Assembly: GCA_005798855.1 (NCBI GenBank)
Contig: SYIF01000034.1
Coordinates: 1-35,745, forward strand
Origin: Actinomycetota bacterium
GTDB taxonomy: Bacteria; Actinomycetota; Thermoleophilia; Gaiellales; F1-60-MAGs149
Reading direction: 5' to 3'
Length of the DNA stretch: 35,745 nucleotides
Part shown: positions 1 to 35,745 of the stretch, piece after piece
How positions within the stretch are numbered: position 1 is the first letter of the stretch
Layout of the letters: each line of letters starts with the position of its first letter
Translations under genes and position numbers: made by a program
Notes under the pieces: model-generated
Databases searched by the model: none
The model's input: only the letters and a program-made list of their open reading frames with translations
What the model was told of the DNA's origin: nothing

Positions 1-24
1 CTCTCCCAGCTGAGCTATGGCCCC
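1..24 (-). tRNA. tRNA-Ala, 5' end only (runs off window start)
   Basis: Read on the minus strand, the first 24 bases give the acceptor 5' strand and D-arm start (GGGGCCATAGCTCAGCTGGG). This closely matches the 5' end of bacterial tRNA-Ala. The anticodon lies outside the window, so the isoacceptor is unknown, but it cannot be the CGC gene at 4305 because the acceptor sequence differs. Confidence 0.8.
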
Positions 25-136
25 AGGGTGGCGACTCGGTGCAACGTGCACCCGAACCGCGTCGGAGATACTACCCGACCCCTGCCGGAGGGTATGTCGC
101 CTGATCTTGGCAATGCTGTTGTTCCCCTGCACCGGC

Positions 137-142
137 TACCGT
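137..142 (+). promoter_or_regulatory. -10 element (TACCGT) directly upstream of the SDR start
   Basis: TACCGT fits the TANNNT -10 consensus and ends six bases before the ATG at 149. Transcription would then start at or next to the start codon, giving a leaderless mRNA. No Shine-Dalgarno sequence and no convincing -35 hexamer is visible. Confidence 0.4.
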
Positions 143-148
143 ACGCGG

Positions 149-931
149 ATGCCCCATGCCTTTGACCTGAGTGGCCGGACTGCACTCGTGACGGGTGCCG
201 GGTCGGCCGATGGAATTGGCTTTGCCACCGCCCGCCTCCTTGCACAACAAGGTGCGCAGGTCGTCTTGGCCGCGACCACGGAGCGCATTCACGAGCGCGC
301 GACCGAATTGCGCGCGCTCGGATTCGACGCCACGGGCATCGTCGGTGATCTCACGCAGACCGAGGTCGCCAAAGCCCTCGTTGAGACCGCAACCGCGACC
401 CTCGGCGGGCTCGATATCCTCGTTAACAACGCTGGCATGACCCAGACCGGCGTGCAGGTTGACGAAGCATCGCTAGCGGATCAGCCGCTCGACCACTGGG
501 AGCGACAGTTGCAGATCACGCTGATGACAGCGGTGTACGTAACGCGCGCGGCAATCCCCCACATGCGGCGCAATCAGTACGGGCGGATCGTGATGGTCTC
601 GAGCGTCACTGGCTCGATGGTCGCAATTGACGGCAGTAGCGCCTACGGCACCGCTAAAAGCGGGGTCGATGGTCTGATGCGGAGCACGGCACTCGAAGAG
701 GGACGCAACGGCATCACCTGTAACTCTGTGGCTCCCGGCTGGATCCATACAGGCTCGGCACTACCCGACGAGATCGTCGCAGGAAACCACACGCCGATTG
801 GTCGTCCGGGACGCCCCGATGAGGTCGCCGCGGTCGTCGCATTCCTCGCCAGTGACGAGGCGTCATACGTGACGGGCCAGCCGTTTGTTGTCGACGGTGG
901 CAACACGATCCAAGAGGCGAAGTGCGGATAA
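149..931 (+). CDS. SDR family NAD(P)-dependent oxidoreductase (FabG-like)
   Basis: A 260-residue classical short-chain dehydrogenase. The nucleotide-binding motif is T15-G16...G22-I23-G24, followed by N93-N94-A95-G96. The catalytic residues are S152, Y166 and K170 (YGTAK), and a C-terminal PxG segment (VAPGWIHTG) is present. The family reduces ketones or oxidises alcohols with NAD(P)H; the substrate cannot be read from sequence. The frame is open from base 17, but homology begins at [10 protein letters not shown], so ATG 149 is chosen, supported by a -10-like TACCGT just upstream. The stop overlaps the next gene's ATG (TAATG at 929-933), so the two are translationally coupled and may act in one pathway. 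Confidence 0.85.
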
Positions 932-1998
932 TGCTCGACGCGCACGACGTGATCGTCGTTGGTGCTGGTATCACCGGACTCGCCGCCGCTACCCGCTTCG
1001 CCGCCGCTGGACTGGACGTGCTGGTCCTGGAGGCACGCGATCGTGTTGGTGGGCGACTACTGAGCGTCTCCTCCAAGGACGGGCACCACGGTGTTGATCT
1101 CGGTGCATCTTGGTTTTGGGGCGACGAGGCACGCGTGTACGAATTCGCCCACAACCTCGGTCTCGCCACACATGCGCAGCACATCGCAGGAGACGCTCTT
1201 TTTCAGACGGGTGAGGGCGTGCAGCGGCTCGAGGGCAATCCAATCGATGCGCCCGCACTGCGCTTCCGAGATGGTGCGCAGTCCCTTCCGCTCGCGCTCG
1301 CAACCAGCCTCTCCTCCTCGATTCGATTCGCGGAGCCTGTCCATGGGTTGCGCATCGTCGGCGATGGTGACGCTGCGCAGGTCGCGGTCGCGCATCGGGG
1401 CGGCACGACGCACGCACGGTGCGTCGTGGTTGCCGTACCACCCGCGCTCGCGGTAACGGACATCGTCTTCGAGCCAGCACTGCCCATCGAACTCGAGCGG
1501 CTGGCCAAGCGCACACCCATCTGGATGGGAACAACGACGAAAGTTGTTGCAGAGTACGAGGCGCCGTTCTGGCGGCGCGACGGTCTGGCGGGCTCTGCGA
1601 TCAGCTACAGCGGTCCGCTGCGAGAACTGCACGACCTTGGCGGCCCCGGCGACCAAGCAGCCGCGATTTTCGGCTTCGCGATACCCACGTCTGAGCCCCT
1701 CGAGCGTAACGCGATCATCGCGCAACTGGTGGCACTGTTCGGGCCACAGGCACGTGCTCCTCTCGCCTTGCACGTGAAGGACTGGCGAACCGAGCGGTGG
1801 ACCTCACCCGCCCATGTAGAACAGCTCAGCGCGTACGACACCTATTCCGACCCCCGCTATCGAGACGCGATTCACGAGCGTATCTGGTTGGCCTCCACCG
1901 AAACCGGCCCCGACCACGCTGGACACATCGAGGGCGCATTGGCAGCAGCCGAGGTGGTAGGCAGAACTGTCTGCGGCCTTCTCGGCGCTCAACAGTGA
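931..1998 (+). CDS. FAD-dependent amine oxidase (flavin monoamine oxidase-like)
   Basis: A 355-residue flavoprotein. The N-terminus carries the dinucleotide-binding motif VVGAGITGLAAA, followed by VLEARDRVGGR, the GGR motif of the amine oxidase/phytoene desaturase superfamily. The C-terminus (STETGPDHAGHIEGALAAAE) matches the conserved FAD-contacting end of monoamine oxidases. Length is slightly short for the family (about 430-500). Known relatives oxidise amines to aldehydes with O2; the substrate here is unknown. ATG 931 overlaps the SDR stop; an in-frame GTG at 922 is the alternative start. Pairing with an SDR suggests sequential oxidation and reduction of one metabolite, which is inference. 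Confidence 0.8.
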   Translation: MLDAHDVIVVGAGITGLAAATRFAAAGLDVLVLEARDRVGGRLLSVSSKDGHHGVDLGASWFWGDEARVYEFAHNLGLATHAQHIAGDALFQTGEGVQRLEGNPIDAPALRFRDGAQSLPLALATSLSSSIRFAEPVHGLRIVGDGDAAQVAVAHRGGTTHARCVVVAVPPALAVTDIVFEPALPIELERLAKRTPIWMGTTTKVVAEYEAPFWRRDGLAGSAISYSGPLRELHDLGGPGDQAAAIFGFAIPTSEPLERNAIIAQLVALFGPQARAPLALHVKDWRTERWTSPAHVEQLSAYDTYSDPRYRDAIHERIWLASTETGPDHAGHIEGALAAAEVVGRTVCGLLGAQQ

Positions 1999-2029
1999 TC
2001 GGCGACGACGCGCTAGCACCGCGGCGAGC

Positions 2030-2320
2030 CTACGTCTCCCAGTCGAACTCACCCGAGGCCTGCGTGTCGGACCAACCGGTCTCTTCCGTCGCATCAGCCG
2101 TGGCGTTCGTCTCCCAATCGAGGCGCACTGCTGGGTGCTCGCCCGTCTCTTCCTCTTCGATACGCGCGCTGTCTTCGGTCTTGAAGAGCGCGTGATTATC
2201 GAACGGATCTGCGGGGATGAACTCTTCGAGCGGCATATCCTGCTCAAGAGTCGAATTCTTCCGCTTGAGTACAAGATGTTCTTCGATGATTGAGGCGAAC
2301 AACGTCTGATCGTCCGACAT
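2030..2320 (-). CDS. Small acidic protein of unknown function with WET/WSDT repeats
   Basis: A 96-residue protein very rich in Asp, Glu and Thr, with no membrane segment or signal peptide. The tail repeats a tryptophan-acidic motif: LDWET, GWSDT and a terminal FDWET, separated by short acidic linkers. The start is ATG 2320 because a strong GGAGGT ribosome site lies five bases upstream (2326-2331); the longer frame to 2350 ignores it. It is convergent with the amine oxidase, whose stop lies 31 bases away. I do not recognise the family. Regular spacing of the W motifs suggests short linear binding motifs in a disordered tail, which is inference. Confidence 0.65.
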   Translation of the reverse strand: MSDDQTLFASIIEEHLVLKRKNSTLEQDMPLEEFIPADPFDNHALFKTEDSARIEEEETGEHPAVRLDWETNATADATEETGWSDTQASGEFDWET

Positions 2321-2420
2321 GGAGACCTCCCTGGTCGGGTTTTCGTTCAAACAACGCTACGCAGTGTATCCCGGGCACGTTTTGCGTGCGGGGATTGTCG
2401 ACGAATCGTGACAGGAGGAG

Positions 2421-2426
2421 TACTCT
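2421..2426 (+). promoter_or_regulatory. -10 element (TACTCT) at the M20 peptidase start
   Basis: TACTCT fits TANNNT and ends six bases before ATG 2433, as expected for a leaderless transcript. An AGGAGG lies further upstream (2412-2417), about 15 bases from the ATG. That is too far for usual Shine-Dalgarno spacing and would not be transcribed from this promoter. Confidence 0.45.
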
Positions 2427-2432
2427 GCCTAG

Positions 2433-3515
2433 ATGCCTAAAAGCGCTCCGTTGAGCGAAAACGCGCTAGTCCGGATCGTCGACGAGGCGACGGCGATCTG
2501 TGCCGTTCCCGCGCCTACTTTTGCAGAGTCGCTGCGTGCTGCGCTCGTGCAGGACCTACTGGCCGAGGCCGGCCTCGCGGCACAGATTGACGCGGCGGGC
2601 AATGTCGTCGCATGTGTCGGCGCCGACGGGCCGGCACTCGCCTTGGTCGCTCACCTTGACACCGTCTTTCCGAACCTTACGACGATCCCGATCGTGCGCA
2701 ATGGGGTTCGCTTGACGGGTCCGGGCATTGGCGATAATGCGCTCGGCATCGCCGCCATGGTGCACGTCGCGCGCGAGTTGGCACATACGCCGCCGTCCCG
2801 TCCCGTGCTGTTTGCGGCGACCGTTGGTGAGGAAGGACTCGGCGATCTCAGTGGCGTCACAGCGTTGCTCGACACGGAGCCCATTCGTGCGCTGATCGCC
2901 ATCGAAGGACATGGCATCGATTGCCTCGCGATCGGTGGCGTAGCCTCGATTCGCCTGCGTGCAGAGTTCTCCGGTCCCGGTGGCCATTCGTGGAGCGACC
3001 GCGGGCGCGGCAGTGCCATTCATGCCCTGATTGGGGCGGGCGAGCGAGCACTGGCCGCCGCTGCACCCGCGGCGTTCAACATCGGTGTGATCGAGGGCGG
3101 CACGACCGTCAATGCGATCGCCCAGTCCGCGACGATGGTGATCGATATTCGGCACGGCGATCCACGCATTGTCGATGCTGCACGCATTCGTGTAGAGCGC
3201 GCGCTCACAACTGCTTTACCCGGTGACGTGAGCGTCAAGGTGACGCTCGTCGGCAACCGTCCCGGTGGCGCAAACCGCCCGAACGATCCGCTGCTCGAAG
3301 CAGCTCGAGCGGCACGCTCTGCCGTCGGGTTGGGGCCTGCCGATGAGATCTTCGCCTCGACTGACGCCAATGCGGCATTTGCACGCCAGATCCCAGCAGT
3401 TGGCATCGGTATCACGCGCGGCGACTTCGCACATCGAGAGGACGAGTGGATCGCCGTGCCTCCAATCGCAATGGGTGTCGCCAGCCTGCTCGAATTGGTG
3501 CGCCGTCTCGACTAG
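2433..3515 (+). CDS. M20/M25/M40 family metallopeptidase
   Basis: A 360-residue zinc hydrolase of the peptidase T/ArgE/DapE/carboxypeptidase G2 superfamily. Visible metal and catalytic residues are H74 and D76 in AHLDTVF, the bridging D101 in GPGIGDN, and the E133-E134 pair in TVGEEGLGD. The middle third (about residues 170-285, including GPGGHSW) is the dimerisation domain typical of the family. The protein has no signal peptide and should be cytosolic. The family removes amino acids or acyl groups from small peptides and amides; substrate is undetermined. It appears monocistronic, with its own -10 element at 2421. Confidence 0.85.
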   Translation: MPKSAPLSENALVRIVDEATAICAVPAPTFAESLRAALVQDLLAEAGLAAQIDAAGNVVACVGADGPALALVAHLDTVFPNLTTIPIVRNGVRLTGPGIGDNALGIAAMVHVARELAHTPPSRPVLFAATVGEEGLGDLSGVTALLDTEPIRALIAIEGHGIDCLAIGGVASIRLRAEFSGPGGHSWSDRGRGSAIHALIGAGERALAAAAPAAFNIGVIEGGTTVNAIAQSATMVIDIRHGDPRIVDAARIRVERALTTALPGDVSVKVTLVGNRPGGANRPNDPLLEAARAARSAVGLGPADEIFASTDANAAFARQIPAVGIGITRGDFAHREDEWIAVPPIAMGVASLLELVRRLD

Positions 3516-3694
3516 CGACGGCACGAACCGGGTACGCGCCATCCAGGCCCACTCGCCATCCTCGGAGGATGGCGTTACAGAGTTGCAGGCGCCGATGATT
3601 TCTTTCCCACGTGTCCGAAAACCCAGCAAATGGATGAGAAGCACAGTAGAATAAAGATCACTTGCACGTCTGCTGTCTTTAAGGGAGATTCTTC
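3516..3694. other. Intergenic region with a perfect hairpin (3555-3573) and a possible lemA promoter
   Basis: The sequence at 3555-3573 is a 9-bp perfect stem (GCCATCCTC/GAGGATGGC) around one central base, so about 8 bp can form with a three-base loop. It lies 40 bases after the peptidase stop and lacks a U tract, so it is at best a weak terminator. TAGAAT at 3647-3652 could be the -10 of lemA, with a leader of about 35 bases. Confidence 0.4.
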
Positions 3695-4255
3695 GTGATC
3701 GCTGTCATCGTTATCGTCGTCATCGTCATCGTTCTCGCAGTGATCGTTGCGGGCACGTACAACGGTCTCGTCCAGGCACGTAACCGCTGCGACGAGGCGT
3801 GGAGCAGCATCGATGTTCAGCTCAAGCGCCGACACGACCTGATCCCGAACCTTGTCGAGACCGTCAAGGGCTACGCGAGCCACGAGAGCGAGGCCTTCGA
3901 GAAGGTCAGCAACGCGCGTGCCGCTGCGATGAGTGCAAAGAATCCAGGTGAGAGCGGCGTCGCAGAAGGCTTTCTGAGCCAGGCACTTGGTGGCCTGTTC
4001 GCAATCGCCGAGGCGTACCCGCAGCTTCGTGCCGTCGAGTCCTTTACGCAACTCCAAGCTGAGTTGTCGAACACCGAAGATCAGATTGCCGGAGCACGAC
4101 GCCTCTATAACGGCAATGTGCAGACGTACCTGACAAAGATGCAGCAGTTCCCCGGTGTCCTAGTAGCCGGTCCGTTTAACTTCGAGACGCGCGACCTCTT
4201 CGAACTCGACGTGCCGAGCGATCGTGAGCCCGTCAAGGTTGACTTCTCCGGGTAG
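3695..4255 (+). CDS. lemA: LemA family protein
   Basis: A 186-residue protein. An N-terminal hydrophobic helix (residues 1-20, almost all I/V) is followed by the LemA core with the hallmark segments NxCDEAWSSIDVQLKRR and HDLIPNLVETVKGY, then FTQLQAELSNTEDQIAGARRLYN. This fits a single-pass membrane protein with a long helical bundle outside the TM. Its cellular role is not established. It starts at GTG 3695 with GGGAG upstream (about 3682-3688). The C-terminal region is diverged (FNFETRDLFELD rather than the usual PANLF...F). It stands alone, with no TPM-domain partner alongside. Confidence 0.9.
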   Translation: MIAVIVIVVIVIVLAVIVAGTYNGLVQARNRCDEAWSSIDVQLKRRHDLIPNLVETVKGYASHESEAFEKVSNARAAAMSAKNPGESGVAEGFLSQALGGLFAIAEAYPQLRAVESFTQLQAELSNTEDQIAGARRLYNGNVQTYLTKMQQFPGVLVAGPFNFETRDLFELDVPSDREPVKVDFSG

Positions 4256-4304
4256 GACAGCCCGCGCCGCCGATCGTCGTAATTCGGGTATTCTGCTTCC
4301 TCAT

Positions 4305-4377
4305 GGGCCCGTAGCGCAGTTGGGAGCGCGCCTGGATCGCACCCAGGAGGTCGGCGGTTCGATCCCGCCCGGGTCCA
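4305..4377 (+). tRNA. tRNA-Ala(CGC)
   Basis: A 73-base cloverleaf without encoded CCA. The acceptor GGGCCCG pairs with CGGGTCC and includes the G3:U70 wobble pair, the alanine identity element. The anticodon arm is CCTGG-ATCGCAC-CCAGG, giving anticodon CGC for GCG codons. The T arm contains GGTTCGATCCC. Confidence 0.95.
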
Positions 4378-4418
4378 CTCCTCAGCCGGCCATCTCGCGC
4401 CGGCTGAGCCTGAGGAGG
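4378..4418 (+). promoter_or_regulatory. Hairpin with alternative pairing that can cover the ribosome site of the next gene
   Basis: A perfect 10-bp stem, CTCAGCCGGC (4381-4390) with GCCGGCTGAG (4399-4408), has an 8-base loop and starts just after the tRNA-Ala. CTCCTCAG (4378-4385) is also exactly complementary to CTGAGGAG (4410-4417), which contains most of the ribosome site for ATG 4423. The two pairings share 4381-4385, so they compete. The element may shape the tRNA 3' end, or gate translation of the downstream gene. Confidence 0.5.
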
Positions 4419-4422
4419 CGTC

Positions 4423-4854
4423 ATGGACGGACTCATCGCAGGACACGACATTGGTACCGATCTCGCCTTGCAGATCGTTGCTGCAGCCCGACGTGAGGCC
4501 GAACGTCAGGGCCATCTCGTCTCGATAGTCGTCGCCGATCGCGCCGGCAATCCGATCGCCACTGCGCGCATGGACGGCTCACCGATCGGGGCGTACTTCA
4601 TCGCTATCGACAAGGCCTACTCCTCCGCGCTATGGAACTGCCGCACGGGTGAGATGGCAGAGCCGAGCATGCCGGGCAAGGGCGACTGGGGCTTCGCGAA
4701 GACTATCGGTGGCCGCATGATCGTTTTCGCCGGCGGCGTCTCCGTGCGCAAAGACGGCGTTCAGATCGGCGCGATGGGCATCTCCGGTGCCCTCAGCGAG
4801 GAGGACCAGGCGATGTGCCTGGCCGCTCTCGCGTCGCTCGGTCTCGAGGGGTAA
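4423..4854 (+). CDS. GlcG/HbpS family heme-binding-like protein
   Basis: A 143-residue protein covering the whole GlcG/HbpS (DUF336) fold. Signature segments are the early helix ALQIVAAARREAERQG, VADRAGNPIATARMDG, AIDKAYSSALWN, and the Gly-rich GGVSVRKDGVQIGAMGISGA near the end. Members include GlcG of glycolate operons and the heme-sensing HbpS of Streptomyces; the biochemical role of most is unknown. No signal peptide is visible, so it is likely cytosolic. The start at ATG 4423 is supported by GAGGAGG (4412-4418). sixA follows after 9 bases, so the two probably share a transcript. Confidence 0.8.
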   Translation: MDGLIAGHDIGTDLALQIVAAARREAERQGHLVSIVVADRAGNPIATARMDGSPIGAYFIAIDKAYSSALWNCRTGEMAEPSMPGKGDWGFAKTIGGRMIVFAGGVSVRKDGVQIGAMGISGALSEEDQAMCLAALASLGLEG

Positions 4855-4863
4855 CAGCCGACG

Positions 4864-5367
4864 ATGGACGTCATCCTCATCCGTCATGCGATTGCCGAAA
4901 AGCGCGACCTAGACCGCTGGCCCGAGGACGCTCTTCGACCCCTGACCGACTACGGACGCGAGCGCTTCGCCCCCGCCGCATGCGGCATCACCGAACGCGT
5001 CGACCGAGTCGACATCGTCCTTGCCAGCCCGTACGTGCGAGCCTCGCAAACTGCGGACATCCTCGCCGAAGAGGCAGGCTGGCCCGAACCCGATGTCTGC
5101 ACCGAACTCGCAGCCCACGCCCCCGTCACTGACGCGCTGGTCGTGCTGACTCGCATGCCAAGCGACATCACTGTCGCCTGTATTGGTCACGAGCCAAACA
5201 TGACCATCCTCGCCCAAGCGCTCTTACGCCCGAAGGATGCCCACGATCTCGGCTGGTTCAAAAAGGGTGGCGCCGCCCACGTGCGCTTCAGGAAAGGCAC
5301 CGTCGTCGGTGGCGGACGCTTGCTCTGGGCCTGCACGCCTAAAGAACTCCGGCAGCTCGACGCGTAA
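4864..5367 (+). CDS. sixA: SixA-type phosphohistidine phosphatase
   Basis: A 167-residue protein of the histidine phosphatase superfamily. The N-terminal LIRHA (R7-H8) carries the phospho-accepting histidine. A second conserved segment, ACIGHEPNMT, carries the second catalytic histidine. Length and layout (LASPYVRASQTADIL in the middle) match SixA, which removes phosphate from histidine residues of signalling or PTS proteins. It lies 9 bases after the GlcG-like gene. A long perfect inverted repeat follows the stop and should terminate transcription. Confidence 0.85.
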   Translation: MDVILIRHAIAEKRDLDRWPEDALRPLTDYGRERFAPAACGITERVDRVDIVLASPYVRASQTADILAEEAGWPEPDVCTELAAHAPVTDALVVLTRMPSDITVACIGHEPNMTILAQALLRPKDAHDLGWFKKGGAAHVRFRKGTVVGGGRLLWACTPKELRQLDA

Positions 5368-5407
5368 TCAACTTTGCTTTGGGGTCGGACCCCTAAGCAA
5401 AGTTGAT
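5367..5407. terminator. Bidirectional terminator hairpin between sixA and the aldehyde dehydrogenase
   Basis: A 13-base perfect inverted repeat (ATCAACTTTGCTT at 5367-5379, complement at 5395-5407) encloses a second GC-rich hairpin (GGGGT-CGG-ACCCC). The symmetric A/T-rich outer arms provide U-rich 3' flanks in both directions, and the site lies exactly between convergent genes. The inner core GGGGTCGGACCCC resembles the one at 13874-13885. Confidence 0.75.
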
Positions 5408-5417
5408 GGCGAAAGTC

Positions 5418-6848
5418 CTAAAACACATCCCACGTAATCTGTTTCGTCTCACTCATCGCGTCCAAAATGTGCGTTGACAATTCGCGACCAGCACCCGACT
5501 TTTTGGCACCACCAAATGGCGCCATTTGATCCCAATAGTTCGTTGTTTCGTTGATGTGGACGGTGCCGTGGCAGAGCTCTTCGGCGTAGCGCCAGGCCGT
5601 GCGGAGGTCTTCGGTGAAGACCGCGGCGGTGAGGCCGAACTCTGTCTCGTTAGCGATGCGGATTGCCTCGTCATCGGTGTCGAACATGATGATCGGGGAG
5701 ACAGGGCCAAACGTCTCTTCTTGAGCGATGCGCATGTCACTCGTGACGCCAATCAGGACCGTGGGCTCGTGCAAACGACCCTCTGAGCCGCCACCATAGA
5801 CAACCGTGGCACCCTTGGCGACCGCGTCGGCGATGTGCTCCTGCGTACGCACGAGATTCGTATCGGTCGCCAGTGGACCCATATCCGTTGCCATGTCGAG
5901 TGGGTCACCGAGCTTGAGTGCTTTCGTGCGCTCCACGAGCAACTCAACGAAGCGATCCTGCACGTCGCGATGGACGAGGATGCGCTCGGCGGCCGTGCAG
6001 CACTGGCCCGCCAGGTAGAAGCAGCCCGTGATCGCAGCGTCGGCTGCGTGCTCTAGATCGGCATCGGCACGCACGATTTGCGGACCATTGCCACCCAACT
6101 CGAGCACACGGTTCTTGAGGCCCGCGTCACGCGCAACCTTCTCGCCCGTCGTGACCGACCCGGTAAAGACCACCGTGCCGACCGAGTCGTGGCGCACGAG
6201 CTCGCCACCAATGTCGCCACGCCCGTGCACGAGGTTGATCGTGCCGGCCGGGAAGCCCGCCTCGTGCAACACCTCGACGAACATGTTGGCGCAGATCGGT
6301 GCGATCTCCGACGGCTTCCAGACCAGCGTGCAACCGAGAGCCAGGCCGTAGACGATCGGAATGCCCGCGATATCGACGGGGAAGTTCCAGGGGCTGACTG
6401 CTGCAACGACACCGATCGGCTCTTGCACGATCATGATCCGCTTGGAGCCATTGCGCTCCTGCGTGGAAGGCAAGACCTGCCCTCGGTAGCGAATCACGTC
6501 CTCGGGGGCACGCCGGAAGTGATCGACGGTGAACTCCTCCATCTCCTCGATCGCCTCGCGAATCGTCTTGCCGGTCTCGCGCGTGATCATCTCGGCGATC
6601 TCTGGATTGCGGCGCTCGCAGACCTCAAAGGCGTTTCGACAGATGTCGACGCGCTTCATCAGCGGCATGCGACGCCATGCTGGGAAGGCATCGGCCGCAG
6701 CCTTAACGGCGGCATCCAGCTGCGCACTTGAGGCCGCATTGACCGAGCCAACGAGACTGTTGTCCCACGGGCTGTGAACCTCGATCAGCTCGCCCTCGCC
6801 TGCGTGCCACTCGCCCGCGATAAATGCGCCCGGATGCACTGTTGTCAT
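5418..6848 (-). CDS. NAD(P)-dependent aldehyde dehydrogenase
   Basis: A 476-residue ALDH superfamily enzyme. Features are the cofactor region SPWNFPVD, VWKPSE and VFTGSVTTGEKV, the general-base glutamate in LELGGNGPQIV, and the catalytic cysteine in YLAGQCCTAAER near residue 280. The C-terminal MAPFGGAKKSGAGRE is conserved. It oxidises an aldehyde to an acid; sequence places it near succinate-semialdehyde or lactaldehyde dehydrogenases, but substrate is not certain. The start is ATG 6848 because a GGGGGAG ribosome site lies just upstream. The longer frame to 6923 lacks such support. Confidence 0.85.
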   Translation of the reverse strand: MTTVHPGAFIAGEWHAGEGELIEVHSPWDNSLVGSVNAASSAQLDAAVKAAADAFPAWRRMPLMKRVDICRNAFEVCERRNPEIAEMITRETGKTIREAIEEMEEFTVDHFRRAPEDVIRYRGQVLPSTQERNGSKRIMIVQEPIGVVAAVSPWNFPVDIAGIPIVYGLALGCTLVWKPSEIAPICANMFVEVLHEAGFPAGTINLVHGRGDIGGELVRHDSVGTVVFTGSVTTGEKVARDAGLKNRVLELGGNGPQIVRADADLEHAADAAITGCFYLAGQCCTAAERILVHRDVQDRFVELLVERTKALKLGDPLDMATDMGPLATDTNLVRTQEHIADAVAKGATVVYGGGSEGRLHEPTVLIGVTSDMRIAQEETFGPVSPIIMFDTDDEAIRIANETEFGLTAAVFTEDLRTAWRYAEELCHGTVHINETTNYWDQMAPFGGAKKSGAGRELSTHILDAMSETKQITWDVF

Positions 6849-6937
6849 GACTCCCCCTCGATCCTCAACAATCATATGTAGGTAGCGTAGCCAATCGGCG
6901 GGGTTCGAATCCAGCCGCGACAAAACTGCTTGTCCAC

Positions 6938-6981
6938 AAAAAAGGGCCCCCGAGGCCGGCCGAAGCCGACCCCAAGGGCCC
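6938..6981 (-). terminator. Intrinsic terminator of the amino acid permease gene
   Basis: On the minus strand, a GC-rich hairpin (6944-6981, outer arms GGGCCC, TTCG-type loop) is followed immediately by six T residues (6943-6938). It begins about 15 bases after the permease stop and separates it from the downstream dehydrogenase gene. Confidence 0.85.
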
Positions 6982-6996
6982 GAGTACTACGAGGAA

Positions 6997-8574
6997 CTAG
7001 TCGCCCGAAGGAGCAGACGGTCCCATCAGTTCATAGGCATGCGCAGAAGGCTGCTCGTCCGAGGGATCCTTGAACGAGAACTTCTTTCCAGCCTGATACT
7101 GGCCAACAACAAAGCCCACAACGGCAAGAACCATCGTGCCAACAAAGATGCCGATTGCGAGCCAGAAATAGCCCGTGACGTAGCCCGTTGGATCCGACTC
7201 CGCCTTCGTCCAATCGACGAGATAGCCGGTGTACTTCATGTAGATCACACCGAAGATCGTGCCGATCACGTTGACGACGGCGCAGACCCATGCAGCCGCG
7301 ATCCAGAACCCACCCAGCTTGAGCGGGCGGGGCCAGTTAGGCCGGTCACGTCGCAGGAGGAGGAAGCCTGTGAGGGCCAGGATATGTGCGAGCACGTAGC
7401 CAATGTTGCCGGCGAGCAGTGTGAACAGCAGCGACGGCATCATGAACAAGAGAACCAGGTTGAGCAGCATGTCGAAGGCCATCGCGCGCCCAGGAACGTT
7501 CTGCTTATTGAGCTTGCCGAGCCACCTGATCGTGAGGCCTTCTTTCCCCATGGAATACAAGGCGCGAGATCCGTCCATCGTTGCCGTGTTCATCGAGAGC
7601 AGGAGACCAGCGCAGAGGAACACGGTAAAGACAGCGCCAAGGAACGTGCCAACGGTTACGTCGAGCGCTGTCGTGAGAAATGCGATGTACGTCGGATCGG
7701 CGGCGATCGCGTCCATGCCGATCGCGGCAACGACCGTGAGTGGCAAGAGCAGCGAGAGCAGTCCGCCCATGACGGCGGTCGATGCGACTGCCTTCTTGGT
7801 GTCGTTCTTGGTGTCGTGGTACTCAGGAGAGAACGTTGCGGGAGCCTCGGGGAAGTACGAGGACCATGCGATCACCCAGAACCAAACAATGCCAAGGATG
7901 ATGGCCTGGCCCATACCTGGCGTGCCACCGTAGAACTCGACGTTCGCATCGATCGTGGCGGTGTTCCAGACGAAATCAATGTTGCTGAGCTGTCCCTTGA
8001 TGATCGGGATGAACGCCAAGGCGGCAACGGGGAGCACCATCATGACGCCGGTTGCGTACGAGAACCAGACGGCGGGGCGCATGCCGAAGTAGTTGAACAA
8101 AAAGCACGCCAGGATGCAGGCAGCACCGATCAGGCGTGGATAGGTGACGTCCATGAACAGGAGCGGCGTCGACCAAAGGAGCGCGTCGGGGTTGAACCGC
8201 GAAAGCAGCAGCGTGCCGATAATACCGCCGTAGATGGCGAGCACCGACGACCATGCGAACCAGTAGCCGAAGGTCGCAATTGGGCCGGCGAGCGAGAAGT
8301 GCTGGCGCCAACCTTCCTTAGCGAACATCGACAGGCCACCCGACTTGTCGGGGAACATTGCCGCGGGCTCAGCGTAGATGTACGCCGAAAGTCCACCAAT
8401 GAGTGCGGACAAGAACCAGATGGTCGCCGCCCAGACTGGTCCGAGTGTGAGTGTGGACCCAGCGATACCCGCCAGAATGAATCCTGGCCCTGCGAGTCCA
8501 ATAACGAATCCGTCATACCACTGCATAGTCTTGACCAGACCAATCTGATCGAGCGATACCTCAGCTCCTGGCAT
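6997..8574 (-). CDS. APC superfamily amino acid permease
   Basis: A 525-residue integral membrane protein with about 12 hydrophobic helices. Helix 1 carries the APC-type glycine-rich segment (GLAGPGFILAGIAGS). The AEPAAMFPDKSGG stretch after helix 2 and the loop motif YFPEAPATFSPEYHDTKNDTKKA fit amino acid/polyamine/choline-type transporters. It probably imports an amino acid or amine by ion coupling; the substrate is unknown. The start is ATG 8574, preceded by AAGGAGGAGA. The frame also extends to a GTG at 8661, but that would leave nine bases to the divergent gene at 8671. Proximity to the dehydrogenase suggests shared amine catabolism, which is inference. Confidence 0.85.
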   Translation of the reverse strand: MPGAEVSLDQIGLVKTMQWYDGFVIGLAGPGFILAGIAGSTLTLGPVWAATIWFLSALIGGLSAYIYAEPAAMFPDKSGGLSMFAKEGWRQHFSLAGPIATFGYWFAWSSVLAIYGGIIGTLLLSRFNPDALLWSTPLLFMDVTYPRLIGAACILACFLFNYFGMRPAVWFSYATGVMMVLPVAALAFIPIIKGQLSNIDFVWNTATIDANVEFYGGTPGMGQAIILGIVWFWVIAWSSYFPEAPATFSPEYHDTKNDTKKAVASTAVMGGLLSLLLPLTVVAAIGMDAIAADPTYIAFLTTALDVTVGTFLGAVFTVFLCAGLLLSMNTATMDGSRALYSMGKEGLTIRWLGKLNKQNVPGRAMAFDMLLNLVLLFMMPSLLFTLLAGNIGYVLAHILALTGFLLLRRDRPNWPRPLKLGGFWIAAAWVCAVVNVIGTIFGVIYMKYTGYLVDWTKAESDPTGYVTGYFWLAIGIFVGTMVLAVVGFVVGQYQAGKKFSFKDPSDEQPSAHAYELMGPSAPSGD

Positions 8575-8670
8575 GTCTCCTCCTTCGATTACGTCCGGCT
8601 CTCCATCCGGTTCTCCTTTAGCGTAGCGCGTCCACTTGCCGTTGCCTAGAGTTGCGTTCACACTGTCTTA

Positions 8671-9033
8671 ATGGTTCCCCCTCCGATCGTCATCAAATGT
8701 GAGTGCGGCGTAGAAACGCGTGGCACTGCAGGGTCCTTGATCCATTGTCAGGGCTGCGGGCTGAAGTACGACACAGCCTCGGAGGCGCAGATGTTGGAGA
8801 CGGTGGCGGCAAAGACGCAACGCCAGTTTCGCTACCTCTCGCGCGCTGGCATCGGGCTTGTGGGGTTGTGCGGTCTCGGTGGCCTCTATCTCTATACGAC
8901 ACCCGGCCTGCTTGTGGGCGCTGCGATTGGGGCGGTGTTCTGGTACGTGCTGTTGATGCCGTTTATGAAGAAGCGCATGATTGCGAAGGCAACGTCGCTT
9001 TACACTCCGACGATTTCACCGCACCGCAAATGA
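8671..9033 (+). CDS. Zinc-ribbon-like membrane protein of unknown function
   Basis: A 120-residue protein. The N-terminus carries two cysteine pairs, C-E-C-G and C-Q-G-C-G, spaced like a small zinc ribbon (residues about 10-30). Two adjacent hydrophobic helices follow (about 58-100). A basic tail (MKKRMIAK) ends the protein. I do not recognise the family. Its stop overlaps the next gene's start (ATGA), so the two are co-translated. It is divergent from the permease gene. Confidence 0.65.
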   Translation: MVPPPIVIKCECGVETRGTAGSLIHCQGCGLKYDTASEAQMLETVAAKTQRQFRYLSRAGIGLVGLCGLGGLYLYTTPGLLVGAAIGAVFWYVLLMPFMKKRMIAKATSLYTPTISPHRK

Positions 9034-9497
9034 CCACAGCGGTGCGCGGCCGCGCGCCGGATGAGGTGGTGGTGACGGAGCCCAGCAAGCGCAAGCCGGT
9101 GATGCTGGTCTCGCTCGACATTGGTTTCGATGCAGCGGCGATCACGATGGCGATTTCGTCGGCGGGTGATGCTGGCGCAGATCTGTTGATCTGTCTTGGG
9201 GTGACGCTGCCGGTCGCGAATGCGAATGCTGCGGCGCGGCGAACGATGGGCAATCCGGTGGTGCGTGAACAGATCGCCGAGATCATCCAGGAGGCCGAGA
9301 TGGCAGGCGTAAAGTCCTATCATCTCGTCTACAACACGCCACGCCCATTAGCGGCGACGATCGGCGTCGCCAAGTCGCGCGAGGTTGGTCTGCTCGTCTT
9401 CGGCCCCGATCGCAAGCGCTACGGCCGTCTGCGCTTTCGCCTGCACGCACGCACGTTGCGTCGCAAAGCCGGCTGTCTCGTCTGGCCGCTCGAGTAG
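9030..9497 (+). CDS. UspA-like (universal stress protein fold) protein
   Basis: A 155-residue alpha/beta protein. The core begins VMLVSLDIGFDAAAITMAIS and ends SREVGLLVFGPDRKRYGRLRFRLHARTLRRKAGCLVWPL, the layout of universal stress proteins (first strand with D, last strand with a C-P-V-like end). The ATP-binding G-2x-G-9x-G motif is degenerate, so ATP binding is doubtful. The start is ATG 9030 in ATGA overlap with the zinc-ribbon gene; the frame is open further upstream but that part is a shadow. Assignment is by fold pattern only. Confidence 0.55.
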   Translation: MTTAVRGRAPDEVVVTEPSKRKPVMLVSLDIGFDAAAITMAISSAGDAGADLLICLGVTLPVANANAAARRTMGNPVVREQIAEIIQEAEMAGVKSYHLVYNTPRPLAATIGVAKSREVGLLVFGPDRKRYGRLRFRLHARTLRRKAGCLVWPLE

Positions 9498-9503
9498 ACC
9501 GGA

Positions 9504-10955
9504 CTAGTAGCGCTGCGGCACACCTTGCAGGGCACGCCGAACGGCGTTATCGAACGACATGCGCTCCTTCGGCACGAGGCGGAGGATATCGTCGTTAAGG
9601 CAGATCGTCTCGTTGCGCAGCCCCTCGACGAGAGGTCGCGCAATATTCGTGTCGACAGCGGTTACGAGTCCGCACCAGCGCGACGAAAGCGTCGGTGACA
9701 GCACGGGTACCGGCACGATGAACGGTTTGCGACGCCCCGCGAGCACTGCGACCCGCTCCATCATCTCCCGGAACGTGAGGATGTCGGGGCCGCCAACGTC
9801 GAGAGAACGACCATACGCCCCCGGCAGTGCGCAGACGCCGACGAGGTAGTCGCGCAGATCGGCGTAGGCAATCGGTTGCGAACGCGTCGTCACCCAACTT
9901 GGTGTGACCATCGCTGGAAGCCGGTGGACGAGGTCACGCATCATTTGAAACGAAGCGCTCTCCTGACCTACGACCATGGCGGCGCGCAGGGTGGTGACAG
10001 GTACGTCTCCCTCTGCAAGGATCTGACCGGTTTCGTGTCGACTCTGCAGGTGATGAGAAAGCTCGGGGTCGTCATCTCCGAGTCCACTCAGGTAGATGAT
10101 CTGTTTCACACCCGCCTGCGCGGCGGCAGCTGCGGCGTTGCGCGCTGCCACGCGATCGAGTTCGGCAAAATCGCCTCCGGCACTCATCGAATGCACCAGC
10201 CAGTAGACGACGTCGAGACCGACGAAGGCGCGATCGAGCGATTCGCGATCGAGGGCATCCCCGTGCGTCACCTCGATGTCGGCGACCTGTTCAAGATCCG
10301 GATTGGCGCGACGAACGATGGCGCGTACCTGTGCTCCTTGGTCGCGCAACTCCGGTACGAGGCGACGTCCAACGTAGCCCGAGGCTCCGACCACGCCGAC
10401 CTGCAGGCCGTTCAGGCGGCCCTTCGTGTCGAGGGGCGGAGGGGCAACGGGAATCGGATCGATCACGCTGGCGATGTCTTGGAGGCTGCGTTTTGTCACC
10501 CAGCCGTGCACGAGGTGCTGTGTCAGCGTGTAGGGAGCCGCAATCAGGAACGTTTTCGCGTGGAGGTGCTCGAAGCGTGGACGGTAGCCGTCGACGATCA
10601 CACCGAGGTGGACGCCGACGCCTTCGATACGAGCGATTATGCGGAGGTGTCCCGCCGCTGCCGAGCAGGCAAAGCCCCCAATGATTGGGAAGGCAACCTC
10701 GATACCCCCCTCTACTTCTACGACCTCGGCGGCGGCGAACGTGAGGATCGTGATGCCAGTCTTGGCGACTATGAGGCGGATCGGCCCAAGTGCCTCACCT
10801 TTGGCTTGGACGATGCCACCCAGTGACCGCTGCAGGCTCGTCCAGTACGCGTCGGCGATGCTCTCTGCGGACGTCGCCGTAGGTGGAATCACAGGGTTCG
10901 CTGGCGAGAGCCAGTATTCACTGTGCTGGTTGGCGACGCTGGTCCAATATTCCAT
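9504..10955 (-). CDS. NAD(P)-binding SDR (NmrA/epimerase-like) fused to an unknown N-terminal domain
   Basis: A 483-residue two-part protein. Residues about 185-483 form an atypical SDR with the Rossmann motif VGVVGASGYVGRRL and the conserved HGDALDRESL, VYWLVHSM and IIYLSGLG segments seen in YbjT-like proteins. The first 165 residues (opening MEYWTSVANQHSEYW) are Trp/Tyr-rich at the start and then beta-rich. I cannot place this part in a family. Function of the enzyme is unknown; relatives act in redox sensing or quinone metabolism. It starts 42 bases after the BtpA-like gene stop on the same strand, so co-transcription is likely. ATG 10955 has no clear ribosome site. Confidence 0.65.
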   Translation of the reverse strand: MEYWTSVANQHSEYWLSPANPVIPPTATSAESIADAYWTSLQRSLGGIVQAKGEALGPIRLIVAKTGITILTFAAAEVVEVEGGIEVAFPIIGGFACSAAAGHLRIIARIEGVGVHLGVIVDGYRPRFEHLHAKTFLIAAPYTLTQHLVHGWVTKRSLQDIASVIDPIPVAPPPLDTKGRLNGLQVGVVGASGYVGRRLVPELRDQGAQVRAIVRRANPDLEQVADIEVTHGDALDRESLDRAFVGLDVVYWLVHSMSAGGDFAELDRVAARNAAAAAAQAGVKQIIYLSGLGDDDPELSHHLQSRHETGQILAEGDVPVTTLRAAMVVGQESASFQMMRDLVHRLPAMVTPSWVTTRSQPIAYADLRDYLVGVCALPGAYGRSLDVGGPDILTFREMMERVAVLAGRRKPFIVPVPVLSPTLSSRWCGLVTAVDTNIARPLVEGLRNETICLNDDILRLVPKERMSFDNAVRRALQGVPQRY

Positions 10956-10997
10956 TTCTAAATCTTCGCAGCGCCTCGGCTACTAGACCGGTGCTGT

Positions 10998-11852
10998 TCA
11001 GCCACCCGCTTCGGCGACGCGCTCGAGGTGGTGCTCGCGTGCCACACGCGCCAGATCGACCATGCGCTTGGCCCGCTCCGGATCGACGCGATTTTGTGTC
11101 CTACCGTCGATCTTCAAGGCCGTACCGACGATGATGCCATCGGCGGTTTCGAGGATGCGCTCGGCGGTATCGTGACGCACCCCCGTGTTCGCGAGTACAG
11201 GCATATCGGGGCAGGCCGCCTTGGCCTCTTCGAGGTCGGCGAAGCGAAACGCCGAACCTGCGCGCGGGCCCGAGATCAGGGCCGCTTCGCAGCCAAAAAA
11301 CTGGGCGCCTTGTGCACGGTCGGCAACGGTGCGCGAGCCGAGCGGCGATGCAAATTCCGGCGTCAGGTTCGTAAAGACCGCAATGTCGTCGGCGCCGATC
11401 GAGTGACGGTAGGAGAAGGCGGCGCCCGGGTCGGGTCGCAACTGCCCCATGTCGCTCTCGTAGACACCGATAAAGACCTCACGGACAAAGCGCGCTCCGA
11501 CTGATCGACCGACGGCGAGCGTGGCGAACGGATCCCAGAGCATGTCGACGCCGATCGGGAGCGACAGTTCGGGCGTGATCTCGCCGATCACGGCAGACAT
11601 TGCAGTCGACTGCTCCATCGTCACCTCAACGCGATACGGCAGGTCGCCTTCGTTACAGAAGATGATTGCGTCGACCCCAGCCTCTTGGCAAACCTGCGCG
11701 TCGTGCTTGGCCGCCTCGGCGATCGGACGCATGCCCGCGGTGCGGTCGAAAGCAGGCGAACCGGGCAGCGCGAGGAGGTGAACAACACCAATCAGCGGCT
11801 TCGAAATGCCGAAGACGCGCTGCATAACTTGGTCTGCGAGGGTGCCTTCCAT
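10998..11852 (-). CDS. BtpA/SgcQ family protein
   Basis: A 284-residue TIM-barrel-like protein. Recognisable segments are KPLIGVVHLLALPGSP at the N-terminus, GVDAIIFCNEGDLPY, LPIGVDMLWDP, and the C-terminal VLANTGVRHDTAERILETADGIIVGTALK. BtpA affects photosystem I reaction-centre stability in cyanobacteria, while bacterial SgcQ homologues are uncharacterised. Nothing photosynthetic is nearby, so a metabolic role is more likely here. ATG 11852 is chosen because homology begins just after it and a TACGGT -10 element lies seven bases upstream. Confidence 0.85.
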   Translation of the reverse strand: MEGTLADQVMQRVFGISKPLIGVVHLLALPGSPAFDRTAGMRPIAEAAKHDAQVCQEAGVDAIIFCNEGDLPYRVEVTMEQSTAMSAVIGEITPELSLPIGVDMLWDPFATLAVGRSVGARFVREVFIGVYESDMGQLRPDPGAAFSYRHSIGADDIAVFTNLTPEFASPLGSRTVADRAQGAQFFGCEAALISGPRAGSAFRFADLEEAKAACPDMPVLANTGVRHDTAERILETADGIIVGTALKIDGRTQNRVDPERAKRMVDLARVAREHHLERVAEAGG

Positions 11853-11859
11853 ACGTGTA

Positions 11860-11865
11860 ACCGTA
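11860..11865 (-). promoter_or_regulatory. -10 element (TACGGT) at the BtpA-like gene start
   Basis: On the minus strand TACGGT ends seven bases before ATG 11852, with no ribosome site between. This is the leaderless arrangement seen at several other genes in the window. Confidence 0.45.
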
Positions 11866-11909
11866 TTGGGGGTGCACGAACACTGCAACCCGTGCCACAC
11901 TCCACGGCA

Positions 11910-12404
11910 ATGAGTGAGACCGTCATTCTGCCTGCTGGAGCCGGATCCATCGACCTTGGCGAGTTTGCGTTTGAGGCCGGTCTCGTCCGGCTGGCAACAG
12001 TTGGTGCGGACGGATCGCCGCTCGATTTCTCTTCACCTGTCGTCTTGGCGGCAGTCGCCACTGCACTTACCGATGACCCATTTGCGCCGTTTTCGACGGA
12101 TGCGTTGCGTGTGCTTGCCCCCGCCGCACTCGACGCGTTCGATGCCGCCGTGCCGACGCACGACGAGTTGCAGCGGCTCGCTCCGCTGTGGCGGCCACGA
12201 CTCTTGTCGCTCGCTGGGCGCCAGGCCGAACTGACGGGCGAGCAGACGGTCGTTCTGCGTTTCGAGGAGCGCCTGCGCGAGATCAAGCTTGGCATGGCGC
12301 GTGCCGAGGCGGAAGGCGATGAGGGTCGGCGGGAGGCGCTGCACGCCAAGTACATCGAGGTCGGCACGTCGTATGCCGGTCGGCTGGCGGCGCGTGGGCG
12401 CTGA
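11910..12404 (+). CDS. Unknown protein encoded upstream of tilS
   Basis: A 164-residue protein, Ala/Leu-rich, with mainly helical character toward the C-terminus (RFEERLREIKLGMARAEAEGDEGRREAL). No signal peptide, membrane helix or catalytic motif is visible. Its 3' end overlaps the tilS start by 11 bases and it lies divergent from the BtpA gene with 57 bases between starts. I do not recognise the family. Tight coupling to tilS suggests a role linked to translation, but that is only context. Confidence 0.6.
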   Translation: MSETVILPAGAGSIDLGEFAFEAGLVRLATVGADGSPLDFSSPVVLAAVATALTDDPFAPFSTDALRVLAPAALDAFDAAVPTHDELQRLAPLWRPRLLSLAGRQAELTGEQTVVLRFEERLREIKLGMARAEAEGDEGRREALHAKYIEVGTSYAGRLAARGR

Positions 12405-13320
12405 GCTCGTCAGCCGCATCGCCGAACGGGCGGATGCACTCGGGCTAAGGTCCGCAACACCAGTGGTCGCGATGCTCTCGGGCGGTGCCGACTCGACGCT
12501 GCTTGTCGTGGCACTTGCCGAACTCGGCTGTGCGGTGCGCGTTGTGCACGTTGAGCATGGGCTACGTGGCGAGGAGTCGGATGCAGATGCGGCGGCCTGC
12601 CGCGCTCTGACAGACGCCTTAGAACTGCCGCTGACCATCGTCGCTGGGCAGGTGGAAACGGGTGGCAACCTCGAGTCGCGACTCCGCGACGTGCGTCGTG
12701 CGGCAGCGCTCAAGGCCGCGGACGGCCACCTCATCGCGACGGGCCACACGCTCAGCGATCGCGCCGAGACAGTGCTCTATCGGCTCGCCTCCTCGGGCAC
12801 TGCCCGCGGACTAACCGCGCTACCACCACGTGATGGACAGTGGGTGCGTCCACTGATCGATTGCTCTCGTGACGACGTGCGAGATGAGTTGCGACGACGC
12901 GGAGTTGCGTGGCGGGACGATCCGACGAACCTCGAGGCCGGTCCGGCCCGCAACCGCATTCGCCTCGACGTATTGCCTGCGCTCGCCCGGGCCCACCCGG
13001 GCGCCGAACGCAATCTCGCCCGCGCCGCCGGGCTGGCCGACGATGAGCGAATCGTCCTCGACAGTCTTGCCGACGACCTGATCGGCAATGATGGCTCTGT
13101 GTCCCTCCAGGCCCTAACCATCGCCCCGCCAGCGCTGCAGCGCATTGCCTTGCGCCGTGCAGCCGCGCGTGTCGGCGTGACGCTCGGGCACGACGATGTT
13201 GAGGCTTTGCGCACCGACCCGCGGCGCCGCACGCTCCATGGTGCTGCGATGGCCGAGGTCTCGCGCGGCCAGATCACGTTCCTCTCGCCCAGCTCGGGCC
13301 GACCCGAAGGCGCCACATGA
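12394..13320 (+). CDS. tilS: tRNA(Ile)-lysidine synthase
   Basis: A 308-residue PP-loop ATPase that converts C34 of the tRNA-Ile CAU anticodon to lysidine, so that AUA is read as Ile. The ATP-binding motif SGGADS is at residues 29-34. VVHVEHGLRGEESDADA, ATGHTLSDRAETVLYRLASSGTARGL and the WRDDPTN...RNRIR segment are diagnostic. The protein is short, so the C-terminal tRNA-binding domain of long TilS forms is absent or reduced. The chosen GTG 12394 lies inside the end of the preceding gene. The stop overlaps the hpt start (ATGA). Confidence 0.9.
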   Translation: MGAELVSRIAERADALGLRSATPVVAMLSGGADSTLLVVALAELGCAVRVVHVEHGLRGEESDADAAACRALTDALELPLTIVAGQVETGGNLESRLRDVRRAAALKAADGHLIATGHTLSDRAETVLYRLASSGTARGLTALPPRDGQWVRPLIDCSRDDVRDELRRRGVAWRDDPTNLEAGPARNRIRLDVLPALARAHPGAERNLARAAGLADDERIVLDSLADDLIGNDGSVSLQALTIAPPALQRIALRRAAARVGVTLGHDDVEALRTDPRRRTLHGAAMAEVSRGQITFLSPSSGRPEGAT

Positions 13321-13859
13321 CCCCCCGCCACCCCGCCCTCGTCGACCACATCGTCTCGCGCGAGCAGATTGCGACGCGCGTCGCCGAGCTTGGTGCCGAG
13401 ATCTCTGAGGTCTACGCCGGCCGCGAATTGAAATTGACCTGTGTCCTGAAGGGTGGCTTCATCTTTCTGGCCGATCTCGTCCGCGCCATCACGATTCCTT
13501 GCGCGATCGATTTCATGGTCATCTCGTCGTATGGATCGGGTACGCAATCGTCGGGCATCGTGCGGATTCTCAAGGACCTTGACGCGCCAATCGAGGGGAT
13601 GGATGTTCTCGTCATCGAAGATATCGTCGACTCGGGTCTCACGCTCTCGTATCTCTTACGCAATCTCGAGACGCGGCATCCCGCGACGCTCGAGGTCTGC
13701 ACGCTGCTCGCCAAGCCGGCCCGCCATGAGCACGACGTGCCGTGCCGTTTTGTCGGCTTCGAGATCCCCAACACCTTCGTCGTCGGCTACGGCCTAGACG
13801 CCAACGAGCGTTTCCGCGAGTTGCCCGATATCTGGTCGGTCGACAACTCGAAGCTCTAG
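13317..13859 (+). CDS. hpt: Hypoxanthine phosphoribosyltransferase
   Basis: A 180-residue purine salvage enzyme that makes IMP or GMP from hypoxanthine or guanine and PRPP. The PRPP-binding motif is DVLVIEDIVDSGLTL, followed by LKGGF early in the chain and FVGFEIPNTFVVGYGLDANERFRELPDI at the C-terminus, all typical of Hpt. It starts by ATGA overlap with tilS. In many bacteria ftsH follows this pair; here a terminator-like hairpin and a convergent gene follow instead. Confidence 0.95.
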   Translation: MTPRHPALVDHIVSREQIATRVAELGAEISEVYAGRELKLTCVLKGGFIFLADLVRAITIPCAIDFMVISSYGSGTQSSGIVRILKDLDAPIEGMDVLVIEDIVDSGLTLSYLLRNLETRHPATLEVCTLLAKPARHEHDVPCRFVGFEIPNTFVVGYGLDANERFRELPDIWSVDNSKL

Positions 13860-13862
13860 GCG

Positions 13863-13897
13863 GATGTCCAGAAGGGGTCAGGCCCTATCTGGACATC
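13863..13897. terminator. Bidirectional terminator-like hairpin after hpt
   Basis: A 10-bp perfect outer stem (GATGTCCAGA at 13863-13872, complement at 13888-13897) encloses an inner AGGG/CCCT stem. It lies just after the hpt stop, between convergent genes, in the same position and two-stem design as the site at 5367. No long U tract is present. Confidence 0.55.
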
Positions 13898-13899
13898 GG

Positions 13900-13931
13900 C
13901 CTACACGAGTGCAATGCGCGCGTCTTCTCAG
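13900..13931 (-). pseudogene. Duplicated 3'-terminal remnant of the siroheme decarboxylase gene
   Basis: On the minus strand this reads EDARIALV then stop, against EDAHLALV then stop at the end of the intact gene (14004-14034). The two blocks align without gaps with five mismatches in about 31 bases. Upstream of EDARIALV the frame is closed at once by TGA, so only a tail of a second copy remains. Confidence 0.5.
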
Positions 13932-13933
13932 GC

Positions 13934-13963
13934 GGACATGACAAGTGCGCACTTGTGGTGTCC
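13934..13963. repeat. Perfect 16-bp palindrome within a longer inverted repeat
   Basis: ACAAGTGCGCACTTGT at 13941-13956 is a perfect palindrome, and GGACA/TGTCC (13934-13938, 13959-13963) extends the symmetry across 2-base mismatched gaps. It sits between two tails of the siroheme decarboxylase gene. It could be a dimeric protein site or a hairpin. Confidence 0.5.
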
Positions 13964-14003
13964 ACCTCTGAGTTGATCGACCGCGATCGGCCCGACGAGT
14001 TGC

Positions 14004-15029
14004 CTACACGAGCGCGAGGTGCGCGTCTTCCCAGTCGACAGCGGCCTGGTCGAAGTAGACGAGGCGCGTCTTCTTGAACTCTTGGATCGAGTACAGCACG
14101 GCGTATTCGCCGAGGCCCGTCTCCTTGGAGAGGGCGGCGAGCACGGCTTCGCACTCTTCTTTATCGCGCCCGTGCGTCATCGAGAAGAGGCGGTATGGCC
14201 AGTCGTTGTAGATTGGTCGCTCGTAGCAATGCGAGACGCCGCGGTACGAGGCCATGATGCGGCCCGCCTCGTCGACGCGATCTTCGTCGACGATCCAGAC
14301 GCCCATGCCGTTCTGTCCAAAGCCCGCCTTGCGGTGGTTGACGACAGCGGCGAAACGGCGCATGCGTCCATCGGACAACAACTCGCGGCCCATCTCCATC
14401 AGTTCGGCGACGGTAAAGCCGTACTGCTCGGCGAGGTCCTTGAACGGCTCGGGCACCGCGGGGAGGTCCGTCTGCAATGCACGGACCGCGGCGATCTCGC
14501 GGTCGGTTGGTGCGCGGTGCGGAGCCTCGAGCGACGGGCGTGGTCGATCCTTCTTGGCGGCCGGGTCGCGACCGCCAACCATGTCGAGGTCGACGCCGAT
14601 TTTGAAGAAGCGGATGGCGGGGAGCGGACGAATCGACTCGATGTCAGCCAGCCGGCCGAGGAGTTCGATCGTCTCGTCGAGCCCAATCTTCGAGTCACCC
14701 GGCACGGCGATCGTAAACCACAGGTCGAACGCGTGCTCGCGCTCGTAGTTGTGTGTCACGCCTGGGTGGGCGCTGACGATGTCGGCGGCAAGCTGCTGCG
14801 TGCCCGGCTTGGTGCGGGCCGCGACGAGGCTCGACTTGTAGCCGAGACGACGCGTGTCGAAGATCCCCGAGATTTGTCGCACGACACCCTCACCGCGTAG
14901 CCGAGAGATGCGCTCGAGCATCTCGTCCTCTGGCATCTCGATCTCTGCCGCGAGAGCGCCCCACGGACGTTCTACGAAGGGCAACTCATTCTGTAGTCGG
15001 TCGAGTAAGCGTCGGTCTGCGTCATCCAT
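14004..15029 (-). CDS. Single-chain siroheme decarboxylase (AhbA-AhbB-type fusion)
   Basis: A 341-residue protein made of two Lrp/AsnC-like halves. Residues 1-150 resemble AhbA (DRRLLDRLQNELPFVERPW at the HTH, then HNYEREHAFDLWFTI). Residues 185-341 resemble AhbB (REIAAVRALQTDLPAVPEPF, then SHCYERPIYNDWPYRLFSMTHGRD). AhbA and AhbB normally form a heterodimer that decarboxylates siroheme to 12,18-didecarboxysiroheme in the alternative heme pathway; NirDLGH do this for heme d1. The two halves are joined by a basic, Pro-rich linker (about 150-185). No AhbC, AhbD or nir gene is visible nearby. ATG 15029 is the natural start. The frame stays open upstream to 16220, but that part is antisense to other genes. 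Confidence 0.85.
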   Translation of the reverse strand: MDDADRRLLDRLQNELPFVERPWGALAAEIEMPEDEMLERISRLRGEGVVRQISGIFDTRRLGYKSSLVAARTKPGTQQLAADIVSAHPGVTHNYEREHAFDLWFTIAVPGDSKIGLDETIELLGRLADIESIRPLPAIRFFKIGVDLDMVGGRDPAAKKDRPRPSLEAPHRAPTDREIAAVRALQTDLPAVPEPFKDLAEQYGFTVAELMEMGRELLSDGRMRRFAAVVNHRKAGFGQNGMGVWIVDEDRVDEAGRIMASYRGVSHCYERPIYNDWPYRLFSMTHGRDKEECEAVLAALSKETGLGEYAVLYSIQEFKKTRLVYFDQAAVDWEDAHLALV

Positions 15030-15112
15030 ATCCTGTAGAGTCGGCGCCCTTGCTCGGTCTGTCAAACGGCGCCGTGCGTGCGGCGACCCGTGGTAGCCTG
15101 AGGTGGTCATCC

Positions 15113-15130
15113 GGGGACGCCTGTCCCCCG
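15113..15130 (+). other. Hairpin in the leader of the cytochrome gene
   Basis: GGGGAC (15114-15119) and GTCCCC (15124-15129) form a 6-bp stem around a GCCT loop, followed by a run of six A. The following bases are A rather than T, so it is not a terminator for the plus strand. A TAGCCT (15095-15100) upstream could be the -10 element of the gene. Confidence 0.35.
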
Positions 15131-15149
15131 AAAAAAGGTTATTGCTGAC

Positions 15150-15620
15150 ATGGAGACTCGCCGCCTCATCGCCATCGTGGTCGCTCTCGGAGCGCTCACC
15201 CTCGGAATTCTGACGGGCTGCGGCGGAAGTACCGATGCTTCCGGCACTCTCGGTGGCGAAGTTACGATCGGCACGGGTACGAATCCAACTGAGACTCCCG
15301 TCACGGAAGCCGGCGCAGCGACTGATGCAGCCACGACTGAGGCTGCCGGCGAGACGACGGCTGCTGCTGCTGTTGAGGGCGATGCGGCTGCTGGAGCCGC
15401 TGTCTTTACGAGCGCAGGCTGTGGCGGTTGCCATACCCTTGCTGCCGCTGGTTCGGCCGGCGCCGTTGGTCCGAACCTCGACGAGACGATGCCCGATTAC
15501 GCGCTCGTCATGGATCGCGTCACGAATGGCTTGGGTGGCATGCCCGCGTACGCCGGCCAGCTGTCCGAGACCGACATTCAGAACGTTGCGGCCTACGTGT
15601 CGCAGAACGCCGGCAAGTAG
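15150..15620 (+). CDS. Lipoprotein cytochrome c, single heme
   Basis: A 156-residue exported protein. A signal peptide ends in the lipobox L21-T22-G23-C24, so mature protein should be lipid-anchored outside the membrane. A low-complexity Thr/Ala/Glu linker (about 25-80) precedes a class I cytochrome c domain with C91-x-x-C94-H95 and a probable Met ligand in GLGGMPAYAG. It probably carries electrons between membrane complexes. The HAD gene starts three bases after the stop, indicating an operon. Confidence 0.85.
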   Translation: METRRLIAIVVALGALTLGILTGCGGSTDASGTLGGEVTIGTGTNPTETPVTEAGAATDAATTEAAGETTAAAAVEGDAAAGAAVFTSAGCGGCHTLAAAGSAGAVGPNLDETMPDYALVMDRVTNGLGGMPAYAGQLSETDIQNVAAYVSQNAGK

Positions 15621-15623
15621 TTC

Positions 15624-16460
15624 GTGCCGCTTCCTGACGGGCTCGATGCGGACGCCGTTGAAGGCGTCTTCGTCGATCTCGACGGGACGGTCGTTCATCA
15701 CGCCGAGCTCTTGCCGACGGCAATTGAGGCTGTAGCAGCGCTGCAGGCAACCGGCGTGCCGGTCGTGGTCGCGACGGGTCGCATGTTTCTGTCCGCGTGC
15801 CGCTTCGCGAATCTCTTGCACGCTGCCGACCAGGTGATTTGCTTTCAGGGCGCTCTCGTTGGCAGCCGCTCGACGGGTGAGGTGCTGCTGCATGAGCAGC
15901 TCGAGATGGAGGTGGCGCGCGAGATCATCGCGACGATCGTCGAGACGGGCGAGCACATCAATGTGATGACGTCCGACGCGTTCTACGTTTCCGAGGACAA
16001 CGCGGAGGCGCAGCGGTATGCGCAGAGCGCCCGCGTGCCTGTCAATGCTGTCGGCGATCTTGTTGCGTGGCTTGACCAGTCGATCACGAAGCTCGTCGTC
16101 TCGGGCGAGCCCGAGCGCATGGACGCCTTGCGCGATTTGCTGGTCCCCCAGTTTGGTGACCGCGCCTTTATCGCGAAGTCGTTGCCCTTTTATCTTGAGG
16201 TCGCAGCGCCCGGGGTGCATAAGGGTGTTGGCTGTGCCTTCGTGGCCGACCTTCTAGGCCTGCGCCAAGAGAACTGTGTCTCGATTGGCGATGGCGAGAA
16301 CGATCTCGAGCTGATCGACTGGGCTGGTTTTGGGATCGCCGTTGGTGGTGGGCACCCCGAACTAATCGAGCGTGCCGATTGGATTGCTCCCTCGATCGAC
16401 GACGACGGCGTGCCCCGTGTGTTGCAGGCCATCGCCGCTGCCCGTAGTCAGCGTCTCTAG
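15624..16460 (+). CDS. HAD superfamily phosphatase (Cof/YidA-like, IIB)
   Basis: A 278-residue hydrolase. Motif I is VFVDLDGTVVH, motif II is VVVATGR, a lysine follows in PGVHKGVG, and motif III/IV is SIGDGENDLELIDWAG. A cap domain lies between motifs II and III, as in the Cof family acting on sugar phosphates or flavin-related phosphates. Substrate is not determined. The start is GTG 15624, three bases after the cytochrome stop. Cytochrome and phosphatase have no obvious shared role. Confidence 0.85.
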   Translation: MPLPDGLDADAVEGVFVDLDGTVVHHAELLPTAIEAVAALQATGVPVVVATGRMFLSACRFANLLHAADQVICFQGALVGSRSTGEVLLHEQLEMEVAREIIATIVETGEHINVMTSDAFYVSEDNAEAQRYAQSARVPVNAVGDLVAWLDQSITKLVVSGEPERMDALRDLLVPQFGDRAFIAKSLPFYLEVAAPGVHKGVGCAFVADLLGLRQENCVSIGDGENDLELIDWAGFGIAVGGGHPELIERADWIAPSIDDDGVPRVLQAIAAARSQRL

Positions 16461-16474
16461 CGCGCCACCCCGGT

Positions 16475-16480
16475 TAGTCT
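16475..16480 (+). promoter_or_regulatory. -10 element (TAGTCT) at the serS start
   Basis: TAGTCT ends six bases before GTG 16487, which has no ribosome site. This would give serS its own leaderless transcript, independent of the upstream cytochrome-HAD pair. Confidence 0.5.
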
Positions 16481-16486
16481 TCCACT

Positions 16487-17773
16487 GTGATTGATCTCCG
16501 TCTCGTCCGCAGCGATCCCGACATGGTTCGCGAGGCTCTGGCGCGTCGTGGCGATGAGGCGCTGCTTGATCCCGTGCTGACGCTCGATACGGAGCGCCGC
16601 GCGTTGCAGGTGCAGGTCGACGAGCTCCGCGCCGAGCGCAACCGGGCATCCGAGACGATCGGGCAACTCAAGCGCGCGGCCAAGGACGATCCGGCTGCCG
16701 CCGAGCAGGCCGATGCCGTGTCCGCCGAGATGCGCACGTTGAAGGACACGCTCGATGGTCTCGAGGAGTCGCTCAAGGCTGTTGATGAGCAGCTCGACAC
16801 TGCGCTGCTTGTTGTGCCAAACCTCCCCCATCCCGATTCGCCGCTTGGCAATACGGATGAGGACGCGCGCGAATTGCGCATCGTCGGCGAGATTCCGACC
16901 TTCGATTTCGAGCCGCGCGACCACCTCGAGCTGGCGGGCAGCGGCATCGATATGGAGCGCGGCGCCCGCACCTCTGGCTCACGCTTCGGCTACCTGAGCG
17001 GCGACATTGCCCGCCTCTGGTGGGCGATTTCGCGAATGGCTCTCGACCAGTTGGGCGATGGCGGCTTTACTCCGGTTGTGCCGCCTGTCTTGGTGCGCGA
17101 GGAGGCGATGTTTGCGACGGGCTTTTTCCCGACCGATCGCCAGAGCGTCTACAGCCTCGAAGACGACGATCTCTTTCTCGTTGGTACGAGCGAGGTGCCG
17201 CTGGCTGCACTTCACGCCGACGAAATCCTCGTTGCCGACGAATTGCCGCTCCGCTATGCCGGGCTCTCATCCTGTTTTCGTCGTGAGGCTGGCGCTGCCG
17301 GCCGCGACACGCGCGGCATCTTCCGCCTGCACCAGTTTGAGAAGGTAGAGATGTTCTCGTTTTGTCATCCCGACACGTCGTGGGACGAGCACCTGCATCT
17401 GCTCGCGCTCGAGGAGTCGATCGCACAGAAACTGGGACTCACCTACCGCGTCGTCGACATCGCTGTTGGCGATCTCGGCGCGTCGGCGGCCCGCAAGTAC
17501 GACATCGAGACGTGGCTGCCCAGCCAGCAGAAGTTTCGCGAGATGACGAGTTGTTCGAACTGCACCGATTATCAGGCGCGCCGACTCGATGCCCGCTTCC
17601 GTGAGGAGAAGGGCAGCCCGCAGACGCTGCATACGCTCAACGGCACTGCCGTGACGAGCTCGCGCACCGTTATCTCTGTGCTCGAACAGCACCAGCAGAA
17701 GGACGGCACGGTTGCGGTGCCAAAGGCTTTGCTGCACTTCGGCGCGCCTGCCGTCATCGATCCCCGTACCTAG
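16487..17773 (+). CDS. serS: Serine--tRNA ligase
   Basis: A 428-residue class II aminoacyl-tRNA synthetase that charges tRNA-Ser and tRNA-Sec. An N-terminal coiled-coil arm (about residues 25-105) contacts the long variable arm of tRNA-Ser. The catalytic domain includes VGTSEVPLAALHADE, class II motif 2 (SSCFRREAGAAGRDTRGIFRLHQFEKVE split across 275-300) and motif 3 (NGTAVTSSRTVISVLEQHQ). The length is typical. It starts at GTG 16487, directly preceded by a -10 element. Confidence 0.95.
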   Translation: MIDLRLVRSDPDMVREALARRGDEALLDPVLTLDTERRALQVQVDELRAERNRASETIGQLKRAAKDDPAAAEQADAVSAEMRTLKDTLDGLEESLKAVDEQLDTALLVVPNLPHPDSPLGNTDEDARELRIVGEIPTFDFEPRDHLELAGSGIDMERGARTSGSRFGYLSGDIARLWWAISRMALDQLGDGGFTPVVPPVLVREEAMFATGFFPTDRQSVYSLEDDDLFLVGTSEVPLAALHADEILVADELPLRYAGLSSCFRREAGAAGRDTRGIFRLHQFEKVEMFSFCHPDTSWDEHLHLLALEESIAQKLGLTYRVVDIAVGDLGASAARKYDIETWLPSQQKFREMTSCSNCTDYQARRLDARFREEKGSPQTLHTLNGTAVTSSRTVISVLEQHQQKDGTVAVPKALLHFGAPAVIDPRT

Positions 17774-17797
17774 AACGCGACCGCCAATCGCTCGTTT

Positions 17798-18370
17798 CTA
17801 GCGTCGGAAGAGTTTTCGAATGCGTGGGTGTGGCTTGCCTTCTGCGCCGATCAGGCCAAACAAGAGGGCGAGTGCGAGTAGCGCGCCACCGACCCAACCG
17901 AGCTTGACGCTGACGACGACGACGGCGATGGATCCTGGCACGAGGAGTAGCCAGGTACCGATTAATTGGTGTGTGCCTTTGCGGCGAAAGAAGCGGTCAA
18001 TTTTGACCAGCTTGAGGAGTTTTTGAACGAGGATCAGAACTGGAATCAGCCCCTCGAGGCTCGATCCTGCGAAGACAGTGATCCAGCCCGGCCATGCTGC
18101 AAAGAGAATGAAGAGTGTCAATCGGTGGTGGCGGATCCAGTCGACGCGGTCGGGCGAGAGCGGCAACAGCACGAGCACTTCGAGCACGAACACGCCCCAA
18201 ATGACCCAGTCGAGCCATAGCCCAGCGGTTCTGACGGAGGGGTCTGTCCAAATCAGAGGCACGACCACCGCGGGAATTGCCAGGAGGGCGGCAACGGTGG
18301 TGGGCATCACGAACCACTGCTCGGCGCGCTCGGCGCGTGTGGCGCGACTCTGATACTCGACGGCGTCCAT
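17798..18370 (-). CDS. Multi-span membrane protein (ion-channel-like N-terminus), unknown function
   Basis: A 190-residue protein with about five hydrophobic helices. The first 110 residues (WFVMPTTVAALLAIPAVVVPLIW, WLDWVIWGVFVLEVLVLLPLS, WIRHHRLTLFILFAAWPG) recall the helical layout of small voltage-gated ion channel domains. No selectivity filter (TVGYG) is visible. A basic patch (KLLKLVKIDRFFRRKG) and basic tail (HPRIRKLFRR) are present. ATG 18370 is chosen; a longer frame to 18640 runs antisense into the next gene. It is convergent with serS. Confidence 0.6.
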   Translation of the reverse strand: MDAVEYQSRATRAERAEQWFVMPTTVAALLAIPAVVVPLIWTDPSVRTAGLWLDWVIWGVFVLEVLVLLPLSPDRVDWIRHHRLTLFILFAAWPGWITVFAGSSLEGLIPVLILVQKLLKLVKIDRFFRRKGTHQLIGTWLLLVPGSIAVVVVSVKLGWVGGALLALALLFGLIGAEGKPHPRIRKLFRR

Positions 18371-18409
18371 CGCGGTAAGTCTGCGTGACCCGCCCAGGGT
18401 CTGTCGCGG

Positions 18410-18415
18410 TAGCGT
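18410..18415 (+). promoter_or_regulatory. -10 element (TAGCGT) at the EamA transporter start
   Basis: TAGCGT ends seven bases before ATG 18423, with no Shine-Dalgarno sequence, consistent with a leaderless transcript. It lies in the 52-base divergent gap with the gene at 18370. Confidence 0.45.
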
Positions 18416-18422
18416 GCTGCGT

Positions 18423-19364
18423 ATGACGGGGCTGTTGAGGACTGCTGGAACGCGCCGCGCCATGCTGATTCTCGGGTTTGGCACGCTGGTGATCACGCTG
18501 CAAGACCCGATTATCAAGGCGACGATGGGTACGTACCCTGTTGCCGAGGCAGTCACGATCCGCTCGGTCGTCGCACTGCCGATCTTCTTTTTCCTGCTCC
18601 ATCGCCTCGGTGGTTGGCGTGTCGCCTTCGAGGGCAACACGCGTCAGTCGATCATTCGCGCGCTGCTGTTTATGGTCGCGTACACGACGTACTTTCTTGC
18701 CTTCCCGGCGATGCCGCTGGCGAGTGTGGTCGCGTTGTACTTCACTGCTCCGCTGTTTGTGGTGTTGCTGTCTCGCCCGTATCTGGGCGAGCGGCAGAGT
18801 CTGAGCCGCTGGATCGCGGTGCTTGTTGGCTTTGCCGGCGCCGTCGTCGTCGCCCAGCCGGGTACGGGTGGAATTGGCTGGGCTGCGCTCCTGCCTGTCT
18901 CGGCTGCTGCGCTCTATGCTTTTGGTCAGCTGATGGCGCGCCGCTATGGCGAGGGTACGTCGGCGACGGTGATGTCGTTTCATCAGAACAGCGTGTACCT
19001 CGTCGGCGCGATGCTCTTCTCGTTTATTGCGATGCCGTTTGCGACTGCGCCGGGAGCGACGGGCAGCATGGCGTTTTTGTTGCGGTCGTGGGTGATGCCC
19101 GACATCAAGGATCTGATCCTGCTTGGCCTGTGTGGGCCGATTGCTGTCGGCGGGACGATCCTGCTGACGAAGGCCTATCGCGAGGCGCCGCCGGGTGCGG
19201 TGACGCCGATCGAGTACATGGCGTTGATTTGGGCCACCCTCTGGGGCTTTGCAATCTTTGCTGAGATCCCGAGCGGTGCCACGATCGTCGGAGCCGCTCT
19301 GATTATTGCCAGCGGCATCTTCGCGGTCACGCGTGGCGCGAGCGTGGCGAGGGTGGCGCAGTGA
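18423..19364 (+). CDS. EamA/DMT family transporter
   Basis: A 313-residue protein with ten predicted helices arranged as two EamA repeats. The first begins around LGFGTLVITLQDPIIKA and the second around WAALLPVSAAALYAFGQLMARRYG. Family members export amino acids, purines or other small metabolites, and the substrate is not evident. ATG 18423 is preceded by a -10 element. Its stop overlaps a truncated paralogue (GTGA), indicating a tandem duplication. Confidence 0.85.
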   Translation: MTGLLRTAGTRRAMLILGFGTLVITLQDPIIKATMGTYPVAEAVTIRSVVALPIFFFLLHRLGGWRVAFEGNTRQSIIRALLFMVAYTTYFLAFPAMPLASVVALYFTAPLFVVLLSRPYLGERQSLSRWIAVLVGFAGAVVVAQPGTGGIGWAALLPVSAAALYAFGQLMARRYGEGTSATVMSFHQNSVYLVGAMLFSFIAMPFATAPGATGSMAFLLRSWVMPDIKDLILLGLCGPIAVGGTILLTKAYREAPPGAVTPIEYMALIWATLWGFAIFAEIPSGATIVGAALIIASGIFAVTRGASVARVAQ

Positions 19365-19622
19365 TTGCGGCGCCCCGCGTCTTGCGTTCGACGCATGGGG
19401 CAGCGATCGCGATCGTGGTTGGTATGTCCGTCTTTTCGTTGCAAGATCCGATCATCAAGGCGCTGTCGGGTACCTATCCGGTGACAGAAGCGACTGCTTT
19501 TCGTGGTGCTTTCGCGTTGCCACTCTTTACGTGGATCGTTTGGCAGGCCGGTGGTCTACGTCTGTTGTGGACAGTACGACCTTTTGCACTGGTTGGGCGT
19601 GGCGTGCTCCAGATGTTGACCC
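19361..19622 (+). pseudogene. Truncated tandem copy of the EamA transporter
   Basis: The first 85 or so residues are clearly related to the preceding gene: FSLQDPIIKALSGTYPVTEA against ITLQDPIIKATMGTYPVAEA. Both continue through helix 2 and into helix 3. After LLQML-like sequence near 19620 the similarity stops, and unrelated frame (TRPQLSRQSRKS) runs into the start of the next gene. About 220 residues and at least seven helices are missing, so transport function is not expected. Confidence 0.75.
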
Positions 19623-19676
19623 GGCCGCAATTGTCAAGACAGAGCCGCAAATCCCCCTTGTATCCGGGTGTCTCGG

Positions 19677-19682
19677 TACGGT
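19677..19682 (+). promoter_or_regulatory. -10 element (TACGGT) at the DUF1345-like gene start
   Basis: TACGGT ends six bases before ATG 19689. It is identical to the element at the BtpA-like gene and again lacks a ribosome site downstream. Confidence 0.5.
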
Positions 19683-19688
19683 GGGACT

Positions 19689-20372
19689 ATGTCGTTGCGC
19701 CTCTTCCCGAAGCCGCCTGCTGATGCGAGTCGCGAGTCCACGCTCCCTGCCGCTGCGCTCGTTCTGATCTCATTTTTTCTTTACTGGCTGTTGCCCAACC
19801 ACTTTCGCCCCGTACCTGCACTGCTGATGATTGTGCTTGTCGTGATTCTCGTGACGCTGCTTATCGTCTTTGTTCCCAGCCGCCACTCCGACGTGGCGCA
19901 TTGGCAGCGAAGCCTCGTGATGATCGTGATTGCTGCGATCACGCTCTCGAATGCCTACAACTTGGTGCGTCTGATTGACACGCTGCTGTCGAAGAACCAG
20001 CCGTTGACGGGTCGCGAGCTGATCCTCTCGGTCGCCGTTATCTGGCTGACGAACGTCGTGGTCTTTGGCCTCTGGTACTGGGAACTCGATCGGGGTGGGC
20101 CAGGCAGTCGCGCAGCCGCACGCGACGATGCCGCGCGTATACGCTTTCCCGATTTTCAGTTCCCACAGATGGAGAACCCCCAGCTCGCTCCACCCGAGTG
20201 GCATCCACGCCTGCTCGACTACATCTACTTCTCGTTCTCGAACGGCACGGCCTTCTCGGCGACCGATGTGATGCCACTGTCGCACTGGGCGAAGGCGCTG
20301 ATGATGGTGCAGGCCGGTTCGTCACTCTTGCTCGTCGTGTTGGTGACGGCGCGGGCCGTTAACGTGCTCTGA
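19689..20372 (+). CDS. DUF1345-like integral membrane protein
   Basis: A 227-residue membrane protein with about six helices (PAAALVLISFFLYWLLP, ALLMIVLVVILVTLLIVFV, SLVMIVIAAITLSNAYNLV, LILSVAVIWLTNVVVFGLWYWEL, and two near the end). The C-terminal DYIYFSFSNGTAFSATDVMPLSHWAKALMMVQAGSSL is the conserved block of DUF1345 proteins and looks pore-like. Function is unknown. ATG 19689 is chosen over 19668 because a -10 element ends six bases before it. Confidence 0.7.
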   Translation: MSLRLFPKPPADASRESTLPAAALVLISFFLYWLLPNHFRPVPALLMIVLVVILVTLLIVFVPSRHSDVAHWQRSLVMIVIAAITLSNAYNLVRLIDTLLSKNQPLTGRELILSVAVIWLTNVVVFGLWYWELDRGGPGSRAAARDDAARIRFPDFQFPQMENPQLAPPEWHPRLLDYIYFSFSNGTAFSATDVMPLSHWAKALMMVQAGSSLLLVVLVTARAVNVL

Positions 20373-20389
20373 CAGGCAGCGCGCGTGCC

Positions 20390-21481
20390 TCAGCCACCGC
20401 CGTTGCGACGCACGATCTCGGAGGCCAGCCACTTCGTGTAGATCCGGGCACCGTCGCCCATCAGGTGCATCTTGTCTTGAAAGAGTGCCGGGTCGTCAAT
20501 CTGATCGAGCACCTCGGGCGGCGGATAGAGCATTGGCACACCGAAACGGTGTTCGAACGCCGTGACCATCTCCGGGGATGCACCAGCCAGCGGGTAGCCG
20601 GGCATGACGACGACGTAGACCGGTACACCACGCTTCTTGCCGAGCCGGATCACCATTTTGAGGAAGTGGTTCTGGCGGTCCTGATCGATCTCGTCGAACG
20701 AGTAGACGACCGGTGGCACGTCACGCCAGGTGCGGTTCGGGCCGAATTCGCGGTCGTAGCGGCGCACCATAGCCGCCATCTGCCATTTCTGATCACGGCG
20801 TTGCCGCTGCCCAGCGATGCATGTCTGCATGTGCGGCGCCGCACGCTCGGCGACGGGCACCGTGCGATTGTCGTCCGCGGTGCCGTCGAGCGCGGCCTCG
20901 ATGCCCATGTCAAGGCGGTTCTGCATCTGCCAGAGCAGGTCGCGGAGACGACTGTAAACCGGTTCTCGCGGTTTCGACCGCCAGTCGTCGCCGAGGAGTG
21001 CGAGCGGCATGTTGTCGAGGATCGGGTTGTACTGGTAGTAGCGCGGCTCGATCACCCAGCCCCCAGGGACACGCCGGCCGATCTCTGTCACCAGTGTGTA
21101 CTCGACGATGATCGGTCCGGCAACACCGCGCTCCGCGTCAAGCGTTGTCAGTAGCTGGTAGAGCTCACCCGGTCCGCGTCCCCCGCGCGCGATATTGACG
21201 ACAGCATCGTGCTCGGGATCGAGGCCGAGGCCGACTGTCAGCGCCTCGCCGAGGATGCCACGTTGCACGCGCGAGGTGCCGAGCACAACAGCGTCGACCG
21301 GGCCGCTCGTCTTGTAGATCACGTCGTAGTGACAGTTGAGCCGAGCAAAGCGCACGCTCGGCTGGTCGGCCCAGACGTAGAGTGCGCAGATGCTGAGGAT
21401 GGAGGCCACTGCGAGCACCGCGAAGACGATCCGCAGGACGCGGGTGCCGCGGTTGGACCGTCTTTCAGCGCGGCTGGTCAC
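20390..21481 (-). CDS. Membrane-anchored SGNH-like hydrolase/acyltransferase partner of the MBOAT
   Basis: A 363-residue protein. An N-terminal TM anchor (about 14-38) puts the rest outside the membrane. VDAVVLGTSRVQRGI carries a candidate catalytic Ser in a GTS context, and QDKMHLMGDGARIYTKWLA near the end gives the D-x-x-H pair of SGNH folds. DltD, AlgJ/AlgX and PatB play this role, taking acyl groups from an MBOAT partner to an envelope polymer. GTG 21481 has GAGGAG upstream, and TAAAGT about 20 bases upstream could be a local -10. It is the last gene of the MBOAT cassette. Confidence 0.75.
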   Translation of the reverse strand: MTSRAERRSNRGTRVLRIVFAVLAVASILSICALYVWADQPSVRFARLNCHYDVIYKTSGPVDAVVLGTSRVQRGILGEALTVGLGLDPEHDAVVNIARGGRGPGELYQLLTTLDAERGVAGPIIVEYTLVTEIGRRVPGGWVIEPRYYQYNPILDNMPLALLGDDWRSKPREPVYSRLRDLLWQMQNRLDMGIEAALDGTADDNRTVPVAERAAPHMQTCIAGQRQRRDQKWQMAAMVRRYDREFGPNRTWRDVPPVVYSFDEIDQDRQNHFLKMVIRLGKKRGVPVYVVVMPGYPLAGASPEMVTAFEHRFGVPMLYPPPEVLDQIDDPALFQDKMHLMGDGARIYTKWLASEIVRRNGGG

Positions 21482-21557
21482 GTCTGCTCCTCACGCGCTC
21501 ACTTTATGCCGCATTGGATCTGGTCGATGTGGAGCGCGAGCCGAGTTACACAACGGT

Positions 21558-21743
21558 TTAAAACCCTGCGTAGATCGGTGTTGTTGACTGGAGTGGATAT
21601 GCGAGCATCAGCGCAATCCACGCGATCACGCCGATCGCAATCTCGATCCAGAGAGCGTTTCGCTCAACGATCGCGCGGGCGTGGGCGTATGTGCTGAGCT
21701 CAGCGGGCGCGTCCGTGTGCGCCCGGTCGGGATCAGTGTCCAA
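21558..21743 (-). CDS. 61-residue single-TM microprotein of the MBOAT cassette (DltX-like in position and shape)
   Basis: The start codon is TTG 21743, with a GGAGG ribosome site (21750-21754) six bases upstream inside the MBOAT gene; the frames overlap by 11 bases. The protein has an acidic N-terminus (about 1-29), one TM helix (about 31-49) and a short tail ending PIYAGF, with Y58 and terminal F61. In the Dlt D-alanylation system, DltX is a similar small one-TM protein made with the MBOAT DltB and the SGNH-like DltD. Published work reports that its C-terminal motif passes the acyl group. Residue-level homology to DltX is not claimed; the analogy rests on size, order, topology and a C-terminal Tyr. 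Confidence 0.7.
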   Translation of the reverse strand: MDTDPDRAHTDAPAELSTYAHARAIVERNALWIEIAIGVIAWIALMLAYPLQSTTPIYAGF

Positions 21744-22932
21744 TGAAGGCCTCCAGGTAGTCGATGGTTCGTCCGAGCGACGACATATTTGCGATCGCGG
21801 ACAAGAAACTTACGAAAGCGAGCGTTATGAGGACACCGCCGGCGTATTGGATCGGCTTCGGCAGGAGGGCCGGTTTGCCCGCTTGCCGTGTGCGCCACCA
21901 GAGTGTGGCTCCGAGTGCCGAACCGTGTGCGAAGCCCCAGAACAGGTAACCGAGGCTGACCTCGTGCCACATACCGATCAGGGTGAAGGTGGCGATCAGC
22001 GAGACCACGGGCCGGCCGGTTCGCCGCAGCATCGGCTTGAACATGTAGCGCGTGATGAACGCCGCCAACGAGAGGTGCCAGCGCTGCCAGAAGTTCTGGA
22101 TCGAGCGACTCACCAGCGGGTAGTGGAAGTTCTCGCTGAGGCGCAGGTTGAAGAGCATCCCAGCGCCGATCGCGATGTCGGTGAAGCCGGAGAAGTTGAG
22201 GTAGAGGTTCAGAAACGTGAGCGCGGTGTAAAGGGTCGCGCCCTGCGGACTGTTGAAGGCGTGTGTCTCGAGATATTCGAGTGTTGGGATGCCGAAATGT
22301 CCTGGGATCGTTGTAGTGACCCATGTTGTGATGAGAAATACCTTTGCGCCACCGATGCCGATGCGGGTGAGGCCGAGAAACCATCGGCGCAGGTCTGGGT
22401 CACGCGAGAGGGCTTCGCGGTTGTAGCGCTGTGACGAGTCGATCGGTCCGATCGGGAACGCTGGGAAGAACAGCGTCGTTGTAAGAAGGTCGCGGAAGGG
22501 GAGGGCGCCGACGCGCATCCCTTCTTTGATCGACGCGTAGAGTTTGAACGAGTAGAACGAGAGTCCGAGCGTGGCGAGGTTGGTCATCATCGGACTCGTC
22601 AGCGACCCGTTCGGGAATGGGAGTATGTCTCCCCAGTTCCTACCCAAGGCGACTTCGGTGATCGCGTTGATGACGACCGGAGTCATCACGAGCCAGGGGA
22701 TCCAGCCGCGCCGCGGATGGCGTCGGGCGATTGCGTACAGGCCCCATGCGAGTAGCGAGACGAGGATCACGATCGCAAGCGTCCGTGGATTGAATGTGTA
22801 GATGATGACCGCTGAGGCGAGAAGGATCAGTGCGCGTCGCACCTCGATCCAACGTCCCCGCCCAGGTAGCGCTCCGTACGCGAAGCTGAGGACAATGGCG
22901 GAGACAAAAAGGATCTGAAAATTCGCGAGCAT
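21733..22932 (-). CDS. MBOAT family O-acyltransferase
   Basis: A 399-residue membrane protein with about ten helices. The MBOAT core is clear: LGLSFYSFKLYASI, FPAFPIGPIDSSQRY, the block YLNFSGFTDIAIGAGMLFNLRLSENFHYP (across about 240-270), FWQRWHLSLAAFITRYMFKP, and the catalytic histidine in IGMWHEVSLGYLFWGFAHG. Relatives (AlgI, DltB, PatA) move acyl groups across the membrane for transfer to polysaccharides or teichoic acids. It is the first gene of the minus-strand set MBOAT, microprotein, SGNH. No carrier protein or ligase (DltA/DltC) is present, so a CoA-linked donor such as acetyl-CoA is possible. Confidence 0.9.
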   Translation of the reverse strand: MLANFQILFVSAIVLSFAYGALPGRGRWIEVRRALILLASAVIIYTFNPRTLAIVILVSLLAWGLYAIARRHPRRGWIPWLVMTPVVINAITEVALGRNWGDILPFPNGSLTSPMMTNLATLGLSFYSFKLYASIKEGMRVGALPFRDLLTTTLFFPAFPIGPIDSSQRYNREALSRDPDLRRWFLGLTRIGIGGAKVFLITTWVTTTIPGHFGIPTLEYLETHAFNSPQGATLYTALTFLNLYLNFSGFTDIAIGAGMLFNLRLSENFHYPLVSRSIQNFWQRWHLSLAAFITRYMFKPMLRRTGRPVVSLIATFTLIGMWHEVSLGYLFWGFAHGSALGATLWWRTRQAGKPALLPKPIQYAGGVLITLAFVSFLSAIANMSSLGRTIDYLEAFIGH

Positions 22933-23169
22933 CGTTAGGTGCCTGCGGTCTGGCTCGAACCGACCTTCATGGCCTCCACTCTAGCGACCGAGCCACGGGC
23001 GGCCTCGAGGGGTGGTGAGCACTTCAAATGCACGAAATGATCGTGCGGTGCAATTCGCGCCCCCCGGGTCAGGTCGGCACGGAGAAGCGCCGCCGGCTAG
23101 AGCGGCCGCGTGTCGCGAACGCCACCGGGAACCCTGTGGCCCCGACGGGGCCCGGACGCCCGATCGGCG
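22933..23169. other. Intergenic region with a GGCCCC hairpin
   Basis: Between the ABC transporter stop (23170) and the MBOAT start no coding frame is convincing. GGCCCC-GAC-GGGGCC at 23138-23152 is a strong hairpin that may end the ABC transcript on the minus strand, but it lacks a U tract. The MBOAT promoter should lie near 22935-22990; no clear hexamers were recognised. Confidence 0.4.
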
Positions 23170-25317
23170 TCAGTACTCCTGCCGCGCCGCGAGCCGCGCG
23201 AAGTGCCCACCGCTCGCCAGCAGGTCAGCCGGCGCGCCTTCCTCCACGATCTGGCCGCCCGACACGACGAGGATGCGGTCTGCGCGCTCCACCGTGGTGA
23301 GCCGGTGCGCGATCGCGACACGGGTGACCGACTGACCCAGGATCGAGCGCATGACGATGGCCTGGGTCATGTTGTCGAGGGCACTGGTGGCTTCGTCGAG
23401 CAGGATCACACGGGGGTCGCTGGCGAGGGCCCGCGCGATCATGAGCCGCTGGCGCTGCCCGCCGGAGATCGCACCACCCCGGTCGCCGATCGGTACATCG
23501 AGACCGCGTGCGCGCACCTCGGGCTCGAGCCCGGACTCGGCGATGACCTGCCACAGGCGCTCGTCGTCGATCTGGAGCGGACCGCAGATGCACTCTCGGT
23601 ATGTCGTCCCAAACGGCATGGAGGTCTGCAGCACCGTTCCCATCTGCCGGCGAACGGCCGCGACATCGAGGTCGGCGAGGTCCTGTCCGTCGAAGGAGAC
23701 GACCCCGCTCCATGGTGTCTCGAAGCCGAGGATGAGGCGCATCACCGTCGACTTCCCTGATCCCGACGGACCCACAACGGCGACGAATTCCCCCGGCTCG
23801 ATCGTGATGTCGACGCCGTCGAGCAGCGGAGGCTGGTCAGGGTCGTAGCCGAAGACGATGTCGGTGAGCTGGATGCGACCCTGCAGCGGACCTGGCGCAC
23901 GCGTGGGACCCGGCCGCTCGACCGCGGTGGACGTAATGGGCACCACACGCTCCAGCACGGGTCCCAACTCGGCGACCGTATTCAGATTCTGGGCGAACAG
24001 GCCCATGGCGATGGTGAGTTGCGCAACCGCGACGTACGCTCCCATGAAAGCCGACGCGGTGAACGAGCCCTGCCCGGCAACCACCGTAAGAACGAGAATC
24101 ACGTTCATGAAGATCGGCCCGGCAATGAGAACCGGCTCCGACCTTTTGACCCCGACGAGGCGGCGCTCCAATGTGGTCAGCTGGTTCGCAAAGTGCCGGG
24201 CCCATCGAGCCATCGCCCGGGACTCCGCGCCGCTCACGCGAATGGGGACGATCGCGCCGATCATGGCGACGAAACTGCTCTCACTCGCGCTTCGATCCTC
24301 GAGGTACTGCACAAGGTGACCACGTGCACGCGTCTGCAAGAACGAGACAAGCGCCACAGCGATCAAGATGATGAGGCACATCGCAATGCCGAGTACCACG
24401 TCGATCGCGAGCAGGTACCCCAGATTGACGAAGCCGAAGACCGACGTGAGCACCAATGCGAGCACCCCGTCATCGACGGTTTCCCTGGCAGTCTCGACCG
24501 CCAGAGAACGGTTGAGGATCTCGCCGGACTGCATGCGCCTGAGAAACGGAACGGGTAGACGCAGGAGATGCGCCATGATGCCCGGGGCCAGACGTTCATC
24601 GCTCGATTGGCGCAGCCTGATCAGCATCAGATTGCGGGCGACGATGAGCATGGCGCCCCCCCCCGCGCTGCCGAGAGCGAAGGCAACCAGGATGCCGGCC
24701 GCCAGGCCGGAGTTTCCCGAGGGAACGGCGACCCCGAACAGCCCCGACGTGGCAACCGGCAGGAGCAGGCCGATGGTGCCTCCGAGCAGCGAAAGCAGGA
24801 GCACCGTTCTCACCTGGGTCAGCCGCCCGCGCACTGACCACCAGATGAGTGCTCGCCACGATGCCCCGGGCGGCAGCGAACCGGTCACGACGACGGTTTC
24901 CGCAGCATCGTCGGCACCGGGGAAACGCGTGCGTGTGCGGTTGCCACCGGCTACGGCGTCGGCACCCGATCCACTCGGCAAGATCGCCGCTGCCGTCTCA
25001 CCCGCTGTGGTCACCGCCGGTCTTGGCAACGAGTCCCACCAGCGTGCTCCTCGCGGTGGAGGCGCGACCAGCAGACCCGAGGCCGCAGCGATGGCATCCA
25101 TGGGCGGGAGTTGGCGCTCGACGCGAGGATCAGGTGCGCGCACCTCGCCGTCGATGGTGGACAGGGCCACGGAGTAGGCATCGAGCAGAGGTGAAGAGAA
25201 GCGCGGTGCACGCGCCAGATACCCGTCAGGAGTCGCTGCGGCAACCACCGTGTCGACGGCCTCGTCCCACGACGTATCGGGTGTTCGACGGTCTGGAGTT
25301 TTGCGTTCCTCAGCCAT
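23170..25317 (-). CDS. NHLP/NHLM-type bacteriocin-export ABC transporter, ATP-binding/permease subunit
   Basis: A 715-residue ABC half-transporter. Residues 1 to about 160 form a soluble N-terminal region without recognised peptidase residues. A six-helix membrane domain follows (about 165-450). The nucleotide-binding domain has Walker A VGPSGSGKST, signature ISGGQRQRLMIARAL, Walker B VILLDEATSALD and an AHRLTT switch. Domain order fits the second ABC gene of NHLM/NHLP systems, which export nitrile hydratase-like leader peptides. ATG 25317 overlaps the stop of the preceding truncated ABC gene by 8 bases. No precursor peptide or HlyD-type protein is found nearby. Confidence 0.7.
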   Translation of the reverse strand: MAEERKTPDRRTPDTSWDEAVDTVVAAATPDGYLARAPRFSSPLLDAYSVALSTIDGEVRAPDPRVERQLPPMDAIAAASGLLVAPPPRGARWWDSLPRPAVTTAGETAAAILPSGSGADAVAGGNRTRTRFPGADDAAETVVVTGSLPPGASWRALIWWSVRGRLTQVRTVLLLSLLGGTIGLLLPVATSGLFGVAVPSGNSGLAAGILVAFALGSAGGGAMLIVARNLMLIRLRQSSDERLAPGIMAHLLRLPVPFLRRMQSGEILNRSLAVETARETVDDGVLALVLTSVFGFVNLGYLLAIDVVLGIAMCLIILIAVALVSFLQTRARGHLVQYLEDRSASESSFVAMIGAIVPIRVSGAESRAMARWARHFANQLTTLERRLVGVKRSEPVLIAGPIFMNVILVLTVVAGQGSFTASAFMGAYVAVAQLTIAMGLFAQNLNTVAELGPVLERVVPITSTAVERPGPTRAPGPLQGRIQLTDIVFGYDPDQPPLLDGVDITIEPGEFVAVVGPSGSGKSTVMRLILGFETPWSGVVSFDGQDLADLDVAAVRRQMGTVLQTSMPFGTTYRECICGPLQIDDERLWQVIAESGLEPEVRARGLDVPIGDRGGAISGGQRQRLMIARALASDPRVILLDEATSALDNMTQAIVMRSILGQSVTRVAIAHRLTTVERADRILVVSGGQIVEEGAPADLLASGGHFARLAARQEY

Positions 25318-25742
25318 GGACCAACTCCGCAAAGAGGCCCTCGGTCACGAGTTGCGTGAAGGTGCCGCGCTGGACGATGCGTCCTGCATCGACCACGACA
25401 ATCTCGTCGGCGTCGCGAATGGTGCTCAGGCGGTGCGCTACGAGGATGGTGGTCACGCCGCGAGTGCGAAGCCGTGCCTCCACCTCAGCCTCGACGACGG
25501 GATCGAGTGCACTCGTCGCCTCGTCTAGCACGATGATCCGCGGATCACCCGCCAGGGCGCGTGCGATCGACAGACGCTGCAGCTCGCCCCCGCTGAAGCC
25601 GCCATCGGCCGAAGTGACGTGATGAAAGAACGCTCCTGGTCGGCTGAGGATCGTGCCTTCGATACAGGCATCGCGCGCAGCTCGCTCCACTGCATCATCG
25701 GTGATGCCCTCATCCCACAACGTGAGATTCTCACGGATCGTG
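25310..25742 (-). pseudogene. 3' fragment of the partner NHLP-type ABC transporter (C-terminal part of the ATPase)
   Basis: Only about 140 residues remain. They start STIRENLTLWDEGITDDAV and keep the signature FSGGELQRLSIARAL, Walker B RIIVLDEATSALD and AHRLST. Walker A, the whole membrane domain and the N-terminal peptidase domain expected of the first NHLM/NHLP subunit are missing. Homology ends at about 25742, where a sequence resembling an IS end begins (25741-25766). Frame and catalytic residues of the remaining part are intact. It overlaps the next ABC gene by 8 bases, as expected for an originally paired operon. Confidence 0.75.
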
Positions 25743-25766
25743 GAGTTGCCCCGTCTTTGTGGACAC
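25741..25766. repeat. IS-end-like sequence, copy 1
   Basis: This 26-base sequence matches 29412-29437 at 22 positions in the same orientation. It starts TGGAGTTG and ends TGTGGACAC (TGGTGGACAC in copy 2), which resembles IS3-type termini. It lies exactly where the ABC gene stops matching its family. Confidence 0.5.
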
Positions 25767-25912
25767 GGGTTGTTGGTGGTTTGATCATGCTGGCCCGGCC
25801 TCGGCGCCGAGCCGCTAGCGCCGCCGCCTGTGGAGCAATCCGTGGAGCAATCCGGGCAACGAGAGGCGACCTATGACGACCAGCGCCGCGCGGGACGCTA
25901 GGATTCAAGCGA
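25767..25912. other. Non-coding stretch between the broken ABC gene and the tRNA-Ser copy
   Basis: No supported gene. A 12-base unit TGGAGCAATCCG occurs twice in perfect tandem (25831-25842, 25843-25854). TAGGAT at 25899-25904 is a good -10 for the tRNA-Ser copy starting near 25913. The flanking CTAGGATTCA also occurs at 35685-35694 before the second copy. Confidence 0.5.
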
Positions 25913-25956
25913 GGCGGGGTGCCGGAGTGGCCTATCGGATCGGTCTTGAAAACCGC
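25913..25956 (+). pseudogene. Truncated tRNA-Ser(TGA), 5' half (left attachment side)
   Basis: The sequence starts GGCGGGGTGCCGGAGTGGCC and runs through a tRNA-Ser D arm into the anticodon arm CGGT-CTTGAAA-ACCG (anticodon TGA). After 25956 no variable arm, T arm or acceptor 3' strand follows; AT-rich sequence begins instead. The outer anticodon-stem pair is a T-C mismatch. It is the stump left when the element entered the tRNA gene. Confidence 0.75.
25942..25956 (+). other. Candidate attL core
   Basis: GGTCTTGAAAACCGC is identical to the copy at 35728-35742. It spans the anticodon arm, a known crossover location for tyrosine integrases. Confidence 0.65.
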
Positions 25957-25990
25957 TGACGCACCGCATATATAAGCCATTTAGAGGGGA

Positions 25991-26017
25991 TGCGGTCCGA
26001 TTCGCGGTCCGTTTCGC
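25991..26017 (+). repeat. Candidate integrase arm-type sites, left
   Basis: Two GCGGTCCG units lie 13 bases apart (25992 and 26005). The 27-base block matches 35616-35642 with two mismatches in the same orientation. Such paired repeats near the ends, outside the core, fit binding sites for the integrase N-terminal domain. Confidence 0.6.
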
Positions 26018-26090
26018 TACGATTCGGAGGCAAAAAGAAGCCGGAGCGCGGCTGACACCGCCTCCGGCGCGACCGAGAAATAGAGACTCG

Positions 26091-27326
26091 ATGGCACCGA
26101 ATCTTACCGGCATCACGATCCGCCACTCGCGGGACTGCGCGACGGCGAAGGGGCGGAAGCGCTGCGACTGCTCGCCGACGTACCGCGTCCGCATCGAGCA
26201 CAACGGACGCCGCACGTCGGAGACGTTCCCGAGCGTCGCCGCGGCGATTGCCTACCGTGACGAGTCCAAGCGGCGCGCCCGGCGCGGCCTCGACCCGGCG
26301 CCGTCTCGGACGGTTGGCGATGCCCTCGACGACCTCGTGGCCAACCTGGAGTCGGGACGCGCGGTGAATCGCAGCGGCGACCCGTTCAAGCCGAGCGTCG
26401 TCCACGGGTACGTGCAGGCCATCGAGACGAACCTCCGCCCCGCCCTCAGTGGTCGTCTCGTCAAGACGCCCGTCGCCTCGCTGACCCGCAAGGAGATCCA
26501 AGCGCTCGTGGACGAGTTCAAGACGGCTACCCCGCGGCGGCGCGGCGGCCGCGCATTGTCGCCGTCTTCGATTCGGAACCGGCTCATGCCGCTACGGGTC
26601 GCCATTCGCGAGGAGCTGGCGAATCTCTCGATCGACCACGATCCGTTCGCTGGCGTCCGGTTGCCGACCGTCCGTGGTACTCGGGACCGCGTGGCGGCCG
26701 ATCACGAGGCAGCCCGCCTCCTCGCCGTCCTCGACGACCCGGAGCGCGCCTACTTCGCCGTCGCGATGTATGCCGGTCTCCGCCGCAGCGAGGTCAGCGC
26801 GCTGCGATGGGAAGACGTGGACCTTGATGCGCGCCGCGTCCACGTCCGCTCCGCCTACTGCCATCGGACGCACCAGATCACGTTCCCCAAGTCCGCCGCT
26901 GCCGTGCGCTCGGTGCCGACCACCGAAACGCTAGTGGCGATCCTCGACGTGTACCGCGCCCGGCTCGCCGCTGACGAGGGCGCCGAGCGGATCGCGCCGA
27001 CCGAGTACGTCTTCGCCGCCGCGCCCGGCTTGCCACTCGGCGGGGACGCCGTTTCCAAGCGCGCCCGCAAGGTGTGGGCGGCGCGCGACCTGACCCCGAT
27101 CACCCTGCAAGAGTGCCGCCACACATTCGCGAGCCTCACCGCCGCGTCCGGCACCGGGCTGGAAGACCTGTCCGAGTGGATGGGGCACACGAGCCTGAAC
27201 CTCACGTGGAAGACCTACCGGCACCTGTACCCCGAGGCCGCGGAGGCGACCCGCCTCCGGCTGGACGCCTACCTTGCGCCGTCGACAATCGAACTGCGCG
27301 GACTGACTCGCACGATCGAGGACTAG
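26091..27326 (+). CDS. int: Tyrosine recombinase/integrase
   Basis: A 411-residue phage-type integrase. The N-terminal part (1-70, RHSRDCATAKGRKRCDC then FPSVAAAIAYRDE) is an arm-binding-like domain; residues about 75-190 are the SAM-like core-binding domain. The catalytic domain has the first Arg in AGLRRSEVSALRW, a Lys before the middle, QECRHTF with R343, H366 in MGHTSLN, and nucleophile Y376 in KTYRHLYP. The HxxR histidine is Gln340 here. It should catalyse integration at tRNA-Ser, whose att core lies 135 bases upstream. ATG 26091 begins the recognisable domain. Confidence 0.9.
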   Translation: MAPNLTGITIRHSRDCATAKGRKRCDCSPTYRVRIEHNGRRTSETFPSVAAAIAYRDESKRRARRGLDPAPSRTVGDALDDLVANLESGRAVNRSGDPFKPSVVHGYVQAIETNLRPALSGRLVKTPVASLTRKEIQALVDEFKTATPRRRGGRALSPSSIRNRLMPLRVAIREELANLSIDHDPFAGVRLPTVRGTRDRVAADHEAARLLAVLDDPERAYFAVAMYAGLRRSEVSALRWEDVDLDARRVHVRSAYCHRTHQITFPKSAAAVRSVPTTETLVAILDVYRARLAADEGAERIAPTEYVFAAAPGLPLGGDAVSKRARKVWAARDLTPITLQECRHTFASLTAASGTGLEDLSEWMGHTSLNLTWKTYRHLYPEAAEATRLRLDAYLAPSTIELRGLTRTIED

Positions 27327-27351
27327 CCTCACCGGACCGCAATCGCACCGC

Positions 27352-27783
27352 TGTCGCCGGGCGCTGCTCGGCAACCTCGTCGGTATCAACACCGCGATGT
27401 ATAGCGATAGTTCGGGTCAGCGCATGGAAGGCGTCAACTACGCCGTTAGTGCCCAGCGGATCAACGAACTCATTGATGGACTGACTTCAGGAAAGGCTGT
27501 AGGCGAGTTCGGCATGGACTTGTCCCCGGCCTGGGAGAAGGGTACGGATCCGACTGTCGATCCACCTGCGGCTCTCGAGATCCTCGGAGTAGCTTCCGGG
27601 AGCGCCGCCGCTACTGCCGGCATCGAGACAGGCGACTACGTCGTGGGTGTTGACAACGTTGACGTCACCGACCTCGTCGCATACTGCGCTCTCGTCGGCG
27701 ACCGGCAACAACACACGATCAGTACGTACGACGCTGACGTGGAAACGTCACGTGATGACTCGTTGTCGCCCGCTGTTTGGTGA
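27352..27783 (+). pseudogene. 3' fragment of an HtrA/DegP-like (S1C) serine protease with PDZ domain
   Basis: The frame reads GNLVGINTAMYSDSSGQRMEGVNYAVS, the end of an S1C protease domain, then AQRINELIDGL and a PDZ domain (AALEILGVASGSAAATAGIETGDYVVGVDNVDVTD, across about 27565-27700). The catalytic His, Asp and Ser regions are missing. It begins about 25 bases after the integrase stop with no start codon in the right place. It may be expressed from an internal ATG (27397), but it lacks protease activity either way. Confidence 0.65.
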
Positions 27784-27890
27784 GCGTACTGCTCATCTAG
27801 GCCCACACGGCATTCAGATGAGGACTGACTCAGCGTAGGCAGAGGGCAACTGCTACCCGAGAAATTCCGCAACGAGTTTTGGGATCCCGG
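27784..27890. other. Gap between convergent protease fragment and kinase gene
   Basis: About 105 bases without a supported gene or clear terminator hairpin. Confidence 0.4.
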
Positions 27891-29333
27891 TTACGAAGAC
27901 TGCGGTATCAGGAAACCCGGGGTCTTGGCCAAGCCTTGTAGCGTTTTCCCGGATTCCTTGGCGCCCGACGCGTCGTCATAGTTAACACAATGCTCCGCTC
28001 GGAACAATTCGTCCCATGCTTGTTGCCACCCCAATGGACTTCCAGATCCCTCTAACTTGCATTTGCCTAGCGCTTTCTTGGTCCTCAAGATGGAGGCCTC
28101 CGTCGTCCTAAAGACAGGTGACGTGTAGTGTAACCCCGCTCGGATCCGAAGAAGATTGCGAGCGGTATCCAGCAACTGGAATTTAGCTTCCACACAGGCA
28201 GCGGATACCTCCGACTCTTGTGATTCTGTCCCTGTTGCCGTTGCTTGCGCGACAGCACTAGCATCGGTCGAAGATCCTGAACCACCCCCAAACACCAGAT
28301 ACCCACCTACACCTCCGACCGCGAGGACGGCAACGACAAGGCCGAGCACCACAAATTTTGTCTTGCCTGGTTTGGTCGCCACTTCACGCACCGGCGGCGG
28401 CGATATGGGTTCGGCAGCGCGCCCGTCGCCAACGACTGTCCCCGTCGGGCCGACCGGTGATGGTGCAATCACGGTGCCCGTCCGGCTACTCACTTGAGCA
28501 ACGCCCTCGGCTGCGACGATGCCCGCCGCAACAGCCACGAGATCAGCACAAGACGCGAATCGCACGGCTGGATCCTTGGCAAGCGCACGCGTCACAACCT
28601 CGTTCAGTCGCGCATCAGCAACCGCATCACCGGTCACGATCAACGGCGGCGCATCATTGGCATGCGCAAACAACGATTGGATCGTGTCCTCACGCCGAAA
28701 CGGCGGCTCACCAACAACCATCTCATAGAGCACACAGCCAAGCGCGTACTGATCGGCGCGACCATCAACATCACCACCACGGATCTGCTCAGGCGACACA
28801 TAATCGACGGTGCCGACCCACGAACCCGTCTGCGTGGCACGCGTGCCCTGCATCACACGACCAATGCCAAAGTCGACGAGCACCGGGTCAGAGCCGTCAT
28901 CAGGAACGAGAATGTTCGCTGGCTTCACATCTCGATGCACGATGTTCGCCGCATGCGCTGCGTCGAGACCAGCCGCGATCGGCCGCAGCAGAGCGATCGC
29001 CGCGTCGATGCCATACGAACCACGCTCCGCCAGGATTTCTGACAACTCGCGCCCGCGGACGAGCCGCATCGCGAGGAACGGGATGTCGTTCTTCTCGCCG
29101 GCCTGGTAGATCGCGACAACGCTGGGATGCTCAACGCGAGCGGCGGCCTTCGCCTCCTGCGCGAACCGCGCGCGAAACGCCGGATCCTGCGCCAGATGCT
29201 CAGCGACAACCTTGAGCGCAACCTCGCGATCAAGCTTCGGGTCGTACGCGAGGTACACGATGCCCATCGCACCACGCCCGATCTCGCCACGGATCTCGTA
29301 CCCGGCAAACGAACTCCCCGGCGATAGATCCAC
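27891..29333 (-). CDS. Transmembrane Ser/Thr protein kinase (PknB-type catalytic domain)
   Basis: A 480-residue Hanks-type kinase. The glycine loop is G19-R-G-A-M-G-I-V-Y27, the ATP lysine is K41, the catalytic loop is H133-R-D-V-K-P-A-N140, and DFG with SPEQ (APE equivalent) follow. A Pro-rich juxtamembrane linker precedes one TM helix (FVVLGLVVAVLAVGGVGGYLVF). The extracellular tail of about 120 residues contains three cysteines and no PASTA repeats, so the sensed signal is unknown. The start is GTG 29333 with GGGGGAG seven bases upstream; the frame is open to 29405. It is convergent with the protease fragment. Confidence 0.85.
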   Translation of the reverse strand: MDLSPGSSFAGYEIRGEIGRGAMGIVYLAYDPKLDREVALKVVAEHLAQDPAFRARFAQEAKAAARVEHPSVVAIYQAGEKNDIPFLAMRLVRGRELSEILAERGSYGIDAAIALLRPIAAGLDAAHAANIVHRDVKPANILVPDDGSDPVLVDFGIGRVMQGTRATQTGSWVGTVDYVSPEQIRGGDVDGRADQYALGCVLYEMVVGEPPFRREDTIQSLFAHANDAPPLIVTGDAVADARLNEVVTRALAKDPAVRFASCADLVAVAAGIVAAEGVAQVSSRTGTVIAPSPVGPTGTVVGDGRAAEPISPPPVREVATKPGKTKFVVLGLVVAVLAVGGVGGYLVFGGGSGSSTDASAVAQATATGTESQESEVSAACVEAKFQLLDTARNLLRIRAGLHYTSPVFRTTEASILRTKKALGKCKLEGSGSPLGWQQAWDELFRAEHCVNYDDASGAKESGKTLQGLAKTPGFLIPQSS

Positions 29334-29411
29334 GAGACGACTCCCCCTACGCAACGACTCAGTGAGCGCAGCGTACCTAACATGACGGCATACGCCGAAT
29401 GTCATGTTGGA

Positions 29412-29530
29412 TGGAGTTGTCCCGGTTTGGTGGACACCTCACTTGGGCGCGATGATGCGCTTGGAGAGGAGTGGGGTGTTGGTGATCTTCTCCGACCTTC
29501 CCGAAGCGATCCGCGGACTGATCCGGTGAT
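29412..29530 (-). mobile_element. IS-end relic, copy 2, with possible transposase tail
   Basis: Bases 29412-29437 repeat the 26-base IS-end-like sequence of 25741-25766 with four mismatches. Immediately inside it, on the minus strand, a basic reading frame ends SKRIIAPK then stop (29439-29441). This is the position expected for a transposase C-terminus. The remaining part of any transposase is absent or unrecognisable. Family assignment (IS3-like) is tentative. Confidence 0.4.
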
Positions 29531-29747
29531 CCTTCCTTAGAGCGCGGGATCAACGGATCACGAGGCAATACGACCCTCCCGGCACTCTCCGAAGGGTGGG
29601 TCTGAACTGAAGCAAGTTTCGGCTTGCGACCCCGGCCCCGCGTGTCTCTGATGAAAACAGCGCGCCGACCCGTATTCCCCCACGACGGGGTGGGTTGCCC
29701 ACGCAGCGAACCCGCGAACCGGCCTGAGCGCGTGCGATCCTGTACCC
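29531..29747. other. Region without a recognised gene
   Basis: About 215 bases between the IS relic and the terminase-like gene. No convincing frame, hairpin or repeat was recognised here. Confidence 0.4.
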
Positions 29748-30107
29748 GTGGAACCCGATCCGACCCTATCGCCTGCAGCTGCGACGGCGTGGCGGCTCGC
29801 CGTCGAGCAGCTGGGCGACGACGCGCCTGTGTTCGCCGACGCGATCCGGCGCTACGCGTGCGCGGTCGACGTTGCCGATCGGATGCGTACCGATTGGCTC
29901 GACCGGGGCGCGCCGACGTTCGCCGAACATACGAACGGGGCCCTGTACGAACACCCGCTTGTGAAGTCGATCCGGGGTGCGGAGCGCGAATCGGCGACGT
30001 TCGCGAGGGCCCTGCAGATCACGCCCGCGTCGGAGAGCTGGCAGGACCGGCACACGCGACACGCTCGACGCGCTGACCCGCCTACCCCGCGGAGTGGTGC
30101 GGCCTAG
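29748..30107 (+). CDS. P27-type phage terminase small subunit-like protein
   Basis: A 119-residue protein. The helical pattern FADAIRRYACAVDVADRMRTDWLDRGAPTF followed by LYEHPLVKSIRGAERESATFARALQITPAS matches the P27-like small terminase family. In phages this subunit recognises DNA for packaging and is followed by the large terminase; here a convergent Sel1 gene follows instead. No capsid or portal gene is present. It is probably a prophage leftover, or reused by the element. GTG 29748 is the probable start. Confidence 0.6.
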   Translation: MEPDPTLSPAAATAWRLAVEQLGDDAPVFADAIRRYACAVDVADRMRTDWLDRGAPTFAEHTNGALYEHPLVKSIRGAERESATFARALQITPASESWQDRHTRHARRADPPTPRSGAA

Positions 30108-30137
30108 CTCGCTTCGGAATCGGTGTGATTAGACGAT

Positions 30138-31496
30138 TCAGGCATCGTCCAGTTCTTCGAGTACAACCTTCGCCTCCTCATCACCAGCATCTGCAGCCTT
30201 CTCGTACCAGACTCGCGCTGTCTCTACGTCACCGGCTTCGTCGGCGAGTCGGCCGACGTTGAACATAGCGTCGGCGCGGCCGGCGCCCGCGGCCTCCTCG
30301 TACTTGGCTCGGGCCGCCTCAACGTCGCCCGCGCCTTCAGATTCCAACCCGAGCAGGATCATCCCAGTGAGGTCCCCAGCATCGACGGCCTTCTCCCACC
30401 AAATGAGTGCCGCCTCAATGTCACCCTCTTCCTTAATCATGAGACCGAGATTGATCATTGCGTCCGTGTCGCCCGCTTCGGCGGCTTTCTCGTACCAGTC
30501 GTGAGCCACCGCAGTCTCCCCTGAATCTTGAGCATGTAGCCCGACGTAGAACATCGCGTCTGAGTCACCAGCCTCTGCGGCCTTCTCGTACCACGCGTGT
30601 GCCGCCGCGTCGTTGCCAGCATCGCGTTCAAGGGTTCCTAGGCGCTCCATCGAGTAGGCGCTACCCAGTTGAGCGGCCTTCTCGTGCCAAGCGCGAGCGG
30701 CGATTAAGTCGCCCTCGTCGCCACTGATATCCCCGAGCAATTGGAGCGCACCAACATCTGCTTGTACCGAAGCACGCGTAGCCCATCGCTTCGCTTCAAT
30801 CAGATCACCGCTTGCATATACGAGCTCGGCGATCTGAACCATGACCCACGAGTTTCCCGCATCGGCCAGGGGCTCCCACCACTGACGAGCAGCGTCAACG
30901 TCGCCGCGTTCCGCAGCCAGAACGCCAAGTTGATTTGCAGCCATGCCGTTGCCCCTCGCTGCTGCTTTCTCGAACAATTGGCGCGCCTCCGCAGCGTTAC
31001 CCTCATCCGCTTCGATCGCTCCAAGTCGGTACATCGCATCCGAGGTACCGAAGTCAGACGCCAGTGCGTAGAACCGACGCGCCATCTCACGGTCCCCCTC
31101 ACCCTCAACCCGCTCGCCCAGGCGAAACAATGCCCACCCGGCCGACTCTGGATCAAGCGCGCCCAATCGCATGAACCACGAACGCGCCTCGTCGATGTTG
31201 TCGCGACTTTCGGCCTCTTGTCCGAGGCGACTAAGCGCGTCGGTGTTGCCGAGATCAGCGGCCTTCCTCCACCAGGAATGAGCGTTCTCTACATCACCTT
31301 CGTCACTGGCCGCCCCCAAGAGCGCCTCCGCGAGTTCAACCATCGCATCTGAGTCGCCAAGTTCGGCAGCCTTCTCAAACCACTCAATCTCTGTGTCGAA
31401 ATCCCCCTCTTCTTCAGCTGAACGACCGAGGTCCAGCATCGCGTCCGCGTCACCGCCAACTGCCCGAGCCTCTAAGTCGCTCCGATCGTCACTCAC
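30138..31496 (-). CDS. Sel1-like/TPR repeat protein
   Basis: A 452-residue cytosolic protein composed almost entirely of about twelve 36-residue helical repeats. Repeat consensus is roughly WYEKAAEAGDSDAM..LG....E.GD...A. No signal peptide, membrane helix or catalytic domain is visible. Sel1 repeats mediate protein-protein contacts. The highly acidic, regular solenoid suggests a scaffold or adaptor. GTG 31496 lies 26 bases after the stop of the upstream membrane-protein gene, so the two form an operon. Its partner is unknown. Confidence 0.8.
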   Translation of the reverse strand: MSDDRSDLEARAVGGDADAMLDLGRSAEEEGDFDTEIEWFEKAAELGDSDAMVELAEALLGAASDEGDVENAHSWWRKAADLGNTDALSRLGQEAESRDNIDEARSWFMRLGALDPESAGWALFRLGERVEGEGDREMARRFYALASDFGTSDAMYRLGAIEADEGNAAEARQLFEKAAARGNGMAANQLGVLAAERGDVDAARQWWEPLADAGNSWVMVQIAELVYASGDLIEAKRWATRASVQADVGALQLLGDISGDEGDLIAARAWHEKAAQLGSAYSMERLGTLERDAGNDAAAHAWYEKAAEAGDSDAMFYVGLHAQDSGETAVAHDWYEKAAEAGDTDAMINLGLMIKEEGDIEAALIWWEKAVDAGDLTGMILLGLESEGAGDVEAARAKYEEAAGAGRADAMFNVGRLADEAGDVETARVWYEKAADAGDEEAKVVLEELDDA

Positions 31497-31522
31497 GCCG
31501 ATTCAGCCTCCGCCGACAAGGG

Positions 31523-31939
31523 TTAGCCGGCCATCATTACGAGCGCGCACCCACCGAGTGCGACTACGCCGATCACGACTAGAACAATGATGACGAGTAC
31601 CCACGTCGACGCGGAACTCTTTTTCTCGATAATGATCGTTACGGGCTGTTGTGCAGTCGTAACGGCCGGGCTTCCAACCGCTTGTGGCGTGTCCGTTCCC
31701 GAGGGGCTTCCAAATGAACTCGTGGGCTTCCCGTATACGTGTCGCCAGAGAATCCAAAAAGCGTATATAGCGACGATCAACGGAAGAATCGGGTTCACGC
31801 TGTAGCTTACAATCCCGCCCACGATAAAGAAAATAACGACAGATAACCCAATCCCGCCCCATCTCCTACCCCTAGACACCCGCATACCATTTCGGAAAGT
31901 GATGGCGAGCAAAATACTTTTCATTTTCGCGCGATCCAT
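31523..31939 (-). CDS. Small membrane protein, unknown function, upstream of the Sel1 gene
   Basis: A 138-residue protein. Two adjacent TM helices (about 28-47, 50-65) are followed by a Ser/Thr/Pro-rich linker, then VTIIIEKKSS and a C-terminal TM helix (about 112-137). I do not recognise the family. The start is ATG 31939, because a TATGGT -10 element ends six bases upstream. With the Sel1-repeat gene 26 bases downstream, it may anchor or signal to that adaptor at the membrane. Confidence 0.65.
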   Translation of the reverse strand: MDRAKMKSILLAITFRNGMRVSRGRRWGGIGLSVVIFFIVGGIVSYSVNPILPLIVAIYAFWILWRHVYGKPTSSFGSPSGTDTPQAVGSPAVTTAQQPVTIIIEKKSSASTWVLVIIVLVVIGVVALGGCALVMMAG

Positions 31940-31945
31940 GTGCCG

Positions 31946-31951
31946 ACCATA
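31946..31951 (-). promoter_or_regulatory. -10 element (TATGGT) of the membrane protein-Sel1 operon
   Basis: On the minus strand TATGGT ends six bases before ATG 31939. There is no ribosome site, so translation from a leaderless mRNA is likely. Confidence 0.5.
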
Positions 31952-32070
31952 ACAGAACGGCTAAACCCTATACCCGTAACCGAGTCCGTTCTACGTCTTA
32001 GATAAATACGCAGAAATAAGGGGGGTTGCCTCGCGCGAGACCGATACCCTCACGCGTCAAGCGATCATTC

Positions 32071-32430
32071 CTAATAGCTTGGAGCGGGGTCGAATTGGTC
32101 GGCGAGCGTGTACGCGGCATGCTCGTCGAGCCGGTTAGCGTTGAGGTCGTAGCGGCGAGTCGTGCGCGGGTCGGCGTGGCGTGCGAAGTCCTGCACGATA
32201 TGCAGCGGCACGCCAGCGTCGAGCGCCGCCGTGATCGCCGAATGGCGAAGGCTGTGCGGGCTGATCCGCTTCGTGATGCCTGCGCGCTGGGCGATCCGGG
32301 CGACGAGCTTCGCGACGTTGTGCCGGTCGAGGGCGTGCCCCGTCGACGTCTGCAGGACGAATCCGGTCGTGCGGTCGCCGATCACGACGTCGAGGGCCTG
32401 ACGCGTCGGCGTGTTGAGCGGCACGACGCG
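32071..32430 (-). pseudogene. 3' fragment of a second tyrosine recombinase
   Basis: About 118 residues of a catalytic domain remain. PLNTPTRQALDVVIGDRTTG is followed by HSLRHSAITAALDAGVPL (the HxxR motif), then FARHADPRTTRRYDLN with the H and nucleophile Tyr. The N-terminal arm- and core-binding domains and the first catalytic Arg are missing. It differs from the integrase at 26091 and has the standard HxxR histidine, so it derives from another element. Confidence 0.75.
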
Positions 32431-32836
32431 GCGGCGGCTGCCCGGTCAGTCTTCCTCGACCCGTCGACGGCGGAGAAGCGGAAGCCGGGCGGACAGGTCG
32501 GATCGGCGCGAGCGAAGGATCGCATCGGCGCCGCGCGCCGCGATCACCGCGCGGCGACCGGGTTGGATCCGCGCGTCTACGGCTCGATGCCGATCTTCGA
32601 TGACGAGGGGAATCCCATCCCGCTCGTGCAAAAAGCGGGCGAGACGCGCTTCCCGCGCCGCGCAGCCTGAGCCACCGCGCCCAGTAGAATGTAGGCACGC
32701 GCCCGCCCTTCGCGGCGAGCGCGCTCCGAGGTCTTCGATCCCTCGGCGCCTGACCGCAGCGGCCGCCTCCGGGCGGCCGTTGTCGTTGTCGGGAGGGCAA
32801 TCCGAGAACCGTCTGAATGCGGGCGTAACATGTCAG
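32431..32836. other. Region without a recognised gene, before the replication operon
   Basis: About 400 bases follow the broken end of the integrase fragment. Frames on both strands look like GC-bias shadows. CGGCCGCC and GGGCGGCCG around 32760-32785 form a strong hairpin, possibly a terminator. A promoter for the downstream operon should lie here, but no clear hexamers were found. Confidence 0.4.
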
Positions 32837-32895
32837 CACCGGCAATCCTGCCGGCCGCCTGTCAGGCGGATGATCGAAAGGAGGCGCCTCCAATG
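32837..32895 (+). promoter_or_regulatory. Structured leader with SD-masking palindrome, upstream of the replication operon
   Basis: Three hairpins follow each other: CCGGCA-ATCC-TGCCGG (32839-32854), CCGCCT-GTC-AGGCGG (32855-32869), and the perfect palindrome GGAGGCGCCTCC (32880-32891). The last contains the Shine-Dalgarno GGAGG and its exact complement. The ATG at 32893 follows directly. Translation should be inhibited unless the palindrome is opened. No known riboswitch class was recognised. Confidence 0.55.
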
Positions 32896-33351
32896 AGAGG
32901 ATCGCCCGAAATGCGGAGACGGCGCGTCGCCGAGATCCGTAGAAAAATGACGAGAAGGCCGAGCGGCATCGCCGCGGTCCGGGAGATCGATCACGATTCT
33001 GGGTCGTGCATCGAAACGTTCCTCCCCGATGGGTCGACGCGTCCGGCCACTCCGGCGGAGCGCGCCTGGTGGGCCGCTGGAGAGCCCCCCGCGTACTTCG
33101 CGATCACGACCGACGGCCGCGTGATCGACACCGGCGACTCGGGACACCGCGTCGCTCGCACGACCCGCGAGCAGCGCTCGCCGAGCACGACCCGCACGAC
33201 CAGCCGCCGCGCTCGCACGAGCGCCACGTCGTCGGCTGACCCCTCCTCATCACGAGTCCGCCTGAGCGCTGACGCGCTCGGCGCCCTCCGAATCGAGACG
33301 ACGCGCCTCGGCCTCCGCCTCGCGCTGCTCGGGATCGGCGGTGCGCGATGA
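32893..33351 (+). CDS. Unknown protein, first gene of the replication operon
   Basis: A 152-residue protein. The N-terminus is very basic (MRRRRVAEIRRKMTRR), followed by a compact middle (EIDHDSGSCIETFLPDGSTRPAT, YFAITTDGRVIDTG) and a Ser/Thr/Arg-rich, probably disordered part. No known domain is recognised. ATG 32893 is supported by AAAGGAGG (32877-32884). Its stop overlaps the primase start (ATGA), linking the two in translation. Confidence 0.6.
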   Translation: MRGSPEMRRRRVAEIRRKMTRRPSGIAAVREIDHDSGSCIETFLPDGSTRPATPAERAWWAAGEPPAYFAITTDGRVIDTGDSGHRVARTTREQRSPSTTRTTSRRARTSATSSADPSSSRVRLSADALGALRIETTRLGLRLALLGIGGAR

Positions 33352-35276
33352 GCGGCGGGATCGACATCGTGACGGCCGCCGCCAAGTGGGCGAGCATCGG
33401 CCAGTACGTCTTCCCGTACGTCGCCAAAGCGAAGGTGCCGTTCGGGGGCAGCCACGGGCACCATGACGCATCGGATGACCCGGAGACCGTCGTCCGACTG
33501 TTCCGGCACTACATCGAGACGACGGGACAGACCGCCGGGATCGGGGTCTGGACGGGAGCGAGCGGGATCTCGACGATCGACTGCGATAACACGACCGCCG
33601 GGAGCGAGTTCCGCCGGATCGCCGGAGACGCCGCGCTGAAGACGCTCGTCATGCAGACGCGCCGCGGGTGGCAGTTCTTCTACCGAGTCCCGAAGGGCAT
33701 CGAGTTGCCGAACGGCAGCAGTCGCCTTCGCGGCATCGAAGGACTCGACCATCGGTCGGGGAGCAGTTGGGCGGCGCTCCCGCCGTCCAAGGTGAAGACT
33801 CTCGATGGGGAGTATCGCTTCCCCGGCCATGACCTGGAGTTCGCCATCGCGAACTTTTGGGACCTCGCGATTGAGATGCCGGAGAGCGTCCTCGACCTCA
33901 TCCTGAATCCCGGAGGTGGCGATCCCGCCACCGGGCGGGGCGGTGAGCGCCGGAAACTCCGGAGCCTCATCGACGATGGCAGGCTGAAGATCCCGACCGG
34001 CGCCCGAAATGAGGGCCTCCACGCCGTTAGCGGCTACTTCCGACACATCGGGATGAGCGAGGAGTCCATCCTCGGCGCCCTCGCGGCGGTCAATGCTCAC
34101 GACTGCGAGGAGCCTCTTCCGGAGAAAGAACTCGACGGCATCGCGAAGTCGATCGCGACGAAAGAGCCCGGCACGCTGCCCGGCGCCGCGCCGCCGAAAC
34201 TCCACCGTCTCGACGTTGCTTACATGGTCGAGCACGACCCGCCGCCCGTCGATTGGGTACTTGATGGGATTGCGGCGCGCTCGGCGGTGACGATGATTCA
34301 CGGCGACGCCGGGCTAGGTAAGTCCATGTTCGCCCTCGCGGGCGCCGTCGCAGTCACGCGCGGCGCGCCGTTCATGAATCACTCCACCCCGCGCGGCCGT
34401 GTTCTCTACATCGACGCTGAGAACGGCAAGGGTGAGGCTCACCGGCGCATCCGCGCCCTCGGTCTCACCGCCGCCGAGGCGGGGAGTCTCGTCTATTGCG
34501 AGGCTCTCGGGGTTGATCTCCGCGGTGATGCGGACGAGCTCCTCAGCGCCGCCGTTGACGCCGAGCCGGATCTCGTCATTGCGGACAGCCTCGCGACTCT
34601 CTCGCGGAGTGATGAGGACTCGTCGGGCGAGACGACCCTGGCAATCCAAGTCCTTCAGCGCATCGCGCGGGAGACGGGGGCCGCGGTCATCCTCCTGCAC
34701 CACGACAAGAAGGACAAGACCAACTTCCGCGGTTCGAGCGCGATCGCGGCCGTCGTCGAGATCCGCTGGCACCTCACGAAAGACGCAGACCGCGAGAACG
34801 CGCGACGGCTCGTCAATGAGAAGTGCCGATTGGCCGCCGAGGCGCCCGAGCGGTGGATCGAGATCCGACAATCCGAGCGCGGCATCGAAGTCGCGCAGAT
34901 CAGCAAGCCGCCCACGAGCAAGGAGGCCGAGGATTGGGATTCGGTCGTGGAACTTCTCAGCGATGGGCGGCCTCGGACCAATCGCGAGATCGCCGTAGAG
35001 ACAGGACTCGCGAGCCCTGGCGGCGGTTGTCCCGGCAGCCTGGCGCGGCTACTGAAGGAGAAGCGTAATGCGGGCTATCTCGTCGGCGGCAGCGCCGGAG
35101 GCGTCACGCTGGCGCCTCACCTCATGCCGACCAAGAACGTGGAGGAGCCCGCGAAGGCGCCACCGCCCGCGGCGCCGCGCCCTGATCCGCTGATCCCCCC
35201 ACCTAGGGATGGATCGCGGGATCAGCCCGCGTCGGGCGCGTTCATGCCCGACCCGGATATCGGAGAGGCGGCATGA
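33348..35276 (+). CDS. Prim-pol primase/RepA-like helicase fusion (replication protein)
   Basis: A 642-residue multidomain protein. Residues about 8-165 form a bifunctional primase/polymerase domain (AAKWASIGQYVFPYVAKAKVPF; GIGVWTGASGISTIDCD). Residues about 220-285 resemble PriCT-1 (IPTGARNEGLHAVSGYFRHIG...ELDGIAKSI). Residues about 300-520 are a RecA/RepA-like ATPase with Walker A HGDAGLGKS and Walker B DLVIADSL. A winged-helix-like tail (SVVELLSDGRPRTNREIA) and Pro-rich end follow. It should prime and unwind the element for autonomous replication. It overlaps its neighbours by ATGA on both sides. Confidence 0.85.
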   Translation: MSGGIDIVTAAAKWASIGQYVFPYVAKAKVPFGGSHGHHDASDDPETVVRLFRHYIETTGQTAGIGVWTGASGISTIDCDNTTAGSEFRRIAGDAALKTLVMQTRRGWQFFYRVPKGIELPNGSSRLRGIEGLDHRSGSSWAALPPSKVKTLDGEYRFPGHDLEFAIANFWDLAIEMPESVLDLILNPGGGDPATGRGGERRKLRSLIDDGRLKIPTGARNEGLHAVSGYFRHIGMSEESILGALAAVNAHDCEEPLPEKELDGIAKSIATKEPGTLPGAAPPKLHRLDVAYMVEHDPPPVDWVLDGIAARSAVTMIHGDAGLGKSMFALAGAVAVTRGAPFMNHSTPRGRVLYIDAENGKGEAHRRIRALGLTAAEAGSLVYCEALGVDLRGDADELLSAAVDAEPDLVIADSLATLSRSDEDSSGETTLAIQVLQRIARETGAAVILLHHDKKDKTNFRGSSAIAAVVEIRWHLTKDADRENARRLVNEKCRLAAEAPERWIEIRQSERGIEVAQISKPPTSKEAEDWDSVVELLSDGRPRTNREIAVETGLASPGGGCPGSLARLLKEKRNAGYLVGGSAGGVTLAPHLMPTKNVEEPAKAPPPAAPRPDPLIPPPRDGSRDQPASGAFMPDPDIGEAA

Positions 35277-35557
35277 TCGAGACCGCCCTCACCGATGCCG
35301 ACCTGGAGTCGGCGACCGAGAAGAAACCGAAGAAGAAGCGCCTCCAGCCCGGCGGGACACTTCACCGCGTCCGCCCCGTCCCGGCGCTTGCCCTCAGCAT
35401 CGAGGAGGCGGCCCGCGCGTGTGGGGTGTCGCCGGAGACGTTCGATCGGCACGTCCGGCCATACGTCGCCCAAGTGCCTGTCAGCCCCGGCGTCGTGATC
35501 TTCCGCCCCGAGACGATCGCGGAGTGGCTGAAGAACACGGAGACAGCGGGCACCTAG
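35273..35557 (+). CDS. Excisionase-like HTH protein
   Basis: A 94-residue protein with a basic N-terminal stretch (KKPKKKR) and a MerR/excisionase-type winged HTH (LSIEEAARACGVSPETFDRHVRPYV then IFRPETIAEWLKNTE). Position at the element end, translationally coupled to the replication gene, supports a role as recombination directionality factor. Regulation of replication is the alternative. Confidence 0.7.
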   Translation: MIETALTDADLESATEKKPKKKRLQPGGTLHRVRPVPALALSIEEAARACGVSPETFDRHVRPYVAQVPVSPGVVIFRPETIAEWLKNTETAGT

Positions 35558-35564
35558 ACCACGA

Positions 35565-35600
35565 GGGCGCCGGGGTCCGCTTCGCGCGGCTCCGGCGCCC
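35565..35600 (+). terminator. Terminator-like hairpin after xis
   Basis: GGGCGCCGG (35565-35573) pairs with CCGGCGCCC (35592-35600), with an inner CCGC/GCGG stem and TTCGC loop. It starts eight bases after the xis stop. There is no U tract. Confidence 0.6.
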
Positions 35601-35615
35601 GAGTGGGGTCCGGGC

Positions 35616-35642
35616 TGCGGTCCGTTTTGCGGTCCGTTTCGC
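35616..35642 (+). repeat. Candidate integrase arm-type sites, right
   Basis: This 27-base block with two GCGGTCCG units matches 25991-26017 at 25 positions, same orientation. It lies 85 bases before the right core. Confidence 0.6.
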
Positions 35643-35698
35643 CCGACGAGTGACGACGCATGGCGACAGATGGCGACCGAGCGCCTAGGATTCATCCC

Positions 35699-35745
35699 GG
35701 CGGGGTGCCAGAGCGGCCTATTGGGGTGGTCTTGAAAACCGCAGC
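35699..35745 (+). tRNA. tRNA-Ser(TGA), 5' part (runs off window end)
   Basis: Starts GGCGGGGTGCCAGAGCGGCC and continues to the anticodon arm GTGGT-CTTGAAA-ACCGC, fully paired (one T-G), anticodon TGA. TAGGAT at 35686-35691 is its probable -10. The variable and T arms lie beyond the window, so completeness cannot be checked. It is the likely functional copy, with its 5' half supplied by the element. Confidence 0.8.
35728..35742 (+). other. Candidate attR core
   Basis: Identical to the 15-base core at 25942-25956, within the tRNA-Ser anticodon arm. Confidence 0.65.

Follow-up and report, generated by a model that had tools for sequence, protein, structure and literature searches.

A fused siroheme decarboxylase gene in an uncultured freshwater actinobacterium and its probable role in heme b synthesis

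The ahbAB locus and its host

The window, the whole stretch of 35,745 nucleotides that was analysed, carries on its minus strand an intact open reading frame of 341 codons that runs from an ATG at 15029 to a stop at 14004 (ahbAB, 14004-15029) and was identified by Pfam, NCBIfam and PDB matches; the opposite, plus-strand frame over the same positions is interrupted by stops. The AhbA half (residues 5-150; 14580-15017, minus strand) matches NF040708 with 243 bits against a cut-off of 140 and the AhbB half (residues 182-325; 14055-14486, minus strand) matches NF040707 with 242 bits against a cut-off of 125. The original prediction of a single 341-residue AhbA plus AhbB chain is thus exact in its coordinates, with both halves far above the NCBIfam cut-offs. 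Pfam places two NirdL-like_HTH and two AsnC_trans_reg2 domains on the product, and the top regulator model in NCBIfam gives 21 bits. Among solved structures the closest match is 4CH7/4CZC, a NirD-like protein in one chain (E=3.6e-69, 38% identity, 321 aligned residues), followed by both chains of Desulfovibrio AhbA/B.

Each half retains an HxYxR motif, placed by sequence and alignment: HNYER in the AhbA half (H93-R97; 14739-14753, minus strand) and HCYER in the AhbB half (H267-R271; 14217-14231, minus strand). The HxYxR motifs of both subunits are the site of catalysis (Palmer et al., PMC4145669). In D. desulfuricans, AhbA His115, at the equivalent position in the HNYER motif, binds the siroheme iron, and AhbB His98, Tyr100 and Arg102 are the equivalents in HCYER, of which the R102A variant is inactive (PMC4145669). 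Across an alignment of 22 related full-length sequences with identity down to 48%, residues H93, Y95, R97, H267, Y269, R271 and K319/K320 are invariant; a substitution of active-site residues relative to AhbA/B, which had been named as a point against the assignment, is not seen, and both motifs are intact. Judged from its sequence, the product of 14004-15029 is a fused siroheme decarboxylase, with a predicted conversion of siroheme to 12,18-didecarboxysiroheme. The description of the characterised enzyme as a heterodimer was incomplete, as the structure of a fused enzyme in one chain has been solved by crystallography (4CH7/4CZC). Indeed, the AhbA-AhbB fusion as such is already known and not new, since Hydrogenobacter NirDL is a fused siroheme decarboxylase that has been crystallised (PMC4835899) and, methanogens excepted, heme-making archaea also have AhbA and AhbB in fused form (PMC3942049).

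Copies of ahbAB that are 96-97% identical occur in MAGs titled Thermoleophilia, one of them from deep Lake Baikal, and the host is taken to be an uncultured freshwater Thermoleophilia-like actinobacterium. Two MAG records titled Bifidobacterium breve (L031 and L035) also hold ahbAB, 96% and 89% identical, and their titles are almost certainly wrong. Divergent from ahbAB lies a gene for a small c-type cytochrome (15150-15620, plus strand; SorU-like, 1e-21), and a cytochrome c gene adjoins ahbAB in related loci too (e.g. L039 and L040). This neighbour is a sign of heme use by the cell, and a role for it in the pathway is without support. The genomes further contain ccmABC and a Rieske/cytochrome b (bc) complex, which adds to the demand for heme and bears out the aerobic-type lineage that had been suggested from the neighbours. 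The absence of pathway partners nearby holds for the window, where neither ahbC, ahbD, nirJ nor nirS is found, but not for the genome, where partners lie elsewhere; no operon of ahbAB with heme genes was seen in the window's own clade.

The flavin amine oxidase of the window (922-1998) was considered as a pathway candidate and rejected as a generic amine oxidase. A tRNA-Ala (CGC) gene lies at 4305-4378 on the plus strand, and the ORFs overlapping it are artefacts. From 26091 to 35745, the end of the contig, the window holds a phage-like integrated element with a tyrosine integrase (26091-27326), a weakly matching terminase small subunit (29748-30107), a fragment of a second integrase (32071-32424, minus strand), a Prim-Pol/AAA primase (33348-35276) and, after the primase, a short ORF resembling an HTH protein (35273-35557).

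Heme biosynthesis genes among the relatives

Gene content was compared over 41 genomes, all of them draft MAGs, of which 22 are at least 90% complete; the window's own genome (G000) is 72% complete and 12 of the searched relatives were placed in its genus. HemE is absent from all 25 genomes of three families (f1 without G015, f2 and f4; completeness 52-98%) and present in the other 16. If losses are independent, incompleteness would conceal HemE in every one of the 25 with a probability of about 1e-21. Ferrochelatase (the coproporphyrin ferrochelatase CpfC) is likewise found in none of the 25 and in 15 of the 16 HemE-bearing genomes. The reverse distribution is seen for ahbAB, which occurs, as one fused gene per genome, in 20 of the 25 HemE-less genomes and in none of the 16 others (Fisher p 2e-7, uncorrected for kinship); the five misses compare with 4.5 expected from incompleteness. 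Genome counts of this kind are not independent events, as the trait switches only a few times on the tree.

The siroheme-synthesis genes, on which the original prediction depended, were found in the genomes. A SUMT fused to HemD (CobA-HemD) adjoins hemC in most HemE-less genomes, at a locus that in several of them also holds ccmABC and hemA, and a CysG_N-type precorrin-2 dehydrogenase is present in 24 of the 25 (L251, 9374-10150, C134, for the window's genome). HemB was found in every HemE-less relative of at least 90% completeness that was tested, and ChdC/HemQ in all 22 genomes at or above that completeness, HemE-less and HemE-bearing alike (C141, 3756-4349, in the window's genome). The precorrin-2 dehydrogenases of f1, f2 and f4 (L251, L253, L255 and L257) share a conserved N-terminal cysteine motif, CVC...C...C. 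Directly after this gene in f1 lies a HemL-like aminotransferase (L251, 7912-9324) that scores 358 bits, below the hemL cut-offs, and is a possible, though not a certain, functional HemL in that family.

Absence of AhbC and AhbD

AhbC is a radical SAM enzyme that converts didecarboxysiroheme to coproheme (PMC3942049; PMC12505453), a step that takes off the last two acetates. None of the 41 genomes contains a match near or over the AhbC model cut-off, and in the window's genome the sole match in the AhbC/NirJ search is MoaA, which was accordingly rejected as a divergent AhbC. The distant ahbAB genomes G045, G046, G049 and G050 are without AhbC as well, and no homologue of AhbD grade is present in the ahbAB relatives, so that the genome-wide search for ahbC and ahbD came back empty. 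The same search in a Symbiobacterium-like genome (G048), used as a positive control, gives AhbC at 489 bits and an AhbD-like protein at 176 bits.

Inventories of radical SAM proteins in five ahbAB genomes revealed no enzyme of NirJ, AhbC or AhbD type. The proteins listed are MiaB/MtaB, HemW, MqnC/MqnE (menaquinone), FO synthase (F420), LipA, MoaA, RlmN and TIGR03960, to which some genomes add PqqE or QueE, and a small number of lineage-specific proteins; these names were given mostly by sequence inspection, HemW and TIGR03960 by models, and the classes leave out a truncated ORF of G018. In G001, all radical SAM proteins were assigned to families other than AhbC. Several genes were considered as substitutes and rejected. 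The HemW adjoining precorrin-2 dehydrogenase in f1 is a normal HemW beside hrcA that HemE-bearing relatives also have, and the B12-binding radical SAM protein TIGR03960 belongs to a general bacterial family and was not found in G018. UbiD and UbiX near hemB belong to the futalosine menaquinone cluster, and a Rieske oxygenase near chdC in G013, with a sterol monooxygenase as its nearest model, was not seen near chdC elsewhere. TIGR03960 itself (L295, L300, L305 and L312) occurs in the ahbAB genomes G001, G013, G016 and G019 and was not found in the HemE-bearing genomes G020 and G026, both fully inventoried.

A recurrent aldo/keto-reductase-like protein

A search of the genes adjoining heme genes in distant ahbAB genomes returned one recurrent family, which is aldo/keto-reductase-like (PF00248). 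In the Thermomicrobiales genome G046, where chdC adjoins ahbAB, the reductase gene lies directly before the two. In G045 it is the second gene past chdC, from which a DUF1802 gene separates it, with intergenic gaps of 4 and 30 bases; the G050 copy is flanked by hemB and hemL, a place that is occupied in the close relative G049 by fragments of the reductase (two pieces, 347 and 225 bits). In the window's own clade the reductase does not stand next to heme genes.

A profile built from the G046 and G050 proteins, which are 52% identical, separates the ortholog group cleanly: its members score 384-707 bits (384-452 in the window's genus and f4, 482-707 elsewhere), the rest stays at or below 209 bits, and no HemE-bearing genome exceeds 186. 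The invariant positions of the group include GFG.WT, WWG, FGYD, HN, RVPHSSG and DHR. In the f4 members (L383-L386), the Asp of the catalytic tetrad of aldo/keto reductases is replaced by Asn and the Lys by Thr, and Tyr and His are kept. The reductase is present in 13 of 13 genomes of the window's genus, in G018, G021, G022, G024, G027 and G028 and in the distant ahbAB genomes; in the 41-genome set this amounts to 19 of the 25 HemE-less genomes against none of the 16 HemE-bearing ones (Fisher p 7e-7, uncorrected for kinship). The AhbC-bearing G048 carries it as well. In a plasmid collection, relatives of ahbAB were found only at 30-38% identity, probably of nir type, and no relative of the reductase at E 1e-40.

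Discussion

The fused decarboxylase most likely works towards heme b, since the HemE-less genomes also lack ferrochelatase but contain SUMT-HemD, precorrin-2 dehydrogenase and ChdC, and since the HemE-bearing relatives are without ahbAB. Replacement of HemE and ferrochelatase by SUMT, precorrin-2 dehydrogenase and AhbAB while ChdC stays is the pattern expected of a siroheme-to-coproheme-to-heme route, and we consider it quite probable that ahbAB acts in such a route. From the genes present and absent and the intact active-site motifs, which are observed, we infer the reactions and their order as follows. Uroporphyrinogen III, made by HemB, HemC and HemD, would be methylated by the SUMT half of the CobA-HemD fusion, and its product would be oxidised and supplied with iron by the CysG_N-type precorrin-2 dehydrogenase, perhaps a bifunctional enzyme, to give siroheme. 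AhbAB would then decarboxylate the acetates at C12 and C18, yielding 12,18-didecarboxysiroheme, an enzyme other than AhbC would strip this of its C2 and C7 acetates to leave coproheme, and ChdC/HemQ would convert coproheme to heme b in the last step. The route as drawn has a gap at its penultimate step, since the known route from siroheme to coproheme depends on AhbC, which is absent.

Given that the closest solved homologue, NirDL, belongs to the heme d1 pathway, it is conceivable that the decarboxylase feeds the synthesis of heme d1 for a cytochrome cd1 nitrite reductase, a use that the original prediction had listed. However, this is extremely unlikely: the PF02239 matches are partial or short, reach at most 34 bits and occur also in genomes without ahbAB, none being of NirS grade, there is no NirJ-grade radical SAM protein, and each genome has a single fused decarboxylase gene rather than a NirDL and NirGH set. 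The presence of HTH and AsnC-like domains, in a fold that is homologous to Lrp/AsnC (PMC4145669), raises the further possibility that the ahbAB product is a tetrapyrrole-responsive regulator of that type and not an enzyme. This is very improbable in view of the roughly 240 bits for each decarboxylase equivalog model against 21 for the best regulator model, the invariance of the catalytic HxYxR motifs and a distribution of ahbAB that mirrors the loss of HemE.

The missing enzymes allow two other readings. As AhbC, AhbD, HemE and ferrochelatase are all lacking, didecarboxysiroheme or a derivative of it might be the end product, a new cofactor, with heme being imported. ChdC, for which coproheme to heme b is, to our knowledge, the only known job, is nevertheless retained throughout together with HemB, HemC and HemD, and the loss of HemE with the gain of AhbAB fits a swap of routes and not auxotrophy, which makes a new cofactor improbable. 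Alternatively, AhbC may be present but unseen, either very divergent or lost from assemblies that are all drafts; this seems very improbable when none of the 41 genomes, including 22 of at least 90% completeness, yields an AhbC-grade match, the G048 control yields 489 bits and every radical SAM protein of G001 fits another family. Among the uses originally proposed, heme synthesis by an alternative route is strongly favoured, since HemE and ferrochelatase are missing from exactly those lineages that carry ahbAB, and these retain ChdC.

By our own counting, when each acetate leaves together with the ring hydrogen next to it, acetic acid is eliminated with no formal redox change, and a non-radical enzyme is therefore conceivable at the AhbC step. 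The reductase is likely linked to the siroheme-to-heme route. That it performs all or an indispensable part of the AhbC step in place of a radical SAM enzyme in aerobic siroheme-route bacteria is a tentative and rather doubtful suggestion. Since four HemE-less genomes at 95-98% completeness (G013, G016, G019 and G025) are without the reductase, its role is offered only as a hypothesis. Its presence in the AhbC-bearing G048, the two altered tetrad residues of the f4 copies and its position away from heme genes in the window's own clade also speak against the suggestion.

Archaea and sulfate reducers are the main groups in which the siroheme-based heme route is known. If the proposal is right, an actinobacterial clade has given up the standard route through uroporphyrinogen decarboxylase and forms its heme from siroheme under aerobic conditions; it would also expose a specific enzyme gap, the counterpart of AhbC, with one concrete candidate gene that is directly testable. 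Compared with known systems, the pathway would be a mixed combination that includes a known enzyme, lacks another and has the reductase as a possible stand-in. Hydrogenobacter thermophilus NirDL (PDB 4CH7, 4CZC) resembles the fused protein in having both halves and both HxYxR motifs in one chain that aligns over its full length at 38% identity, but its context is heme d1 with nirS, whereas here NirS and NirJ are lacking and HemE is missing. The Desulfovibrio AhbA/AhbB heterodimer (PDB 4CZD, 4UN1) shares the two domains, the active-site residues and the predicted reaction; unlike the Ahb pathway to which it belongs, the present one would use a fused chain, lack AhbC and AhbD and end with ChdC. 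A comparable set of genes is known from Haloferax volcanii, which has a fused decarboxylase, siroheme genes and ChdC as last aerobic step (nirDL, nirGH, AhbC as HVO_1121, AhbD and PitA/ChdC) and no uroD, cgoX or cpfC (PMC5746218), although it possesses AhbC and AhbD and the window's clade neither. The coproporphyrin-dependent pathway of Actinomycetota and Firmicutes also ends with ChdC, yet HemE and coproporphyrin ferrochelatase are missing here. No description of the same pathway combination in bacteria was found among the open-access papers that were searched.

In f1 and f2, hemB or hemL is followed by a gene for a small protein of 127-180 residues (L349, 8712-9254; L350, 7490-7873; L351, 10462-10851; L352, 11466-11852). 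Neither of the two that were tested matches a Pfam or NCBIfam model, and the protein shows a faint likeness to polyprenyl synthase motifs.
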